Below, piece after piece: positions 1-64,000 of a stretch of 64,000 nt of DNA (position 1 is the stretch's first letter; every line of letters starts with the position of its first letter). This DNA is from Pseudanabaena sp. BC1403 (GTDB lineage: Bacteria > Cyanobacteriota > Cyanobacteriia > Pseudanabaenales > Pseudanabaenaceae). The notes below the pieces were generated by a model that was not told where the DNA came from, ran no database searches, and was given only the letters and a program-made list of their open reading frames with translations. Position numbers and translations under genes: made by a program. The DNA lies in contig NZ_PDDM01000004.1 in assembly GCF_002914585.1 (NCBI RefSeq), positions 62,001 through 126,000 of the forward strand, in the 5' to 3' direction.

Positions 1-482
1 TGGAGTGTTTGAAAATGTTTTTCGAGATCTTCAGGTGTGACATCCCAATCTACGTCTTTTACCGCAGTGATGTCGTGATACATGATGATCGGGATTTTGG
101 CAGTACGGGCGCGATCGCTGATTTGAGGAAATGGGGCGGGGGTAAAACTAGCGATCAGATCAGCATTAATACTGCTGCTCAGACTTGATAAAACTGGTAA
201 TGGGTCGTTGGCGATCGCATTGATCGATCTGACCTGATAGAGGGAAGCCGTCACCGACTCCAAAGCATTGTATTGACAAAAGGCTCGCGATTCATTACTT
301 GCAACAGGATTCGCAGGGTTTAAAGCTGATTCATTTGTGGCTGTGGCTATCTCCGTAGAGGATGTTCGGGAGACCAATCGCGAAGCGATCGCTGCACCCA
401 TGCCAGTTCCGAGGGCAGCTAATCCCAGCACGAGCCAAATCGTGTTCATGCTGCTGCTATTTTTGCCGTTGCCCCTGCTCAT
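1..482 (-). CDS. Polysaccharide deacetylase family protein, N-terminal part (cut by window edge)
   Basis: Reading the minus strand from an ATG at 480-482 gives an open frame to base 1, about 160 residues, without a stop. It starts MSRGNGKNSSS, followed by one hydrophobic segment (residues about 13-35, TIWLVLGLAALGTGMGAAIA), which is a signal anchor. A Ser/Asn/Ala-rich linker follows, then the sequence IPIIMYHDITAVKDVDWDV and TPEDLEKHFQTL. The MYHDI motif followed by 'VTPEDLEKHF' is the usual opening of the NodB-type deacetylase fold. Such enzymes remove acetyl or other acyl groups from surface polysaccharides or peptidoglycan at the cell envelope. The catalytic Asp/His motifs lie beyond the window, so activity cannot be judged. 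Confidence 0.75.
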   Translation of the reverse strand, partial: MSRGNGKNSSSMNTIWLVLGLAALGTGMGAAIASRLVSRTSSTEIATATNESALNPANPVASNESRAFCQYNALESVTASLYQVRSINAIANDPLPVLSSLSSSINADLIASFTPAPFPQISDRARTAKIPIIMYHDITAVKDVDWDVTPEDLEKHFQTL

Positions 483-585
483 AAGGATTTATAAATTTTG
501 TGATATTACTAGCGCCTATTTAATCAGAGAGCCATCATGTGCACAAGTACCTACGGTAAATGGTGGTATTTATTACGTTGAAATC

Positions 586-644
586 AAAAGGCAAGTTTTC
601 TTAAAAGTGCTGCTTTGCAGGACTTTTAAGAAAACTTGCCTTTT
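586..644. terminator. Bidirectional hairpin terminator
   Basis: A long inverted repeat has arms AAAAGGCAAGTTTTCTTAAA and its complement, nearly closed to a 3-nt tip GC-TTT-GC with one mismatch. A-tracts on one side and T-tracts on the other let it work in both directions. It lies just beyond the 3' end of the ydcF-like gene. Confidence 0.6.
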
Positions 645-654
645 CTTTTGGCAG

Positions 655-1494
655 TTAAGCCCATCCTGCTAATTGATAAACAAGTAAGCCAATGTACTCT
701 TTGATCGCATTGGTGGAGTTTTTGAGCGCATCCACACTTGGCAATAACTCAAGTATTGAGGCGAAACCTTTGTTGTTGTCATTTTGCACCGATAAAAAGT
801 CAGTTGGGACAGCAATAGACTCAACGCCGACTTTCCGAAATATTTCCATCGATCTCGGCATATGCAGAGCCGATGTTACTAGCAATATTTTATTGATTCC
901 CTTTTTAGCAAGGATTTCCTTTGTGTTAATCGCGTTATCGCGGGTATTAAAAGATTGCGATTCTTGGATAATGGCATCAGAGGGCACACCCATAAATTCA
1001 GCGATCGCAGCCATATCCTCGGACTCAGGGTTACCGCCCTCGCCTAACCATTCGGCTCTGCCACCAGTGACGATCATTAAGGGAGCCTTGCCCTGCTTAT
1101 AGAGCCACGAGCTATACAAAATGCGATCTCCAGCTTCATTGACCTCGTACCAAGGTCTCGGCGCTATGCGTGGTCTTGTACCGCCGCCCAAGACTACGAT
1201 TGCTTCAGCTTTGGGGATATCCCCATTTGGCAGATATTGCCATTCCAGCGATCGCACTAACCACTTAGAAAAAATTTCATTGCTGCTTAACAATAAAATT
1301 ACTAGTGCGATGCCTATTAGGGTTGAGGCAAAACGATTTTTTTTAAATAAGCTGATTAATTTACTAGAGTTACTAGCATTACGCGATCGCTTGGTTCTCC
1401 ATAACAAAATTACTAAGGCGATCGTAATTAATAGACTGGATAATCCAAGTGGATAAAAAAACAGAGGCAAAAGTTTCGATAAAAAAAGCGACAC
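655..1494 (-). CDS. YdcF family (DUF218) membrane protein
   Basis: A 279-residue protein with two N-terminal membrane segments (about 8-31 and 55-72), then a DUF218/YdcF domain from residue 96. That domain begins AEAIVVLGGG and contains ILYSSWLYKQGKAP, IVTGG and the ESQSFNTRDNA segment typical of the family. The relatives SanA and ElyC affect envelope integrity and lipid-carrier metabolism, and E. coli YdcF binds SAM, but the reaction is unknown for most members. The two-TM layout is that of the ElyC/YdcF branch with a periplasmic domain. It ends at the bidirectional hairpin at 586-644 and appears to be a single-gene unit. Confidence 0.85.
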   Translation of the reverse strand: MSLFLSKLLPLFFYPLGLSSLLITIALVILLWRTKRSRNASNSSKLISLFKKNRFASTLIGIALVILLLSSNEIFSKWLVRSLEWQYLPNGDIPKAEAIVVLGGGTRPRIAPRPWYEVNEAGDRILYSSWLYKQGKAPLMIVTGGRAEWLGEGGNPESEDMAAIAEFMGVPSDAIIQESQSFNTRDNAINTKEILAKKGINKILLVTSALHMPRSMEIFRKVGVESIAVPTDFLSVQNDNNKGFASILELLPSVDALKNSTNAIKEYIGLLVYQLAGWA

Positions 1495-1536
1495 AGTTTT
1501 AAGACCATTTGTTAGGGTTCTATATTTTAGTAATCC

Positions 1537-1652
1537 TATAGCAATGTAAGCTTTGCTTAGGACTTAAAACCCAAATTAATAAAGGCGGAGCTTCGCTCCG
1601 CCTTTATTAATTTGGGTTTTGATTTGTCCTAGCTATCTCTTACATTGCTATA
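1537..1652. repeat. Nested palindrome, 116 bp
   Basis: Outer arms TATAGCAATGTAAG (1537-1550) and CTTACATTGCTATA (1639-1652) enclose a second pair AGGAC/GTCCT. Inside that is a perfect 26-bp stem (1566-1591 with 1595-1620) with loop TTC and a GC-rich tip (GGCGGAGC/GCTCCGCC). The inner stem looks like the other terminators of the window, while the outer arms resemble terminal inverted repeats of a small non-autonomous element. Confidence 0.7.
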
Positions 1653-1690
1653 AATCATTAACAGTGACGACGCAAAGGATGAAACAGATT

Positions 1691-1719
1691 CCAGCAATTC
1701 TCATAATGAGAATTGCTGG
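1691..1719. repeat. Short perfect palindrome sharing the end motif of the 36-kb and 40-kb elements
   Basis: The 14-bp arm CCAGCAATTCTCAT, one central A, then its exact complement. The arm AGCAATTCTCAT matches, with small changes, the ends of the elements at 35964-36104 and 40296-40466. This may be two element ends brought together after loss of the middle. Confidence 0.6.
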
Positions 1720-1749
1720 TCAGTATCGAGATGGAATCCCAAATCGGCT

Positions 1750-2275
1750 CGATTCTGGTTCCATCCCAAGTTCGCCGAGTTGAAGAAAGCGATCGGATAT
1801 TGGGAAAGTGATACCGTAATTGGTTGCAACCATTCGGTTATTGTGTTTACGAATGTTGACAAAGCATCGAAGTATTTACTTGCTGGTTTAGCCCAAAAAA
1901 GACGATGACAGAAATAAATAGAGTGAGGGAAAGTGAGGACTAAACTCTTTATTTCTGCAAAACCAGCATTCCTAAAGACGAGGGCATTTGATAATCGAAG
2001 AGATCCTGCTAGCATGAGAAGTTGTCTGAAAGCATAAAACTAGTGTCTTTCTTCGCCAATTTGTATCATTCATAGGAGCGTGGATTGGATGGACATACAA
2101 AAGAACTAACTAGAGGGTTTTATCCCAAAAGTATAAACTTCAAAATAGTGAAGATAGATTATTCCTAAAAGATAGTGAATTTGATGAATCGCCAACCGAG
2201 AAAACCTCTTGGTCATCTCTCCCTTGTGAAGTATTTTTTGCTTCATTAGAACCCATTGCAGTTCATCTTTGAATT
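1750..2275 (+). pseudogene. Decayed IS30-family transposase remnant
   Basis: Three fragments in different frames read like the catalytic and C-terminal parts of an IS30 transposase. 1768-1908 gives KFAELKKAIGYWESDTVIG then VDKASKYLLAGLAQK before a stop, matching the family's 'GHWEGDTVIG...DRKSRYLLA' stretch. About 2104-2165 gives ELTRGFYPKSINFKIVK, like 'NGLIRQYFPKGTNF'. About 2173-2275 gives NLMNRQPRKPLGHLS and, after a frameshift, CEVFFASLEPIAVHL-stop, like 'LNNRPRKTLGYxTPxEVF'. No intact frame or clear IS ends remain. The family call rests on remembered motifs, not a search. Confidence 0.6.
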
Positions 2276-2861
2276 GGCGTTGTTCGATAGGAAAAACTAT
2301 TTTGATCAGCCAAATGGCTTAAATATTGCGGCTTGAAAATTGAAAACTAGTAACATTTAGACTAGGGTAACTGCATATATCCATGAATATTTTGCTTGGG
2401 TTTGTCTTTGAGGTAAGAATAGCTTGATCCTAGTATTTTATGGCTGCGATTTTCATAATAAATGCATGATTAAAACTTTATAAAATCATTTTTTGTTTCG
2501 CATCCATTTTTGTTGAAATCTTTGCCTGGCAAGTGTTTATGGCTTGTTTGTTAATCGTTCGGAATGTATAGGGTTGCTTTACAGGAAATATTGCCTTCGA
2601 TGCTAAATTCCTTGTATGCAATTGTTTCCTGTCATGACATATGTCTTACTCTTATTAAGGTTTTGTTGAAATGTCTGCAAAAAAACAATCAACTAATTTT
2701 AATTTCGACGAGAATATGCTTTAATAACTATTAAGGGGAATTAGAGATGCCTTAATTAAAAAGATTAACGCATGGTTAAATACAAGTTGACAAGGTGCGA
2801 AGTTATACTAGCTAGTAGGATTACGATCAAAGTTCATACCTAAAAATCGGCAATTAATGTT
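2276..2861. other. Non-coding stretch upstream of the pil operon
   Basis: About 580 AT-rich bases without a convincing reading frame or a strong hairpin. It probably holds the promoter of the pilG-like gene; no specific element could be identified. Confidence 0.4.
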
Positions 2862-4154
2862 ATGCGTGCTGGGATAGATTTAGATGAAACGTGTAAAGAG
2901 CACGAGGAATCGGCTCGGAACTTATTAAAAAGTTTAGAGCTAAGTAGATCTGGATGTGTATATGTTGTCCGAGATCGCATTCGTTGGTCTTTCTATATTG
3001 ATCGCGGGAAATTGGTCTATGCTTCCCACTCATTAGATAGTTTTGAAAGATTAGAAAGACACCTACGAAGTTTAAGTCGCGAAGTTCCTGAACTGAACGA
3101 CAAATTGCGATCTCAGCTTCGGCTAATGTTTGATGACCCATCTCCAGATAATGCGAAGTACAAAGTTACTAGCGAAATTCTTTGTATTGAATATCTTGCA
3201 ATTTTGTGGCTAGTTGATGAAAACTATCTGTCAAAACCTATTGCTGGGAAACTAGTAGCACGGATCATCCAAGAAGTTGTCGAAGCATTCTTGTGTTTGC
3301 CAGAAGGTGATTTTGAGGGTATCTATTATGAACACTTTTTGAAAGAAACTTATTGCAGCTTATCGATTGATCGGATTTTAGAAGTTGTGACGCAGCGACT
3401 TCAAGCTTGGTATAAATTTGGACCGATGATTGTTTCCCCCTACCAATGTCCCTATTTAGTCAGCCAAAAAAGTGCGGAAAAACGGATGTCGGCTGATACT
3501 GTACAGCGACTTGGGCGAGTTTTACGTGGTTTTAACTTCTGTCAGTTGGGTGCATTATTCGGTAAAGATCCATTGGCGATCGCAAAGCAACTCGCTCCCC
3601 TTATTAGTGATGGCTCCATCATATTGAGAGAGCCTTTATCTCCTTTTGATATGTTGCCGCACACCTATTATCTGGCTCCTGCCGAAGAGCAAGAAAATAT
3701 CGAAAAACTTTCAAAATCTTTTGTGAATGTAGCTAGTTTAGGTGGAGATATAGCTGGGATCTCACAGATTTTTCCACAACAATCATCAAAAATCTGGAAG
3801 ATAGCCTGTATTGATGATAGTGAATCAATGCTCAGTATGATCAGCACTTACTTAGGTAGTGAAGATTTTCAAGTTACGTTGATTCAAGACTCCATAAAAG
3901 CTTTGTTGAAAATCACTTCTATTCGTCCTGATTTGATTTTGCTAGACATTGGAATGCCCACTGTTGACGGCTATCAACTTTGTTCTCTAATTCGTAAATC
4001 TTCGGTTTTAAAAGATATTCCCATTGTGATGGTGACTGGTAATAAAGGATTAATTGATCGCGCACGAGCGAGGATGTCAGGTGCTACAGATTATTTGACC
4101 AAACCATTTGTCAAAGCCGACTTACTGAGAATGATTATGCGTCATTTGATGTAG
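2862..4154 (+). CDS. pilG: PatA/PilG-type response regulator (PATAN domain plus receiver)
   Basis: A 430-residue protein. The N-terminal two thirds is a PATAN/DUF4388-like region, with the segment WSFYIDRGKLVYASHS and then 'LERHLRSLSREV' typical of cyanobacterial PatA-type regulators. The receiver domain covers residues 313-430, with acidic pair D318/D319, phospho-acceptor D362 in LILLDIGMP and K414 in YLTKPF. No DNA-binding domain is present, so output is likely by protein contact with the pilus motor or the other regulators. It heads an operon in the order of the Synechocystis pilG-pilH-pilI-pilJ phototaxis locus, which is the basis for the gene name. A 231-bp gap to the next gene may allow a second promoter. 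Confidence 0.85.
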   Translation: MRAGIDLDETCKEHEESARNLLKSLELSRSGCVYVVRDRIRWSFYIDRGKLVYASHSLDSFERLERHLRSLSREVPELNDKLRSQLRLMFDDPSPDNAKYKVTSEILCIEYLAILWLVDENYLSKPIAGKLVARIIQEVVEAFLCLPEGDFEGIYYEHFLKETYCSLSIDRILEVVTQRLQAWYKFGPMIVSPYQCPYLVSQKSAEKRMSADTVQRLGRVLRGFNFCQLGALFGKDPLAIAKQLAPLISDGSIILREPLSPFDMLPHTYYLAPAEEQENIEKLSKSFVNVASLGGDIAGISQIFPQQSSKIWKIACIDDSESMLSMISTYLGSEDFQVTLIQDSIKALLKITSIRPDLILLDIGMPTVDGYQLCSLIRKSSVLKDIPIVMVTGNKGLIDRARARMSGATDYLTKPFVKADLLRMIMRHLM

Positions 4155-4385
4155 GTATTTGTGTGCATGTTTGTGGCAATATTTAAGCCTCCATTAATTG
4201 CTGGTTTTGCAGTAATTAAACATCAGGAATCTGAAAAGGCATTGCTTAAATGTGGTATCTTTATATTCTATATACTAAGATTCATGAGTTTGCTCAAATA
4301 CTAGGATTATTACAAAAAAGTAAAATCCTATCTGAAAAAGCCACTAGTTAATAACGAACAAAAAAATATATAGGGAGAATGCATT

Positions 4386-4745
4386 ATGACGACAGTTCTT
4401 GTAGTTGAGGATACTGCTTCTGAGCGGGATTTGATTGTTGGTTATTTAGTGGAAGGTGGCTATAAAGTAATCAGTGCAAGTAATGGGCAAGAAGCCCTCA
4501 AAGAAATCGAAGGAAAGAGACCTGATGTTGTGATTACAGATTTGGTCATGCCAGGAATGAGTGGATTAGAGCTATGCCGCAGTTTGAAAAAAAATAATGA
4601 GACGAAGGATGTTCCAATTGTGGCCTGTACTTCTAAAAATCAAGAGCTTGACAAACTATGGGGCATGAAACAAGGAGTTAATGTTTATATTACTAAGCCG
4701 TTCTCTCGTGAAGATATTTTGCGGGCGATGCGCTCTGTTATATAG
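4386..4745 (+). CDS. pilH: Single-domain response regulator, PilH-like, copy 1
   Basis: A 119-residue stand-alone CheY-like receiver: acidic pocket E8/D9, phospho-acceptor D52 in VITDLVMPGM, T82 and K104 in YITKPF. The start ATG follows GGGAGAATGCATT. Its position between the PatA-type gene and the CheW-like gene matches pilH, whose product diverts phosphate from or competes with PilG in type IV pilus chemosensory systems. The following gene is a close relative in tandem. C64 and C81 are shared with that copy (C64, C80). Confidence 0.85.
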   Translation: MTTVLVVEDTASERDLIVGYLVEGGYKVISASNGQEALKEIEGKRPDVVITDLVMPGMSGLELCRSLKKNNETKDVPIVACTSKNQELDKLWGMKQGVNVYITKPFSREDILRAMRSVI

Positions 4746-4814
4746 ATACCTATACCTTGAGCATTGTGATTTATCCGTTTTTATATATTTTTATATAGTA
4801 AGGAGATTTAGAAA

Positions 4815-5174
4815 TTGATTATAGTATTGGTAGTAGAAGATGTCTCTTCGGAACGTGAATTGATTTGTGAGTATTTGCGTCAGGGTGGATATTCTGTGAT
4901 ACACGCTTGTGATGGTAATGAAGGCTTAGCAAAGTTTGAGTTAGATAAACCTGATATTGTCATTACCGACTTAGTAATGCCTGGAATGGGTGGGCTTGAG
5001 CTTTGTCGAGCCATTAAAAAAAATACTCCAGCTAAAGTGCCTGTAATTGCATGCACCAGTAAAAAACAAGAAATTGATCGTTTATGGGGAATCAAACAGG
5101 GGATTGATGTTTATCTCACTAAGCCATTTACAAAAGAGGAGATTTTGCATGCAGTGCAATCGCTAGGAGGGTAA
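4815..5174 (+). CDS. Single-domain response regulator, PilH-like, copy 2 (TTG start)
   Basis: A 119-residue receiver visibly derived from the same ancestor as copy 1. It shares VLVVED near the start, TDLVMPGM around D52, LELCR, ACTSK and the TKPF end around K103. The start is TTG at 4815, nine bases after AGGAG (4801-4805). No in-frame ATG lies near it and the sequence aligns with copy 1 from this residue. Acidic pocket, D52 and K103 are intact, so it should be phosphorylated. It ends 4 bp before pilI, so the two are translationally close. Two PilH-like proteins could split the kinase's phosphate between separate outputs (inference). Confidence 0.85.
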   Translation: MIIVLVVEDVSSERELICEYLRQGGYSVIHACDGNEGLAKFELDKPDIVITDLVMPGMGGLELCRAIKKNTPAKVPVIACTSKKQEIDRLWGIKQGIDVYLTKPFTKEEILHAVQSLGG

Positions 5175-5178
5175 TGAA

Positions 5179-5691
5179 ATGTCCGACTTAATGATCGAGC
5201 TACAGGAGGAACGAACACAGGCGATCGCAGGATTGCCACACCTCAGCTTGCAAATAGAGCGAAATGTGATTGTGGCGGTACAACTCAAATATGTGCGTGA
5301 AACCTTAGTGCTAGATGCCGATCGCTTTACGCAAATGCCTAACGTTAATGCTTGTTTGATGGGTTTAGTTGAGCATCGCAGTAATGTCTTTTGGGTGCTA
5401 GATTTACCTCAGGCTTTGGGGTTTGCACCGCTTGATTCCACCTCGATCGCTACCCATATCGCCATTTTACAAATCGGAGGTGCATTTCTGGGGCTAGGGG
5501 TGTATCGGATTGGGCGAGTGTTGCGGTTTGCCGAGACAGAGATTGTATCGCCCTTAGAATTTCCGCAGACAAATATTCCCATTGAGTCCGTACCATTTTT
5601 GCGTGGTTGTCTCCTCAATGCTGAAGGGGCTAATAAAAATCTGTATGTTTTAGATGCAGAGGCGATCTCCAGCCATAACTTCACTGTGTAA
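5179..5691 (+). CDS. pilI: CheW-like adaptor, PilI-type
   Basis: A 170-residue CheW-domain protein that should bridge the PilJ receptor and the PilL kinase. The fold is seen in the VYVRETLV-like start (VQLKYVRETLVLD), the LMGLVEHRSNVFWVLDLPQALGF stretch (residues about 54-77) and the final GCLLNAEGANKNLYVLD. The start ATG lies 4 bp after the previous stop, and the ribosome site CTAGGAGGG overlaps the end of the upstream frame. Its length matches PilI of other cyanobacteria. A 60-bp spacer then leads to pilJ. Confidence 0.85.
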   Translation: MSDLMIELQEERTQAIAGLPHLSLQIERNVIVAVQLKYVRETLVLDADRFTQMPNVNACLMGLVEHRSNVFWVLDLPQALGFAPLDSTSIATHIAILQIGGAFLGLGVYRIGRVLRFAETEIVSPLEFPQTNIPIESVPFLRGCLLNAEGANKNLYVLDAEAISSHNFTV

Positions 5692-5751
5692 ACTGGATTT
5701 CTTTTTTCTTTTTTCTTTTAACTTTTTCCTTGAACAACGGAGCTTTAAATC

Positions 5752-8067
5752 ATGGTTCTCGATTCACGTTCTCGCATTGATAGCTCTGATGCAATCAATA
5801 GCAATGATACATCTTCTAATAATGGAATAAGCAATGAGTCGGTGGGTATAGTGGATTCATCTATATCTATACCTGTGGCTCCAGCAGCTAAAAAGAATTT
5901 CAGTGGAAACTGGTGGAATTCTCTAGGTTTGCAGACAAAGACCACAGTTGTATCTATTGCTGCGATAACAATTCCTTTGATTGCCTTGGGTGGATTTGCT
6001 TACTTCTATGTTGGACAAAAAATTACTGACACTGTCAAACAACAACAAGCTGATACTGCCAATGCATTGGTTTATCGGGTTGCCTATTTCATGCGAGATC
6101 GATATGCAGATATTCAAGTTCTTGCCAAACTTTCATTCTTAACCAATTCAAAGATACGAGAAGCTATCCCAATATCTGAACAGAAAGATATTTTAGATGC
6201 CTATATCAAGAGCTATCTGATCTATGACAGTATCGCTGTGTACCGATTGGATGGTTCTCTGATGCTTGATGTGAGCCCAGAACCACCACCCGCTAATATT
6301 TCTAAACGATCTTATTTTCAAACGGTTCTGTCAACTGACAAGCCATACATCAGTCAGCCTGAACCTTCTGTCGTCAGCAAGAAAGTAAGTTTCTTTATTG
6401 CTGCGCCAGTTAAAGATGCAGTCACAGGTAAAACTATTGCTGTGATTCGGACAAGAACGCAGGCATCTGAGCTTGAAAAAATTATTAAGGACTTTGGTTT
6501 GGGTAACGGGCAGTACCACTTATCTGAATCCGATGGTTCGTTCTTTATCGCCAAAGAAGAGGGGAAAGTTGGTCGTCAGCTAAAAACCGATTTTCCTGCA
6601 CTAGCTTCTATCATTGCAAAGCGTGAAATTGATGTGGCAACTTCTGTTGACGGCTTTTCTAATAAAGAACAATTTGTCGGTTATGCACCATTGCCAAAAT
6701 TGGACGGGCTACCAGATCTGAAGTGGGAAGCGATAATGACAATTGATACTAACGTTGCACTTCAACCTGTACAACAGTTGCTTTTAATCTTGATAGCAGC
6801 AACAGGTGTGGTAGGGATATTGGCTGCGGCATTGGCGATCTTGATCGCCCGACGCGCCACAAAGCCTCTAATCGATGCAACTGATGCGGTAGTCAAACTT
6901 GGGAAAGGTAATCTTGAGACTCGCCTCACCGTAAAAGGTGAAGATGAGATGGCGCAGTTGGGCGACAACATCAACTTGATGGCGGGTCAGTTGCAAGAAT
7001 TCATTTCGCTCCAAGAAGAGCAAACTCGACAATCTGCTGAATTAGCAGAAAAAGAACGTCAGCGGAGTGAGTTAATTCAGCGAGAGTTAATTACACTACT
7101 ATCTGATGTTGAGGGTGCGGTGAGTGGAGACTTGACCGTTCGCGCTCAAATCTCGGAGGGGGAAATTGGTATCGTTGCCGACTTTTTTAATGCGATCGTG
7201 GAAAGTTTGCGGGACATTGTATCGCAAGTAAAAACTGCCACTTTGCAGGTAAACTCCTCAGTAAATACCAACAATGAATCGATTCGCAACCTAGCTAGTG
7301 AATCAACCCTACAAGCCGAACAACTTGATGATGCGCTGCAATCTGTAGAAGAGATGACTGATTCGATTCAACAGGTGGCAAGTGATGCTAAGGAAGCATC
7401 TGATGCCTCCAACTTAGCAGCAACTACAGCAGAAACTGGTAGTATCGCGATCGAGCAGTCAGCAACCAGTATCCTGCAATTGCGTCAAACCGTTGCTGAA
7501 ACCACCAAAAAGGTAAAACGTCTCGGTGAAGCATCTCAACAGATTTCTAAAGTTGTCGTTCTAATTGACCAGATTGCGCTAAAAACAAACATGTTGGCGG
7601 TGAACGCCAGTATTGAGGCGGCGCGTGCGGGTGAAGAAGGTCGAGGCTTTGCGGTAGTTGCGGAAGAAGTTGGCGCACTTGCTGCCCAGTCAGCAACGGC
7701 AACCAAAGAAATTGCACGGATTGTCGAAAGCATCCAACAAGAAACTAGCGAAGTAGTCGAATCAATGGAAGCAAGTACATTGCAGGTTGTTGAAGGTACG
7801 AACAAGGTCGAAGATGCACGGAAGAGTTTGAGTCAGATTGTGGATGTGGCGAGGAAGGTAAACGAACTCTTCCAAGGCATTTCGATCGCAACAACTTCGC
7901 AGGTAAAAACTTCTCAGTCAGTGAAGCTGGTTATGGAAAATCTCTCTACCCAGTCTCAAAGGTCTTCAGCTACTTCCCGTGAAGTATCAATCGCCCTCCA
8001 AGAGACGGCGGACGTTGCTAGTAAGTTACAAGCTTCAGTGGAAACCTTTAAGGTTGATGCGGCATAA
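5752..8067 (+). CDS. pilJ: Methyl-accepting chemotaxis protein, PilJ-type
   Basis: A 771-residue membrane receptor. Order: cytoplasmic Ser/Asn-rich tail (1-60), TM1 (about 63-88, [19 protein letters not shown]), a periplasmic dCache-type sensor (about 90-335, with [13 protein letters not shown] near its start), TM2 (about 342-364), HAMP ([20 protein letters not shown]) and a long coiled-coil signalling domain. Its hairpin tip carries [17 protein letters not shown]. In relatives such receptors sense light-related or chemical cues and control type IV pilus twitching. PilJ sits between PilI and PilL as in Synechocystis. No CheR or CheB gene is present here, so how adaptation works is open. Confidence 0.9.
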
Positions 8068-8070
8068 AGT

Positions 8071-8103
8071 TTTTGAGACCTGTGATTTGCGCAGGTCTCA
8101 AAA
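8071..8103. terminator. Hairpin inside the pil operon, between pilJ and pilL
   Basis: Perfect 12-bp arms TTTTGAGACCTG (8071-8082) and CAGGTCTCAAAA (8092-8103) with a 9-nt loop, directly after the pilJ stop. It may attenuate transcription into pilL or protect the 3' end of an upstream processed mRNA. Confidence 0.5.
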
Positions 8104-8131
8104 ATAATTTTAAAAATTAGTAGAGGTCGAT

Positions 8132-11047
8132 ATGGCAACTAATACATTAAGCGATCGCGAATGGGAAATTCGATTGCTATTCCTTGATGAAGTTAAAGAC
8201 TTTTTGTCGGATATTGAGACAGAAATCATTGGCTTAAGCGATCACGGGTTGCAGCGATCGGCCCTCGATAAGATTTTACGGGCAGCTCACTCGATGAAAG
8301 GTGGTGCAGGGATGATGGGCTTTATGGCTCTAAGTGAACTCGCTCACCAATTAGAAGACTTTTTTAAGATTTTACAAACTGGTAACAAAAAGGCGACTCC
8401 TGAGGTCGAAAGCCTATTCTTTAGTGCGATCGATAACATGAGGAAAACGGCTAGTATTCATAAGCAGCGAAAAACTCCTGATGATGCTTGGTTGCAAGAA
8501 TTTGCCAATCCTCCTTTCAAACATTTGCGCACAATTTTAGGCGAACTAACGGCTCAAGATGAAGCGAATATCCTCTCTGAAGAATCAGGTGAGGATATTC
8601 GGGTAATCATGTTTTCGACGGAAGTAGATGCTTCTTTGGAGCGGTTGACTGCTGTCCTAGCTGATCCCACATCTAATGTACTGCGGGAAGAGTTTGAACT
8701 TACCAGTCAAGAATTTGGTTGTTTGGGAGAAATACTCGAACTTCCTGCATTTAGCTGTCTTTGTGCAGAAATTAGCACTGCCTTAGCATCAAAAAAACAT
8801 AATCTTCACGAAGTGACAACGGCGGCTCTGGAAGCTTGGCGACGATCTCAAGCCCTTGTTTTGGTTGGTCAGTTTCAGGCTTTACCTGAACATTTTGATG
8901 TCGCCCTCTTTTTAGATTCAGATGCAGGATCTCTCAATTCTTCTAGCATAGTAGAGGCTAACGCAAAATTATTAGATAGTGTCTTTTTGCATGAAGAACA
9001 AATAATTGGTCTGGAAAAATCTGCGCTAGATCTAGAGGATATTCAAGATTCAGGCAATGATGATGATACTGTAGGCAATGACCTTGCTAAACCTGACGAA
9101 AATCTAGATGCTACGATTCGTGTTCCTCTCCGACAGCTAGAGGCACTTAGCGATCGCTTCGGTGAGTTGAATGCTGAGCGTAGCGGACTACGTATGCAGC
9201 TAAAACGAATGCGAGATCTGGTGCAACTTTTAAATACACGAATGCATGGCTTAGAGCAATCTAATTCTCAATTAAGAGATGCATATGATCGAGTGGCGAC
9301 CTCCTCTGAGTCACTCCTTCCTGTAAATGCAGTAATCGCATCCGAAACGCCTGCCAGTATTAAAGGTGATCGTTTTACCAGTCAAGATCCAAATAAAGAA
9401 GTGTTTCTCCCCTATGCTAGTCGATTTGATCTACTAGAAATGGATTCCTATAGTGAGTTACATATACTATCGCGGGAAATTATGGATAGTGTTGTGCAGT
9501 TACAAGAAGTTTCCAGCGATTTGGACACAGCTTTAACTGATACGGAGGGTACTGAGCGTGAGTTGGGACGTGCATCGCGACAAATGCAGACTGCGATCGA
9601 GCAAGCGAGAATGCGAATGCTCAGTGAGGTTTTAGGTCGATTCCCCCGTTTGCTAAGAGACTTGTCATTGACACATGGCAAACAGGTTGAACTTGTCGTG
9701 CGTGGTAGTTCAACTTTAGTTGAACGATCGGTTTTAGAAGTTTTAGAAGATCCGCTTTTGCATCTGATTCGTAATGCCTTTGATCATGGCATTGAAACGC
9801 CAGAAGCGCGTATTGCTGCTGGTAAGCCACCAAAAGGAAAGATCGAAATTGCCGCAGGTTATCGTGGTAACCAAACCGTAATAACCGTCAGCGATGATGG
9901 CAATGGTGTTGATTTTGCCAAACTACGCGATCGCGCTTTGCAGATGGGATTAAGCGAGAGTGATCTTGATGGCTCTAGTGAAACTGAACTATTAGAGTTG
10001 ATTTTTGAAGCAGGATTTAGTACCGCCGATCGCGTGACTGAGCTTTCAGGTCGTGGCGTTGGTATGGACGTGGTGCGCTCAAATTTGAATATGATTGGTG
10101 GCAGCGTCCGTGTCGAAACAGAAGCTCAACAGGGGACAACTTTTGTCTTGACAGTGCCAGTATCTCTCTCAATTGCCCGAGTACTTCTATTTGAAAGCAA
10201 TGGTTTACAGATGGCAATTCTCACTAGTGCGGTTGAAGAAATCCTCTTAATTAAGGATGCTCCGATCTATACTGTTGCTAACCAAGAGGTGTTAGATTGG
10301 GAAGGCTATTCTGTGCCTTTGTTGAAATTAGGCGATCGCCTTCACTTCTCGCGTCCTCAATCTCAAGTTGAAACTGAAAATCGCCCGATTGTAGACGAAC
10401 CTTTAATGCTAGTTGTGACACGCAATAACGTTCCCTTCGGATTGCAAGTGGATCGCTATTGGGGTGAACAGGAAGTAACCATTCGTGGTTTGCAAAGCCC
10501 GATCCCAATGCCGACTGGGTTTATGGGTTGCGCTATTTTAGGTGGTGGGAAGCTTGTGCCACTGGTGGATATTGACAACTTACTCACTTGGTCAATTGCT
10601 GATATTGATGTACCTCCCAGCAAAACACTCACCTTACCATCAGAGCGAAGAGATCGGCGCGTTACCGTGCTTGTCGTTGACGATTCGATTAACGTACGCA
10701 GGTTCTTAGCGATGACCCTAGAAAAATCTGGCTATCGGGTTGAACAAGCTAAAGATGGGTTGGAAGCAATGGAGAAGTTGCGGAAATTGCAAACATTACC
10801 TAAAGATTCCAAAGTCAGTGCGGTGATCTGCGATATCGAAATGCCCAGACTAGATGGATTTGGCTTCTTAGTCCAATCTCGTGGAGATGATGATTGCAAA
10901 AATATTCCTGTGATGATGCTCACGTCTCGAAGTGGCGCAAAACATCGAGATTTAGCAATGCGTCTGGGAGCTTCCGCGTATTTCTCAAAGCCATTTAAAG
11001 ATAATGAGCTCCTACAAACGTTATCTCAGCTTATACATTCAAAATGA
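8132..11047 (+). CDS. pilL: CheA-type hybrid histidine kinase, PilL/HmpE-like
   Basis: A 971-residue kinase. An N-terminal Hpt domain (about 10-110) has phospho-accepting H53 in RAAHSMKGGAGMMGF. A second, less clear helical region follows. Then come the dimerisation and HATPase part, with DPLLHLIRNAFDHGIETPEA as N-box and SDDGNGVD and GRGVGMDVV as G-boxes, a CheW-like domain (about 690-830) and a C-terminal receiver (about 850-971, VLVVDDSINVRR, CDIEMP, YFSKPF). All catalytic motifs are present. It takes signal from PilJ through PilI and phosphorylates PilG/PilH. A coiled coil around residues 340-400 sits where some relatives have extra Hpt domains; only one clear Hpt is seen. Confidence 0.9.
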   Translation: MATNTLSDREWEIRLLFLDEVKDFLSDIETEIIGLSDHGLQRSALDKILRAAHSMKGGAGMMGFMALSELAHQLEDFFKILQTGNKKATPEVESLFFSAIDNMRKTASIHKQRKTPDDAWLQEFANPPFKHLRTILGELTAQDEANILSEESGEDIRVIMFSTEVDASLERLTAVLADPTSNVLREEFELTSQEFGCLGEILELPAFSCLCAEISTALASKKHNLHEVTTAALEAWRRSQALVLVGQFQALPEHFDVALFLDSDAGSLNSSSIVEANAKLLDSVFLHEEQIIGLEKSALDLEDIQDSGNDDDTVGNDLAKPDENLDATIRVPLRQLEALSDRFGELNAERSGLRMQLKRMRDLVQLLNTRMHGLEQSNSQLRDAYDRVATSSESLLPVNAVIASETPASIKGDRFTSQDPNKEVFLPYASRFDLLEMDSYSELHILSREIMDSVVQLQEVSSDLDTALTDTEGTERELGRASRQMQTAIEQARMRMLSEVLGRFPRLLRDLSLTHGKQVELVVRGSSTLVERSVLEVLEDPLLHLIRNAFDHGIETPEARIAAGKPPKGKIEIAAGYRGNQTVITVSDDGNGVDFAKLRDRALQMGLSESDLDGSSETELLELIFEAGFSTADRVTELSGRGVGMDVVRSNLNMIGGSVRVETEAQQGTTFVLTVPVSLSIARVLLFESNGLQMAILTSAVEEILLIKDAPIYTVANQEVLDWEGYSVPLLKLGDRLHFSRPQSQVETENRPIVDEPLMLVVTRNNVPFGLQVDRYWGEQEVTIRGLQSPIPMPTGFMGCAILGGGKLVPLVDIDNLLTWSIADIDVPPSKTLTLPSERRDRRVTVLVVDDSINVRRFLAMTLEKSGYRVEQAKDGLEAMEKLRKLQTLPKDSKVSAVICDIEMPRLDGFGFLVQSRGDDDCKNIPVMMLTSRSGAKHRDLAMRLGASAYFSKPFKDNELLQTLSQLIHSK

Positions 11048-11095
11048 GCATTGCCTACCCTACTTGGATGATTACCAATTACCAGTTACCAAATT

Positions 11096-11611
11096 ATGCC
11101 AGCCATTTCTTCTCTGCGATCGCAACGACTTTCAGAACTTCGTGCTGATATTGGAAAGCAATATGTTGCTTTTCGCTTACGTCTTGCTTGGTTTATTCTG
11201 CCAATTGAATCGATCTATCGCGTAATTCCGCTTGAGAAACATATTCCTAAGATTACCCTTGTAGGACAAAATGTGCTGCTAATCGATCTTGGGAAAATAC
11301 TATTTGGTCAAACTAAAGTACAAGTAAGTAATATTCCTCAGCTAGTTGTCAATGGAGCGATCGTATCTTCAAAGCCATCATTGATTATTGTTTGCAATCA
11401 AAATAAAGATTTAATTGGCATACTCAGTAATTCTCAACCTGCGCTTCAAAAAGTTTCTCAAGATCTAATTGTCCCGCTTCCTCCAACCTATAGCGAACGA
11501 TGGAAAGTTGACTTTATCAGCTCCATGACTCTTCCTTCTAAGGATCTCCCTGCTTTATTTGCAATTAATAGCGATCGCCTTATTTCAACTGTCTTACAAA
11601 AGAACAATTAA
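11096..11611 (+). CDS. Second CheW-like protein closing the pil operon
   Basis: A 171-residue protein with weak CheW-type features: KQYVAFRLRLAWFILPIESIYRVIPL (split here as residues about 20-45), then a short VLLIDLGKILFG segment matching the CheW 'PVIDLR' strand. The final part, ALFAINSDRLISTVL, replaces the usual 'iLdvekll' end. It starts 48 bp after pilL and is followed by a hairpin terminator, so it is the last gene of the operon. It may dock to the PilL CheW-like region or link PilL to another receptor (inference). The match is weaker than for PilI. Confidence 0.65.
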   Translation: MPAISSLRSQRLSELRADIGKQYVAFRLRLAWFILPIESIYRVIPLEKHIPKITLVGQNVLLIDLGKILFGQTKVQVSNIPQLVVNGAIVSSKPSLIIVCNQNKDLIGILSNSQPALQKVSQDLIVPLPPTYSERWKVDFISSMTLPSKDLPALFAINSDRLISTVLQKNN

Positions 11612-11641
11612 TCCAAATTCTTTTTGTCTTTAAGGGCTTTG

Positions 11642-11674
11642 AATACTCACAATGGCAACGCCATTGTGAGTATT
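11642..11674. terminator. Hairpin terminator after the pil operon
   Basis: A perfect 15-bp stem AATACTCACAATGGC (11642-11656) with its complement at 11660-11674, and loop AAC. It separates the pil operon from the Uma2 gene. Confidence 0.65.
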
Positions 11675-11741
11675 AGTATTATTGCTATACTGGACTCCAG
11701 TTAAAGTAAATCACTGCAACTTTTTTGTTGAGATCAATTTT

Positions 11742-12509
11742 ATGATTCTCCAAATACCATCCACCAAAACCGAGCCAACAATTACTTGGGAATCTTTGCC
11801 CACCGATTTTGTTTTACCTGACGATCCTGTGGAGAATATTCAACAACCAACCCTTGCGGCGGCGCTTACCGATGCGTTAGGAGCAGCAAGCCTCATCCAA
11901 TCAGAAATGCTCATTGGCTCTAACTTCGGACTAGTTGCCACGATAAATAACAAAGCCGTTGTCAAAGCTCCTGATTGGTTTTATGTATCCAAAGTTTATC
12001 CTGTTACAAAGGGAACCGTCCGTCGCAGTTATACTCAAAATCTGGAAGGTGAGCCTGTTAGCATTGTTATGGAGTTTCTATCTGAGTCAGAATGTGGTGA
12101 ATTCTCGGTAAGATCGACTCCTCCTTATGGCAAGCTTTATTTCTATCAATACATTCTACAAGTACCGACTTATGTCATCTATGACCCTTATGAGCCCAGT
12201 TTGGAAGTGCGCTGTTTAGAAAATGGGAAATATAATATACAGGAGCTGAATTCCCAAGGGCAAGTATGGATTCCAGAGCTAGAATTATTTTTAGGAATTT
12301 GGTCTGGAGAAAGATTAGGACAGTCTATGAATTGGTTGCGTTGGTGGGATCGCTCAGGTAACTTGCTGCTATGGAGTGCAGAACAGTCAGAACAAGAGCA
12401 CCTTCGTGCTGAGCAAGAGCGCCTTCGCGCTGAGCAAGAGCGCCTTCGCGCTGATAAGTTAGCTGCTAAGTTACGTGAACTTGGTATTGATCCTGATGCT
12501 TTAACTTAG
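11742..12509 (+). CDS. Uma2 family (DUF820) endonuclease-like protein
   Basis: A 255-residue member of the Uma2/DUF820 group, a PD-(D/E)XK-like fold highly amplified in cyanobacteria and of unknown role. Visible marks are APDWFYVS (residues about 75-82; the family's 'PDvlfv' strand), VSIVMEFLSES with the candidate catalytic Glu, and YYQYI-like 'KLYFYQYILQVPTYVIYDP'. The C-terminus is a charged helix of EQERLRA heptads ending LRELGIDPDAL, the standard tail of the cyanobacterial group. The ATG at 11742 is preferred over an in-frame TTG 60 bases upstream because the family motif begins at MILQIPSTK. Confidence 0.8.
   Translation: MILQIPSTKTEPTITWESLPTDFVLPDDPVENIQQPTLAAALTDALGAASLIQSEMLIGSNFGLVATINNKAVVKAPDWFYVSKVYPVTKGTVRRSYTQNLEGEPVSIVMEFLSESECGEFSVRSTPPYGKLYFYQYILQVPTYVIYDPYEPSLEVRCLENGKYNIQELNSQGQVWIPELELFLGIWSGERLGQSMNWLRWWDRSGNLLLWSAEQSEQEHLRAEQERLRAEQERLRADKLAAKLRELGIDPDALT
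12396..12458 (+). repeat. 21-bp tandem repeat, three copies, within the Uma2 gene
   Basis: Three in-frame units at 12396-12416, 12417-12437 and 12438-12458 encode E(H/R)LRAEQ twice and ERLRADK once. The unit number is expected to vary between strains. Confidence 0.8.
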
Positions 12510-12542
12510 ATTTAATGCTGTTGCGATCGCTATACAACCCAT

Positions 12543-12579
12543 AAAAATAGGAGTAGTGCATCGCGCTACTCCTATTTTT
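12543..12579. terminator. Hairpin terminator between the Uma2 gene and purL
   Basis: Arms AAAAATAGGAGTAG (12543-12556) and CTACTCCTATTTTT (12566-12579), perfect, with a 9-nt loop and flanking A and T tracts. Confidence 0.65.
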
Positions 12580-12645
12580 ATGTCGAAAATTAAGTTTGAC
12601 TAGTAAAATCGATATTGACCGCCCAAGATTTGTCGCACGTTAACT

Positions 12646-14970
12646 ATGACCGCAAATATCATTACCAAATTTTCTCCAGCCGAAATCAAGTCTGAAGGCT
12701 TGACCCTTGATGAGTATCAGATGATTTGCGATCGCCTTGGTCGTGAACCCAACAAAGCCGAATTGGGGATGTTTGGCGTGATGTGGTCAGAGCATTGCTG
12801 CTACAAAAATTCGCGCCCGTTACTTAAACAATTTCCGACCACAGGCGATCGCATTCTCGTGGGACCTGGAGAAAATGCAGGCGTAGTCAAGATTACCGAT
12901 GATATTGCCATCAGTTTTAAAATCGAAAGCCATAACCGTCCCTCGGCAGTTGAACCTTACCAAGGTGCTGCTACAGGTGTAGGCGGTATTTTGCGCGATA
13001 TTTTTACGATGGGAGCGCGTCCCGTCGCGATTTTGAATTCATTGCGTTTTGGCGAACTTTCTGATCCTTGGGTACGTAGTCGCGTCAATGGCATCGTTAA
13101 TGGTATTGCTGGTTATGGCAATTGTATCGGCGTTCCAACTGTTGGTGGCGAAGTTTATTTTGATAAAGCTTATAACCGTAATCCTCTCGTCAATGCGATG
13201 GCGATCGGGATTATGGAAACCAAGGAAATCGTCAAATCGGGAGCTTCAGGCACTGGTAATCCTGTGATCTATGTTGGCTCCACCACAGGGCGTGATGGCA
13301 TGAAGGGAGCAAGTTTTGCTAGTGCCGAGATCTCCGACAAATCTGAGCAAAGCCGTTCGGCAGTACAAGTGGGTGATCCATTCCTTGAGAAATCTTTAGT
13401 AGAAGCTTGTTTGGAGGCTTTTAAAACAGGCGCAGTAGTTGCAGCGCAAGATATGGGTGCGGCGGGTTTGACCTGTTCCACTTCCGAAATGGCAGCAAAA
13501 GGTGGCGTTGGTGTCGTCCTCGATTTGGACAAGATTCCTGCGCGGGAGACGGGAATGACTCCCTACGAATACCTGCTCTCTGAATCGCAGGAACGGATGC
13601 TCTTTGTCGCCCATAAGGGAAGGGAAGCCGAACTCATTGAAATTTTTGAGCGTTGGGGACTTCATGCAGTTGTTGCTGGTGAAGTTCTTGCCGAGCCAAT
13701 TGTGCGAATTCTTTGGCATGGTGAAGTTGCTGCGGAGATTCCTGCGACAGCGTTGGCAGATAATACACCGATTTATCATCGTCAGTTAGCTGATACGCCT
13801 GATTATGCGAAGAAAGCTTGGGCTTGGGATGAGAAAGCTGCGATCGCCTCTTTTCCCCCTATTAATCCCAATGATGCGCTTTTGCAATTACTCGATACGC
13901 CTGCGATCGCATCCAAAGCATGGGTCTATCGCCAATACGATCACCAAGTGCAGAATAATACGGTCATCTTTCCTGGGGGAGCTGATGCGGCGGTGATTCG
14001 TTTGCGTAGTCAAGGCTTTGGTGTTGGCGAACTAGGAACGGCGGCATCTCAAATTGATTCTCTTGTCGGTGTCGCTGCCACTGTCGATTGCAATGCCCGT
14101 TATGTCTACCTCGATCCTTATGAAGGCGCAAAACTTGCCGTTGCAGAAGCGGCGCGGAACCTCTCTTGCGTTGGTTCTGAGCCGCTATCAGTAACAGACA
14201 ACTTGAACTTTGGTAGTCCAGAAAATGCGATCGGTTATTGGCAACTGCACGAAGCCTGTCGTGGAATTGCCGATGCTTGTCGTGAGTTGTCAACTCCTGT
14301 AACTGGCGGGAATGTATCCCTCTACAACGAAACCATTGATGCTGAAGGTAATTCCCAACCGATTTATCCTACACCTGTAATCGGTATGGTGGGCTTAGTG
14401 GAAGATGTGACCAAGGTTTGCGGTCAGGGTTGGCAATCCGTTGGTGATGCGATTTATCTACTTGGTAGCGATCGCTCTAGTCTGGCTGCTTCTGAATATC
14501 TCGCCTCAGTTATTGGTGAAGTCACAGGTCGCCCTCAACCTGTAGATTTTGAACTAGAGCGCCAAGTGCAATTTGCTTGTCGTCAAGGCATCGCTCAAGG
14601 TTTAGTGCAGTCAGCCCATGATTGTTCTGAAGGTGGTCTTGCCGTCGCGATCGCAGAATCATGCATTTCTGGCAAACTCACAGCGCAGATTCAGTTAGCC
14701 AATGCTGATAACAGTCACCTTACACAAGTCCTCTTTGGTGAAGGCGCAAGTAGAATAGTTGTGTCTGTGAAACAAGGCGATCGCACTGCATGGGAAACCT
14801 ATCTCACCAGTCAACTGGGCAATAGTTGGCAACATATCGGTACGGTAAGTGATGCAGATAGTGATTTGGGGATTAGGGTTGGAGGAGAGAAGGCGATCGC
14901 AGTATCTCTATCTCTAATCACCAAAAACTTTAATGAGGCAATTCCAAAACGGATGGGACATACTTTATAA
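12646..14970 (+). CDS. purL: Phosphoribosylformylglycinamidine synthase subunit PurL
   Basis: A 774-residue enzyme of cytosolic purine synthesis. It converts FGAR to FGAM using ATP and ammonia delivered by PurQ, with PurS as scaffold. Recognised by [19 protein letters not shown] near residue 43, [20 protein letters not shown] and [19 protein letters not shown], plus the duplicated AIRS-like halves, the second with [14 protein letters not shown] and [11 protein letters not shown]. The length matches the small bacterial PurL, not the large fused PurL. No purQ or purS lies nearby. It stands alone between two hairpins. Confidence 0.95.
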
Positions 14971-15021
14971 AACGCAAAAAGAAAAATCGATCGCGAATCG
15001 GTCGATTTTTCTTTTTGCGTT
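14971..15021. terminator. Hairpin terminator after purL
   Basis: A 20-bp stem AACGCAAAAAGAAAAATCGA (14971-14990) with its complement at 15002-15021. It starts right after the purL stop and has a strong T-run. Confidence 0.75.
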
Positions 15022-15054
15022 CCTTATTACGGTTTTCAAATGAATGCAGTACAG

Positions 15055-15088
15055 AAAGTAGGGGCAATTCATGAATTGCCCCTACTTT
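15055..15088. terminator. Palindrome between convergent purL and glk
   Basis: A perfect palindrome centred on AATTCATGAATT, with GTAGGGGC outer arms and AAA/TTT ends. It sits 33 bp beyond the glk stop and can terminate both directions. The core 'GTAGGGGCAATTCATG' is familiar from many cyanobacterial intergenic regions, so it may belong to a dispersed repeat family. Confidence 0.6.
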
Positions 15089-15120
15089 TTTGTGCCATAC
15101 TCAACTGAAAACTGCAATAG

Positions 15121-16161
15121 CTACCTAGCAGCAAAAAGCATGGCTCCAATTAGTCCAACTTCAGGATTAAGCACAATATGAATCGGAATGTCGTCTAACA
15201 CGGGGCTGATTCGACCCTTACTTTTTAAAATCTGCAAAAATGTTCCATCCTGAAGCAAAGGCAATATTTTGGGAGCAATGCCGCCCGCAATATACAAGCC
15301 ACCATTAGGAATTAATTTCAAAGCTAAATTTCCCACTTCGGCTGCATAAGCCGCCACAAACATTTGCATCGTTTGTGTGGCTATGTGATCAAGATTAGTT
15401 TCGCTATTAATTCCCAAATTTGTTAACGCCGCATTGGCGATCGCCGCCGCCACATCAACATTAAGATCACCTGCTTCCCATAGCTTTACTTTCTCAGCTA
15501 GTTCTGCTGATTCTGGAGAGGTTTGCCGATCGCGCAAAAACTGATAAATTGCCACAATTCCAGTCCCCGAAGCTACTCTCTCCACCGATACGCGATCGTG
15601 ACGCTTTTGCAAATATTGCAATAATTCGATTTCCAGAGCATTTCTGGGCGCAAAGTCTGTATGTCCGCCCTCAGTCGGGTAAACCTCATAGCGATCGCCA
15701 TTCCACCCTAGATATGCTTCACCTAAACCTGTGCCCGCTCCAATAACTCCAATCGGCGATCGCTCTACCACACGCCCATCTTGTAAAGTATGCAAATCGT
15801 GGGGCTGTAATCCTAAAACTCCATAGCCCACTGCTACAAAATCATTGATCAAGCTTACGTTGGCAATATTGAACTCTTCGGCAAGGCGATCGCTATCAAA
15901 TGACCAACCGAGGTTAGTTAATTGCGATCGGCGATCGCGCACTGGGCCAGCAATCCCAAAACAAGCTGCTGATAACGATGGCAATTCACCTAAATTTATC
16001 TTGGCAGTTTCGATAAACTCGCGCAAAACATCAGAGAAACTAGCATAATTAGCACCAGCAAAGCGCTGCTCGTATAAAACTGTAAGCTCATCAGAATTTT
16101 TTTCGGCAAAACGCAAAAGAGTCTTTGTGCCGCCAATATCACCAGCCAAAATCATCGTCAT
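15121..16161 (-). CDS. glk: Glucokinase
   Basis: A 346-residue ATP-dependent glucokinase of the bacterial Glk family (Pfam glucokinase type), converting glucose to glucose 6-phosphate in the cytosol. It starts MTMILAGDIGGTKTLLRF, the phosphate-binding loop. SLINDFVAVGYG carries the catalytic Asp, GVIGAGTGLGEAYL the second ATP loop, and YPTEGGHTDFAP is the family signature. It ends with NPEVGLIGAM. Length is normal. It is convergent with purL and upstream of nothing obvious, and the adjacent HEAT-repeat gene lies 62 bp upstream on the same strand. Confidence 0.93.
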   Translation of the reverse strand: MTMILAGDIGGTKTLLRFAEKNSDELTVLYEQRFAGANYASFSDVLREFIETAKINLGELPSLSAACFGIAGPVRDRRSQLTNLGWSFDSDRLAEEFNIANVSLINDFVAVGYGVLGLQPHDLHTLQDGRVVERSPIGVIGAGTGLGEAYLGWNGDRYEVYPTEGGHTDFAPRNALEIELLQYLQKRHDRVSVERVASGTGIVAIYQFLRDRQTSPESAELAEKVKLWEAGDLNVDVAAAIANAALTNLGINSETNLDHIATQTMQMFVAAYAAEVGNLALKLIPNGGLYIAGGIAPKILPLLQDGTFLQILKSKGRISPVLDDIPIHIVLNPEVGLIGAMLFAAR

Positions 16162-16223
16162 TATTATTTCCTTACCTAATCATCAAAGAAAGTATCTAAG
16201 GATCTGTTTTGCCGATCTTTATA

Positions 16224-16904
16224 CTAGTTGGTCGTAAGTCGATCGATCGCATATTGAGCCGCCGCCGATACCTGAGGATGAGCATCTTTAACGAGATAAT
16301 TCAGAGCTGATAGACTTTTATCACATCTCAAATGTCCTAAAGCTTCAGCCAAACGTTGTCTGGTTAGCCAATCATCAGACTGAGCAAACCGCAAAATTTG
16401 ATCGACACATCGCAAATCACCCACTTCACCCAAAGCTGCGATCGCTGCTTGATGCAACATCGTTTCTTCACTATCTAGGGCTTGAATGAGGGCATCGTAG
16501 GCACGCACATCGCCGAGATTTCCTAGCGACACTGCTGCGCTAAAACGGACAAGCCACTCAGTATCCTCATAAAAAGCGCGTAACAATGGCTCCACAGCGC
16601 GATTATCCTGAAGATACCCCATTGCCCCAGCCGCATCAGCGCGAATCCCATAATCATTCTCAGTTTCTAGAATTCTTGCTAAAACTGGAAAGCAGTCCTC
16701 TGTATGCTTCAAACCTAGAGCAAATACCGCCATTGATCTAATCTGTAAGTTCTCATCATCAATTACTTTTAAAATTAGCGGTACAGCCTCATCGGGCGTT
16801 AAATCTCGTAAGGACACTAAAGCACGAAGGCGATCGCGAGAATTGTCACTGTCTAGTTGTCGAGCAATATTGCTTAAATCTGGGTTTTGATTGGCAAAAG
16901 ACAT
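16224..16904 (-). CDS. HEAT-repeat protein (NblB/CpcE-like fold)
   Basis: A protein of about 226 residues made almost wholly of HEAT-like helical pairs, roughly six: RDRLRALVSLRDL, LQIRSMAVFALGLK, GIRADAAGAMGYLQ, WLVRFSAAVSLGNLG, MLHQAAIAALGEVG and WLTRQRLAEALGHL. Similar-sized cyanobacterial HEAT proteins include NblB, CpcE-type lyase subunits and the Slr1098 group. The sequence looks closest to the last, whose role is unknown. I cannot separate these by eye. The longest frame begins GTG at 16913; the ATG at 16904 (MSFANQNPD) is the better start. Likely a protein-binding scaffold, perhaps for phycobilisome work (inference). Confidence 0.75.
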   Translation of the reverse strand: MSFANQNPDLSNIARQLDSDNSRDRLRALVSLRDLTPDEAVPLILKVIDDENLQIRSMAVFALGLKHTEDCFPVLARILETENDYGIRADAAGAMGYLQDNRAVEPLLRAFYEDTEWLVRFSAAVSLGNLGDVRAYDALIQALDSEETMLHQAAIAALGEVGDLRCVDQILRFAQSDDWLTRQRLAEALGHLRCDKSLSALNYLVKDAHPQVSAAAQYAIDRLTTN

Positions 16905-17351
16905 AAAAAGCACATGTTAAAACTCTAAGTATAGCGATCGCTTATTTGTTTGAAACAATCTGAATCTAGAGAGCAGCAATTCATCTCAACTATCATCTTT
17001 AGTTTTGGTAATAGTAAAATTTTGCCGATTCAAATTACGCCGAGGTCTTTAACTAAAAGATGCTAACATCACAAAAATTGCTATTTAATGAATATCTTAT
17101 TCTCAAGATAACCCGATCGGAGGACAAAATATTCAAACTAGGTATGCTATGATACATCACAATTAAGGTTTGATGTAGCTAAAATCTAGCAACATTCGTA
17201 ATAGTAGTCAGTTATCTTAGATTTAATCTGTTATTATAGATTTACTAAAGTTAACTTAGATTATGTCGAAAGCACTAAGGGTTGAAAAATCCTAGCTAAT
17301 TACACAAATCAACGCAAACTTAAAAATTTAACTCTCGTGAGGAGTGGAATA
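16905..17351. other. Long upstream region of the porin gene
   Basis: About 445 AT-rich bases between the divergent HEAT gene and the porin. It must hold the porin promoter. The last 100 bases are very AT-rich, and GAGGAGTGG at 17338-17346 is the ribosome site. No riboswitch or clear operator was recognised. Confidence 0.4.
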
Positions 17352-18986
17352 ATGAAAAAAGTATCTTTGAATCTAGCTGGCAGCCTAAGTCTATTAGGTG
17401 TTATTGGTGCAGTCGCCGCAACCCCTGCATTTGCTGAAACGACTACAAATGTTTCACAAGTTAGCCAAGCTATGAGCAGCGATCCAGTTGCTCAAAACGT
17501 AACTTCAGTATCTCAACTTAGCGATGTTAAGCCAACTGACTGGGCTTTCACCGCACTCCAATCCTTGGTAGAGCGCTACGGTTGTATCGCTGGCTATCCT
17601 GACAGTACTTTCCGTGGTAGACAAGCAACCAGCCGCTATGAATTTGCCGCAGGTTTGAATGCTTGTTTAGACAAGATTAACGAAATCATTTCCGCAGGTT
17701 TGGCTGACAAGGTTAGCAAAGAAGACCTCGCTACCTTGCAAAAGCTTCAAGAAGAGTTTGCTGCTGAACTAGCAACCCTTCGTGGTCGTGTCGATGCTCT
17801 TGACGCTAAAGTCGCTAAGCTCGAAGCTCAACAGTTCTCCACCACTACCAAGCTTTCTGGCGAAGCAATCATGTCCGTCCAAGGTGCTAGTGGTAATTCG
17901 GGAACTACAACCAGCACAAATGTTTTCGTATCTAGCCGCGTTCGTCTAGACCTCAACACCAGCTTCACAGGCAGCGACTTGTTGAAGACCAGACTAGAAG
18001 TTGGTAATGGCGGAACAACTAATATTCCTGGAGTATTTGGTGCTGGTACAACTACTGGAACTACTGGTGTTGCTAGCAATATCGGCTTCCAAACTTATGG
18101 TCAAGACTATACAGGTCTAAGCTCAACCTTTACACTTGCCAAATTGCGTTACGACTTCAACCTTGGTGATGCGCGCATCTCTATTGGACCTGTAATGCAC
18201 GCTTACGATCACATTGATACCAACTCATTTGCTAACAACGAAGCTGTTGATTTTGCTTCTACCTTCTTCATCAACAATCCTTTGATGGTTTTGGTGAATG
18301 GTCAAACAGGTGGAGCTGGTGCAGCCTTTGACTGGAATCTTGGCAAGAGCGCTTTCACAATTCGTGGTCTTTATCTAGCAGGTAATGCAAGTAGCCCTAC
18401 AGCTACAGGTGGAGCTACTGGTGTAAACCGTGGTTTATTTGGTGATGCTTACCAAGCAACTGGTGAATTGGAATTTGCTCCTAAGAATGCCGCTGGTGAA
18501 AAACCTTTTGCCATCAAGCTTCAATACACCAACGGTGCTGTAAACAATGCCAACATTAACGCTGGCGGCGTAAACGTTGAGTGGAAGTTTGCTAAGGGTA
18601 TTGCTATCTTTGGTCGCTACGGATTTGGTACAATTGACAACCGTGGTGTTGGTGCTACTACTGCTGGTTATACAGCTGGACTATTCACTGGTACTGGTGG
18701 TATCCCAACTACAGCAGGCAACTTGAGCCCTCAAACTTGGATGGCTGGTTTTGCTTTCCCTGATCTTTTCAAGGAAGGCGCAATGGCTGGTGTCGCAGTT
18801 GGTCAACCTTTTATCGATAGAAGCGTTGGCAACTCAAGCCAAACCAACTTGGAATTGTTCTACAACTTCCCAGTTACCAGCAACATCCGCATCACTCCTG
18901 ATGTTCAGTTTATCTTCAATCCTAATAACAACAGCACTAACAGCACCATCTTCGTTGGTACTCTAAGAACTGTATTCTCGTTCTAA
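17352..18986 (+). CDS. Iron-uptake-type porin with SLH domain (OprB family)
   Basis: A 544-residue outer-membrane porin. It has a signal peptide ending TPAFA before ETTT (about residue 28), then an SLH motif (about 57-110: DVKPTDWAFTALQSLVERYG, then GYPDSTFRG and ATRYEFAAGL-like ATSRYEFAAGL). A coiled coil (about 118-165) follows, then a beta-barrel rich in Gly/Asn/Thr ending in aromatic VFSF. The SLH motif anchors it to peptidoglycan-linked polymer. These Slr1841/SomA-like porins pass inorganic ions in cyanobacteria. ATG 17352 is preferred to GTG 17337 because GAGGAG sits just upstream and the signal peptide starts MKK. Codon use (CTTCGT, GGTAAC) suggests high expression. Confidence 0.9.
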   Translation: MKKVSLNLAGSLSLLGVIGAVAATPAFAETTTNVSQVSQAMSSDPVAQNVTSVSQLSDVKPTDWAFTALQSLVERYGCIAGYPDSTFRGRQATSRYEFAAGLNACLDKINEIISAGLADKVSKEDLATLQKLQEEFAAELATLRGRVDALDAKVAKLEAQQFSTTTKLSGEAIMSVQGASGNSGTTTSTNVFVSSRVRLDLNTSFTGSDLLKTRLEVGNGGTTNIPGVFGAGTTTGTTGVASNIGFQTYGQDYTGLSSTFTLAKLRYDFNLGDARISIGPVMHAYDHIDTNSFANNEAVDFASTFFINNPLMVLVNGQTGGAGAAFDWNLGKSAFTIRGLYLAGNASSPTATGGATGVNRGLFGDAYQATGELEFAPKNAAGEKPFAIKLQYTNGAVNNANINAGGVNVEWKFAKGIAIFGRYGFGTIDNRGVGATTAGYTAGLFTGTGGIPTTAGNLSPQTWMAGFAFPDLFKEGAMAGVAVGQPFIDRSVGNSSQTNLELFYNFPVTSNIRITPDVQFIFNPNNNSTNSTIFVGTLRTVFSF

Positions 18987-18992
18987 TCTCCA

Positions 18993-19027
18993 AAAAAACA
19001 TGTGTTGCAAAGCAACACATGTTTTTT
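18993..19027. terminator. Porin terminator, hairpin 1
   Basis: A 16-bp stem AAAAAACATGTGTTGC / GCAACACATGTTTTTT with loop AAA, directly after the porin stop. Confidence 0.7.
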
Positions 19028-19030
19028 ATA

Positions 19031-19065
19031 AAAATAAGGCTAGCGCATTGCGCTAGCCTTATTTT
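19031..19065. terminator. Porin terminator, hairpin 2
   Basis: A second 16-bp perfect stem AAAATAAGGCTAGCGC with loop ATT, three bases after hairpin 1. Doubled terminators fit a strongly transcribed gene. Confidence 0.65.
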
Positions 19066-19071
19066 TTATTT

Positions 19072-19140
19072 ACTGATGTTACGTAGAACGTAGATGATAG
19101 ACTTTCGCGATCGCAGAAAGTCCTTCCATGTAACATCAGT
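19072..19140 (-). terminator. Branched inverted repeat at the end of the small secreted-protein gene
   Basis: Outer arms ACTGATGTTAC (19072-19082) and GTAACATCAGT (19130-19140) enclose GACTTTC/GAAAGTC with a GCGATCGC loop. It adjoins the stop codon of the minus-strand gene. Confidence 0.5.
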
Positions 19141-19562
19141 TATTTGATGCCAATTAGTGATTTTGCCATCGGAAAATAGGTTGCCCATATTTTGGGATCG
19201 GGACGGCTTGCCCAGTCGCGACGGGAAACAATCAATTGCAAGATAATGGCAGCTTGATCTTGGTTTAGATTTTGAGCTGTAACTTTGACCGATACATCAG
19301 AGACAAGTACATCACGGTCAAATGTCCGTTGAGCCGCCGATCGCGCTAGTATTTCAGCTTTACGTGTCATCACCGTAAACCCCTCATCTTGATTCACTAG
19401 CAGCCGAATATCGACCTCACGCCGTTCAGCAACCGCGCTACTTGCGATCGCCATAGTTGATAAAGTCGCGATCGCAGAAATAAGTAAGTAGTTAGTTAAT
19501 CTACGAAATGGCGGAGCCATTGAAAAAGTCGGAGAAACATGCGATTTGTTTTTCATAGTCAT
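19140..19562 (-). CDS. Small secreted protein of unknown function
   Basis: About 140 residues from the ATG at 19562 (MTMKNKSHVS). The longer frame opens with an unlikely TTG at 19616. A signal peptide (LLISAIATLSTMAIASS) ends SAVA before ERREVDI. The mature part, about 95 residues, has EVDIRLLVNQDEGFTVMTRKAEILARSAAQ-like alternating strands and helices (shown here in two pieces: DIRLLVNQDEGF and MTRKAEILARSAA) and no cysteines. I do not recognise it. It is likely periplasmic and transcribed alone, convergent with the porin. Confidence 0.65.
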   Translation of the reverse strand: MTMKNKSHVSPTFSMAPPFRRLTNYLLISAIATLSTMAIASSAVAERREVDIRLLVNQDEGFTVMTRKAEILARSAAQRTFDRDVLVSDVSVKVTAQNLNQDQAAIILQLIVSRRDWASRPDPKIWATYFPMAKSLIGIK

Positions 19563-19794
19563 CTTCGCCAGAAACTCACAAAAAAAAATATAGAAAAATC
19601 GCCAAGATATTAGCAAAAAACTGGGAAAGATGTGTGCTATTGTCTGCTAACAAATTTGGCTTTAGAGTGTAGCTCATTTAAGAGCCAATTTGCGTACTAA
19701 TTTTAGTAATCTTTGGATTTATAGCACTAAGCAACATAAATCCAAAGATGATATCCCTTTATCTTGTCGTTATGGAGGTCTTGCAGGGGGCGTT

Positions 19795-22700
19795 ATGTCA
19801 AAAGTTCTGATTAGTAGTTTGATCGATCAAATCAATACATTATTGAGCCGCCCAGTAGGATCAGTATCAAGGAAGCCATCTTCAGAGCTGATCAACCAGA
19901 GGGAGCAGCTAAAACAGATGCGATCGCATCTTGAAGGACTAACTGATGACTCACATTTGGGTGATTTAGAGCCGCAATATCAAGCTTTAGTAACGCACTT
20001 GCAAGAAAAAAGCCATCCTCATAATGACCAAAACAATCATCTGGGAAGTGAACCATCTAATCAAAATGACGCAAAAACAGCAGAATTCAAGACAGACCTA
20101 TTTAAAACAGATAAACTAGAAGCATTGCCACCCCTATTAGTTAGCCCAGTAGTTAGCAACTTATTTGGCGCTGAATCTTACTTGACAAAGGAGACTAGCA
20201 CAATGACGAATGGCACACCTGAACCAAATTCTACATTTGTCAACGATCGCATGATTGCTTCGCTCCAGCAAGCAATTCAACAGACATTGCAACAGGTTGT
20301 TAAAGAGTCAGTCCAGCAATCGGTGCAGCAAGTAGTCAGTCAAACTCTCGCCGTCGAAAGGGCGCTCATGGTAGGAGAAATTTCGGCGAGTTTAAATAAA
20401 ATTGTTGAGTCCCAGCAACGAGCGCAAATAAGTCAAGAATTAATTACTTTAAATCAACAAAAACAAAAGTTAAACGCTGAAATCTCACAGCTTGAATCGG
20501 ATCGTGTGAATTGGATGAAACAGTTTCAAGAGTTTCAAACTAATCAACAGGAATCATTAGATCGATCTCTAAGCTCAGTTAATAACTACATGCGCGATCA
20601 GATTTCTGACTCGTTGCAGCAAACTATGGCGGGAACTCTTGCTAATAGTGTTAATCAGGCGGTCGCCAAAACGCTCAATGATAATTTAGTCAACCTATCC
20701 TCTGCTACTGGTAGCCCATTAGTTGATCCTCAACAGGAAGAATTTGCCAACAAAGTACAGGAACAAACTGATCGTTTTTTGCTGCACCTCGACGAAATGT
20801 TTAACACCACATTTCGATCGCTAGAGCAGGAAATCCAAGGATATCAAACATCAATCGCTGCCAAGCTCGGTAATATCGAAACCCTTGAACAAAAGGGTGA
20901 AGCTTTAATTAGTGCCTTAGTTGATAGGATTAGTCAGCAGACTGTTCAACAGCCGCAAAATTCTGCTGAAATATCTCCATCTGCCACCAATATATTTCCT
21001 GAATTACCAGATGATATTCCAATCCAATATCTAGAAACTTTTACAGAACCAGCTGATGAGGAATTGATAAATGCTTTATTAGCTGGCAATAAATTTGGCG
21101 AAGTGGATGAAGTTGAACCATTTGAAGCATCAACTATTGAGGCTGAGCTTCTTGAAGTTGTGACTAATGATGATATAAATAGCCAAACTGAACTGGATAG
21201 TATATTAAGTAATAATGAGGAGCACCTGTTCGAGGAGCCAATTGTTGAAATGCAAGCTGATCCATTAATTGATCTGGCTGGCTTCGGTACAAGTATTATT
21301 CTCGACCCTCAAAGCGCGATCGCAGCTCGTGAGTTAAATCCCGATTTTGATTTAGAGGCGGCGACCCAAATAGTCGAGAGATTTGATGCCCCACGCACTC
21401 GAATGCAGGAGAATGAAGACGAAAGCAATAATTTTGATATACTCTCATTAAATTTTCCTGTTGAGGAGATAGTCAGTGAATCTGGGGAATTAATTGATGA
21501 TCCTGAACTTCTGCAATGGTTGGAGGAAAGTGATAATCGACCTAGCCCAACCACTAATATTGCTGAAGTTTCTCCTGATGAGGATCTACTGTCATGGCTA
21601 GGTAACGAAGCCCTCGATATGACTAAACTACCTATCCAGAGAGAAGAGCAATCACTAATGTTCAATAGTTCGACATCTGAACATGAACTAGAAGTTTTTA
21701 ATTCTTCTCAACTTTCTGCTGTCTCGTCAGTTGATATAAATTTAGACACAAACGTTGATAGCCCAGATAGTCCAGATGGTCTAGATAGTCTAGAATCCAA
21801 AATTGAGCAACTTTTAAATAATTCTAATAATGATCAAGCTGATGATTCTGATGAATCACTGATTTTACTGAATAGTAAAATCAGTGATTCGGTTTTTCCA
21901 GAATGGGAGGATTCACTAGTTAATGATCTTAATGCCGATCTAGAGCTCCTTGATGCTGGTGGAGTTGGAGCAGATCCACAGATTGCTGCTAATCTTGATC
22001 AATTTATTCGTAATACACCCTACGCTTTATCCAATTGGGATACTGAAGAATCTCAAGCCTATCCGACAATCATTGAGGTTTCAGCCAAAGAATCAAGTGG
22101 CAAAAATGTCAACCAATCAGAGATTGGTGAATTAGAAGTTCCACCAATTATAGAAAACCCCAATGCCTTATTTATTGATCGATTTGCCGACTCCTTTGCT
22201 GATCGCGAAGATATCTCAGAGGTTAACGTAGATATTGTCGATTTACAGCTATCTCCTTTTACAGTTGAATCCAATGATATTCCTGAAATTTTTGATAATC
22301 CTGATTCTTTGTTTGACATAAAAACGGAAGATCATATTTCAGGAATAGAGTTACCTTCTTCTTCTGATTTGGTATCCAATTTGGTTCCGTCTAATGTTGA
22401 TGATATGGATGCAATTTTTGCAGAAATAATAGCCGAAAATGCAGCTAAGCACTCTCAAAAAGCACCATTTACAACTAGTGATGAACTTGACGAATTGTTT
22501 TTGCCGCTTGAAGCTAGCAATAAGGCAGCAATCATCAATGCAAATTCAAGTTTTGATGATGAAAGTGATCTTGACACGCTTTTATTTGGGTTTGATCCCG
22601 CAACTGAATTAGAAGAATCTGATACAGTCATGCAAACTATAACCAAAGGAGATTCTGAGGAAATTGATTTTGGTGCGAAGACGATGTATCAGCCTCTTTC

Positions 22701-25071
22701 TTTTCCTGAAACGATGGAATCCATTGAAGAACAATTAGATACAATTATGCAAGGCTTTGCACATGAAGAGTCGATGGATTTTATTGACTCTTCGGCACTG
22801 ACTGAACTTGAGACTAGTAAAGAAGTTCCAAGAGCTTCAGGAAATCATAATACCAATATTAAGAAAGAAGAATCTGAAGATGATTGGACTATAGCACTAG
22901 AGAATCTCGAATCCAAACTAGTGCAGCCAAATACAAGTCCAAATATAAGTAAAGATGATAATTATTCTAGTTCTGAAGCTTCAGAGTTATCAGCGGATGA
23001 GTTTTTTGCTTCTTTAGAATATGAAAAGCTCGATAGTTTAGCAAATACGATTGAAAAAGCTATCCCACCAAGATCTCCAGACGAAGTCTTGATGGATGCG
23101 ATCGCTGATTTCATCGATTTCGAGAATATCCCTGAGGATGAGGAAGACGACCTATTGCTCAATGAATTTGCAGATGCTCAAAGGGATGCTCCGAGTAATG
23201 TTGCTGATAATGAGTGGGAGAATTTATTAAATGATTTGAACTCATTTAACTTTAACGAGCCATTGCTTGATGATATGCGTGAGCAGCTTGGGTTGTCATC
23301 AGTAGCGCCAATTAGTGACACTAGTGAAAATGTCTTCGATATTGACTCACTGGTATTAGAATCACGAAGCGTGGCTTTGATTCCGGCACCACCTGAGAAA
23401 GAAGTTTATAGTCTTGATGATACTTGGGTTTTAGGCATTGATGTCGGTAGTTCCGCCATAAGGGCAAGCTTACTTAATGCTGACACTGGTCGAGTGTATT
23501 CTCTATATTTTGATGATGCTGATGAATTGGTCTGCAAAATTGTTTGGCAAGCAGATCAAAGCTTAGATGATCCGATCGCTAAAGATATTCGGACGATCTC
23601 TAAGCGATCGCAGAATGCTGGACTAGAAGATGGCGAAGTTGCTCTTGCCCATTTCAAACAGTTTCTCAAACTTGGGTTACCCTATCGCGGTGTAAGTACT
23701 TGGCAGCCAATCATCCAATGGACTGATCACAGTCAGGTAAGCCTGCGTTGGTTAATTGCTGCTTTCAAAAACCTTCTGGAGCAAATCCAAACTAGAGCTA
23801 ATCATCCAAAACTGCCTGATGTTGGTTTGATTTTGTTGAAGCTCAGTGGGGTTGTTTTTGGATATCCTGCCAACTGGTCTGATACTTACATTCTCAATAT
23901 CCGCGAAGCAATTCTTAAATCAGGATTAGTTAATCAAGCTGAGCAGGTGATGGCAGTCGATCAATCGATCGCTCCCGTTTTATCTCTGCTTCACGATCAG
24001 AAAATCTCACAGGAAGTTACGCTTTTAGTTGATGCAGGTGCAATTACAACTAGTCTCTGCCTGACCAAGGGGCTTAGTCAGACTAAAGATCGCTCCAAAC
24101 TACATATTCGCAGTCTTGACTATGCTGGCATTAGCATCAGTCAAGATATTGTCGTGCAATTGTTCTATCCGCATTGGCAGTTGATTACCAATCCTAATCG
24201 TCATCTCTGCAATTTTGATCGTCTCAGCTTGCCAGAGATTGGTGCTTCTGCACCACAGCAAAGAATCCTCCTTCAGCAATATTTGTTAAGCTCTGACCTT
24301 GGTCAAAAGATGTTGGAGTTAGCCGATCGCGTTAAAGTCGCATTTGGAAGAGACGTAGGTGTCGATAGTTGGAATGAGGAACTGATGGGACAACCGATCG
24401 TTGTTTTGCGCCGTGAGCTAGAAAATTTGATTTTGCAACCATTTACCCAACGACTCAATCGCGAACTCAATTCTATTCTCAGTAATGTGGGCATTCTAGG
24501 TGAAGATGTGCATCAAGTTTTGTTGCTAGGTAATACTATGCATATTCCCTTGCTATCACGTTGGCTATCCCAAAAATTGCCTAATGCTAAGATCGACCCA
24601 TTAGAGGCTTCGGCATTGGCAAACGGTTTAGCTGTATCGCCGCTTTATCCAAATTTCCAAGATGTTGCACGCCAGCAATATTCTGATTACTTTCTCTTGC
24701 AAGAGATTTGTCGCCTCAACCTCACGCAATCTGTTAATCCTAATCAACTACTTCAACAATTACAAATGCGCGGGATTAATATCAAAACATGTCGCGATCG
24801 CATTTTGAGTATCCTGCAAGGTGATTTGCCAGAAGGTTTATTCCCTTGGCAAGAGCCAGAGAACTCAGTGATTTTAGAGGATCCGACGCTTAGCAGTGAC
24901 TTATTTGCAGGTCGATTGTTTGAGTTGGAAACTGATGGCACATATCAGCCCAATGTGACTAAATTCCAGCAGTTGCGTGTTTATTTACAAGCGATTATTG
25001 GCAATATGAGTCAAACGCTAAATGAGCCTCTCGTTTTTCCTGAGATCAAAACCTTGGCGATTGCCAAGTAA
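19795..25071 (+). CDS. Giant protein: coiled coil, long acidic region, C-terminal Hsp70/actin-type ATPase
   Basis: 1758 residues from ATG 19795, after the ribosome site CAGGGGG. The in-frame start at 19690 gives an unlikely leader. Order: short helical start (LISSLIDQINTLLSRP), Gln-rich coiled coil (about 137-420, with IQQTLQQVVKESVQQSVQQ), and about 790 residues of acidic, Asp/Ser/Asn-rich, probably disordered chain (about 420-1205) with recurring short hydrophobic-acidic patches such as DELDELFLPL, DDMDAIFAEI and SLFDIK. Then comes an actin/Hsp70-type ATPase (about 1211-1640) with VLGIDVGSSAIRASLL (phosphate 1), LLVDAGAITTSL (phosphate 2) and VLLLGNTMHIPLLSRWL (adenosine loop). No substrate-binding domain of DnaK type follows. 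Function unknown; hisF lies downstream behind a terminator. Confidence 0.8.
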   Translation: MSKVLISSLIDQINTLLSRPVGSVSRKPSSELINQREQLKQMRSHLEGLTDDSHLGDLEPQYQALVTHLQEKSHPHNDQNNHLGSEPSNQNDAKTAEFKTDLFKTDKLEALPPLLVSPVVSNLFGAESYLTKETSTMTNGTPEPNSTFVNDRMIASLQQAIQQTLQQVVKESVQQSVQQVVSQTLAVERALMVGEISASLNKIVESQQRAQISQELITLNQQKQKLNAEISQLESDRVNWMKQFQEFQTNQQESLDRSLSSVNNYMRDQISDSLQQTMAGTLANSVNQAVAKTLNDNLVNLSSATGSPLVDPQQEEFANKVQEQTDRFLLHLDEMFNTTFRSLEQEIQGYQTSIAAKLGNIETLEQKGEALISALVDRISQQTVQQPQNSAEISPSATNIFPELPDDIPIQYLETFTEPADEELINALLAGNKFGEVDEVEPFEASTIEAELLEVVTNDDINSQTELDSILSNNEEHLFEEPIVEMQADPLIDLAGFGTSIILDPQSAIAARELNPDFDLEAATQIVERFDAPRTRMQENEDESNNFDILSLNFPVEEIVSESGELIDDPELLQWLEESDNRPSPTTNIAEVSPDEDLLSWLGNEALDMTKLPIQREEQSLMFNSSTSEHELEVFNSSQLSAVSSVDINLDTNVDSPDSPDGLDSLESKIEQLLNNSNNDQADDSDESLILLNSKISDSVFPEWEDSLVNDLNADLELLDAGGVGADPQIAANLDQFIRNTPYALSNWDTEESQAYPTIIEVSAKESSGKNVNQSEIGELEVPPIIENPNALFIDRFADSFADREDISEVNVDIVDLQLSPFTVESNDIPEIFDNPDSLFDIKTEDHISGIELPSSSDLVSNLVPSNVDDMDAIFAEIIAENAAKHSQKAPFTTSDELDELFLPLEASNKAAIINANSSFDDESDLDTLLFGFDPATELEESDTVMQTITKGDSEEIDFGAKTMYQPLSFPETMESIEEQLDTIMQGFAHEESMDFIDSSALTELETSKEVPRASGNHNTNIKKEESEDDWTIALENLESKLVQPNTSPNISKDDNYSSSEASELSADEFFASLEYEKLDSLANTIEKAIPPRSPDEVLMDAIADFIDFENIPEDEEDDLLLNEFADAQRDAPSNVADNEWENLLNDLNSFNFNEPLLDDMREQLGLSSVAPISDTSENVFDIDSLVLESRSVALIPAPPEKEVYSLDDTWVLGIDVGSSAIRASLLNADTGRVYSLYFDDADELVCKIVWQADQSLDDPIAKDIRTISKRSQNAGLEDGEVALAHFKQFLKLGLPYRGVSTWQPIIQWTDHSQVSLRWLIAAFKNLLEQIQTRANHPKLPDVGLILLKLSGVVFGYPANWSDTYILNIREAILKSGLVNQAEQVMAVDQSIAPVLSLLHDQKISQEVTLLVDAGAITTSLCLTKGLSQTKDRSKLHIRSLDYAGISISQDIVVQLFYPHWQLITNPNRHLCNFDRLSLPEIGASAPQQRILLQQYLLSSDLGQKMLELADRVKVAFGRDVGVDSWNEELMGQPIVVLRRELENLILQPFTQRLNRELNSILSNVGILGEDVHQVLLLGNTMHIPLLSRWLSQKLPNAKIDPLEASALANGLAVSPLYPNFQDVARQQYSDYFLLQEICRLNLTQSVNPNQLLQQLQMRGINIKTCRDRILSILQGDLPEGLFPWQEPENSVILEDPTLSSDLFAGRLFELETDGTYQPNVTKFQQLRVYLQAIIGNMSQTLNEPLVFPEIKTLAIAK

Positions 25072-25108
25072 AGATGAAAGGCAGCGCTTCGCGCTGCCTT
25101 TCATCTTT
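25070..25108. terminator. Hairpin terminator after the Hsp70-like gene
   Basis: A perfect 18-bp stem AAAGATGAAAGGCAGCGC (25070-25087), loop TTC, complement at 25091-25108, then TTT. It overlaps the stop codon region. Confidence 0.75.
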
Positions 25109-25185
25109 TTGGTTTAAAGAATCGCGATCGCAAAGCGCTGTAAAATATTCATTCTTGCTGTGATTTTGGGAAATTTGAAGAGCTT

Positions 25186-25959
25186 ATGCTAGCGAAACGC
25201 ATTTTGCCTTGTCTAGATGTAAAAGCAGGTCGAGTCGTCAAAGGCATCAACTTTGTCGATCTTAAGGATGCTGGCGATCCTGTGGAACTAGCTCAGGCTT
25301 ATAACCTTGCAGGAGCCGATGAACTGGTATTTCTTGATATCACAGCCACCCACGAAGATCGCGGCATTATTTTGGATGTGGTCTATCGCACTGCCGAGCA
25401 AGTATTTATTCCACTCACAGTGGGCGGCGGTGTGCGAAATATTGACAATATTCGCGAACTTCTGCGAGCAGGTGCGGATAAGGTGAGTATGAATTCAGCG
25501 GCAGTAAATGATCCAGATTTAATTAATCGCAGTAGCGATCGCTTTGGTAATCAGTGCATTGTTGTGGCGATCGATGCCAGACGGAGGAATGATCCTAATA
25601 ATCTTGGCTGGGATGTGTATGTACGGGGTGGGCGTGAAAATACAGGTATTGATGCGCTCTGGTGGGCACAAGAAGTAGTTAGGCGCGGCGCTGGTGAAAT
25701 TTTACTTACTAGTATGGATGCTGATGGGACAAAGGCAGGTTATGATCTGGAACTAACCCGTCAAGTTGCAGATTTAGTGGAAGTTCCTGTAATTGCTTCA
25801 GGTGGTGCGGGTAATTGCGAACATATTCTCCAAGCAGTGACTGAAGGTAGAGCTGAAGCAGCTCTGTTGGCTTCGTTACTTCACTATGGCGAACTAACGA
25901 TCGCTGAGATTAAAGATTATCTAAGTGCTAACCAAATTCCTGTGCGATCGCTGCATTAG
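25186..25959 (+). CDS. hisF: Imidazole glycerol phosphate synthase cyclase subunit HisF
   Basis: A 257-residue TIM barrel. HisF uses ammonia from HisH to close the imidazole ring, giving IGP and AICAR in histidine synthesis (cytosol). [20 protein letters not shown] carries the first catalytic Asp (D11), and [11 protein letters not shown] carries the second, near residue 130. The phosphate sites are seen in VGGGVRN, ASGGAGN and [13 protein letters not shown]. Length is normal. It has its own promoter region behind the upstream terminator and is closed by a GC-rich hairpin. No other his gene is close, as is common in cyanobacteria. Confidence 0.95.
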
Positions 25960-25960
25960 G

Positions 25961-26001
25961 AGTTTGGTTGTGGCGCGGCTTTGCCGCGCCACAACCAAAC
26001 T
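25961..26001. terminator. Hairpin terminator after hisF
   Basis: A perfect 19-bp stem AGTTTGGTTGTGGCGCGGC (25961-25979), loop TTT, complement at 25983-26001. Confidence 0.75.
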
Positions 26002-26031
26002 GGTTCTATTTCAAGAGATCGAAAATTTTTT

Positions 26032-27015
26032 ATGGCTACAAATTCTCCCATGGCGAAACTAGAAAGCAAACTAGATCAACCCGATGATTGGCTATACGAT
26101 CGCTCAGTTTTAGGGTGGGTGCTCAATCCGACCCTTAGCAAACAGTTACCGTTTCTATATCGCATCTTCAGTTTGTACTGTAAGTTGTATTTTGGTCTCA
26201 CGGGCAAAAGCTATCTCAAAGGTGGCAGAGAATTATTCAGATTTCTCTCAAATATTTTCTATCGACTCTCGCCAGACCAATACCTAGAACTAGAACTATC
26301 TGGCTATCAAGTATTTCTCAATCCAACTGATATGCGCCTCTTTCAAGTGGTGAATGAGCTAGCTAGTGGAGATACCGATACGCGAGTTTTATCACAATTA
26401 CTTTCTGAAGGTGATACTTTTCTGGATATTGGCGCAAATCATGGGAGCTTTGCGATCGTGGCGAGTAAGATGGTTGGAGCGAATGGTTTTGTGCTTGCCG
26501 TCGAGCCTCAGCCACGCTTAGCCAAAGCTTTAGAAAAATCTTTGACGGCTAATGCGCTCTGTAAATTCCAGATTCATAATCTCGCAGTTGGCGATGCTGA
26601 TGGAGAAATAGAATTATTAGTGCCAATTGGGACATCTGGTTCAGCGGGAGTATTTCCTGAACATTCGGCAACTCATCAGTTCAATGCGATTAAGGTTCCA
26701 ATTAGGCGGTTTGATGACTTAGTAGACTGGCAAAAATTTACTGGCAAAGTTTTACTAAAACTTGATGTAGAAGGTAGTGAATGTTCGTTTCTCTCAGGCG
26801 CAAGCAAAATGATTGCTTTTCTAAAGCCAACTCTAATTATTGAAATTCATCCTACTAGTCTCAAGGCAGCAGATACAACGGGAGATAAGCTGAAGGAATT
26901 ATTGCAAGCTCTTGGCTACAAAAGTTATACAGAAATGAACGATAGCGATCGCACTTTTGCGCTGCAAGATTTAAATACTGATGTCCAAAGGAATGTTGTG
27001 ATGAAGATGGAATAG
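26032..27015 (+). CDS. FkbM family SAM-dependent methyltransferase
   Basis: 328 residues from ATG 26032. The longer frame would start inside the hisF terminator; a second ATG at 26050 is also possible. The N-terminal 120 residues are helical and not part of the core. Motif I is DTFLDIGANHGSFAIVASKM, followed by VLAVEPQPRLAKAL, and the FkbM-specific late motif is VLLKLDVEGSECSFLSGA. FkbM enzymes methylate hydroxyls of sugars or polyketides, often in exopolysaccharide or glycan pathways; the substrate is unknown. It is isolated from the methyltransferase island at 51-59 kb, which has two more FkbM genes. Confidence 0.85.
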   Translation: MATNSPMAKLESKLDQPDDWLYDRSVLGWVLNPTLSKQLPFLYRIFSLYCKLYFGLTGKSYLKGGRELFRFLSNIFYRLSPDQYLELELSGYQVFLNPTDMRLFQVVNELASGDTDTRVLSQLLSEGDTFLDIGANHGSFAIVASKMVGANGFVLAVEPQPRLAKALEKSLTANALCKFQIHNLAVGDADGEIELLVPIGTSGSAGVFPEHSATHQFNAIKVPIRRFDDLVDWQKFTGKVLLKLDVEGSECSFLSGASKMIAFLKPTLIIEIHPTSLKAADTTGDKLKELLQALGYKSYTEMNDSDRTFALQDLNTDVQRNVVMKME

Positions 27016-27020
27016 ATCAG

Positions 27021-27048
27021 AAACAAGAGCGATAAAACGCTCTTGTTT
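27021..27048. terminator. Hairpin between convergent FkbM and ndhD
   Basis: An 11-bp stem AAACAAGAGCG (27021-27031) and CGCTCTTGTTT (27038-27048), with loop ATAAAA. It can serve both converging genes. Confidence 0.6.
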
Positions 27049-27069
27049 ATCTGTGCAGAATTCCTAACT

Positions 27070-28686
27070 TTATTCAACAATCCCCAAAATTGTTTGAGGA
27101 TTTGCGCGAGTTAGTTGCGGAGCAATCAATCCTGAAGAATAAAGATGAGGATTGGTCTGAGCAACTAAACTAAAGGCATCACGAGCTTGTTCAGTTACCG
27201 CAACAGTTTTTACGTCGTATGTCTGAGTTGCCAATTTGGGATAAAACCCGATCGCGACAATCGGCACAAGCAAGCAAGCGGCAATAAATACTTCACGAGG
27301 TTTCGCATCGCTAACATACTTATCTAAATGCAACGCGAGATTCGGTTGACCATAAAAGACTTGACGCAAGGTCGAAAGAAGATAGATCGGTGTGATAATT
27401 ACGCCAACTGCTGCTAAACAGATCATCACGATCTTAAAGTTAGAGGCATACACATCGCTGGTAGTGATACCCAGAAAAATATTTAACTCACTCACAAATC
27501 CGCTCATCCCAGGAAGGGCAAGAGATGCCATCGCCGCTGCTGTCATCAGGGCAAAAGCCTTAGGCATGATTTTGGCGATACCGCCCATTTCATCCATCAT
27601 CAATGTATGAGTGCGATCGTAGGTTACTCCAGCGAGGAAGAATAGAGCAGCTGCAATTAGTCCGTGAGAAATCATTTGTAGCAATGCACCACTTACACCC
27701 AAATCATTAAATGATGCTAATCCAACAAGGATAAAGCCCATGTGTGAAATCGAAGAATAGGCTAGGCGACGCTTAAGATTTTGTTGAGCGAATGCTGCCA
27801 TTGCGCCATAGACAATGCCAACTACTCCTAAAACTGCAAGCAAAGGCGCGAAGTAAACATGAGCATTGGGCAACATTTCAATGTTGAAACGTATTAGTGC
27901 ATAGCCGCCCATCTTCAGCAATACCCCAGCTAATACCATCGATACTGGTGCAGAGGCTTCCCCGTGAGCATCTGGCAACCAAGTATGCAAAGGGAAAATC
28001 GGCAACTTTACCCCAAAAGCAATTAAGAAACCTGCATAGGCGAGTAACTCAAAAGCGATCGGATACTGCTTCATCCCCAATTCAGCCATATTAAATGTCG
28101 TCGTATCCCCGTAAAATGCCATCGCTAAACCAGCGACCAGAATAAAAATCGAACCTAATGCAGTGTAGAGAATAAACTTTGTCGCAGCGTAAAGACGCTT
28201 CGGCCCACCCCAAATTGAAATCAGCAGATAGACAGGAATCAATTCTAATTCCCACATGAAGAAAAATAATAATAAATCTTGGGCTGCGAATACCCCTATT
28301 TGGGCACTGTATAAGCAAAGCATCAAGAAATAGAACAGTCGCGATTTTTTAGTAACATTCCAACTTGCAAAAATGGCTAGGGTTGTAATTAAGCCTGTCA
28401 ATAAAATTAGCGGCATCGATAAACCATCAACCGCCAAAGTCCAGTTCAAACCAAGTTGAGGAATCCAAGCATAGTTTTCTGACATCTGGAATGATGCTTC
28501 ATGGAGATTGTATTGACTCCAGAATGCATAGACCATTAAAGACAATTCAATAAATCCTACTGCCATGGAGTACGATCGCACATTCTTGGCATTACCGTAC
28601 TTGTCAGGTATAAAAGGAATCGCAAAGGCTGCTACAAGTGGTAACAGTAAAATAGTGGTAAGCCAAGGAAATTCTGCAACAGACAT
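27070..28686 (-). CDS. ndhD: NAD(P)H-quinone oxidoreductase subunit 4 (NdhD)
   Basis: A 538-residue membrane subunit of the NDH-1 complex, with about 14 membrane segments. NdhD-type subunits pump protons in thylakoid NDH-1, used in respiration and cyclic electron flow. Signatures: [20 protein letters not shown] with the conserved Glu of the fifth helix, [14 protein letters not shown], and [16 protein letters not shown]. The sequence resembles the NdhD1/D2 branch (respiration and cyclic flow) rather than the CO2-uptake NdhD3/D4 branch, but that is a judgement by eye. It is a single gene; ndhF is not beside it. Confidence 0.92.
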
Positions 28687-29060
28687 GATGAGGATAAATA
28701 CTTACTCGTTAGTTCAATTGTATTAAGAATTTGTAAACTTGTGTTAAGTCTTTTGATATAAAAGTTAATAAATTATCAAATCGTTCAAATAGACTCAAAG
28801 CTATACCAGAAGTCATTTTCTAGGATATACACTGACATTCATCTATAAATTGTCATCTAAATAGTGAATATCATCGCTTTATTACTATCGTTAAGCCTCA
28901 AAACTGGAAATATCAATTTGTGCTCGTTCTAGTTTCTCTATGACAGTGCGATCGCGAGACAATTTCTATTAAGATCAAATTTCTATAGCACTTATGCAAG
29001 AATCGCACTCACAGAGTGGGAATCTTGCAAATCAACCCTTATTACGTTCTCACAACACAA
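28687..29060. other. Divergent promoter region of ndhD and the aminotransferase, with a leader hairpin
   Basis: 374 bases with a HIP1 site. At 28995-29029 an imperfect 16-bp hairpin (TGCAAGAATCGCACTC, loop ACA, two mismatches) lies 31 bases before the aminotransferase ATG, in its likely leader. It has no T-run, so it is more likely a leader structure than a terminator. Nothing else recognised. Confidence 0.4.
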
Positions 29061-30242
29061 ATGAAGACTTGGCTCAAACCTGCTCACCGACTAGGAAAAC
29101 TCCCTCCATACGTTTTTGCCCGTCTAGATGAGTTGAAGTTACGAGCGAAAGAGCAAGGTCTAGATTTGATCGATCTTGGTATGGGCAACCCCGATGGTCC
29201 CACCCCTGAACCAGTAGTCGAAGCCGCGATCACTGCTTTACGCAACCCTAAAAATCATGGCTATCCACCTTTTGAAGGGACGGCTAGTTTTCGTCGGGCG
29301 ATCACTGACTGGTACAAACGTCGTTACAATGTCCAACTTGATTCTGAAGGCGAAGCATTACCTTTAATTGGCTCTAAAGAAGGTTTAGGACATTTAGCGA
29401 TCGCCTATATCGATCCTGGTGATCTGGTACTTGTACCCAGTCCTGCTTATCCTGCCCATTTTCGGGGCCCGTTACTAGCTGGCGGTGATATCTATGAAAT
29501 GATTCTCAAACCTGAACAAGACTGGCTGATCGATCTATCGGCAATTCCCGAAGAAATCGCCCAACGCGCCAAGGTGATGTACTTCAACTATCCCGCAAAC
29601 CCTACTGGTGCAGTTGCACCGCGAGAATTTTTTGAAGAAGTAGTCGCCTTTGCTAAGAAATACGAGATTTTATTAGTACATGATCTCTGCTACGCCGAAC
29701 TAGCTTTTGACGGCTACACCCCTACTAGTTTGCTGGAAATCGAAGGTGGCAAAGATGTGGGTGTAGAATTTCATACTCTCTCAAAAACCTATAATATGGC
29801 TGGCTGGCGTGTTGGCTTTGTAGTCGGCAATCGTCACATTATTCAAGGTTTACGCACCCTCAAAACCAACCTCGATTATGGGATTTTTTCAGCGATTCAA
29901 GTGGCGGCGGAGACTGCCCTACAATTGCCTGATACTTATTTAGAGGCTGTGTGCGATCGCTACAAAGAACGCCGTGATTTTCTGATTTCGGGGCTAGCCG
30001 AACTCGGTTGGGATATCCCCAAAACATACGCCACCATGTATCTCTGGATTCCCGTACCTGTGGGGATGACATCTGCTGACTTCGCTTTAAAAGTTTTAGA
30101 AAGTACAGGCGTAGTCTTCACCCCTGGCAGTGCTTTTGGTCAAGGTGGCGAAGGCTATGTCAGAATTAGTTTGATCGCTGACTGCGATCGTCTTGGCGAA
30201 GCACTCAATCGCCTCAAGCAATCTGGAATACGTTACAAATAG
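29061..30242 (+). CDS. PLP-dependent class I/II aminotransferase (aspartate / LL-diaminopimelate type)
   Basis: 393 residues from ATG 29061 (MKTWLKPAHRLGKLPPYVF). The longer frame opens GTG at 29016 inside the leader hairpin. PLP lysine is K242 in LSKTYNMAGWRVGF. MYFNYPANPTGA and VHDLCYAELAFDG hold the cofactor ring-binding Asn and Asp/Tyr, and GEGYVRISLI has the substrate carboxylate Arg. Cyanobacterial relatives such as Sll0480 are annotated as aspartate or LL-diaminopimelate aminotransferases. Transfer of an amino group from Glu or Asp to a keto acid is sure; the natural substrate is not. A terminator follows immediately, so lgt downstream has its own start. Confidence 0.85.
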   Translation: MKTWLKPAHRLGKLPPYVFARLDELKLRAKEQGLDLIDLGMGNPDGPTPEPVVEAAITALRNPKNHGYPPFEGTASFRRAITDWYKRRYNVQLDSEGEALPLIGSKEGLGHLAIAYIDPGDLVLVPSPAYPAHFRGPLLAGGDIYEMILKPEQDWLIDLSAIPEEIAQRAKVMYFNYPANPTGAVAPREFFEEVVAFAKKYEILLVHDLCYAELAFDGYTPTSLLEIEGGKDVGVEFHTLSKTYNMAGWRVGFVVGNRHIIQGLRTLKTNLDYGIFSAIQVAAETALQLPDTYLEAVCDRYKERRDFLISGLAELGWDIPKTYATMYLWIPVPVGMTSADFALKVLESTGVVFTPGSAFGQGGEGYVRISLIADCDRLGEALNRLKQSGIRYK

Positions 30243-30279
30243 ATATAAGGTGTGGGGCAAAGCCCCACACCTTATATCT
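30241..30279. terminator. Hairpin terminator after the aminotransferase gene
   Basis: A perfect 18-bp stem AGATATAAGGTGTGGGGC, loop AAA, complement at 30262-30279. It overlaps the stop codon. It lacks a long T-run, so its strength is uncertain. Confidence 0.6.
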
Positions 30280-30304
30280 GAATTACCCAAGTAAAAAGGA
30301 AAAA

Positions 30305-31156
30305 GTGTTTAATCTGTTGCCTCTTGCTTTTGAATTTACATCTCCAGGTCCGATCGCTTTTGAGGTTGGTTCACTTTCGATCCGTTGGTATGGATTGCTA
30401 ATCGCTTCGGCAATTATTTTGGGGACAGTGCTAGCTCAAAAACTTGCTGAAAAGCGCAATGTTGATCCAGAACTAGTTGGAGATCTGGCGATTTGGCTGG
30501 TAGTTGGGGCGATCCCCTGCGCTCGTTTTTACTATGTTTTGTTTGAGTGGCATCGCTTTCAGACACAAGAATGGTACAAAGTATTTGCCATCTGGGAAGG
30601 CGGCATTGCTATTCATGGGGCGATTATTGGTGGTGCGATCGCGGCAACTATATTTTGCAAACGCCAAAAAATTTCCACATGGCTGATGGCTGATATCATC
30701 ATGCCTGCGGTGATTTTGGGGCAAGCGATTGGACGTTGGGGTAATTTTTTCAATTCTGAAGCCTTTGGTAGTCCTACGGATTTACCTTGGAAATTATTGA
30801 TTCCTATCAATCGTCGTCCTCCTGAATTTGTCAACGAGCCATACTTTCACCCTACATTTTTATATGAATCCCTGTGGAACATCGGTGTATTTGCAATTTT
30901 AATCTTTGCCTTTCTGCGTTTTCCTAAGCTTAGGACTGGCACGATCACGATGATCTATGCGATCGCTTACAGCCTCGGCAGATTTTGGATCGAAGGTTTA
31001 CGCACCGACAGCTTAATGGTAAGTGGGCTTCGCACAGCACAGATGGTTAGTCTGGCTGCGATCGTTGTAGGTATCTTTGGCTTAATTTGGCTATACGGAT
31101 TGCGCCGTCGGTTTCCTGACACCACTCCTAAAGAAATAACGTCCGAAAACCTATGA
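30305..31156 (+). CDS. lgt: Prolipoprotein diacylglyceryl transferase
   Basis: 283 residues, GTG start at 30305 with AAGGAAAAA just upstream. This inner-membrane enzyme moves a diacylglyceryl group from phosphatidylglycerol to the lipobox Cys of prolipoproteins. Signature parts: SIRWYGLLIA, WEGGIAIHGAIIGG (essential His), GQAIGRWGNFFNSEAFG (the Lgt signature) and SLGRFWIEGLRTDS. About seven membrane segments. The DUF2232 gene overlaps its stop by ATGA. The partner enzyme gene lnt is also in this window, at 59.2 kb. A lipoprotein substrate, the NatB-like protein, lies at 38.9 kb. Confidence 0.95.
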   Translation: MFNLLPLAFEFTSPGPIAFEVGSLSIRWYGLLIASAIILGTVLAQKLAEKRNVDPELVGDLAIWLVVGAIPCARFYYVLFEWHRFQTQEWYKVFAIWEGGIAIHGAIIGGAIAATIFCKRQKISTWLMADIIMPAVILGQAIGRWGNFFNSEAFGSPTDLPWKLLIPINRRPPEFVNEPYFHPTFLYESLWNIGVFAILIFAFLRFPKLRTGTITMIYAIAYSLGRFWIEGLRTDSLMVSGLRTAQMVSLAAIVVGIFGLIWLYGLRRRFPDTTPKEITSENL

Positions 31157-31779
31157 CCAAATTGCCGCATACCGATCCTCGCGAAATGGTGGAAACTGCA
31201 TTCCTTGCTAGTACCACCGCCATGTTGTTTCTAATTAATTTTTACTTTCCCCTTGGTCCATTGCTGAGAATGCTGTTTCCATTGCCAACCGCTTTAGCAT
31301 ATTTACGATGGAATAGTCGCGCCGCATGGATGTCAATGGTCGTAACAGCATTACTTTTAGCAATTTTGATGGGACCAACCCGTAGCATTCAGTATATTGT
31401 TCCGCATGGTTTAGTTGGTGTCACATTGGGATATCTATGGAAACGAGATTTTCCTTGGTCGGGTTCGCTGAGTATTGCGACAATGATTGGCTCAGTTGGC
31501 ACAGCTTTTCAGTTTGCTTTTTTATCAGTTTTGATGGGTGAAAACGTCTGGAACTATTCGATCGCACAGATTACAGGACTACTCAATTGGTTGATGCAGC
31601 TTTTCGGGTCACTGGAACAGCCAGATTTTGCGACAATTCAAATTTTTGCGATCGCAGCGATTATCTTTAGTAACTTTGCTTATCAATTACTAGTTCATTT
31701 AGTCGCTTGGATTGTGCTTGATCGCCTTGGTAATCCCATACCCAGCCCACCCAAATGGATAGAATCTTTATTAGCTTAA
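31153..31779 (+). CDS. DUF2232 membrane protein
   Basis: A 208-residue integral membrane protein with about six hydrophobic segments and no enzymatic motif, matching the DUF2232/YybS-like pattern: TAMLFLINFYFPLGPLLRM near the start, 'LPTALAYLRWN' and 'GLVGVTLGYLWKR'. Its start ATG overlaps the lgt stop (ATGA), so the two are translationally coupled. In other bacteria YybS-type proteins resemble energy-coupling-factor substrate components, but function is not established. The link with lgt may mean an envelope role (inference). Confidence 0.75.
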   Translation: MTKLPHTDPREMVETAFLASTTAMLFLINFYFPLGPLLRMLFPLPTALAYLRWNSRAAWMSMVVTALLLAILMGPTRSIQYIVPHGLVGVTLGYLWKRDFPWSGSLSIATMIGSVGTAFQFAFLSVLMGENVWNYSIAQITGLLNWLMQLFGSLEQPDFATIQIFAIAAIIFSNFAYQLLVHLVAWIVLDRLGNPIPSPPKWIESLLA

Positions 31780-31950
31780 ACAGATAATAAGCACTTAAAC
31801 GAGTTTTTACCCCTTAGCATCAGCATGGCTGAGACAATCTTTGGAAAAACTTAATTAATTGACACAATCTCGAATAAGAAATTATACTCATTAGTTAACC
31901 GCCAGAATGCGTATAGTTCTGAAATATTGGCGCAAATCACTTTCGTTACC

Positions 31951-32283
31951 ATGACCAACCCTGCCGAATCAAATCAAACTGTAATTACAAACTCATCAAT
32001 TGCTCTATCTGAAAGAGAGCTGCAAGTGATTGAACTAGTAGCTGGTGGCTTAACCAACCAAGATATCGCGATCAAACTAGCGATCAGCAAACGCACTGTA
32101 GATAATCACATTAGCAATATTTTAACAAAAACGAAAACTGATAACCGAGTTTCATTGGTACGTTGGGCTTTACAATGGGGTAAGGTTTGCATTGATGAAG
32201 TTAACTGCTGTATAATCGGTACGCATCCAGATGGCAATGTTTTAGATGTAAAAGATTTGGGGCAGGAATTAGAAAGTGCCTAG
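31951..32283 (+). CDS. Small LuxR-type transcription regulator (PedR-like)
   Basis: 110 residues from ATG 31951 (MTNPAESNQ). It is a stand-alone LuxR/FixJ helix-turn-helix: LSERELQVIELVAGGLTNQD, ISKRTVDNHISNILTK, then RVSLVRWALQWGKVCIDEVN and CC. No receiver or sensor domain. Cyanobacterial PedR (Ssl0564), a regulator tied to photosynthetic electron transport through its redox state, has this size and a Cys-ending 'GKVC..NCC' tail as I recall it. The three C-terminal cysteines (C85, C92, C93 region) make redox control plausible (inference). The next gene overlaps it by 8 bp. Confidence 0.75.
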   Translation: MTNPAESNQTVITNSSIALSERELQVIELVAGGLTNQDIAIKLAISKRTVDNHISNILTKTKTDNRVSLVRWALQWGKVCIDEVNCCIIGTHPDGNVLDVKDLGQELESA

Positions 32284-32551
32284 TGGGGAATTAGTAATTA
32301 ATCGTTGCAAGATTGTTTACAATCCTGATATTACGCTAGCTATGTATCGAGAGTTAGCGTCTCATATTGAACAAATTGTTGATGTTAGCTCTGAATTGTT
32401 TTGGCAAGAAAGTACTGAATTTAGTTATTTGGGTAGTCAAATTGGTGGGATGTGGCTTGTCTACCCGCAATCACTTACTACGCAATCCCAAATTTTGATA
32501 AAAGATATCTTAAATCATTACGGAGATTGGACATCTGATCCCAAAGAATAA
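32276..32551 (+). CDS. Small conserved-looking protein, unknown
   Basis: 91 residues, GTG start at 32276, overlapping the regulator gene by 8 bp and so probably coupled to it. It is soluble and mixed alpha/beta, without recognised motifs: INRCKIVYNPDITLAMYREL, then an acidic and aromatic middle (SELFWQESTEFSYLGSQIGG) and a short helix end. A 12-bp hairpin terminator begins at its stop codon. It may act with the PedR-like regulator, but there is no sequence evidence beyond the overlap. Confidence 0.65.
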   Translation: MPSGELVINRCKIVYNPDITLAMYRELASHIEQIVDVSSELFWQESTEFSYLGSQIGGMWLVYPQSLTTQSQILIKDILNHYGDWTSDPKE

Positions 32552-32576
32552 AAAAGTGCGCTAAGCGCACTTTTTT
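32550..32576. terminator. Hairpin terminator
   Basis: 12-bp stem AAAAAAGTGCGC, loop TAA, complement ending TTTTTT (32565-32576). Confidence 0.75.
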
Positions 32577-32589
32577 ATATTAAAAACTT

Positions 32590-33276
32590 ATGAGAAGACG
32601 TATATTTACCGATTTTGATGGTCCAATCATGGACGTATCTGAACGATACTACCAAGTTTACTTATATTGCTTAGACAAAATCCGTAAGCCCGAACAAGTA
32701 ATTACGACTCTATCAAAGTCAGAGTTTTGGGAATTGAAGAGATCGCAAATACCTGAAAAAGAAATCGCAAATCTATCAGGCTTTAAAGATGAAAAGCAAT
32801 CCGTCGCCTTTGCTCACCTTCGCCGCGCCACTGTTCATACAGATCCATATTTTTCTTATGATTGCCTGATCGACATTGCAATCCCAGCATTAGAAAAAGC
32901 TCAACAGTTAGGGATCGATCTAGCAGTGATGACTATGCGTCGCCGTAGAGAACTCGAACCTGTTCTTGATAGATATAACTTAAGACGATTTTTTCCTAGC
33001 GATCGCATCTTCTGTCTGGACGATGACTATGTGAAAACAGTCGATATCCAAGACAAACCCAAATTAATGAAAATTGCTCAAGATACTCTGCCAGAGGTAG
33101 AGAAGCAGTGGATGATCGGTGATACCGAAGCAGATATTATCTCTGCTCAAACTTACCATGTTCCAGCGATCGCTGTACTTAGTGGCATCCGTAACTACAT
33201 TCAACTACAAAAATATAAGCCTCATCAAATCGTTACAAACTTAAGTTGCGCGATAAATGAGGTTGTAAGCCTATAA
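32590..33276 (+). CDS. HAD-superfamily hydrolase
   Basis: 228 residues. HAD motif I is TDFDGPIMDVS (residues about 6-16), with Asp nucleophile D8 and acid D10. Motif II may be the Thr/Ser in LAVMTMRRR, motif III is a Lys in DKPKLMKIA, and motif IV is WMIGDTEADIISA. The helical cap between motifs I and II (residues about 20-95) is of the type found in phosphoglycolate phosphatase-like enzymes. A phosphatase on a small phospho-metabolite is likely; the substrate is unknown. It lies between two terminators and is a single-gene unit. Confidence 0.8.
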   Translation: MRRRIFTDFDGPIMDVSERYYQVYLYCLDKIRKPEQVITTLSKSEFWELKRSQIPEKEIANLSGFKDEKQSVAFAHLRRATVHTDPYFSYDCLIDIAIPALEKAQQLGIDLAVMTMRRRRELEPVLDRYNLRRFFPSDRIFCLDDDYVKTVDIQDKPKLMKIAQDTLPEVEKQWMIGDTEADIISAQTYHVPAIAVLSGIRNYIQLQKYKPHQIVTNLSCAINEVVSL

Positions 33277-33323
33277 AAGGAACAAAAGTATTGCTCCGCA
33301 ATGCTTTTGTTCCTTTTATAGGC
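33269..33323. terminator. Bidirectional hairpin between the HAD gene and the NblA-like gene
   Basis: A 26-bp stem (GCCTATAAAAGGAACAAAAG start, one G-T pair near the tip), loop TCC. It contains the HAD stop codon and lies 7 bp from the end of the convergent NblA-like gene. Confidence 0.7.
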
Positions 33324-33329
33324 TTTGGA

Positions 33330-33503
33330 TTACATTCCCCCTAAGAACTCTTGTTTGGCAATTTTTACCATCATTGCTTGCTGCCCTAAATAAAGCATAT
33401 GTAGCTCAGTTAGCAGTTGCTTAGCTGAATCTATATCAATATTTTGGATCTGCTGGCAAAACATCATATGGGTAAATTGCTTTTCGACAGGTAAGTCACT
33501 CAT
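33330..33503 (-). CDS. NblA-like small protein (phycobilisome degradation adaptor family)
   Basis: 57 residues starting MSDLPVEKQFTHMMFCQQ; the ribosome site TGAGGTAC lies just upstream. The pattern LPVEKQF...F..QIQNI....AK.LLTEL follows the NblA opening ('LxLEQxFkxxxFxxQvqnmsxeqAkefLveLy') position for position for about 35 residues. The second half, HMLYLGQQAMMVKIAKQEFL, departs from the usual 'MMVKDNLYKHFL'. NblA guides Clp protease to phycobiliproteins under nutrient stress. The gene sits alone, with about 280 bp of upstream region. The family call is by eye and needs a profile search. It could be a paralogue with another target. Confidence 0.6.
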   Translation of the reverse strand: MSDLPVEKQFTHMMFCQQIQNIDIDSAKQLLTELHMLYLGQQAMMVKIAKQEFLGGM

Positions 33504-33789
33504 AAGTACCTCATTTACAAATCAATCGATGACACTAAACTATGACAATAACTAACGCTTTGAAGTTGCTTACGACCAGATATTAGTCACTGTGTCAACA
33601 TAACGTAACATTACTTTAAAGTCACTAAAAAAACTGTATCATGATAAACATTTTTTCTAGATATACCCAAAGAAATATTTTCTACAAAAAGTCATAAAGG
33701 TATTCCTTATGATAGCTATAAGCAAATATATGGTTGCTAGGGCTCTAGTTAAAACACAAAGCCCAAAACTTCTCTGATTTTTACATGCA
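33504..33789. other. Upstream region of the NblA-like gene
   Basis: About 285 AT-rich bases, no reading frame. If the gene is nblA-like, its nutrient-responsive promoter should lie here. I saw no clean NtcA box (GTA-N8-TAC) and no Pho box. Confidence 0.35.
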
Positions 33790-33828
33790 AAAAAAGAGAG
33801 GGCAGCTATTAGCTGCCCTCTCTTTTTT
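33790..33828. terminator. Hairpin, A/T-flanked
   Basis: Perfect 18-bp stem AAAAAAGAGAGGGCAGCT, loop ATT, complement at 33811-33828. No gene abuts it directly, so it may mark the end of a lost gene or a small RNA. Confidence 0.6.
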
Positions 33829-33841
33829 ATTAACTGTAACC

Positions 33842-33894
33842 AAAAGAAAAAGCCTAGGTTACTTTCCCTGTTTCGTTCCTAGGCTTTTTCTTTT
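33842..33894. terminator. Hairpin, A/T-flanked, with long loop
   Basis: 17-bp arms AAAAGAAAAAGCCTAGG and CCTAGGCTTTTTCTTTT with a 19-nt loop, 14 bp after the previous hairpin. Confidence 0.55.
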
Positions 33895-34065
33895 GTTCGC
33901 TCCTCACACCTCTATACTATACATCCCTCTTTCTAAAATGTCTACTAGTTTGTCGAGCAATATAGGGGATTTTCGTAAGCCTTTTGGCTGATATTTGTAC
34001 TTATATTCGCTTTTTATAGATATATCCACCCATCTAGAGGAGTCGCTTGGAGTTCCCCATTTGGG

Positions 34066-34740
34066 TTACAGATATTTTGCCCAAATATCAACCACCTCTT
34101 GAGAGCCATACCATTTACCAGATCGCGGCGAGTGATAGACCCCATCGATCGCAATATTCGTAGCGCCATCTAAATATGCAGCCTCAATCGGAATAATGCC
34201 ATCGCCCCATGCATCTCCCTGACCAGTGGTCAGTTCATAGCTGCTATAGGCTAGCCATCTTTTGGGCGTAGATTTTTTGCCTTGTACTGATTTCCCTGCA
34301 ATACAGATATATTCAATGTCGTCATAATAAGCGTCAGGATAATTATCATTGACAAATCCTAAGTTTGGTAGTGACCAAGGTTCAAGACTGCGTTGGGGCG
34401 TGCCTAGACAGATTAGCTTGGCTACTTTGGGTCTTGCATCCCAAACTTTGTCGTAATAGGGGCGATCGCCGAGATAAATCCGTGAGAGCCAGCCCCCTGC
34501 GGAATGGGCAATAATATTTACTTTGGATGCGCCAGTTTTGGCTAATTCCTGATTTACGGTTTGGTCAAGTTTTTCTAAGATGGGGGCGATCGATCGCCCG
34601 CCTAACGTTGGAAACCATTCCCACCATTTCAAAGGAACCACCGTTGCTGATAAATTTCTATTTTCTAATTTCTTAGCGATCGGTATGTAATCGGCTGCCC
34701 CCGCAAGATATCCCTCAAGAATAATATTTGGAGTGGACAT
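34066..34740 (-). CDS. Alpha/beta hydrolase (lipase/esterase-like)
   Basis: About 224 residues from ATG 34740 (MSTPNIILEGYLAG); an in-frame ATG 12 bases upstream is also possible. VNIIAHSAGGWLSRIYLGD is the nucleophile elbow with Ser in AHSAGG, and GDGIIPIEAAYLDGA supplies the likely acid. DGVYHSPRSG contains the catalytic His. The pattern fits cyanobacterial triacylglycerol lipase/esterase-type proteins, which lack a signal peptide as here. Substrate unknown. The gene is separated from the zinc-ribbon gene by a hairpin, so it probably has its own promoter. Confidence 0.75.
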   Translation of the reverse strand: MSTPNIILEGYLAGAADYIPIAKKLENRNLSATVVPLKWWEWFPTLGGRSIAPILEKLDQTVNQELAKTGASKVNIIAHSAGGWLSRIYLGDRPYYDKVWDARPKVAKLICLGTPQRSLEPWSLPNLGFVNDNYPDAYYDDIEYICIAGKSVQGKKSTPKRWLAYSSYELTTGQGDAWGDGIIPIEAAYLDGATNIAIDGVYHSPRSGKWYGSQEVVDIWAKYL

Positions 34741-34755
34741 ATAAATCACCATAAA

Positions 34756-34790
34756 AAAGTAGAGATGTCGCTAAGCAACCTCTCTACTTT
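34756..34790 (-). terminator. Hairpin after the zinc-ribbon gene
   Basis: 10-bp arms AAAGTAGAGA and TCTCTACTTT with a 15-nt loop, 14 bp past the stop of the minus-strand operon at 34804. Confidence 0.5.
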
Positions 34791-34803
34791 AAATCGCAAA
34801 GTG

Positions 34804-35007
34804 CTAAATTTCATCAGGTCGTTGACTGAGACAACTACCGCCGCGTGCCGCATTGCGAAAAGTTTGTACCGCTTCAACGGTATTAATATGACCACAGTAT
34901 GGGCAGTAAACCTGTTCGCCAATTTGTGGCTCGATGTCAGCCCGACTCCACCATTTATGGCAGCGATCGCAATGAAAGTGATAGAGAAATTCGAGAGAAA
35001 CTTTCAT
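34804..35007 (-). CDS. Small zinc-ribbon protein
   Basis: 67 residues with a two-knuckle zinc ribbon: CDRCHKWW near residue 13 and VYCPYCGHINT near residue 34, giving a CxxC-x20-CxxC metal site. Nothing else is recognised. The start is 5 bp after the stop of the upstream glycosyltransferase, so they are co-transcribed. A role in RNA or protein binding is possible. Confidence 0.7.
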   Translation of the reverse strand: MKVSLEFLYHFHCDRCHKWWSRADIEPQIGEQVYCPYCGHINTVEAVQTFRNAARGGSCLSQRPDEI

Positions 35008-35012
35008 AGGCT

Positions 35013-35909
35013 CTACTGTTCTTCTCTATAGGCGGCGTATACGCCCTTGACGTTGTACCAATTCAAGAAAATTCTAGCTATTTCTAGGGCTAATTGGGGT
35101 TTGCCTTGGTCAATCAGCCATTTTAAAAGCGGACGTAACGATCGCTCGTTTAGCGAACCACCCAAGGACAATGCCCCCCAAAGAAGCACATGCAGCCATG
35201 TCATCTGAATCATCATTCTGACTGTCCATGTTGGATGCTTTTTGTAAAAAACCACACCCATACGTCCTCGTTGAGCTTCGACATCGACAAGACGTGGTAA
35301 TTGCTCAATCGTAAAAGCAGGATGCCAATGATAACCAACAGCATCGGGACATTTAATTAATTTTAATCCTAAATTTTTGAGGCGTACACCTAGCTCTAGA
35401 TCTTCCCAGCCATACTGACGGAAACTAGTGTCAAACTTTCCTGCTTTGATCAGCCAATGCTTGGCGATCGCCACATTACCAGTCGCAAAGAAAGCAGTGG
35501 AAATATCTTGGATTTTAATTTTCTCAGAGGTCGGATTATCAAAATTATTAGTATTAATTACTAACCCATAGGTAAAGGCGCGATCGCTCTTGGCTAGAGC
35601 CTTGGCATGGGCTGACAAAAATACTGGCGTAACGACGAGGTCGCTATCGATAAAGACTATCGTTTCGCCTAATGCCACATCGATTCCTGTATTTCTAGCG
35701 ATCGCTGCGCCTTCATGGTTTTGCAGAAATAAACGCACATGAGGAAACTCATCTGAATGGCTTTGTAAAAAGTCTACCGTGCCGTCGGTGGAGCCATCAT
35801 CAACTACTACAACCTCATAGGGCTGCGTAAAATTCTGTGCTTCCAATGCTTGCAAACACTTTTGCAATATCGGTAAGCGATTATACGTCGGGATAATAAT
35901 TGACCACAT
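35013..35909 (-). CDS. Glycosyltransferase family 2
   Basis: 298 residues. GT-A fold: MWSIIIPTYNRLPILQKCL, VVVVDDGSTDGTVDFL (nucleotide-binding Asp pair), VFIDSDLVV (metal-binding DxD) and YGWEDLELGVRLKNLGL (the acceptor-side ED motif). It has no membrane segment apart from a weak one near residue 240. It transfers a sugar from a nucleotide donor to a glycan or lipid acceptor; donor and acceptor are unknown. It is followed by the zinc-ribbon gene in the same unit. Confidence 0.85.
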   Translation of the reverse strand: MWSIIIPTYNRLPILQKCLQALEAQNFTQPYEVVVVDDGSTDGTVDFLQSHSDEFPHVRLFLQNHEGAAIARNTGIDVALGETIVFIDSDLVVTPVFLSAHAKALAKSDRAFTYGLVINTNNFDNPTSEKIKIQDISTAFFATGNVAIAKHWLIKAGKFDTSFRQYGWEDLELGVRLKNLGLKLIKCPDAVGYHWHPAFTIEQLPRLVDVEAQRGRMGVVFYKKHPTWTVRMMIQMTWLHVLLWGALSLGGSLNERSLRPLLKWLIDQGKPQLALEIARIFLNWYNVKGVYAAYREEQ

Positions 35910-35963
35910 ATTTGACCATTATAAAATTAGAGGAGGCTTCCCGCCCTCTAATTTGAATTACAA

Positions 35964-36104
35964 CAGCAACTCTCATTTTAAAAATCAGTTTTGATGAAAG
36001 TCTGACTTTGGCGGACTTTCATCAAAACTGATTTTCAGAGTTTTCAGCAATAGGACAATAGGGCGCTGAAAACTCTGAAATCAGTTTCATAATGAGAATT
36101 TCTG
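35964..36104. repeat. Five-part inverted-repeat element (copy A)
   Basis: Order: end motif CAGCAACTCTCATT; X (35981-36002, 22 bp) and exact complement X' (36014-36035); immediately Y CAGAGTTTTCAG (36036-36047) and Y' (36066-36077); immediately X'' AAATCAGTTT (36078-36087), a direct repeat of the start of X; and the inverted end motif CATAATGAGAATTTCTG. Copy B at 40296-40466 has the same order with different X and Y sequences. Confidence 0.75.
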
Positions 36105-36199
36105 GAATTACAAGGATAAAAGGGCTTAAAGCATACTTTACAAAATCCTAATCTGCCAGTTAAGAATGCGTTACAGCGCTTGGATCTGGCCTTAGCTAA

Positions 36200-37831
36200 T
36201 TAATTACGAGATTGTTGCCAATATTGCCAGAATGTAAGCCCACCAACATAGCCATAGCTCACCGCATATAGCACCATAAATGGCAAGGTTATATATAGTC
36301 CTTTACTGAGCGCTAACCCTGAAGCGATCACGCTATAAATGCACAAGCCAAGCTCGATTCCTGCGGTGGCATCAAGGGGGATTTTGTAAGCTTTATTTTC
36401 CCAGCGATCGCTCTTATGTTTGATATCAAACTTGGGTGTGCGCCGAAAATTTGCACCTGTATTCGATAAACCAGCAAATACGGCGCGGCTATTGCTCCAA
36501 GAAATACCCGTGCCAAGAACTGCTAGTAGGAAAATACGACCGAGGCGGCGATGCCAAGACTTCGGATATAACTCGCGTTGGGCATGGAAATACAAAAATG
36601 GGGGGCCAAAAGTTGCAGGAAGCATAAAGATTGACCAAATACCCTCAAAGGATATTCGCAAAGCGATCGCATCATCAGGCGTAATCAACATCAGAGGTAT
36701 TGAAAGTAATACCAAAAGCAGCATCAAAGGATGCGCTGAATATCCTGTCAAATGCATCGAGGCTTGAAATTTTACTGGCAGACTAAGATCGGCTTGCCAA
36801 ATTTGGAAAATTAATTTCTTTGCACATTGAATGCTACCCTTTGCCCAGCGAAATTGCTGTAATTTGAAGGCAAGCATGGCAACAGGCAACTCCGCAGGCG
36901 CGACAATATTATTGTCATAAACTACTTGCCAGCCTTTGAGTTGAGCACGGTAACTCAAGTCCATATCTTCAGCTAAAGTATCGGCGTGCCAACCACCAGC
37001 ATCAATTATTGCCTTACGATTCCAAATTCCCGCCGTACCATTAAAGTTTAAAAAATAGCCATTATTGGATCTGGCTTGCTGCTCGATCGCAAAATGTCCA
37101 TCAATTCCTGTCGATTGCAACTTGGTAAGTAACGAATATTCAGAGTTGATATGTCCCCAACGAGTCTGTACAACTGCGACTTTTGCATCGGGAGACTCGA
37201 CATAATGCCGAATAGTATCCTTGAGCCAATTTACCGAAGGAATAAAATCAGCATCAAAGATGGCAATGTAATTCCCTTCTACAAGCGGCATCGCATCTTG
37301 TAATGCTCCTGCTTTGAAGCCAGATCGATTGACTCGATGGACATATTCGATCCAAAAGCCCTGATTTTGGTATTCTTGGACAGTTTCTCTGAGAATCGCT
37401 TGTGTATCATCAATGGAGTCATCAAGCACCTGAATTTGCATTCGATCGCGCGGATAGTCCATTTGACAAACGGCATCTACCAAACGGCGCGAAACATAGC
37501 GCTCATTAAAGATTGGTAGCTGAACGGTGACAATTGGTAAATCTTCTAAGGCGATCGCATTATGCTCAGTTGGATCGACTGCCAAAACATAACTGCTAAA
37601 GCCATTAGTTAGCGGCTTGTCGAGGCGAAATTTTTCAAAGTTATCAAAATTATTGACAGCGATCGCGACTGAACTTGGCGATGGCAATGTTGCAGCTTGA
37701 GCTGTTTGGAATTCTCTAGCAGGATTGAGCTGCGGAAAAACAAGCTGTTTCCGAAGAGAGAGCTTGGGCTTATGGACAGCAGTGAGCCAATAAGCATTAA
37801 GCCCATAAAGTAGTAGCCACATTGCTGCCAC
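36200..37831 (-). CDS. Membrane glycosyltransferase family 2, cellulose-synthase-like
   Basis: A processive GT2 enzyme of at least 543 residues. Motifs: IFNERYVSRRLVDAVCQMDY, QVLDDSIDDT, YIAIFDADFIPSVNWL (DxD), TLAEDMDLSYRAQLKGW (ED) and QQFRWAKGS (QxxRW). Several membrane helices lie around residues 375-450 and at the C-terminus, so it likely extrudes a beta-glucan or mannan-like polymer. The frame shown starts GTG at 37831 with no ribosome site. Reading on upstream in frame gives more hydrophobic residues (ILILISILAALNA) back to an ATT at 37870, 9 nt after AAGGAG. The true start is therefore probably upstream and may be a rare ATT. Confidence 0.85.
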   Translation of the reverse strand: MAAMWLLLYGLNAYWLTAVHKPKLSLRKQLVFPQLNPAREFQTAQAATLPSPSSVAIAVNNFDNFEKFRLDKPLTNGFSSYVLAVDPTEHNAIALEDLPIVTVQLPIFNERYVSRRLVDAVCQMDYPRDRMQIQVLDDSIDDTQAILRETVQEYQNQGFWIEYVHRVNRSGFKAGALQDAMPLVEGNYIAIFDADFIPSVNWLKDTIRHYVESPDAKVAVVQTRWGHINSEYSLLTKLQSTGIDGHFAIEQQARSNNGYFLNFNGTAGIWNRKAIIDAGGWHADTLAEDMDLSYRAQLKGWQVVYDNNIVAPAELPVAMLAFKLQQFRWAKGSIQCAKKLIFQIWQADLSLPVKFQASMHLTGYSAHPLMLLLVLLSIPLMLITPDDAIALRISFEGIWSIFMLPATFGPPFLYFHAQRELYPKSWHRRLGRIFLLAVLGTGISWSNSRAVFAGLSNTGANFRRTPKFDIKHKSDRWENKAYKIPLDATAGIELGLCIYSVIASGLALSKGLYITLPFMVLYAVSYGYVGGLTFWQYWQQSRN

Positions 37832-38028
37832 AGCATTTAGGGCGGCTAGGATCGATATTAGTATCAGAATGACTCTTGACTCCTTCTTACCACACGAAGC
37901 ACTAATCTTAAAAATTGATCAGACGAGCGAAATTAGCACACTAAGAAATATTACGATGCTTATCCTGTATTTGCAGAGAAATTTATGATTTGCCGCTAAG
38001 TATTTATACACCTATCCGTAAATTTTAA

Positions 38029-38074
38029 TAGGAAAAACAAAAAAAGGTCGCGAAGCGACTTTTTTTGTTTTCCT
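38029..38074. terminator. Hairpin with poly-A/T arms, loop GAA
   Basis: Arms TAGGAAAA(A)CAAAAAAAGG and complement; tip GGTCGC-GAA-GCGAC, ending in a T-run. It faces both the region upstream of the GT2 gene and rnc. Confidence 0.65.
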
Positions 38075-38075
38075 A

Positions 38076-38116
38076 AAAATAAGAGAGGCGGCGTGTTGCG
38101 CCGCCTCTCTTATTTT
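38076..38116. terminator. rnc terminator hairpin
   Basis: 18-bp perfect stem AAAATAAGAGAGGCGGCG (38076-38093), loop TGTTG, complement at 38099-38116, 9 bp from the rnc stop. Confidence 0.7.
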
Positions 38117-38125
38117 GGTTTTTAG

Positions 38126-38845
38126 CTATAACTGAGACATCTGTTTTAGGGCGATGGCTGCTGCCTCTTGTTGAGCAGCTTTAATGCTTTTGCCTTGACC
38201 TTTGCCCCAGCAGCGATCGTCAAACCATACTTCTACGCAAAAAAGACTGTTAACTGCATCAACATTGCGATATTCAGGTAACCGTTTCCAGCGTCCTTGA
38301 GTTAATTCTTGTAGGGCAACTTTGTAGTTTCCTAAGGCAGGAATCGCCAATAACGATTCGGAAAAACGAAGCATATGTGGATCGAGCCATTTGCGAATAT
38401 AGGCTAAGTCACAAGTCGCAATATATATTGCTGCCATTAATGCTTCAAGGGCATCCGCCAGCAGCGATCTCAAAGCCTGAGAATCATTCCGCGCTGCATT
38501 AGAAACCACGACATATTTTTGCAGCTCATAAATACTGGCTATTTCGGCTAGGGTTTTGTCACTGACAAGATGCGATCGCAGAGCGGCTAAGTCCCCCACT
38601 TTGCGATCGCCATATTGCTCTTTTAAAAACAAACTCACCGACAATCGCAGCACGCTATCGCCCACAAACTCTAATTGATCGTTGTTGTAAACATTTGAGA
38701 AACTGGGATGTACCAAAGCTTGATCGATTAATAGCCAATCAAATCCAGCGGAATTGACTCGTTCTAGGGTTGATTGCTCTAGCCCCATCCGCTCTAACAA
38801 GCGGACTAATTCTCTTTGGCGGCGTGGATCAATGGTAGATGTCAT
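38126..38845 (-). CDS. rnc: Ribonuclease III
   Basis: 239 residues from ATG 38845 (MTSTIDPRRQREL); the longer frame begins with TTG at 38875. RNase III cuts double-stranded RNA (rRNA precursors, mRNA). The nuclease domain has NDQLEFVGDSVLRLSVSLFL (the signature, with the metal-binding Glu/Asp) and LRSLLADALEALMAAIYI (second acidic pair). The C-terminal dsRBD (about 165-239) has NYKVALQELTQGRW and GKSIKAAQQEAAAIAL. All key residues are present. It is divergent from the NatB-like gene with a gap of about 70 bp. Confidence 0.93.
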   Translation of the reverse strand: MTSTIDPRRQRELVRLLERMGLEQSTLERVNSAGFDWLLIDQALVHPSFSNVYNNDQLEFVGDSVLRLSVSLFLKEQYGDRKVGDLAALRSHLVSDKTLAEIASIYELQKYVVVSNAARNDSQALRSLLADALEALMAAIYIATCDLAYIRKWLDPHMLRFSESLLAIPALGNYKVALQELTQGRWKRLPEYRNVDAVNSLFCVEVWFDDRCWGKGQGKSIKAAQQEAAAIALKQMSQL

Positions 38846-38916
38846 GAGACTTTGCAGATACTTTTGCAGATACAATTACAGCAACTTCGTAAATATGATC
38901 GTAGTCCATCGTAACC

Positions 38917-40236
38917 ATGACTAAAAGGTTTTTCTCTACACTCTGTCTAGCCCTGCTAGCAACAGTGACCACAATTTGGATTGTGGCTTGCCAGCCTAGT
39001 ACTACAGTTACTGACTCTAAAACCACCTCTGCCACATCACCCGCAACAAGCTCAGGTGGTGGCGGCGTTAAAGACACCTTACGTTTAGGTGCATTGTTAC
39101 CGATCACAGGCGATCTATCCTCGATTGGTTCGCCAATGATCAAATCGATTGATTTTCTTGTAGAAACAGTCAACAAATGCGGTGGTGTACTTGGGAAGCC
39201 AATCACTTACCTTAAAGAAGATGATCGCACCGATCCACCAGCAGGTGCTGAGGCGATGACTAAACTCGTTAAAGTGGACAATGTTGGTGCTGTTGTTGGT
39301 TCATTTGCCAGCAGTGTATCTACGGCTGCTCTTGCGATCGCTGTTCCCAATAAAGTCGTGATGATCTCGCCAGGTAGCACTAGCCCAGTCTTTACCGAAC
39401 GTGCTAAAAAAGGTGAATTTAATAGTTACTGGTATCGTACTGCCCCACCTGATACATACCAAGCTTTAGCTTTGGCTAACCTTGCTTATAAAAAAGGAGC
39501 GAGAAAAGTTGCCACCCTAGTAATTAATAATGACTACGGTGTTGGTTTTGAGAAAGCCTTTGTGGAAGCCTTTGAAAAACTCGGTGGCACAATTGTCAAC
39601 AAAAGCAAACCAACCCGCTACGATCCTAAAGCAACGACGTTTGAAGCAGAGGCTAAGGGTGCATTTGGCAGTAAGCCCGATGCTGTTGCGGCAATTCTCT
39701 ATCCCGATTCTGGCGGTGCGGTGATAAAGGCAGCTTTTGAGCAGGGATTGACAAAAGATGTCAAAATTTTGCTCACTGATGGGGTTAAGACCGAAGACTT
39801 TCCTAAGCTAATTGGTAATACCCCTGAAGGTAAATTAATTTTGGCAGGTGCGATCGGCACTGTGCCTGGTGCTGATGGTAAGTCTCTTGCCGAATTTACT
39901 AAGACCTACAAAGAAAAAACTGGTCAAGATTTGGGTGCTTTTGTTCCCCATTCCTATGATGCAGCAGCTCTAGTTGCGATCGCTGCTGAAGCTGCCAAAG
40001 ACGGCACTGGAGACGGCATCAAGAGTAAAATTCGTGAAGTTGCTAATGCGCCTGGTAAAGAAGTCACTGATGTTTGCGAAGCAATCAAGCTAGTCAAAGC
40101 AGGTACAGACATTGACTATCAAGGTGCTAGTGGAAATGTTGATCTAGATGAATATGGCGATGTCAAAGGTAGCTATGACGTTTGGGAAGTCCAGCCCGAT
40201 GGCAAAATTACTGTAATTGATCGCGTTTCTCCTTAA
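38917..40236 (+). CDS. Amino-acid ABC transporter substrate-binding lipoprotein (NatB-like)
   Basis: 439 residues. Signal peptide with lipobox WIVAC, lipidated Cys25, then a Thr/Ser-rich linker and a type I periplasmic-binding fold (Leu/Ile/Val-binding family): TLRLGALLPITGDLSSIG, VVGSFASSVSTAALAIA, VVMISPGSTSP and ATLVINNDYGVGFEKAF. It resembles NatB of the cyanobacterial Nat-I neutral amino acid transporter. No permease or ATPase genes lie beside it, so the partner components must be elsewhere. Lgt and Lnt, both encoded here, would process it. Confidence 0.85.
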   Translation: MTKRFFSTLCLALLATVTTIWIVACQPSTTVTDSKTTSATSPATSSGGGGVKDTLRLGALLPITGDLSSIGSPMIKSIDFLVETVNKCGGVLGKPITYLKEDDRTDPPAGAEAMTKLVKVDNVGAVVGSFASSVSTAALAIAVPNKVVMISPGSTSPVFTERAKKGEFNSYWYRTAPPDTYQALALANLAYKKGARKVATLVINNDYGVGFEKAFVEAFEKLGGTIVNKSKPTRYDPKATTFEAEAKGAFGSKPDAVAAILYPDSGGAVIKAAFEQGLTKDVKILLTDGVKTEDFPKLIGNTPEGKLILAGAIGTVPGADGKSLAEFTKTYKEKTGQDLGAFVPHSYDAAALVAIAAEAAKDGTGDGIKSKIREVANAPGKEVTDVCEAIKLVKAGTDIDYQGASGNVDLDEYGDVKGSYDVWEVQPDGKITVIDRVSP

Positions 40237-40254
40237 ATTAAACGTCCTTATCCC

Positions 40255-40288
40255 AAATCACAAAAGTGTGCTGACACTTTTGTGATTT
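40255..40288. terminator. Hairpin terminator after the NatB-like gene
   Basis: 15-bp perfect stem AAATCACAAAAGTGT, loop GCTG, complement at 40274-40288. Confidence 0.65.
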
Positions 40289-40295
40289 AAAAATC

Positions 40296-40466
40296 AAATG
40301 TTCGCTTAGCAATGCTCATGTAAAAAATTGGTTTTTGGAAATCAAGCCTGTGCACTTTCCAAAAACCAATTTCAGATTTTCTAACGCCGTAGGCGTTAGA
40401 AAATCTGAAATTGGTTTCACAATAAGAATTGCCGATGGTCGCTTAATCTCATTTGGGCGAACATTT
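40296..40466. repeat. Five-part inverted-repeat element (copy B)
   Basis: Outer inverted ends AAATGTTCGC (40296-40305) and GCGAACATTT (40457-40466). Inside: end motif TAGCAATGCTCATG; X (40325-40341) and X' (40356-40372); immediately Y CAGATTTTCTAACGCC (40373-40388), loop GTA, and Y' (40392-40407); immediately X'' AAATTGGTTT (40408-40417), repeating the start of X; then CACAATAAGAATTGCC. The order is identical to copy A although stems X and Y differ in sequence. It fills most of the 303-bp gap before 40541. Confidence 0.75.
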
Positions 40467-40540
40467 AATTAAGGCAAAAACCTGCTAATCTTTTTTGTAA
40501 AAATTCACAGCAATACATATCAATAAAGGCGCTAACATCT

Positions 40541-40933
40541 ATGGCGATCGAACTTAAAGCTGCTCCACCGCAAGAAGTTTCAATCTACATGCCCTATTAT
40601 CGAGAGCCTAACAAGCGTCAAGCTCTCCCCTATGCCATTTCCCTATACAAACAAGGTGAAATTACAGGCGAGCGCCATGTTGAAGGAAGCTCCCCCATAT
40701 CTTTTATGGCAGTATGGCGCGTGGCAAACTTGCCGTCTGATCTGGCATTATGTCGACTGACCTTCGATGGTGATGCTGACATGAGCTATGAAATGACATT
40801 GGAAAATTCAGAATTTGTTGGCTATTTAATTGAAGTTGTCTCAAATATTCGTGACAAGGGTTACGTTGATTTCCCCCAAATTTTTTACAGTAAGCTATTT
40901 CGACTTAAGCTCTCTAGTGCGGAAGGCAATTAA
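40541..40933 (+). CDS. Unknown protein, first gene of the 40.5-45.3 kb cluster
   Basis: 130 residues, start ATG 40541 (MAIELKAAPPQEVSIYMPYY); no clean ribosome site. No signal peptide or membrane segment. The chain is mixed alpha/beta with several aromatic strands (PISFMAVWRVANLPSDLALC) and a helix-rich end (FVGYLIEVVSNIRDKGYVDF). I do not recognise a family. Spacing to the next gene is 155 bp, so membership in one operon is not certain. HIP1-type sites in and around it are normal for the genome, so there is no sign of recent import. Confidence 0.65.
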   Translation: MAIELKAAPPQEVSIYMPYYREPNKRQALPYAISLYKQGEITGERHVEGSSPISFMAVWRVANLPSDLALCRLTFDGDADMSYEMTLENSEFVGYLIEVVSNIRDKGYVDFPQIFYSKLFRLKLSSAEGN

Positions 40934-41088
40934 ATCTTTTGCTAATTTTTGCTCATATAGCAACCCAAAAAATATCAACTCATGTATAATCCTTAGCTCA
41001 AATCTTGCTAAAAAAAACAAAGTCAGCTAAAGTCCTGATGCAGCTTTTTATAAGGCAAAAGAATAGTCAAATTTAAGGGGTTTATATT

Positions 41089-41352
41089 GTGTCATATGCC
41101 GCCCAGCGCCTTGAACAAACTGAGAGACAGCCAGAACCTGTAGTCAAAAAAGTAGATCCGATGATTATCAGAGCTGCTAAGCAGATTTATCGTTACTATG
41201 CTGATTCCTATGCCGCGCAACTACCACGACCTATGGGAATAGCTATCAATCGCATAGATATGACTGGCAAACTTATTTATTCTCAACTGATTTTGCTGCC
41301 ACAAGAAAGCTTTGTGCCAATGGAATTAATTGAGCTATCTGACTATCATTAA
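41089..41352 (+). CDS. Unknown small protein of the 40.5-45.3 kb cluster
   Basis: 87 residues, GTG start at 41089 after AAGGGGTTTATATT. The first 25 residues are charged and Gln/Glu-rich (AAQRLEQTERQPEPVVKK). The rest has a Tyr-rich helix (MIIRAAKQIYRYYADSYAAQ) and two strand-like stretches (IAINRIDMTGK, IYSQLILLPQESF). No known motif and no signal peptide. It could be a small accessory or binding protein of the cluster. The 190-bp spacer to the next gene is AT-rich and may hold a promoter. Confidence 0.6.
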   Translation: MSYAAQRLEQTERQPEPVVKKVDPMIIRAAKQIYRYYADSYAAQLPRPMGIAINRIDMTGKLIYSQLILLPQESFVPMELIELSDYH

Positions 41353-41544
41353 ATTTGTTTAGTGATTTCACTTAAGTTACTTTTGTCAAAACTAATTTGC
41401 AAAAGATTTGTAGAAAACTTACTTATAAAATATTTTAACAAAAGATTTTATTGTGAAAAAGTCTATGTTTAAGTGCTTAAAATAATAGTCAGTTATCTGT
41501 CTTGATCAAAACTTATCAGGATTTTTATACGTTAGGTATCATTT

Positions 41545-41985
41545 ATGACTTACTCAAGTTCTTCGTCGGTATCAGTAACAGCGTCGGTGCGTTTTCAAAG
41601 CAAGCTCAAAGAAACCAAAAATTTTGGTGATGCTTTGATTGAAATCTTTTCTGATCTTGTGCAGTTAGAAATTGTGACTTGGGTTGCCCATGAAGGAGAT
41701 ACGACCCATAAAGCAGGTAATCGCTTAAAGACAAAGATTAATCTGATTGATGGTGATATTGAAAATGAGCTAGGGGCAGATTTTTTGCAGGGCTCTCCCT
41801 ATGCGGAGCTACGGGGCTTCCATGAAATTCAAGTTGAGAAGGGTTCAGAGACGATCGCGAATAATCTCAAAACTTTGGTAGATATTGGTCAAAAGGTAAC
41901 AGGGCTTTTAAATGGTGAAAGTGAACCAGAACCTGAAGAAGATAGGGCTAGCTTTAGCAGCGATCGCATCTTTAGTCGGGTCTAG
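41545..41985 (+). CDS. Unknown protein with segment shared with its downstream neighbour
   Basis: 146 residues, ATG 41545. A Ser-rich start (MTYSSSSSVSVTASVRFQ) is followed by FGDALIEIFSDLVQLEIVTW. That stretch matches in pattern FRETIKDVLEEITSLEVNTL of the next gene's product, and both then have V plus polar residues. After it comes a predicted beta-rich part (KTKINLIDGDIENELGAD, then YAELRGFHEIQVEKGSE), a helix and an acidic tail (SEPEPEED). No signal peptide, membrane segment or known family. The next gene starts 39 bp downstream. Likely a soluble partner of that protein. Confidence 0.65.
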   Translation: MTYSSSSSVSVTASVRFQSKLKETKNFGDALIEIFSDLVQLEIVTWVAHEGDTTHKAGNRLKTKINLIDGDIENELGADFLQGSPYAELRGFHEIQVEKGSETIANNLKTLVDIGQKVTGLLNGESEPEPEEDRASFSSDRIFSRV

Positions 41986-42024
41986 TTGCGTCTAGTTTAT
42001 GCGACCTGTCACTGAGGAATCTGT

Positions 42025-42897
42025 ATGCGAGATCTGGCTACAAATAATAAAAGTAATGCCGCAGATGATGCTAATCAGGTTAAAGCTGATAGTAACAAGC
42101 CTGTAAAGAAATCTTCGGAATTAGTGACTAATGCTTCTAGCATTGCAGCATCGCCCAAAAAAGATGGTGCTGGAGAAAGTACTACTCTTAAGAAGTTTCG
42201 GGAAACAATCAAAGATGTTTTAGAAGAAATTACTTCGCTGGAAGTGAATACACTGATTGTTAGACAGATTCCGATCGCAAGGTTTGATGCAAGAGAGTTT
42301 TACTCTAATCTGATCGAAAGTATTATGCACAAAACTGAAGCAGGGCTGCATGACACCAGAAAATCTTTGCTTGAACGTAGTAAAGAGCTGCAAAAGAAAG
42401 GTTCGACGGTTTCTCAGGCTGAGCTAGATTGGTATAACCAAGATTTAGAAATCTATAAGCAAGCTGAACGAACCTTTAGAGAGCGACAAAATTTGACTGA
42501 CCCTCAGCAAAAGGAGCAATTTGAAAATGAAAAAGCCTGTTATGAGCAGCTAGCTAGTAAAGTGTTGTCGTTGGATATTCCTAAAGATGCTGACGGTCGA
42601 ATTATCACTGATGCGCCGATGATTCGATATTTCCGCACATTATGGGAATTTGAGCAATCAATTTTGAATGGTGAACAAATTTATGCTCAGACTAAATTTG
42701 AGCTTGATGGTGATTTGACCAATAGATTTCTTGATGATTTGTTTGTCCCCACCAGAAGCAAAATTGATCCGAAAATGGCAAAACTTGTTTTTGATTTACA
42801 TAATCAAGCAGTCGAAAATGCTCAGAAGCAATGGACGGGCTTGATTACGACTTGCGTAAATCTAGTCAAAGATTTGATCCCATTCAGAGATAAATAG
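42025..42897 (+). CDS. Unknown protein, helical, of the 40.5-45.3 kb cluster
   Basis: 290 residues, ATG 42025 (MRDLATNNKS). Residues 1-55 are polar, Lys/Asn/Ser-rich and probably disordered. Residues about 56-85 contain KKFRETIKDVLEEITSLEVN, the segment shared with the preceding protein. The rest is mostly long charged helices (TEAGLHDTRKSLLERSKELQ, then EIYKQAERTFRERQN), suggesting a coiled coil or helical bundle, ending with a hydrophobic helix-like stretch TGLITTCVNLVKDLIPF. That tail could be membrane-active or amphipathic. No known family. A 194-bp gap follows, with a small hairpin. Confidence 0.65.
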   Translation: MRDLATNNKSNAADDANQVKADSNKPVKKSSELVTNASSIAASPKKDGAGESTTLKKFRETIKDVLEEITSLEVNTLIVRQIPIARFDAREFYSNLIESIMHKTEAGLHDTRKSLLERSKELQKKGSTVSQAELDWYNQDLEIYKQAERTFRERQNLTDPQQKEQFENEKACYEQLASKVLSLDIPKDADGRIITDAPMIRYFRTLWEFEQSILNGEQIYAQTKFELDGDLTNRFLDDLFVPTRSKIDPKMAKLVFDLHNQAVENAQKQWTGLITTCVNLVKDLIPFRDK

Positions 42898-43022
42898 TCG
42901 TTATAGCCCTTGCTAATCTTGTGAGGACACAAAACCTGAATATGAATTGAGTCACTTCGAGACGCAACGAGCTTCTTAGGTTTTGATTTATTAAGTTTAA
43001 GTAGATGGACGCAACATGACAA

Positions 43023-43064
43023 TTTTGAATTGATGATAAGAGTGACCCTTACACCAATTCAAAA
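43023..43064. other. Small hairpin between cluster genes
   Basis: Arms TTTTGAATTG (43023-43032) and CAATTCAAAA (43055-43064) with a 22-nt loop, 28 bp before the next start. A weak stem; it may be a leader structure. Confidence 0.35.
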
Positions 43065-43091
43065 ATCTACAAATGATTAAAAAATGGAGTT

Positions 43092-44024
43092 ATGGTGGTT
43101 ACGCCTGATTGGTTGGCTGTTATCGATGACGAAATTAGTTTGTGGCTTAACCCAAATGTTCTTGCCCAGATTGATCTTGATACTCAGGGAATAGCAGTTG
43201 GCAGCGAAATCATTTATAGAGTTAATAGTCAGGAATTATTGCAAGTATTAGCCTCTTGTGTGGGTATAGCGGCAAGACAGCAAGGGGCGATCGCAATTTG
43301 GACTTATTACACTAGCAATGTTGGTGATGTCCCTACAACAACTCCATCACCAATATTACGAACTTTGATGAACATAGATGGAGATCTTAGTCAAAAAGTC
43401 TGTCAAGACATCTTGCAGCATCCTGAAGCTGATCGCATTTTACAAGCGCATGGGTTGATGATTGGTCAAATTTCGCGACAATTTTTAACGGCGATAACTG
43501 ATTACGTTGAGCAAAAATTACGCCCCTTTACGATCGCTGCTGTATCTTTTGCCACGACCATCACATGGTGTGAGCCATTGCAAAATCTTGGTAAACGCCT
43601 GAATTTGCCAGAAAGTTTTAGTGCATTTTTAACCAGTCAATGTTGGCACATGGCGATCTCTGCTCCAATTGTGGTCTTAATGATTTGTTGGATTTCTGCC
43701 AAACTGAATCTGACATTGCCCACATTGCCCAAGCTGAGCCAGAATTTTTTTAAGAATTTACTCCAGCTTTTAGAAAACCAATTTTTTCGACTGATTGCGA
43801 TCGCAGTTGTCATAATTTTATTTTTGTGCTGGGCGACGATCAAAGTGGCAAATCTCCAAAATGCTCATTTGAATAGTCTGATTCCTATAATCGAATCTTA
43901 TTTAGAGCCATATTTACCCATTGCGATTGTCAGTTTACGGAAATTGATCGTCACTGGACTAGGCAAAATCTTTTTCCGCTATCCCTTCTTTGTGAAATTG
44001 ATTTTTGGGCGTTTCATAAGATGA
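43092..44024 (+). CDS. Unknown membrane protein of the 40.5-45.3 kb cluster
   Basis: 310 residues, ATG 43092 preceded by ATGGAGTT. Residues 1-150 are soluble (VVTPDWLAVIDDEISLWLNP, later GIAARQQGAIAIWTYY). Two clear hydrophobic segments follow at about 195-210 (MAISAPIVVLMICWIS) and 235-257 (LIAIAVVIILFLCWATI), with a further weaker one near 275-292 and a basic aromatic tail (FFRYPFFVKLIFGRFIR). No pore or enzyme motif recognised. It is placed 37 bp before a peptidoglycan-hydrolase-like gene that has no signal peptide, so a role in passing that enzyme across the membrane is conceivable, as in holin-endolysin pairs (inference). Confidence 0.65.
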   Translation: MVVTPDWLAVIDDEISLWLNPNVLAQIDLDTQGIAVGSEIIYRVNSQELLQVLASCVGIAARQQGAIAIWTYYTSNVGDVPTTTPSPILRTLMNIDGDLSQKVCQDILQHPEADRILQAHGLMIGQISRQFLTAITDYVEQKLRPFTIAAVSFATTITWCEPLQNLGKRLNLPESFSAFLTSQCWHMAISAPIVVLMICWISAKLNLTLPTLPKLSQNFFKNLLQLLENQFFRLIAIAVVIILFLCWATIKVANLQNAHLNSLIPIIESYLEPYLPIAIVSLRKLIVTGLGKIFFRYPFFVKLIFGRFIR

Positions 44025-44061
44025 TGGTGTTACGCAAAGTGGAAATTACTCGATAAAGACC

Positions 44062-45318
44062 ATGAAACAAGTTGAGATTTGGCGATCGCAAGCCGCAGCA
44101 ACCCTTGCATTTCTAGTTCCCAAAATTGTCGGCAGTACAATCAATGAAAAAGATGGACTGGTGGATGATCTGGTGCGAGTACTCAATAACTTACCCGCAC
44201 GTCCAGAAACTCGACAGCCCTATGCAGGTATTCTTCCAGCAGCCGATTTACCAACATGGCGCAGTCGGGCAGCCTTAACCCTTAAAGCTTCAGTGCCGAG
44301 GATTCCCGATGTTGAAGGTAGTGTTTTTGATGGGGCGATCGATGATTTGATCCGCTTTCTGCGTAATTTGCCAGCACGTCCGACAGGGCGATCGCCCTAT
44401 GCAGGACTTTTCCCTGCTGCGGATCTGGCAACATGGCGCAAACAAGCCGCGCAGACTTTAGTGGCAGCGATCGGTAATATTGTCGATCCTAAGCTCAATA
44501 GTGCTGATGGCAAAATTGATGACTTGATTCGGGCGATGAGCGGATTGACTTTGCGTCCAATTTTACGAAAACCCTATGAAGGTCTTTACCAAGCGCCAAA
44601 CCTGACCGAACATCGCAAGTTAGCGGCGCGACGCTTAGATCAATTGATTAGGGGACTTAAAGATGATTTCAATGCCAAAGATGTACTAGTTGATAGCACG
44701 ATTCGAGTTCTCAATAATTTGCCCGCACGCAGCCTTGCTCAAGAACCCTATGAAGGCTTATATCCTCGTGCTCCTGAAGTTGTGACTTCTGGGCTGATTA
44801 CCCAAGAACAACTCAGTGCGATCGCACCCTATTCTCGACGCGATCGCCTTGAGAAATTACTGCCCCACCTAAATACGACCATGCAGCGCTATGCAATTAC
44901 GACACCTCTCCGCAAAGCGCATTTCCTTGCTCAAGTGGGACATGAGAGTGATGGATTTAACACTAATGAAGAATATGCTTCTGGTGCAGACTATGAAGGA
45001 CGACGAGATCTCGGCAATACACAATCGGGTGATGGTGTTCGCTTTAAAGGTCGCGGTTTGATCCAAGTTACTGGCCGAGCAAACTATGCTGATTGTGGTC
45101 GAGCTTTGGGCGTGGACTTGATTAATAGTCCTCAGCGTTTGGGAGATTTCGATCTCGCTTGTCTCAGTGCAGGTTGGTTTTGGGACACTCGTGCACTTAA
45201 TAATCATGCCGATCGCGATGATATCCTCACGATTACAAAAATCATCAATGGCGGTACTAATGGCTTAGCCGATCGCGAATCCTATCTAGCCAGAGCAAAG
45301 CGTGTATTGGGAGCTTAA
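44062..45318 (+). CDS. GH19-like glycoside hydrolase with four N-terminal repeats
   Basis: 418 residues, ATG 44062. Residues about 5-240 are four repeats of about 59 residues: W/H-R-x2-A-A-x-T/R-L, an Asp-rich helix (DGLVDDLVRVLNNLPARP), then PYAGL/PYEGLxP. Residues about 245-418 form a chitinase/endolysin-type GH19 domain: LRKAHFLAQVGHESDGFNTN with the likely catalytic Glu, NEEYASGADYEGRRDLGNT, and RFKGRGLIQVTGRANYADCG, the classic signature. GH19 enzymes of this small kind cut peptidoglycan or chitin. There is no signal peptide or membrane helix, so secretion is unexplained. It is the last gene of the cluster, before a strong hairpin. Confidence 0.85.
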   Translation: MKQVEIWRSQAAATLAFLVPKIVGSTINEKDGLVDDLVRVLNNLPARPETRQPYAGILPAADLPTWRSRAALTLKASVPRIPDVEGSVFDGAIDDLIRFLRNLPARPTGRSPYAGLFPAADLATWRKQAAQTLVAAIGNIVDPKLNSADGKIDDLIRAMSGLTLRPILRKPYEGLYQAPNLTEHRKLAARRLDQLIRGLKDDFNAKDVLVDSTIRVLNNLPARSLAQEPYEGLYPRAPEVVTSGLITQEQLSAIAPYSRRDRLEKLLPHLNTTMQRYAITTPLRKAHFLAQVGHESDGFNTNEEYASGADYEGRRDLGNTQSGDGVRFKGRGLIQVTGRANYADCGRALGVDLINSPQRLGDFDLACLSAGWFWDTRALNNHADRDDILTITKIINGGTNGLADRESYLARAKRVLGA

Positions 45319-45321
45319 CCC

Positions 45322-45362
45322 AAAAGATAAAAGGCGGTGCTTTGCACCGCCTTTTATCTTTT
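45322..45362. terminator. Hairpin terminator closing the cluster
   Basis: 19-bp perfect stem AAAAGATAAAAGGCGGTGC (45322-45340), loop TTT, complement at 45344-45362. Confidence 0.75.
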
Positions 45363-45415
45363 GAGATTATGTTTTAATGGATGAATTATGTACAGGTTTT
45401 GGCGAGGAAAAATCC

Positions 45416-45533
45416 ATGAATCTGCAACCTCTAACATCTAAAGAAGCGATCGCGCCAGAGATAGACTATCCTGACAGTCAGATTGCCTTGCCGAACGTTT
45501 ACGAGCTTTAGGTATCGATCCAGACGATGTTTA
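45416..45533 (+). pseudogene. Remnant of a Uma2 (DUF820) gene
   Basis: ATG 45416 opens a 31-codon frame (MNLQPLTSKEAIAPEIDYPD). In a neighbouring frame, 45489-45533 reads LAERLRALGIDPDDV-stop, the typical end of cyanobacterial Uma2 proteins. Compare LRELGIDPDAL of the intact copy at 12.5 kb. Most of the gene is missing. The remnant overlaps the start of the ATPase gene at 45527. Confidence 0.6.
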
Positions 45534-46108
45534 AACCTAATAGTAATTTGGGCTTATGTGGCGCACATCGCACTGGCAAAACGACTTTGGCGATCGCGAT
45601 CGCATCCCATCTAAATATCCCCTTTGTCCGCACTACCACTAGTCAAGTTTTTGCGGATTTGGGTTTAGACCCTGCCGAACCGATGGATTTTAAGACCAGG
45701 CTATTTGTGCAGAATCATGTTCTAGATGCTGCCGAGCAGGTTTGGCAAAATTCAGCAGTACCATTTGTTAGCGATCGTACTCCGATTGACATGATCGCTT
45801 ATACCCTCGGAGATATCCAAGGCAAAACCGAGGTTGACTTTGATTTGCTCAGTCAATATATAGATCGCTGCTTTGCTAGTACCAATCAATTTTTTCAAAA
45901 TCTTGCCATCATTCAACCAGGCATCCCACTTGTCTATGAAGATGGCAAAGCAGCTCTAAATGCTGCATATATTGAGCATATTAATGTTTTAGTGATTGGG
46001 CTATGTAGTGATTCGCGTCTCAAAGCTAATGTATTTTGTAATGCGCGAGATGTGATCGATCTAGAAACTAGAATCCTTAATATTTTGGAATATTTTGAAG
46101 CGCTGTAA
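45527..46108 (+). CDS. P-loop ATPase/kinase (AAA, NadR-like)
   Basis: 193 residues. The Walker A loop GLCGAHRTGKTTLAIAIA occupies residues about 9-26. The rest resembles small P-loop kinase-like proteins of the NadR/AAA_28 type: FVRTTTSQVFADLG, VPFVSDRTPIDMIAYTLGD (likely Walker B/Asp region) and a terminal helix. A nucleoside or nucleotide kinase or a GTP/ATP switch is possible; substrate unknown. The start ATG lies within the Uma2 remnant, so the gene may now use sequences of the dead gene for translation. It is single, with pilin genes downstream. Confidence 0.75.
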   Translation: MFKPNSNLGLCGAHRTGKTTLAIAIASHLNIPFVRTTTSQVFADLGLDPAEPMDFKTRLFVQNHVLDAAEQVWQNSAVPFVSDRTPIDMIAYTLGDIQGKTEVDFDLLSQYIDRCFASTNQFFQNLAIIQPGIPLVYEDGKAALNAAYIEHINVLVIGLCSDSRLKANVFCNARDVIDLETRILNILEYFEAL

Positions 46109-46173
46109 ATCTCTGGAAACTGGGTAACTTGATCTAAGGGAAAAGGATACAAGTTAGTCATAGGTATGGGACA

Positions 46174-46740
46174 GTGGACTTCAGGAATTTAGAATTTATC
46201 GTTGGTTTATGGCTTCGCGATCGCCGTTTTAGTAAACCTCAAGACTCAGAAGGGCAGGGCTTTACATTAATTGAGTTGTTAGTTGTGATCGTTATTATTG
46301 GTTTGCTAGCTGCGATCTCGCTCCCTTCATTTCTTAACCAAGCCAACAAGGCACGCTTTGCAGAAGCTAAGACTTACATCGGCACGATGAGTCGGCTGCA
46401 ACAAGCCTATTATCTGGAAAAAAGAATATTTGCTGATGATATAGGCAAGCTGAACTTGGGGATAAATACATCGACATCAAATTTTACTTATTCAGTGATT
46501 AAGGGTGATATTAATGGCAATACTACCCCATTCCAGTTAGATCAAATTATAACCAATGCTGCAACGCCATCATCCACAACCTTAAAGGCTTTTGTTGGCG
46601 TTGTGGGGATACCTGGGGTCGTCAGAATAGACACCGTTTTTTGTATTGCCAATGATCTTAATATTGCTATCCCTCCTGGATCGCTTAATGCCACTTCACA
46701 AACTATGGTATGTCCGCCCACCTTTTCGCCAGCCGAATAA
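46174..46740 (+). CDS. Type IV pilin-like protein (pilin G/H-type), minor
   Basis: 188 residues, GTG start at 46174. Prepilin leader of 29 residues, cut after Gly29 by PilD; the mature protein starts FTLIELLVVIVIIGLL (Glu at mature position 5). Then comes the N-terminal helix continuing LPSFLNQANKARFAEAKTYI, and a globular part with two Cys (near residues 156 and 180) that may form the C-terminal disulfide loop. The helix region is almost that of the next gene, but the globular part differs. A minor pilin or major-pilin variant is likely. It is terminated by its own hairpin, so it is not co-transcribed with the following pilin. Confidence 0.85.
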   Translation: MDFRNLEFIVGLWLRDRRFSKPQDSEGQGFTLIELLVVIVIIGLLAAISLPSFLNQANKARFAEAKTYIGTMSRLQQAYYLEKRIFADDIGKLNLGINTSTSNFTYSVIKGDINGNTTPFQLDQIITNAATPSSTTLKAFVGVVGIPGVVRIDTVFCIANDLNIAIPPGSLNATSQTMVCPPTFSPAE

Positions 46741-46745
46741 AAACT

Positions 46746-46796
46746 TAAAAACAAAAGCTAAGTCAGCACAAAGTGCTGATTTGGCTTTTGTTTTTA
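46746..46796. terminator. Hairpin terminator after the minor pilin gene
   Basis: 24-bp arms with a few mismatches; inner stem GTCAGCAC-AAA-GTGCTGAT and outer AAAAACAAAAGC/GCTTTTGTTTTT. Confidence 0.65.
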
Positions 46797-46907
46797 GCAA
46801 TCAAAAAATATTTTTTCTTTGAGTGATAGCATCTTGTTTTTTTGTGGGTAAGTTACTTTCACAACCCAACTAGTTAACTAACTCGACATACACGGGAATA
46901 AAGAATT

Positions 46908-47558
46908 ATGAAATCTGAATTCAAGACTAAGCTCATTCAACACATCCTCAACAAGAAGAATGGCGAAAAGGGCTTCACCCTGATCGAATTACTCGTAGTT
47001 ATCATCATCATCGGTATCTTGGCTGCGATCGCGCTTCCTTCTTTCCTCAACCAAGCTTCCAAAGCTCGTCAGTCTGAAGCCAAAACCTATGTAGGTTCCA
47101 TGAATCGTTCTCAGCAATCTTACTATTTGGAAAAACAACAGTTTGCCCCTAACCTCACCACATTGGCAGTTGGTATTGCAAACAAAACTGAAAACTACGG
47201 TTACGGTGTGGCTCTAGCTGGTGCAAAAACTGCAACTGGTACTAACCAAAGTGTTGCTAATTTTGGCGCTCCTTTTAACGCTGTAACGGCTGGTGGAGGT
47301 ACTAACCCTGACACCGTAACTGGTAATGCTGCTGGTGCTATCAAAGCTTATGTTGGCGGTGTTAACATCGCAACACCAGCAGGTACTAATGAAGCTACTA
47401 CCCTAGCCATACTTTGTGAAGCTCAGCTTGCGCCTGTAAATGGTGGTAACGCTGGAAGTGCGGTTATTGCTAACGCCCCAACCTTTTCTACAAATGCTGT
47501 TCCTGTATGTGCTGGTGCTCCTACAACTGGCGGTACGAACTTCGCTCCAATCAACTAG
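46908..47558 (+). CDS. Type IV pilin, major pilin candidate
   Basis: 216 residues, ATG 46908. Leader MKSEFKTKLI...GEKG is 22 residues, followed by FTLIELLVVIIIIGILAAIA; Glu5 present. The head region is Gly/Thr/Asn/Ala-rich (TAGGGTNPDTVTGNAAGAI) with Cys near residues 167 and 201. Codon use is strong (AACAAG, ATCATC runs), which suits a highly expressed major pilin (PilA type). The Thr/Ser-rich head offers many O-glycosylation sites; OGT-type genes follow directly downstream. The pil chemosensory operon at 2.9-11.6 kb would control these pili. Confidence 0.85.
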   Translation: MKSEFKTKLIQHILNKKNGEKGFTLIELLVVIIIIGILAAIALPSFLNQASKARQSEAKTYVGSMNRSQQSYYLEKQQFAPNLTTLAVGIANKTENYGYGVALAGAKTATGTNQSVANFGAPFNAVTAGGGTNPDTVTGNAAGAIKAYVGGVNIATPAGTNEATTLAILCEAQLAPVNGGNAGSAVIANAPTFSTNAVPVCAGAPTTGGTNFAPIN

Positions 47559-47576
47559 TATTTTGGGCTAAAACTT

Positions 47577-47628
47577 ATACCCTTATCTTTGATATTCACT
47601 GTTCTCAGCGAAACAAAGATGAGGGTAT
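47577..47628. terminator. Hairpin terminator after pilA-like gene
   Basis: 15-bp arms ATACCCTTATCTTTG (47577-47591) and CAAAGATGAGGGTAT (47614-47628), one G-T pair, then TTTTT. Confidence 0.65.
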
Positions 47629-47674
47629 TTTTAATTTATTTACTTTATCAATTTTATCTTTGGCGTACATTTCT

Positions 47675-49822
47675 ATGAGAGCAGAGTGGCAAAAATCTTT
47701 ACGAAATAATAGCTACGCCCAAATCATTCAACTTTGTGAACAGGGGATCATTGTAGATCCAAGTTCTAATATCAACTACTGGTATTTGGGGTTAGCTTAT
47801 TTTTTTAATGGAAATGAGGACTTAGCTAAAACTATATGGAGCTCGCGCTTAGAGGGTGTTCTCCATGATGATTTATCAATTCAAGAACTTTGCGAAATTT
47901 TAATCCAAGAAGCCTTAGAGCAAGAACAGATTCAAAAACATGATATCGCACTAAAAATTCGTCGGCAGATAGCTCACATATCACCACAAAATTTTGATAA
48001 CTTAGTTCAGATTGTTTATCTATATTTACAACTTAAAATATTTACTTTAGAAGTTTTACAAGAACTCAACTTATTAGATTTAAATCGATTTGGCACTGTC
48101 AATTCTAGTTCTTTATTTCAGCTAATACAGAATATTCTATATTCACCTCTAGATGAGGAAAAGTCTTTAGATTTTGTGTCTTCTCTGCTGCCTTATGCTG
48201 AAGACAAAGAAGGTTGCATTAATATGTTGCTCTATGTAGCACCAAAAGCTAAAAAATTAGAAACATCAATGAAAATAATTGATATGTGCTTACAGATTAG
48301 TCCTAATAGTATTGCAGTATTAGGCTGTGCTGTCCAGCTTTATATCAACAACAGTTGCTATGACAAAAGTATAAAAATTGCTCGTGGTATTGTGTCAATC
48401 GCTAAAAATCTTACAGAAAAGATTGTGGCGACCCACCTACTTTTAGGAGCATTAATGAGTGCAGGTGGTTATTGGCAAGAGGCTCAAAAAGCTTTTGCTG
48501 ACTATCAATACTTACTAACAGAACTAGTTGACCAAAATCCTATTGATATTCCTATAATTACCCGCTCATATCTCTGTCTGTCATTTTTTTATAATCCCTA
48601 TTTTACTGATACGCCTCGAATCACTCGCCCTATTCAAAATCAAGTTCTAAGTCTATTTCAGGCTAATATTCAACACTCTAATCCGACCCAAACATATAAA
48701 CATGATCTAGTTAAGCAAAAAGGCAAGAAACTAAAAATTGCCTACCTTTCTACTAATTTAAGAAAACACTCTATTGGATGGCTAGCTCGATCCTTATTTC
48801 AATATCATAATCACAACGACTTTGAAATTTATGGTTATTTTCCAGAATATCAAGATAATAAAGATTTTCTACAAGAATGGTACATTAGCCAGATGGATAC
48901 AGCCTATAAAGGCTGGGGGAATGAATTAAAAGTTGCGGAACAAATTTACAACGATGAGATTGATATATTAATTGATCTAGAAAGTTCTACTTCTGGGGCT
49001 TGTTGCAATATAGTAGCCCTTAAACCGGCTCCTTTACAAGCTACTTGGTTAGGTTGGGACGCTTCTGGGATACCTGCAATTGATTACTTTATTGCCGATC
49101 CTTATGTATTACCAGAAAATGCTCAAGAATACTACTCAGAGAAGATTTGGAGATTGCCACAAACATATATAGCTGTTGATGGTTTTGAGACTTCAGTCGC
49201 TACTCTACGCCGCAGTGACTTAGATATTTCTGGTGATGCTATTGTTTATTTTAGTTCTCAAAAAAGTTATAAACGTCACCCCGATACAGTGCGATCACAA
49301 ATGCAAATTATTAAGCAAGTACCAAATAGTTACTTCTTAATTAAGGGAATTGCTGATGAAAAGACCATGCAAGAGTATTTTTATGAGATGGCGGAGTTAG
49401 AAGGGGTAAACTCTGATCGCCTCAGATTTTTACCGTCGGTTAGGTCGGAACAAGAACACAGAGCTAATATGGCGATCGCTGATATAGTTCTGGATACTTA
49501 TCCATACAATGGAGCTACAACCACAATGGAAACCTTATGGATGGGGATTCCATTGGTCACAAGAGTAGGAGAACAATTTGTAGCACGAAATAGTTATGCC
49601 ATGATGATGAATGCTGGAATTACTGAAGGTATTGCTTGGAGTGATGAAGAGTATATTAAGTGGGGTATAAGATTTGGCTCAGAACCAAATTTGAGACGAG
49701 AAGTATCATGGAAGCTGAGAGAATCTCGTAAAACTTCATCTCTTTGGAATGGTAGACAGTTTGCGAAAGAGATGGAAAAAGCTTATACAGAAATGTGGAA
49801 TATCTACTTGCAGAGAAAATAA
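47675..49822 (+). CDS. OGT/SPINDLY-type glycosyltransferase (GT41), copy 1
   Basis: About 715 residues from ATG 47675 (MRAEWQKSLRNNSY); the longer frame would overlap the pilin gene. N-terminal TPR-like helices cover about residues 1-345 (YWYLGLAYFFNGNEDLAKTIW is one unit, written here as YWYLGLAYFFNGNED). The GT41 catalytic domain begins at 351: KLKIAYLSTNLRKHSIGWLA with H365 at the position of the conserved His of OGT, then DILIDLESSTSGA, PAPLQATWLGWDASGIPAID, SQKSYKRHPDTV and DTYPYNGATTTMETLWMG (UDP-sugar site). The family puts GlcNAc or other sugars on Ser/Thr, and bacterial members modify flagellin, pilin or surface proteins. It runs into copy 2 with a one-base overlap. Confidence 0.85.
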   Translation: MRAEWQKSLRNNSYAQIIQLCEQGIIVDPSSNINYWYLGLAYFFNGNEDLAKTIWSSRLEGVLHDDLSIQELCEILIQEALEQEQIQKHDIALKIRRQIAHISPQNFDNLVQIVYLYLQLKIFTLEVLQELNLLDLNRFGTVNSSSLFQLIQNILYSPLDEEKSLDFVSSLLPYAEDKEGCINMLLYVAPKAKKLETSMKIIDMCLQISPNSIAVLGCAVQLYINNSCYDKSIKIARGIVSIAKNLTEKIVATHLLLGALMSAGGYWQEAQKAFADYQYLLTELVDQNPIDIPIITRSYLCLSFFYNPYFTDTPRITRPIQNQVLSLFQANIQHSNPTQTYKHDLVKQKGKKLKIAYLSTNLRKHSIGWLARSLFQYHNHNDFEIYGYFPEYQDNKDFLQEWYISQMDTAYKGWGNELKVAEQIYNDEIDILIDLESSTSGACCNIVALKPAPLQATWLGWDASGIPAIDYFIADPYVLPENAQEYYSEKIWRLPQTYIAVDGFETSVATLRRSDLDISGDAIVYFSSQKSYKRHPDTVRSQMQIIKQVPNSYFLIKGIADEKTMQEYFYEMAELEGVNSDRLRFLPSVRSEQEHRANMAIADIVLDTYPYNGATTTMETLWMGIPLVTRVGEQFVARNSYAMMMNAGITEGIAWSDEEYIKWGIRFGSEPNLRREVSWKLRESRKTSSLWNGRQFAKEMEKAYTEMWNIYLQRK

Positions 49823-51654
49823 TGACAGAAATAGCTTTTAATTATTTAACAGAAGGCAAATATGCCGAAGCGGCTAGTCTCTACGAAACTGCGATCGCTT
49901 CCGAACCTGATACCAAGTCTAACTATTGGTATTTGAGCTTATGTTATTTGTTCCAAGGGAATATAGAAGAAGCCCAGATGGCTTGGTGGGTAACTCTAGA
50001 AGAGGATAGCCCCTATACAGATGACTTTACAGAGTTTTTGAGGCTCTTTGCTACAGAGTTTGGACATAAGTTAAATAAATATGACTTTGCCATACAAATA
50101 TTAAAGGCAAGTATCGAGTTAGAGTCCGAGAACATAAACTTACTAAGAGATCTCGCTCGTTTCTATCGCTTCACATTGCAATATGACAATTGTATTGATG
50201 TAGCTAAAAAATATTTGTCGTTAGCTGAGGATTTACCTGATCGTATCTTTGCAAACCATTTAATTTTGCATTCCCTCATGACCGCAGGTAGCCAGTGGGA
50301 CGAAATATTTTCTACTAGCGATCAACAAATATCATTACTGCGATCAGTAATAAAGCAGAACCCCATTGCTATTGATCCTGTAGCGACAAATCGACTATTT
50401 TGCTCTACATTTTTCCTAGCATATATTCAAGATGATCCAGTAAATAATCGACTACTTCAAAATGAATTAACTAAAATCTGTCAGAACAATTTGAGACTGT
50501 ATAAGAAACATGAAGTAAGTAAATCACGATCAATTAAATCTGGCAATAAACTCAAAATTGGATACTTATCTCATTGCCTTGGCAAAAATTCTGTAGGATG
50601 GCTATCTAGATGGATATTCCAACACCATGATCACGAAAAATTTGCTATTCACACTTATTTTATTTTAGAGAAATCTAATGTAACTGATTCCGTCAAAGAG
50701 GCGATTGCTCAAAATTCTGATAAATACTATCAACTAGGGTATGACGCTATAGAAATAGCTCAAAAGATCCATGATGATGAGATTGATATACTAGTTGATC
50801 TCGACAGCATTACCCTAGATATTACCTGTGAAGTCATGGTAATGAAACCTGCGCCTATACAAGTAACTTGGTTGGGGTTAGATGCATCTGGCATACCTGC
50901 CATAGATTACTTCATTGCCGATCCGTATGTGTTACCAGAAAATGCTCAAGATTATTACTCTGAAAAAATCTGGCGATTACCTAGTACTTATATCGCAGTA
51001 GATGGATTTGAAGTTTTGTTCCCAACTCTCCACCGTGATCAAATTGATATCCCTGAAGATTCGATTATTTATCTCTCAGCCCAATCAGGATATAAAAGAC
51101 ATCCTGATACGGTAAGACTTCAAATGCAGATTATTAAATCAGTACCTAATAGCTTTTTACTAATCAAAGGACTTTCAGATCAAGAAAGTATCCAAAGCTT
51201 TTTTAAAAAAATAGCAACAGAAGAAGGGGTTAATAGCGATCAACTCCGTTTTTTACCAATGGTTGGCGGAGAAGCCGAGCATCGAGCAAATCTGGGAATT
51301 GCTGACGTAATTTTAGATACCTATCCATACAATGGCGCAACTACTACTATGGAAGCTCTATGGATGTGTATTCCTCTAGTTACCAAAGTTGGAGAACAAT
51401 TTGCTGCGCGTAATAGCTATACCATGATGATGAATGCAGGAGTTGTAGAGGGAATTGCTTGGAATGATCAAGAGTATATAGATTGGGGTATTCGACTAGG
51501 TACTGATGAAGATTTGAGAAAGCAAGTATTTTGGAAATTAAAAGAATCTCGTAAAACTTCGCCTTTGTGGAATGCTGAGCAGTTTACTAGAGATATGGAA
51601 TCAGCTTATGAACAAATGTGGGAAGAGAAGAGAGTATTTCATTTTGGAAAATAA
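49822..51654 (+). CDS. OGT/SPINDLY-type glycosyltransferase (GT41), copy 2
   Basis: 611 residues from ATG 49822 in TAATG, one base overlapping the stop of copy 1. It has a shorter TPR part (residues 1-235; AFNYLTEGKYAEAASLYETA). The GT41 domain from 244 is close to copy 1: TWLGLDASGIPAIDYFIADP, GYKRHPDTVRLQMQI and DTYPYNGATTTMEALWMCIP. At the conserved His of the first catalytic motif it has Asn: KIGYLSHCLGKNSVGWLSRW, N256. Either the enzyme uses another base or it is a regulator or partner of copy 1. The last 60 bases are copied at 54.1 kb. Confidence 0.85.
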   Translation: MTEIAFNYLTEGKYAEAASLYETAIASEPDTKSNYWYLSLCYLFQGNIEEAQMAWWVTLEEDSPYTDDFTEFLRLFATEFGHKLNKYDFAIQILKASIELESENINLLRDLARFYRFTLQYDNCIDVAKKYLSLAEDLPDRIFANHLILHSLMTAGSQWDEIFSTSDQQISLLRSVIKQNPIAIDPVATNRLFCSTFFLAYIQDDPVNNRLLQNELTKICQNNLRLYKKHEVSKSRSIKSGNKLKIGYLSHCLGKNSVGWLSRWIFQHHDHEKFAIHTYFILEKSNVTDSVKEAIAQNSDKYYQLGYDAIEIAQKIHDDEIDILVDLDSITLDITCEVMVMKPAPIQVTWLGLDASGIPAIDYFIADPYVLPENAQDYYSEKIWRLPSTYIAVDGFEVLFPTLHRDQIDIPEDSIIYLSAQSGYKRHPDTVRLQMQIIKSVPNSFLLIKGLSDQESIQSFFKKIATEEGVNSDQLRFLPMVGGEAEHRANLGIADVILDTYPYNGATTTMEALWMCIPLVTKVGEQFAARNSYTMMMNAGVVEGIAWNDQEYIDWGIRLGTDEDLRKQVFWKLKESRKTSPLWNAEQFTRDMESAYEQMWEEKRVFHFGK

Positions 51655-51699
51655 TGTACCTTGTGTTTACCTTTATTGCCTACTGCATCTTTAGCCCCA

Positions 51700-52281
51700 T
51701 CAATGCGTGTATGGATTTCTAATTAAGAAAACCACATCGAATTCGTACTCCCAATTGAAGTGGCGATAACATGTAAATCCACTAAAAACATCTAAAATGT
51801 CCTGCAACTTAAAATCATATAAATGATATGGGTTATAATGAGTAGTCTTTTTTGATGGATACGTTAGGATCGCATGATCGATGCCATTGCGATCGCAAAA
51901 TTTTGATAATGTGTATTTGTCAGCAATATGCTCAATTGTCTCTACAGAAATTAGCATGTCGATTTTCTTTGGTGATACCCATTCTGAAATATCTGCTTGG
52001 TAGAACTTAACTTTTTCACTTTCATATTCTTTTGATGCGAAATCAATAATGTCCGAATTAGAATCAACGCCAATTGTGGATTTAACATCAGGATTTGTAG
52101 AAAGTAAGTAGCTACCATAGCCACAACCACAAGCAGCATCACATACTACGCCCTTTGCAAACTGACGTAACAAAGCATATCTTTCAACATGTCTTTGTAC
52201 ACGGATCTTTTGCTCAATCTCTAGCAATTCCGAACGCTCGAGATATATATGCTGGTCTGCTTTGGGGTTAGGTAGATTCAT
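51700..52281 (-). CDS. Class I SAM-dependent methyltransferase
   Basis: 193 residues. Motif I is VVCDAACGCGYGSYLLS (the family's VLDAGCGxG form with an extra Cys), then TIGVDSNSDIIDFA, VKFYQADISEW and DMLISVETIEHI. A small Rossmann methyltransferase without a recognition domain; substrate unknown. It overlaps the glycosyltransferase gene upstream by 14 bases on the same strand, so both are translated together, convergent with the OGT pair. Confidence 0.8.
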   Translation of the reverse strand: MNLPNPKADQHIYLERSELLEIEQKIRVQRHVERYALLRQFAKGVVCDAACGCGYGSYLLSTNPDVKSTIGVDSNSDIIDFASKEYESEKVKFYQADISEWVSPKKIDMLISVETIEHIADKYTLSKFCDRNGIDHAILTYPSKKTTHYNPYHLYDFKLQDILDVFSGFTCYRHFNWEYEFDVVFLIRNPYTH

Positions 52282-53350
52282 TAAGTTTCCTCTGATTGAT
52301 ATCCATGATTATTTCATCCCATATCTTGTTAAAAATCCCTTCCCAATTATGTTCTCTAAATATCTGCTCTCTTAGTTTCTCGCTACGGAATAACAATTCT
52401 GATTCGGGTAGATTTAACGCCCATTCCACAATTTTCTGGTTTTCTACAGGATCTTGAGTCAAATAAATTGCATATGGACTGGAGAATCCACTCTCAGGCG
52501 TTATAAGTGGAATTAATCCTCTAGCGCAGTTTTCTAGAATTGTTGTAGATTGGGCATCCATCCTAGCTGTATGAATATAAAAATCACAATTTTCTACAAC
52601 CCAATCGTTAAATTCAGGATCACTATTATCTACACTACCTATAAAGTTGAAAACATATTTCGGATTTGAGTCTATTTCCAATAATCCGATAGGACTGTCA
52701 ATGTTGTAACTGGCTACATGAAGAATAGCGTCAATATTTTGTAACGTTTGGCATGTGAGATCAAATCCTTTGTAAACATCTAAGTTACTAATATGTAAGA
52801 GTTGACGTTCGCCAATTAAATTAAATCTCTTTTTAACCACAGGTAAATTTTGGGCTGCAAGTCCCATATTGCAATGTATCAGTTTATCTTTAACCTTAGA
52901 CTGAATAGAGTTGTCATTTTTCTCTAACGTACGCTTAATCCAAATGTCTCCACATAGTGCAAATATCTTTCGCCCAGCCAGAAGTTGAGATTCGATATAT
53001 GGCATATTTTCCAGCCACACGGATGGGAACTCTGGTACCCAAGGTGTAAATAGGTAAGTGTTGGGATGGCAATCGTCAGAAGAACTTAGAGCGTTGTCCT
53101 TAACCCAGTTACGCAAAACCTTTCCATTTTTAGATTTATCTATAGGGGTTCGACTATCCCATGTAGGTTGTCCAATTAGTATATCGTCTGGGGACGTGGT
53201 TACTCTTCCTGCTAGCCAACTTGACTGATGAAAAGCAATTTTTTGGCTTAGATAGTATTCTCCCCACTTAGCGATCTCTAGACTAGAGGATTCATAATGT
53301 TTATAGCTTTCTTCGCTCATGTGGTAATCACACCAAAGAAAATGCAACAT
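52268..53350 (-). CDS. Glycosyltransferase, GT4-like (GT-B fold)
   Basis: 360 residues. The N-terminal half is not clearly recognised. The C-terminal half has the GT-B pattern: RQLLHISNLDVYKGFDLTCQ (donor-binding entry), FNFIGSVDN, FYIHTARMDAQSTTILENCA and RGLIPLITPESGF, the 'ExxAxGxPvi' donor motif. A retaining sugar transfer is plausible. It shares the 14-bp overlap with the downstream methyltransferase. About 150 bp separate its start from the divergent methyltransferase pseudogene. Confidence 0.75.
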   Translation of the reverse strand: MLHFLWCDYHMSEESYKHYESSSLEIAKWGEYYLSQKIAFHQSSWLAGRVTTSPDDILIGQPTWDSRTPIDKSKNGKVLRNWVKDNALSSSDDCHPNTYLFTPWVPEFPSVWLENMPYIESQLLAGRKIFALCGDIWIKRTLEKNDNSIQSKVKDKLIHCNMGLAAQNLPVVKKRFNLIGERQLLHISNLDVYKGFDLTCQTLQNIDAILHVASYNIDSPIGLLEIDSNPKYVFNFIGSVDNSDPEFNDWVVENCDFYIHTARMDAQSTTILENCARGLIPLITPESGFSSPYAIYLTQDPVENQKIVEWALNLPESELLFRSEKLREQIFREHNWEGIFNKIWDEIIMDINQRKLNEST

Positions 53351-53500
53351 TGCTGTATTGACTCGTCAGATTATTACTGTGGCAATTCTAGCATTGCCAG
53401 TAACTTCAGTAAACTATCTTTTTACTTCCTGCTCAAATAGTTTCGGAGACTCTCTTTGCGTTATAACTTACTAAGATCTTTATGCATTTAGAAAAAATCA

Positions 53501-54121
53501 GTGAAATTACATATTGGTGGACAAGAAGCTCATCCTGACTGGAAAATTTTTGACGTTGAAAGTCGTCCAGAAGTAGATTATGTTGGCGATGCTGGAGACT
53601 TAAGTCAGTTTGAAGATGAGTCAATTGATGCGATTTATGCTAGCCACGTTCTAGAACATTTCTATCATTCTCTTCATAATGAAATGATATTTACACTAGC
53701 GGAGTGGCATAGAGTCCTCAAAAAAGGTGGGCAACTTATGATTAGTGTCCCTGATCTAAGGATTTTAAGTTGGCTCTATTCCCGACCTGACATTGATGTA
53801 ATGGGTGCGACCTCCACTTGATAACCCCTTGCTACGCATAGATCCTGAATTCCCCTAACTCAGGGAATAACCTTTGAGTCAATTCGATGAAAGCTTTACT
53901 GGGCAAAGATTTTGATGATTTGAGAAGGTGCCAAATGAAGGTCGCACCCGATGTAATGGCGCGAATGCACCTCATGCGAATTATGTTTGGTGGACAGATA
54001 AATCAGTTTGATGTTCACAAAGTCGGCTTTGATTTCGACATCTTGTGCTTGTATTTAGCAGAAGTTGGATTTGAAGGCTGTACTAGAGTAGCTGAATTTA
54101 ATCTATTTAATGATTGTAGTA
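53501..54121 (+). pseudogene. SAM methyltransferase gene interrupted by a 147-bp element and truncated at its 3' end
   Basis: GTG 53501 opens KLHIGGQEAHPDWKIFDVE, then VDYVGDAGDLSQF, AIYASHVLEHFYHSL, RVLKKGGQLMISVPDL, a usual class I methyltransferase of surface-glycan loci. Codons run to 53802. Bases 53803-53949 are foreign, and the frame resumes exactly at 53958: ...DIDV-MARMHLMRIMFGGQIN, FDVHKVGFDFDIL, EFNLFNDCSN. The expected C-terminal residues are missing and replaced by unrelated DNA at about 54122. So it is doubly damaged and is probably inactive. Confidence 0.8.
53803..53949. mobile_element. Small inverted-repeat element (MITE or IS deletion derivative) with 8-bp target duplication
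   Basis: 147 bp, terminal inverted repeats GGGTGCGACCT / AGGTCGCACCC (11 bp perfect, weaker match for about ten more). Flanked by direct repeats GATGTAAT at 53795-53802 and 53950-53957. Removal of the element plus one repeat (155 bp) restores the methyltransferase reading frame exactly. No transposase is encoded. Confidence 0.85.
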
Positions 54122-54122
54122 A

Positions 54123-54209
54123 CTGTGGAATGCTGAGCAGTTTACTAGAGATATGGAATCTGCTTATGAACAAATGTGGGAAATTTATACGCAGTCTTGT
54201 GCAACCTAA
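54123..54209 (+). pseudogene. 3' end remnant of a third OGT-type gene
   Basis: Frame at 54123 reads LWNAEQFTRDMESAYEQMWE and then IYTQSCAT-stop. The first 20 residues equal the end of OGT copy 2 (51.6 kb), and the DNA is nearly identical for about 60 bases. The last eight residues differ, so it is a related third gene, not only a copy of gene 2. It is fused out of frame to the methyltransferase gene. Confidence 0.75.
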
Positions 54210-54291
54210 AATAAGATTTATCCGAGTTGTTACTGATGGCAAAAGCCATTAATAATGAATAGTATATAAACTACAACAGGAGCTTTTAATT

Positions 54292-55143
54292 TTGACAGAG
54301 GCAATACAAATGCAACTAAAGGCTGATAGTAGTGATTTTTTAGGGAGATTTAGAGAGGTCGTCTCAGATCCACTGAACCTTGTTATTCAGAGAGACCCTC
54401 GCGCTGGCTTTGTGGAATGCGGTTATGTTTATCTTCATAATGGATTAATGGTTCCAGTCATGGGTCCTCATGCCTATTATGGAGACTTTAGTTCAATTCT
54501 TGTCATAAATCGCGGCGTTCATGAACCGCTTGAAGAGTTTGTCTTCCAAGAAGTACTAAAACATCTTCCGACTTCGCCCCTCATGCTTGAACTCGGTGCT
54601 TACTGGGGGCATTATTCTATGTGGCTAAAGTTGGCTCATCCCGATGCTAATGTACATCTAGTAGAACCAGAATTACAAAATCTGAATGCAGGAAAGCATA
54701 ATTTCGAGCTAAATGGATTCACTGGCGAATTTATTCAGGCTTTTGTTGGACATAATCATTTTAGTGTTGATCAATATTTAGCAGAAAAAGGTATCGAGAA
54801 AGTTACTATTCTTCATTCTGATGTGCAAGGCTATGAAGTAGAAATGCTCAATGATTGCGTCAAATCTTTAGAGAGTAAAACCATCGATTATCTCTTTGTT
54901 TCAACTCATTCCCAACAATTGCATCTTGAGGTAATCAATCAGCTCAAAAATTTCGATTATAGAGTTGAAATATCTTCCGATTTTGATTATGAAACCACTT
55001 CTTGCGACGGCTTTATTTTTGCATCTAGTCCTTTGATTGAACCAATATTCAAAGAATTCATGCCAATGAGTAGATTGCAGATTTCAGAGTCTCAGCCTGA
55101 TTTTTTGGTTGATTATTTGTTGAATTTATTGTTGGCTAACTAA
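54292..55143 (+). CDS. FkbM family SAM-dependent methyltransferase
   Basis: 283 residues, TTG start at 54292, eight bases after AGGAGC (54279-54284); ATG 54310 is the alternative. Motif I is LMLELGAYWGHYSMWLKL, then VHLVEPELQNLNAGKHN and TILHSDVQGYEVEMLND, the FkbM 'lKiDvEGhE' position with Val/Gln changes. Such enzymes often O-methylate sugars. It follows the OGT remnant on the same strand, and 36 bases beyond its stop lies the converging DUF2887 gene. Confidence 0.8.
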   Translation: MTEAIQMQLKADSSDFLGRFREVVSDPLNLVIQRDPRAGFVECGYVYLHNGLMVPVMGPHAYYGDFSSILVINRGVHEPLEEFVFQEVLKHLPTSPLMLELGAYWGHYSMWLKLAHPDANVHLVEPELQNLNAGKHNFELNGFTGEFIQAFVGHNHFSVDQYLAEKGIEKVTILHSDVQGYEVEMLNDCVKSLESKTIDYLFVSTHSQQLHLEVINQLKNFDYRVEISSDFDYETTSCDGFIFASSPLIEPIFKEFMPMSRLQISESQPDFLVDYLLNLLLAN

Positions 55144-55151
55144 ATTAACGG

Positions 55152-55196
55152 TGCGATCGCAATTTATTTGATGACGAGATCAAGATTGCGATCGCA
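55152..55196. terminator. Hairpin between convergent FkbM and DUF2887 genes, built of two HIP1 sites
   Basis: Arms TGCGATCGCAAT (55152-55163) and ATTGCGATCGCA (55185-55196), 21-nt loop. The right arm enters the end of the minus-strand gene. No T-run, so termination is uncertain. Confidence 0.4.
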
Positions 55197-56076
55197 GATT
55201 TATTTCGACTGTAGCCATGCCATCTAACCAAATCTCCAAATCAGCCATGCCCTTAAAATCTAGCAAAGCCTCAGCAAGATTCTCGATGTCAGTAATTGGT
55301 AGCGATCGCACTTTTTCTTGTTGTGTGATCGAGAGTTTCCCACAACGTCGGTTAAGAAGACGTAGCACTATTTCAATTTCTTCTTCTTGGCGACCAATTT
55401 TTCGACCAATTTCCCCCCCGCTCTGCTGACCAATTTGGAAAACTTCTTGGTAAAAACGTGTTTGAGTTACATCCGCTTCTTTAAGATTTAGCATCAGTCT
55501 TACCTCTTCGATACTCAATTGTGGAAATTTATTTATTGGTATAGCCTCTACCAAGTCCAGGCGCATCCGAAACTCTGCTGGAGTATTGCTATTTCTCAAT
55601 ACCGCCTGAGCTGAGTCAGGTGTTTCTTGCTCTGAAACAACCAAAAGCCGCAGCAAAGATAAATTTGGACTTAAATCTACCTCATCAATTAGATCTTCTA
55701 AGTAGAGTCGATGCACCCAAGTATCTAGCAAAATCTGATAAGGTGACTCAGTACCTAAATCTTGACTACGGCGGCGCAAGATTACTAATCCGCGCCAAGG
55801 TCTAGTAACTTTATACTGTCGTAAGTAAAGAAATATTCCTGCAAAGAACCGACTATAAAAGTCAGCGTCACTTTGCATTTGCGCTTCTAAAAATACCAAT
55901 GGCAAGCTCAGATCATCAGAAATCGGAGTGAGCAATCCATCTAGTCGAAGTTCCGTCTCTTTAACTACTGGCGCACTGTAGTCAAATTCGCAGTTTGCAG
56001 GAATATCAGGCACTAACTCTGAGATTAAATCAGGTTGAGATAGAAAGATTCGATAAAAAAGTTTGTCAGTTTTCAT
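55180..56076 (-). CDS. Rpn/DUF2887 family nuclease-like protein (DUF4351 tail)
   Basis: 298 residues. The N-terminal part resembles the Rpn/DUF2887 group: MKTDKLFYRIFLSQPDLISE, ETELRLDGLLTPISDD and PLVFLEAQMQSDADFYSRFF, a PD-(D/E)XK-like core with candidate Asp, Glu and Gln. Then come about 60 residues of linker, a coiled stretch (GRKIGRQEEEIEIVLRLLNR) and the DUF4351-type end LSITQQEKVRSLPITDIENL. Rpn proteins in E. coli are recombination-promoting DNases. Cyanobacteria carry many copies of this group, often near mobile DNA. The start is 5 bp after the upstream FkbM-TPR gene, so they are in one operon. Confidence 0.8.
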   Translation of the reverse strand: MKTDKLFYRIFLSQPDLISELVPDIPANCEFDYSAPVVKETELRLDGLLTPISDDLSLPLVFLEAQMQSDADFYSRFFAGIFLYLRQYKVTRPWRGLVILRRRSQDLGTESPYQILLDTWVHRLYLEDLIDEVDLSPNLSLLRLLVVSEQETPDSAQAVLRNSNTPAEFRMRLDLVEAIPINKFPQLSIEEVRLMLNLKEADVTQTRFYQEVFQIGQQSGGEIGRKIGRQEEEIEIVLRLLNRRCGKLSITQQEKVRSLPITDIENLAEALLDFKGMADLEIWLDGMATVEINLRSQS

Positions 56077-56081
56077 TCCGC

Positions 56082-57668
56082 TTATTGCACAATGCTTTTC
56101 TGAGGTAAAGCGATGATATTCAGGCTACCCTGAAAGTCAGCATTTACATCAACAGGAATTAGCTTCTGTAAATATGGCTGATACCGAAACAGTTTATAAC
56201 CGATGCTTCTCAAATAATCTGCGACAGGTAAGTTACTGCCTTGATGTCCCGCAATATTTTCATAGAGGATGATCGGTGCAAACTCAGTGAGAATGTGATC
56301 GCACCCTCTCAGAACTTGTAGTTCATGTCCCTCAGCATCAATCTTGAGAAAATCAACTCGACTCACGCCATATTGCTCAATAAGACTATCCAAGGTAAAA
56401 CACTCAACTTCTTCAAAGCTACTGGCATCTCTAGTGCGTCCTTCCTCTTCAGAAATTAGTTCATTAAGCTCACTCGCAGAACTAAGTGATAATTTCGCAG
56501 TGCCAATGCGATCGCTTGCGGCTCCTGCACAGACCTTTACCCAATCTAGCTGATTAACTCGGCAAGTTTCACTGAGGTACGCTACACACTGAGAAAATGG
56601 TTCTACAGCCAAGACTAAACCCGTTGAGCCGACCCTTCGAGCCGAGCTGAATGTATATACCCCAGCATTTGCCCCGACATCAATCACCGTCATTCCTGCC
56701 TGAATCCCATTGCGCCAAAACTCAATTTCCTGCTCAAACCAGTCACCTTGAGCAACTAAAACACTGGTGACAATGCTGCGAAAGTTTGGCTCTACCGCTA
56801 AGACTAAATCTTCATCAAAAGCAACATAGGCGATCTCACTGTCCACAGGGAGCTTAGTCCATTGCCATGCCGCCGCATCGCTATTTTGCTGTAAACAAAT
56901 GTCATGCGCTGCTTCTAGCCAATACTTAGCGGTATTTAAATCACCAATACTGCGATAGCCCAGATGAAGTGCTTGTAAGATTGGAGCATAATCTGGAGCC
57001 AGTCGTCTAGCATGGTGTAAATGGATAATTCCTTCAACCTGACGACTCATCAATTCGGCAATGCCCAGCATTAAGTGTACAGTGGGACTATCTGCAAAAA
57101 GCTGATTAGCCAAGCGCAAGAATCGAATTCCAGAGGCGTTGTAAAATACAAACTGCGATCGCTTTAAAGCTTCCGCTAGCAACATTAAGATTTGATCATA
57201 ACCATTATTGGCATTGAGAATCAATTCAAACTCTAGAGACTCTCTAGCAGATGTAGGTAAATAAACTAACCCTATGGCAATGCTTTGAGAAGATGTATAA
57301 ATAGGTTGCAATACATTAATGGCAGTATTTAGAGCTAGCTGGATTGCCTTGTCATTTTCTGCCAACATACTTTGAATAATTACATAGTGAGCAGCACAAT
57401 GTGGACTTTGATTGAGGCTAAACCCTCTTTCTAACTTCTGCATTGCAGTCTGAAGTAGGCTAGCTCTTTCCTCTACATCTTCCGATTGCTCTGCTTCAAT
57501 TAAATCGATAACAGCTAAGTTATTCCAATCCAGAGAAGTCTCAGGACTATCCCAGTTAGTATTTTTGAAAATCTCTTCAACTGATGACAAAATGTTGGCA
57601 TCAAGATCAGGATAGTGTCTGAAAATATATTCAAGATAGAGATCGCTAGGATCAGAGGCTAATTTCAT
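56082..57668 (-). CDS. FkbM family methyltransferase with N-terminal helical (TPR-like) region
   Basis: 528 residues. The first 300 are helical repeats, with TPR-like units near AIQLALNTAINVL and HLMLGIAELMSRQ. The FkbM domain starts near residue 323: MTVIDVGANAGVYTFSSARR, LVLAVEPFSQCVAYL, and later VDFLKIDAEGHELQVLRG. It is the best-preserved FkbM motif set of the window. The TPR part likely binds a protein or glycan partner. It is second gene of a minus-strand operon that starts at 59036. Confidence 0.85.
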   Translation of the reverse strand: MKLASDPSDLYLEYIFRHYPDLDANILSSVEEIFKNTNWDSPETSLDWNNLAVIDLIEAEQSEDVEERASLLQTAMQKLERGFSLNQSPHCAAHYVIIQSMLAENDKAIQLALNTAINVLQPIYTSSQSIAIGLVYLPTSARESLEFELILNANNGYDQILMLLAEALKRSQFVFYNASGIRFLRLANQLFADSPTVHLMLGIAELMSRQVEGIIHLHHARRLAPDYAPILQALHLGYRSIGDLNTAKYWLEAAHDICLQQNSDAAAWQWTKLPVDSEIAYVAFDEDLVLAVEPNFRSIVTSVLVAQGDWFEQEIEFWRNGIQAGMTVIDVGANAGVYTFSSARRVGSTGLVLAVEPFSQCVAYLSETCRVNQLDWVKVCAGAASDRIGTAKLSLSSASELNELISEEEGRTRDASSFEEVECFTLDSLIEQYGVSRVDFLKIDAEGHELQVLRGCDHILTEFAPIILYENIAGHQGSNLPVADYLRSIGYKLFRYQPYLQKLIPVDVNADFQGSLNIIALPQKSIVQ

Positions 57669-57704
57669 GACTAAATCCTTTGTAAAAAAATATAAGATAA
57701 ATAT

Positions 57705-59036
57705 TTAGTGAGCTTGAAGTTCTAGCATGAGGTAGTCCAAGCTTTCTAGGGACTGTACTGTATTTTGGACTAACTGAAAAGCTTTCTGCTGATCTATAGG
57801 CTGCAAAGTTACAGGATCTACAGGTCTAAACTTTTTCCAACGCTCAACCAAAGAGATCATGGTCTGTGGTGCATCCAATAGAGGCAACAGGCAAGTAGCC
57901 ATTGAGCTATCAATCGTGACAACTTGCATATGAGTTGATAGATACTGATTAAGACTAAAAATCCCACAATCAGTAATACAAGTAACTAGATCCTTTTTAA
58001 AATTGGAAGTATTTAATTGAGGATGTAGACAGACTTTCGCTGTCTGCCAATCGGTATCACTCCATTCACTAAAAGGAACAAAGGTTTGAATTTGTTGAGG
58101 ATGACCACACCAAAAATCTAATAACCGATGAATTGGATGGAGTAATTCATACATTTGCAACCGATCTTCAATCGATAAATCTGGTAAACTCATCTCCAAA
58201 AAGACAGGTAAATTATTTGCTTCTTTAAATAAATCTCTAAAATCCCATTCGCGCCAATTCACCATACTGATAAATTCTAGATCAGCTAACTTCAGCGAAG
58301 TAAATAGATCGGCGATCGTATAACCCTTATCCCCTTGGAATAGGTGATTCATCAGAATATCTTGTTTACTTTCTTGTGCCGAGTATTTAGGATTCCAAGT
58401 TTGAGATTTTAGCAAAACATTATCTTGTAAAGCTTGCATCGTCTCAACAACAATCTCGATCTCTAGATCTTCTGGATTTCCATCCAACAATCCCATCATT
58501 CCAAACATTTTTTGAGCGCGAAAAAAGCTAGTTCGCTGAATGGAACTATGTAAATTGCTGCGAATGATGCCATCAGGTTTTAAGACTGATTGCATAGACT
58601 TTAGGGCAGTCGCAGGTTCAGGAAAAAGATATAGCAATTCATCGCAATTTATATAATCAAATTGATAGCCTAAAGATGGTAATTCTTCGAGTGATGCGAC
58701 AATAAATTCTACATTGTCAAACTCATTATGTTCTAAACGTTGTTCTGCTAACTTAATTGACTCGGCGGATATATCTACTCCAACTATTTTTGCTCCTGGG
58801 TTTGCTTCTGCTAGAACTAGAGATTTATATCCTGAGCCACATCCTGCATCTAGAATCACTTTCCCTTTAGTATCTATAACTTTTTGATCTCTTAAGTAGA
58901 AAGAAGTTACTAAATTGTGAATATATAGCTCATTAGGATTGTCTTTCGGCGACTTTTCAAGAGGGATTCTAGGATATGGGCTACTGTCAAACTGTTGACG
59001 TATTTTATCTAGTAGGTCGGATTTAGGATCAGTCAT
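57705..59036 (-). CDS. Class I methyltransferase with long C-terminal extension
   Basis: 443 residues. A methyltransferase core (about 55-170) has VILDAGCGSGYKSLVLAEAN, GVDISAESIKLAEQRL, FIVASLEELP and YINCDELLYLFPEP. The N-terminal KIRQQFDSSPYPRIPLE resembles the start of cyanobacterial tetratricopeptide-linked methyltransferases. The remaining 270 residues are helical and not recognised. Substrate unknown, perhaps a glycan or protein of the same locus. First gene of the minus-strand operon, 36 bp before the FkbM-TPR gene. Confidence 0.8.
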   Translation of the reverse strand: MTDPKSDLLDKIRQQFDSSPYPRIPLEKSPKDNPNELYIHNLVTSFYLRDQKVIDTKGKVILDAGCGSGYKSLVLAEANPGAKIVGVDISAESIKLAEQRLEHNEFDNVEFIVASLEELPSLGYQFDYINCDELLYLFPEPATALKSMQSVLKPDGIIRSNLHSSIQRTSFFRAQKMFGMMGLLDGNPEDLEIEIVVETMQALQDNVLLKSQTWNPKYSAQESKQDILMNHLFQGDKGYTIADLFTSLKLADLEFISMVNWREWDFRDLFKEANNLPVFLEMSLPDLSIEDRLQMYELLHPIHRLLDFWCGHPQQIQTFVPFSEWSDTDWQTAKVCLHPQLNTSNFKKDLVTCITDCGIFSLNQYLSTHMQVVTIDSSMATCLLPLLDAPQTMISLVERWKKFRPVDPVTLQPIDQQKAFQLVQNTVQSLESLDYLMLELQAH

Positions 59037-59166
59037 GTAAAGTTACTCTTGATCTTCTGAGGATTTTTTATTGCTTTAATAAATGCGATCGCATTGTAGC
59101 AGACTGCTATTCAGGAATAAATGAGAAAATTGTAGAATTACAGTACAAAGATTATTTGGCGTTTCT

Positions 59167-60714
59167 ATGCGAAATTTGCAAAATCTCCTGTTTGCCGCTC
59201 TAGGTGGGGTACTGATGGGACTCACACCTGACCCATTTAGTCAATGGTGGCTAGCATGGATCGCCCTAATCCCACTTTGGATGCTGGCTCAAAAGCTGAA
59301 AGTCAAAGAGGCGATCGCAATGGGGGCGATGTGGGGATTTTGCTATCACGGTATGGCGTTATTTTGGATTACGACGGTGCATCCGATGGAATGGATGGGC
59401 GTGCCTTGGTGGACAAGTTTTTGGATTGCCACATTGGTTTGGTTGTTGATTACGAGCTGGGGTGCGGTATTGTCAGGCTTATGGGCTGCGGGAATGTCAT
59501 TGTTCACGCAGAAGCTCAATGTAACTAGTCGGGTAGTTATTGCTTGTGCGATGTTTAGCGGACTAGAAACCGTGTGGAGTTGGGGACCACTTTATTGGAC
59601 GGCGCTAGGGTTTACCCAGAGTCCCCATGATTTGCTATTGCTACAAATTAGCCGTATCTCTGGGCAGCAGACTATGACTGCGGCAATTGTGGCTATTAAT
59701 GGATTATTTGCCGAAATTCTTTTACATAGAACTTGGGCTGAAAGACGACGCTATGCGATCGCGGCGATTTCTTTGCTAATTGCGATCGCGGGTTATGGTT
59801 TGTGGGAAATGCAAGGCGATCGCATGGCAAGTAGCAATAGGCAAGCGATCAAAGCAGGAATCATTCAGGGGAATTTCCCTAATGCGCTCACGGTCAAACC
59901 GAGAGGATGGGAGATCGCAGTTAATAACTACACTAAAGGCTATGAAAAGCTGGCTCAGTCAGGGGCTGAGATGATCGTTACGCCTGAAACTGCGATTTCT
60001 TTTCTCTATCCAAATTATGATGCCCGTCGCGAGCCGTTTGATCTTGCTGTGAAGAAATATCGCGTTCCTGTCTGGCTGGGAGGTTTCGGCACAACTCGCA
60101 ATCCCAATGCCGAAGATCCAAATAATTATACTAATAGTCTATTTTTGATTGATGGCTCAGATAAGATTCTCGGTCAATATGACAAAGTGCGGCTTGTCCC
60201 AGTGGGAGAATATATTCCCTTTAAGCCAATATTAGGAAGTCTGATTAAACGCTTATCGCCGCTTAGAGGCGAAGTCGATGCAGGATCGAGCGAACAACTC
60301 GTTGATACGCCGTGGGGACGTTTCATTGTCGGCATTTGCTATGAGTCGGCATATCCCGCCACTTTCCGTTTTCAAACCGCCGCAGGTGGTAGGTTAATTT
60401 TATCTGCTTCAAACAATTCCCACTTTGCTTCCTATATGTCGGCGCAACACCATGCTCAAGATGTGGCAAGAGCAATTGAAAGCGATCGCTGGGCAGTTAG
60501 AGCTACTAATACTGGCTATTCTGGCTTTGTTGACCCTAATGGGCGCACAATTTGGCTGTCAGACGTGAATACTTATGAAACACATATGGAAACAGTTTAT
60601 TTAAGAGACACAAAAACTCTATATGTACTGTGGGGTGATTGGTTGACACCTTTGCTTTGTATTAGCAGCATTGCCATTTATACTAAGCATCGTCTTACAG
60701 AAGATTTTGGTTGA
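59167..60714 (+). CDS. lnt: Apolipoprotein N-acyltransferase
   Basis: 515 residues with about seven membrane segments in residues 1-215, then the nitrilase-like periplasmic domain. The catalytic triad is seen: E274 in VTPETAISF, K340 in GQYDKVRLVPVGEYIPF, and C391 in GICYES. Lnt adds a third acyl chain to the N-terminal Cys of lipoproteins after Lgt and signal peptidase II. ATG 59167 gives the usual length. Its stop is separated by a single base from the stop of the convergent cyclase-like gene, with no terminator between them. Confidence 0.93.
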   Translation: MRNLQNLLFAALGGVLMGLTPDPFSQWWLAWIALIPLWMLAQKLKVKEAIAMGAMWGFCYHGMALFWITTVHPMEWMGVPWWTSFWIATLVWLLITSWGAVLSGLWAAGMSLFTQKLNVTSRVVIACAMFSGLETVWSWGPLYWTALGFTQSPHDLLLLQISRISGQQTMTAAIVAINGLFAEILLHRTWAERRRYAIAAISLLIAIAGYGLWEMQGDRMASSNRQAIKAGIIQGNFPNALTVKPRGWEIAVNNYTKGYEKLAQSGAEMIVTPETAISFLYPNYDARREPFDLAVKKYRVPVWLGGFGTTRNPNAEDPNNYTNSLFLIDGSDKILGQYDKVRLVPVGEYIPFKPILGSLIKRLSPLRGEVDAGSSEQLVDTPWGRFIVGICYESAYPATFRFQTAAGGRLILSASNNSHFASYMSAQHHAQDVARAIESDRWAVRATNTGYSGFVDPNGRTIWLSDVNTYETHMETVYLRDTKTLYVLWGDWLTPLLCISSIAIYTKHRLTEDFG

Positions 60715-60715
60715 A

Positions 60716-61966
60716 TTACCCTTCATAGGAAGTTAGCTCTACTCCAGAAATACTGTACTTAATTTCTTTAAATCCACTCACATCTACTAGAGCACGCATC
60801 GATGTACTCAAATATAGTTTGCCAAATTTGCCTTTGTCTTGAGCCATCTTGGAAGCTACATTAACAGGGTTTCCCGCTATATCTCTAGTGCCAAATGGTA
60901 GATTAAAAATAAGAACTTCGCCTCGATCAATTCCTATCCGACAAGTGATATCTTGTGCTGCGAACTCTTGGCGAAATGTTTGGGCAAATTTTACCGCCGC
61001 GATCGCATCATCAAAAGCGTAAATTCCTAACGAGCTAACCACTTTAATTTCCGTGCCAGATGTTGCGTTTAGCAGTCGCAAGCCAATATCTTTCATTAAT
61101 GCTGAGAATGAGAGTTGATTAAACATGGAAACTTCATGGGCTTCCACTAATTCATTTTTACTCTCGATCATTACTACTACTTTGTTTTGAATATACTTAT
61201 CTACCAATGCATGAGCAAAATCTTGGTCGGTTAGTCGAATTTCATATTCCAATAAATCGGCATAAAAATCTTCAGAATAGGGGATTGGATAACGTTGATC
61301 GTTTGGCTGTAATCCTGATAATCTCTCGCCATCCAATACTCGATAAATATTGCCAATTTCAGTTACTAAATCATCACGTTTCTCAATAGTGAAGTTGTGA
61401 TTTGCTGGCAGGCGATCGCATATGGCTTGACTGATTAAGATCTCTCCACCACAGGTATGATTCTCAGCAATTTCTTCGATCTCATCTGCTTCTGCTCCAT
61501 ACAAACCACCACTAATCGAATAGAAATTACCATAATGAGCCCCAATCCCAATTTTGATTTGACAACTGTTAGCGATCGCATCTTGGATCGTTAGGAGTGT
61601 GGAAACAAGGGTAGATGCACTAAGGGAATCTGGATAGAACATTTGTGTATTGTCCGCTGCCCAAATCCCTACACTTTCTCCTCCGATCGCTTTCCCATAG
61701 CCATGTAAAATCTTTTTCGGCTGGTTGATGATAGCCAGAATCTCTAATAATCCCTTTTGCTGAGTCAGCTTAGTTAGTCCAACTGAGTCAGAAGATACAC
61801 TATATCCTTGGACTTTGTGACTCTTAAGTATTTGTAACGCATCCTCATAGGTTTGTTCGCTGCTCAACCATTGCTCAACCAATTTCAGTGGCAGTGCACC
61901 AATAATATCCTGCGTGATATCAAACAGGTTTGTGGAATAGCGTTTTTTGCTGAGCTTTTCTATCAT
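60716..61966 (-). CDS. Protein with two degenerate class III nucleotide-cyclase domains
   Basis: 416 residues, ATG 61966. Two cyclase-homology regions: residues about 95-225 (GESVGIWAADNTQMFYPDSL, IKIGIGAHYGNFYSISGGLY, EAEEIAE-like DEIEEIAENHTCGGEILIS) and about 260-405 (KVVVMIESKNELVEA, GTEIKVVSSLGIYAFDDAIA, CRIGIDRGEVLIFNLPFG, DIAGNPVNVASKMAQDKG). The metal Asp pair of active cyclases is not clearly kept in either. The chain may form a pseudo-dimer that binds nucleotide, or a weak cyclase. No sensor, GAF or membrane domain is attached. Convergent with lnt. Confidence 0.75.
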   Translation of the reverse strand: MIEKLSKKRYSTNLFDITQDIIGALPLKLVEQWLSSEQTYEDALQILKSHKVQGYSVSSDSVGLTKLTQQKGLLEILAIINQPKKILHGYGKAIGGESVGIWAADNTQMFYPDSLSASTLVSTLLTIQDAIANSCQIKIGIGAHYGNFYSISGGLYGAEADEIEEIAENHTCGGEILISQAICDRLPANHNFTIEKRDDLVTEIGNIYRVLDGERLSGLQPNDQRYPIPYSEDFYADLLEYEIRLTDQDFAHALVDKYIQNKVVVMIESKNELVEAHEVSMFNQLSFSALMKDIGLRLLNATSGTEIKVVSSLGIYAFDDAIAAVKFAQTFRQEFAAQDITCRIGIDRGEVLIFNLPFGTRDIAGNPVNVASKMAQDKGKFGKLYLSTSMRALVDVSGFKEIKYSISGVELTSYEG

Positions 61967-62017
61967 TGAAGCCTATTAGTTTTAGGTATATATCACGTTG
62001 CTACAACGCTTTTTACT

Positions 62018-62069
62018 AAAATCTGAACCAGAATAAAACTTTCAAAAAATTTATTCTGGTTCAGATTTT
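62018..62069. terminator. Hairpin terminator after the lipoxygenase gene
   Basis: 20-bp arms with stem AAAATCTGAACCAGAATAAA (62018-62037) and complement at 62050-62069; the right arm enters the lipoxygenase stop. Confidence 0.7.
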
Positions 62070-63966
62070 AGATATTAATACTTTGAGGAATCCGTGATGG
62101 TCTCAAATAGTTATAGTCCGTAACTCGTTTTTCATTACGAGACTTGATTGTTGACTCGATCGCCTTTAACTGATCTTGGAAATCGAGTAGGGGCTGCTTA
62201 ATGCGATCGTCATTGAAATAACTAGGCCCATACTCACCCAAGGTCGTGTAATAGACCGAACCAAGAATATAAGTCATCGTCAATTGGCTCTTAGCCTGAT
62301 CGATAGGAGGCAACATTGCAAAGAAATCTGCCTCGCTTGCACCTGTGGTTGAAGTTGGTGCAGGGGTATAGCCAGCTAGAGGAAATGCGGGAGCATAAAC
62401 CATCAAGTCGCCTTGGGGGAAGTTCACCGCCGCATGTTGAGCACTACCAGTAAAGATTAGTAGAGTTACAGCATTGACTAAATAATCAAAAGTGCGAATC
62501 TGTCCACTCTGTCCGAAACTAGTTACGCGACCACCATTGTCAGAAATGATTTCCTGTGCCCAAGCTTGCAGTTCCGAATCTCTAATCACATCATTGTCAT
62601 TGAAGTAATAGATCGATAGATAGCTTTTAACCCAAGTTGAAATAGCATCCCAAACTAACAAAGCATCATCGCGATAGGGATAGTCTGGCAATAGGTTTGG
62701 ATCATCAACTCCTCTCTTCTTCAAAGCTACAGGCAATATCGCCTCATCAAAGTTATAGGTTTTTACACCCTGAACTGAAAGTGCGCGAGACGAAGTAATC
62801 GTGCCTGCTAATAGACTATCAATGGTTCCACCTGCATTAATCAGTCCTGACTGAGCCGCATCATTAATCGCTAAAGTCCCTTGAAAATGTGGCTTTAGTA
62901 AAACATATAGAGGATGATTACTGGCGAGTTGGCGATTAGTAGCGATCGCAAAAGGCTCGATAAATAGATGAGTTCTACCCAAATGACTAATTAGTTCATG
63001 GTAATTAGCATCGGCAATTTGGACAACAGTTTTTGCTAGCATCCAGTTTGGCTCATCACCAGCTTGACAGACAAAGATGGGATTAGTATTCGGATCTTGT
63101 CCTAGTTGAATGGCGATCGGAGTCAGGCTCTTTTTCCCTTTAGGAATCGCAAATAGAGCTAAAGGTGCGTTGATATATTTCTGTTCTGATTTAGGGAAAG
63201 TGCCGCCTGCGATCGCGGTTAGTTCTACATAATCAGCCAAATACAAACGCCCTTCTGCTCCTGCCGCAGCTAAAGAATCACCAGCCAAAACCTTCTGGAA
63301 TTGCGCCTCAGTCAAGGGGAATTTGGCATCCAAAGCCTTAACCTTTTGAATCACTAGAGGATTAAAGCCAGCAACGCGTAACCTTGCAAATTCTGAATTG
63401 CTCTTAAAATTTTGACTGATTGCAGGTAGAGGAATAATCCAAAAAAGATTGTTGTATTCTTGAATGTTTGACCCTTCTAAATCAATTGGCTCATCTTCAA
63501 GAATTGTTGGCAATTCGGACAATAGTTCTATTAATGCATTTTCAGACTGAGACATGCTAGCTTCAAGCAAACGTTTTGAGAAGTCTAGTTGTTGTGCTTT
63601 AGATTTCTCTTTGTCAATGAATGCCGAAGGATTAGCTCGATCATTTAACAAAACTTTGACCACTACCTTCCCAACTAATAATCCCCAAGATAGAGAAAAT
63701 CTCTCATTCTTGGGAACCTTCTCTACCATTGGCAATGACTCAATATAGGTGTAGTTATATTGATAGAGTTGCCTAGATTGATTTAGAGATGCTTGACGCT
63801 GAGTAGTTGCGGGATCATTCTGAGGCAACAGCGGGTATTTGCTTGACTGCGATCGCCTTGATATTAAATTGGCTAAGTCTGTTAACTTAGCCGAAACGAA
63901 ATTTAATACTCTGGCAACACCACTCAAAAGCGAGAAGATCATGGATGCACCTTGAAATCTATACAT
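62068..63966 (-). CDS. Lipoxygenase
   Basis: 632 residues from ATG 63966, or 624 from ATG 63942, which has AAGGTGCA upstream; I cannot choose. This non-haem iron dioxygenase oxygenates polyunsaturated fatty acids to hydroperoxides. Iron ligands are in YHELISHLGRTHLFIEPF (two His), GSAQHAAVNFPQGDLM (His), nearby Asn, and the terminal Ile of PSRIPQSINI. HPLYVLLKPHFQGTLAIN is the usual second half of the motif. There is no PLAT domain, as in other bacterial members. The N-terminal 90 residues have a hydrophobic helix near 10-25 that could be a membrane anchor. Product specificity cannot be read here. Confidence 0.9.
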   Translation of the reverse strand: MYRFQGASMIFSLLSGVARVLNFVSAKLTDLANLISRRSQSSKYPLLPQNDPATTQRQASLNQSRQLYQYNYTYIESLPMVEKVPKNERFSLSWGLLVGKVVVKVLLNDRANPSAFIDKEKSKAQQLDFSKRLLEASMSQSENALIELLSELPTILEDEPIDLEGSNIQEYNNLFWIIPLPAISQNFKSNSEFARLRVAGFNPLVIQKVKALDAKFPLTEAQFQKVLAGDSLAAAGAEGRLYLADYVELTAIAGGTFPKSEQKYINAPLALFAIPKGKKSLTPIAIQLGQDPNTNPIFVCQAGDEPNWMLAKTVVQIADANYHELISHLGRTHLFIEPFAIATNRQLASNHPLYVLLKPHFQGTLAINDAAQSGLINAGGTIDSLLAGTITSSRALSVQGVKTYNFDEAILPVALKKRGVDDPNLLPDYPYRDDALLVWDAISTWVKSYLSIYYFNDNDVIRDSELQAWAQEIISDNGGRVTSFGQSGQIRTFDYLVNAVTLLIFTGSAQHAAVNFPQGDLMVYAPAFPLAGYTPAPTSTTGASEADFFAMLPPIDQAKSQLTMTYILGSVYYTTLGEYGPSYFNDDRIKQPLLDFQDQLKAIESTIKSRNEKRVTDYNYLRPSRIPQSINI

Positions 63967-64000
63967 CCATATATAAAACCTGAATGGTTTAATTAAGATA

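Follow-up and report, generated by a model that had tools for sequence, protein, structure and literature searches.

Do six consecutive, co-directional genes of the cyanobacterium Pseudanabaena sp. BC1403 constitute a single undescribed system? A first-pass annotation of the window (the whole stretch of DNA that was analysed, 64,000 nucleotides) had suggested as much, describing five unrecognised genes and a repeat-bearing GH19 hydrolase that might together serve lysis and release, protein export or an attack on the cell wall. The suggestion holds for genes 3–5 (p3, p4 and p5), which are an undescribed gene set, but not for the six genes as one, a reading rejected on the grounds of natural losses and independent distributions. 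The block is made up of three neighbouring units, namely ebsA with p2, a p3–p4–p5 module, and the repeat-GH19 gene with its NTPase neighbour. In this corrected reading, ebsA is already known, the gene for the wall hydrolase stands apart, and p3–p5 are the part worth study.

Layout of the block

All six open reading frames (130, 87, 146, 290, 310 and 418 aa) were found where they had first been placed, and the hairpin said to close the block is indeed terminator-like (Table 1). The intervening gaps are 155, 192, 39, 194 and 37 bp, so that the 150–190 bp gaps previously remarked on at the 5′ end are real, but the similarly large gap that separates gene 4 from gene 5 had been missed. Two weaker terminator-like matches on the + strand lie within the block, one of 6 pairs at 40850-40865 and one of 8 pairs at 40919-40942, where gene 1 ends, and the interval 40200-45600 contains eight terminator-like sites, against 4.9 (SD 2.3) in shuffled sequences. 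Rfam gave no RNA family across 38500-47600. Within the genus, loci that extend far enough have the periplasmic ligand-binding-type gene 5′ of ebsA, as do G028, G029 and G031; it is a conserved neighbour lying outside the module. The AAA/kinase-like NTPase gene comes after the GH19 gene across the genus.

Table 1. Positions in the window of the six genes and of features within and beside them
Feature	Position	Strand	Basis
Periplasmic ligand-binding-type gene	38917..40236	+	Pfam PF01094/PF13458
Inverted repeat, 20 pairs, upstream of ebsA	40369..40411		
Gene 1, ebsA (type IV pilus biogenesis)	40541..40933	+	NCBIfam NF045587, E 2e-48
Gene 2 (p2), 87-aa conserved cyanobacterial protein	41089..41352	+	Profile search
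Gene 3 (p3), predicted single alpha-beta-beta-beta-alpha domain, short acidic tail	41545..41985	+	AlphaFold2 and profiles
Gene 4 (p4), p3-type domain with putative long insertion	42025..42897	+	Profile alignments
Gene 5 (p5), p3-type domain, then predicted membrane helices	43092..44024	+	AlphaFold2, hydropathy, alignment
Gene 6, GH19 endolysin/chitinase-type hydrolase	44062..45318	+	PF00182, PHROG 181
Four 59-aa repeats, GH19 N-terminus	44080..44787	+	59-residue period; repeats begin at residues 7, 66, 125 and 184
Intrinsic-terminator-like hairpin, 20 pairs	45321..45363	+	Hairpin scan
AAA/kinase-like NTPase	45527..46108	+	PF13521, E 2.6e-6

ebsA and its neighbour p2

Gene 1 did not belong among the unrecognised genes: residues 5-122 of its 130-residue product match the EbsA family (NF045587) at 163.5 bits, against a cut-off of 33, and EbsA is present in 23 of 25 genomes tested. 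The profile of p2 was matched in 97 of 116 genomes of the class. The gene adjoins ebsA in all three members of the family that were compared (G000, G028 and G029), but outside the family none of 20 genomes carrying both genes has them side by side; in two related genera (G028, G029) genes 1 and 2 occupy their locus without genes 3–6. The idea that gene 2 might be Hfq, taken from work in which EbsA, Hfq and PilB are reportedly connected, was dropped, as gene 2 has no family match in Pfam, PHROGs or NCBIfam. By profile comparison neither EbsA nor p2 joins the paralogues of p3, and EbsA showed no sequence relation to p3–p5 (hhalign E 0.03 or worse).

Three diverged paralogues

Pfam, NCBIfam, PHROGs and PADLOC do not name the products of genes 3–5, and our search of open-licence papers brought up none about them. 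For p3, which has no match in Pfam, NCBIfam or PADLOC, the best PHROGs match has E 0.015; p4 weakly resembles FlbB of NCBIfam (E 0.008, 15.9 bits against a cut-off of 110). No PADLOC family of known anti-phage defence systems was matched at E 0.1 by genes 1–6 or by three relatives of the module. Sequence searches gave no solved relative of p3 at E 5, and three matches of p4 to solved structures (E 0.009-0.8) were taken as chance.

A segment common to genes 3 and 4 had been recognised from the outset, and profile comparison upholds it (E 7e-4). The same domain, previously overlooked, is carried by gene 5 (p4–p5, E 7e-7; p3–p5, E 3e-4), and a wider p3 profile also matches two p5 proteins, of loci L110 and L112 (conditional E < 1e-3). 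For all three pairings, neither the reversed profiles nor any of 100 column shuffles reached the observed scores. By these comparisons p3, p4 and p5 are diverged paralogues with a common ancestry, sharing a domain of the predicted order alpha1-beta1-beta2-[DGD turn]-beta3-alpha2, of which p3 would be the bare form. In p4, the match to p3 falls at residues 55-81 and that to p5 at residues 222-276, and the domain appears to be split by a long insertion after its first strand. In p5, the predicted membrane helices come after a soluble domain, some 170 residues long, with kinship to p3 and p4: the two clear hydrophobic segments already ascribed to this protein (187-205 and 234-252) reappear in the hydropathy profile with a weaker third (277-295), and the basic C-terminus is conserved, with FGRF in 18 of 18 aligned rows.

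A possible YbaB-like fold

From shallow alignments, AlphaFold gave medium-confidence models of p3 and p5 (mean pLDDT 68 and 71, pTM 0.51 and 0.54, respectively). Their elements are H27-36 E40-46 E60-66 E72-76 H88-122 in p3 and H46-56 E67-73 E89-93 E99-103 H105-108 H113-169 in p5. The order given for YbaB is alpha1/beta1/beta2/beta3/alpha2 (PMC9610160), also described with an extra short alpha′ (PMC11480477). All five of the YbaB crystal structures given in PMC9610160 (1j8b, 1pug, 1ybx, 3f42 and 5yrx) are among the 50 PDB matches listed for the p5 model, at Foldseek E 5-7; neither the p3 nor the p5 model had a Foldseek match at E 0.001. In a second structure comparison, four of the top five matches of p3 are YbaB crystals at Z 5.0-5.2, a level below that which the tool calls safe and tied at Z 5.0 by a non-YbaB chain (9g8n), and from rank 6 on the values are 3.8 or lower. 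The same comparison for p5 gave no YbaB chain among the 50 matches listed, none of which exceeded Z 5.8 and which were mostly to helical regions.

Kinship with YbaB in sequence was rejected: p3, p4 and p5 gave no PF02575 match at E 1, comparisons with one and with 17 cyanobacterial YbaB sequences were both negative, and the p3, p4 and p5 profiles were out of register (hhalign). From the models, p3 and p5 may be YbaB-like in fold, which would imply dimerisation through the beta sheet.

Distribution and acidic tails

Presence is nested among 291 genomes of the class: p5 (33 genomes) occurs only with p4 (45), and p4 only with p3 (52); 7 of the 52 gave no match for p4. With the wider profile, p3 was found in 65 of 388 class genomes and in 30 of 160 sampled genera; p4 was found in 16 of 130 genera, and p5 in only eight of 130. 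Outside the window's family, p4 is present in 18 of 25 genomes with p3, but in none of 232 others (p = 2e-22 in a Fisher test that, like the one below, counts related genomes as independent). A p3-type gene adjoins p4 in 17 of the 28 p3-bearing loci (13 of 18 loci read in one group and 4 of 12 in another, 28 of these 30 having p3), and gene 5 is present in 25 of 26 genomes of the genus. (Judged by length, many of loci L026–L043 and of the G-numbered genomes are evidently identical contigs, so the counts for these loci and for these genomes are kept unsummed.) The genes p3–p5 form an undescribed three-gene set, recurring patchily in several cyanobacterial lineages and inherited together.

This nameless, related trio often comes with a long acidic-tailed partner. 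In 21 of 28 p3-bearing loci a p3-type product has a strongly acidic tail, and such tails, 65-1809 aa long, occur in 21 of the 42 p3-domain proteins of 30 loci. Their composition (D+E 17-41%, K+R 1-10%, pI 4.05-4.27) is disordered-looking. Three motifs ([DN]PFA, LF[AGS][DEN] and DW-acidic) exceed shuffled expectation, but are weak evidence because they were chosen after inspection and some come from internal repeats; of eight tail patterns, DDW and [DE]PW[EDA] were no more frequent than the shuffled range allows. Pseudanabaena itself lacks the long-tailed form, having a single p3 match in its own genome.

What might p3, p4 and p5 do?

Our best explanation, to which we give about an even chance, is that the block consists of three units and that p3–p4–p5 form a membrane-anchored, heteromeric, YbaB-like scaffold that is neither a lysis nor a secretion device. 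The three proteins would pair with each other as YbaB-type heterodimers, p5 would fix the assembly to a membrane on its cytoplasmic side, and acidic tails would recruit or shield basic partners. Points against it are the medium confidence of the models, the weakness of the structure matches, the failure of the sequence profiles to align with YbaB, the missing long-tailed form in Pseudanabaena, the genomes with p3 alone, the few genera with p5, and the gaps of 192 and 194 bp before p3 and before p5.

A more specific version, in which the set, together with the acidic-tailed p3 of other lineages, is machinery peculiar to cyanobacteria that serves membrane-protein biogenesis or organises the membrane surface, seems to us improbable as it stands. 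Here the YbaB-fold heteromer would be anchored in a membrane (perhaps the thylakoid), and its polyanionic, disordered arms would gather basic clients such as ribosomes, making it a bacterial counterpart of chloroplast STIC2. A connection with photosystem assembly would be in keeping with the recurrent position of p3 after psbP–maf (it follows maf in 9 of 30 loci). A functional partnership with psbP and maf was rejected, since these two are also neighbours in 7 of the 21 genomes lacking p3 that were tested, so that the pair does not depend on p3.

Action of p3–p5 with EbsA in type IV pilus assembly is unlikely. EbsA has a described role in pilus biogenesis (PMC8092324), the order ebsA–p2–p3–p4 is common to the genus and one related genus (L041, L042), and two Pilin_GH-type pilin genes (Pfam) lie 0.9 and 1.6 kb downstream of the GH19 gene. 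However, ebsA is near p3 in only one of the 18 context loci (17 from genomes outside the window's family, and L118, the family member in which it occurs), p3 is elsewhere found after maf, and the near-universal EbsA of the genomes tested is out of proportion to the patchy p3.

We likewise doubt that the set is a YbaB-like nucleoid system by which DNA is tethered to the membrane and in which the acidic tail mimics DNA. The topology of the p3 and p5 models and the known DNA binding of YbaB/EbfC (PMC9610160) speak for it; but acidity marks both the core of p3 (pI 5.0) and residues 1-170 of p5 (pI 4.6), no sequence kinship was found, and a separate PF02575 gene is present in 20 of 20 genomes tested.

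Very unlikely is a six-gene system for lysis, release or export, with p5 as a holin-like protein or transporter for the hydrolase. Gene 6 is, as originally described, a GH19 enzyme with four N-terminal repeats and no hydrophobic leader (PF00182, E 7e-10, 39.6 bits against a cut-off of 25.5), and in its catalytic domain it closely resembles phage endolysins (PHROG 181, E 1.5e-66; solved endolysin 9ms7, E 1e-36). Its putative hydrolytic motifs, HESDGF and GRGLIQVTGR, appear intact by eye. Conserved gene order, put forward earlier as a check, holds in the genus, where p5 and GH19 are neighbours in 24 of 25 loci (37 bp apart here); neither GH19 nor the NTPase is near p3 in any of the 18 context loci. 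Outside the family, the repeat part of GH19 (present in 69 of 291 class genomes) is unassociated with p3, occurring in 4 of the 25 genomes that have p3 and in 35 of the remaining 232 (p = 0.55). Moreover, G017 lacks p3–p4–p5 but retains gene 2 and GH19, 44 bp apart, and G007 keeps genes 1–5 with GH19 on another contig, separations that argue against a holin–endolysin or type 10 reading. The large soluble domain of p5, the lack of a viral relative of p3 in a viral-contig scan limited to two p3 peptide patterns, and the absence of any PADLOC match also tell against it, and the proposed lysis, export or wall-attack role is unsupported.

Least likely of all is that genes 3–5 are unrelated and alike only through a short, low-information motif, as the modest pairwise probabilities (27% for p3–p4, 38% for p3–p5) might suggest, given the shuffled and reversed controls, the p4–p5 score, the same order of elements in the p3 and p5 models, and the nested co-occurrence.

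Comparison with known systems

Gene 6 shares its catalytic domain with GH19 endolysins, but differs in its four 59-aa repeats and in being a cyanobacterial gene kept across a genus. The holin–endolysin and type 10 arrangement, a membrane gene directly 5′ of a leaderless hydrolase, is matched within the genus, but the pair splits in two genomes and p5 has a large soluble domain ahead of its membrane helices. The p3–p5 set resembles YbaB/EbfC (PF02575) in the order of elements of the p3 and p5 models and in the prominence of YbaB crystals among weak matches; it differs in that no sequence relation was detected, its cores are acidic, and it comprises three paralogues, one of them predicted to be membrane-bound, along with long acidic tails. 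STIC2, a chloroplast YbaB-type factor in thylakoid protein sorting (PMC11480477), may offer a functional parallel by analogy, having YbaB-type topology and a setting in oxygenic phototrophs; however, its homodimer, as modelled in that account, contacts the C-termini of Alb3/Alb4, whereas the p5 paralogue has its own membrane helices. If p3–p5 do form a membrane-tethered YbaB-fold assembly, the role would be new for this fold, which is known for binding DNA and, more recently, for acting in thylakoid protein sorting in plants.

Layout of the locus and its known genes

The genome holding the window (5.5 Mb, 88 contigs) has the six co-directional genes and the strong closing hairpin that the first-pass annotation described; the intergenic gaps, from gene 1 to gene 6, are 155, 192, 39, 194 and 37 bp. 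Gene 1, listed there as unrecognised, in fact matches EbsA (NCBIfam NF045587, E 2e-48), a factor for cyanobacterial type IV pili that was described in Synechococcus elongatus (PMC8092324). Gene 2 (p2) has no Pfam or NCBIfam name; its profile was matched in 97 of 116 genomes of the class, and it adjoins ebsA in all three family members compared (G000, which holds the window, and G028 and G029, from related genera) and in none of the 20 genomes outside the family having both.

Gene 6 is a repeat-bearing GH19 hydrolase, as had been proposed: four 59-residue repeats precede a catalytic domain of the endolysin type (residues 244-417; PF00182, E 7e-10), and the protein matches PHROG 181 (E 1.5e-66) and the solved endolysin 9ms7 (E 1e-36). 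Matches to 55 viral contigs are confined to residues 204-418, and most of them to the catalytic part (237 onward). The repeat part is present in 69 of 291 class genomes, and two, four and about eight repeats were counted by eye in three loci read.

Features of the window and of two compared loci (L267, L106)
Feature	Position	Strand	Remarks
RNase III-like gene	38126-38875	-	with dsRNA-binding motif
Inverted repeat	40369-40411		perfect, 20 pairs, between ligand-binding gene and ebsA; core TTTTCTAACGCC-GTA-GGCGTTAGAAAA; 1 copy in window, 0 in 100 shuffles
Six genes: ebsA, p2, p3, p4, p5, GH19	40541-45318	+	
p2	41089-41352	+	87 aa
Terminator-like hairpin	45321-45363		20 pairs
Two Pilin_GH-type pilins, then glycosyltransferase-41-like gene and the second ORF below	46174-51654		Pfam
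Second ORF	49795-51654		resembles glycosyltransferase-41-like gene by eye
GH19 protein	L267:2934-5063	+	709 aa; about eight N-terminal repeats (by-eye count)
p3-domain protein	L106:1832-7627	-	1931 aa; long internal repeats in acidic tail (by eye)

Three units in one block

The six genes had been put forward as one undescribed system. Within the genus (G000-G025) their order is indeed conserved, p5 being present in 25 of 26 genomes and GH19 adjoining it in 24 of the 25 loci with p5. The exceptions are instructive. One genome of the genus (G017) has the periplasmic ligand-binding-type gene, ebsA, p2, GH19 and the AAA/kinase-like NTPase gene in a row, with 44 bp between p2 and GH19, and profile searches found p3, p4 and p5 neither at the locus nor in the rest of the genome. 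Another (G007) runs from the ligand-binding gene through ebsA and p2 to p5 and then lacks GH19, which is on another contig. G028 and G029 have the ligand-binding gene, ebsA and p2 together, without genes 3-6 there (weak matches to the GH19 repeats lie elsewhere in both genomes). In a further related genus (L041 and L042, which seem to be the contigs also labelled L118 and L263), ebsA, p2, p3 and p4 are followed by a gene for 226 aa whose product matches p5 weakly (E 0.008), and GH19 is absent there. From these exceptions it follows that three units (ebsA-p2, p3-p5 and GH19-NTPase) can come and go independently. The claim of an undescribed system survives for p3-p5, but the boundaries of the six-gene block were mis-drawn.

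Outside the family, p3 and the GH19 repeats are not associated (4/25 p3 genomes, against 35/232 others; p = 0.55). Among 18 p3 context loci, ebsA and p2 lie near p3 in L118 only, and GH19 and NTPase in none. A Maf-like gene is the nearest same-strand upstream neighbour of p3 in nine of 30 loci, and is preceded by psbP in eight of these nine (Pfam identification covered three Maf and two PsbP proteins). Because 7 of 21 tested genomes without p3 have psbP next to maf too, the pair is a recurrent location for p3 and no proof of a link.

The p3-p4-p5 module

None of p3, p4 and p5 has a Pfam or NCBIfam match above cut-off; the best weak matches are PHROG 19524 for p3 (E 0.015) and FlbB of NCBIfam for p4 (E 0.008, scoring 15.9 bits where the cut-off is 110), and the closest named relatives of p3 are Pseudanabaena records (96-97% identity). 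The segment earlier noticed in genes 3 and 4 is truly shared (profile-profile E 7e-4), and p5 has it too (p4-p5, 7e-7; p3-p5, 3e-4), no real score being attained in 100 column shuffles per pair. The common core consists of a helix and a strand, then two strands joined by a DGD turn, then a long helix. A wider p3 profile, which matches 65 of 388 genomes and 30 of 160 genera, also picks up the p5 proteins of two loci from other families, L110 and L112.

In the 291-genome class sample (threshold E 0.01), p3 is present in 52 genomes, p4 in 45 and p5 in 33, as nested sets: every p5 genome has p4, and every p4 genome has p3, seven of the 52 p3 genomes having no detected p4. Outside the family, p4 occurs in 18/25 p3 genomes and 0/232 others (p = 2e-22, treating related genomes as independent). 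Thirty context loci were read, picked from matches and exceptions rather than at random; p4 adjoins a p3-type gene in 17 of the 28 with p3. Overall, p3-p4-p5 is a real, undescribed module: its three proteins are related to one another and inherited together, and one of them has hydrophobic segments.

Often a p3-type protein bearing an acidic tail accompanies the module. The 30 loci encode 42 p3-domain proteins (44 profile matches minus the two p5), of which 21, one in each of 21 loci, have such a tail, 65-1809 residues long (D+E 17-41%, K+R 1-10%, pI 4.05-4.27) and disordered-looking in composition; 14 loci hold a short p3 as well. A [DN]PFA motif, chosen like other tail motifs after inspection of the tails, has 15 copies in eight of the 21 (500 shuffles: mean 0.6, at most 4). 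Pseudanabaena is without a tailed p3, its own p3 ending in a short acidic stretch. In family f36 (L117, L230, L231, L237), a p3 of 101-109 aa is followed by a second with a DW-rich acidic tail, no p4 or p5 being detected in the locus.

Predicted fold and possible role

The AlphaFold2 model of p3 (19 input sequences: the window's and L026-L043) has the order helix-helix-strand-strand-strand-long helix, with a mean pLDDT of 68 and ten-residue blocks at 72-86 in the core (residues 41-120). That of p5, from a separate run (mean pLDDT 71), starts with a beta hairpin and helix, continues helix-strand-strand-strand-short helix-long helix, and has further helices spanning hydrophobic segments on its C-terminal side; in both models the DGD turn sits between strands 2 and 3. 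No single match to PDB structures was significant for p3 or p5. The five YbaB crystal structures that are given in PMC9610160 (1j8b, 3f42, 1ybx, 1pug, 5yrx) are all among the 50 matches listed for p5 (E 5-7), and a second comparison placed four in the top five for p3 (Z 5.0-5.2; an unrelated chain ties at 5.0, the remainder being at 3.8 or less), but none among the 50 best listed for p5. YbaB sequence profiles gave no alignment with p3, p4 or p5. The p3/p5 fold is therefore regarded as probably YbaB-like, and the three proteins are not assigned to PF02575.

Plain DNA binding, which the nucleoid-associated YbaB/EbfC family might bring to mind, is disfavoured by the acidic soluble cores (p3 core, pI 5.0; p5 residues 1-170, pI 4.6). 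We propose rather that p3, p4 and p5 may pair in the YbaB manner, that p5 would anchor the paired proteins in the membrane, and that acidic arms on this scaffold could recruit basic partners.

The module differs from YbaB/EbfC in sequence, at the level of profiles, and resembles it in the modelled helix-strand order of p3 and p5, which is that of the published topologies of YbaB/EbfC (PMC9610160) and of the chloroplast YbaB-type factor STIC2 (PMC11480477). Membrane-protein yield in E. coli goes up when YbaB is co-expressed (PMC9610160), and STIC2 attaches to ribosomes carrying nascent chains during thylakoid protein sorting (PMC11480477); a role for the module in membrane-protein biogenesis is, by analogy, the boldest reading, and one of low probability.
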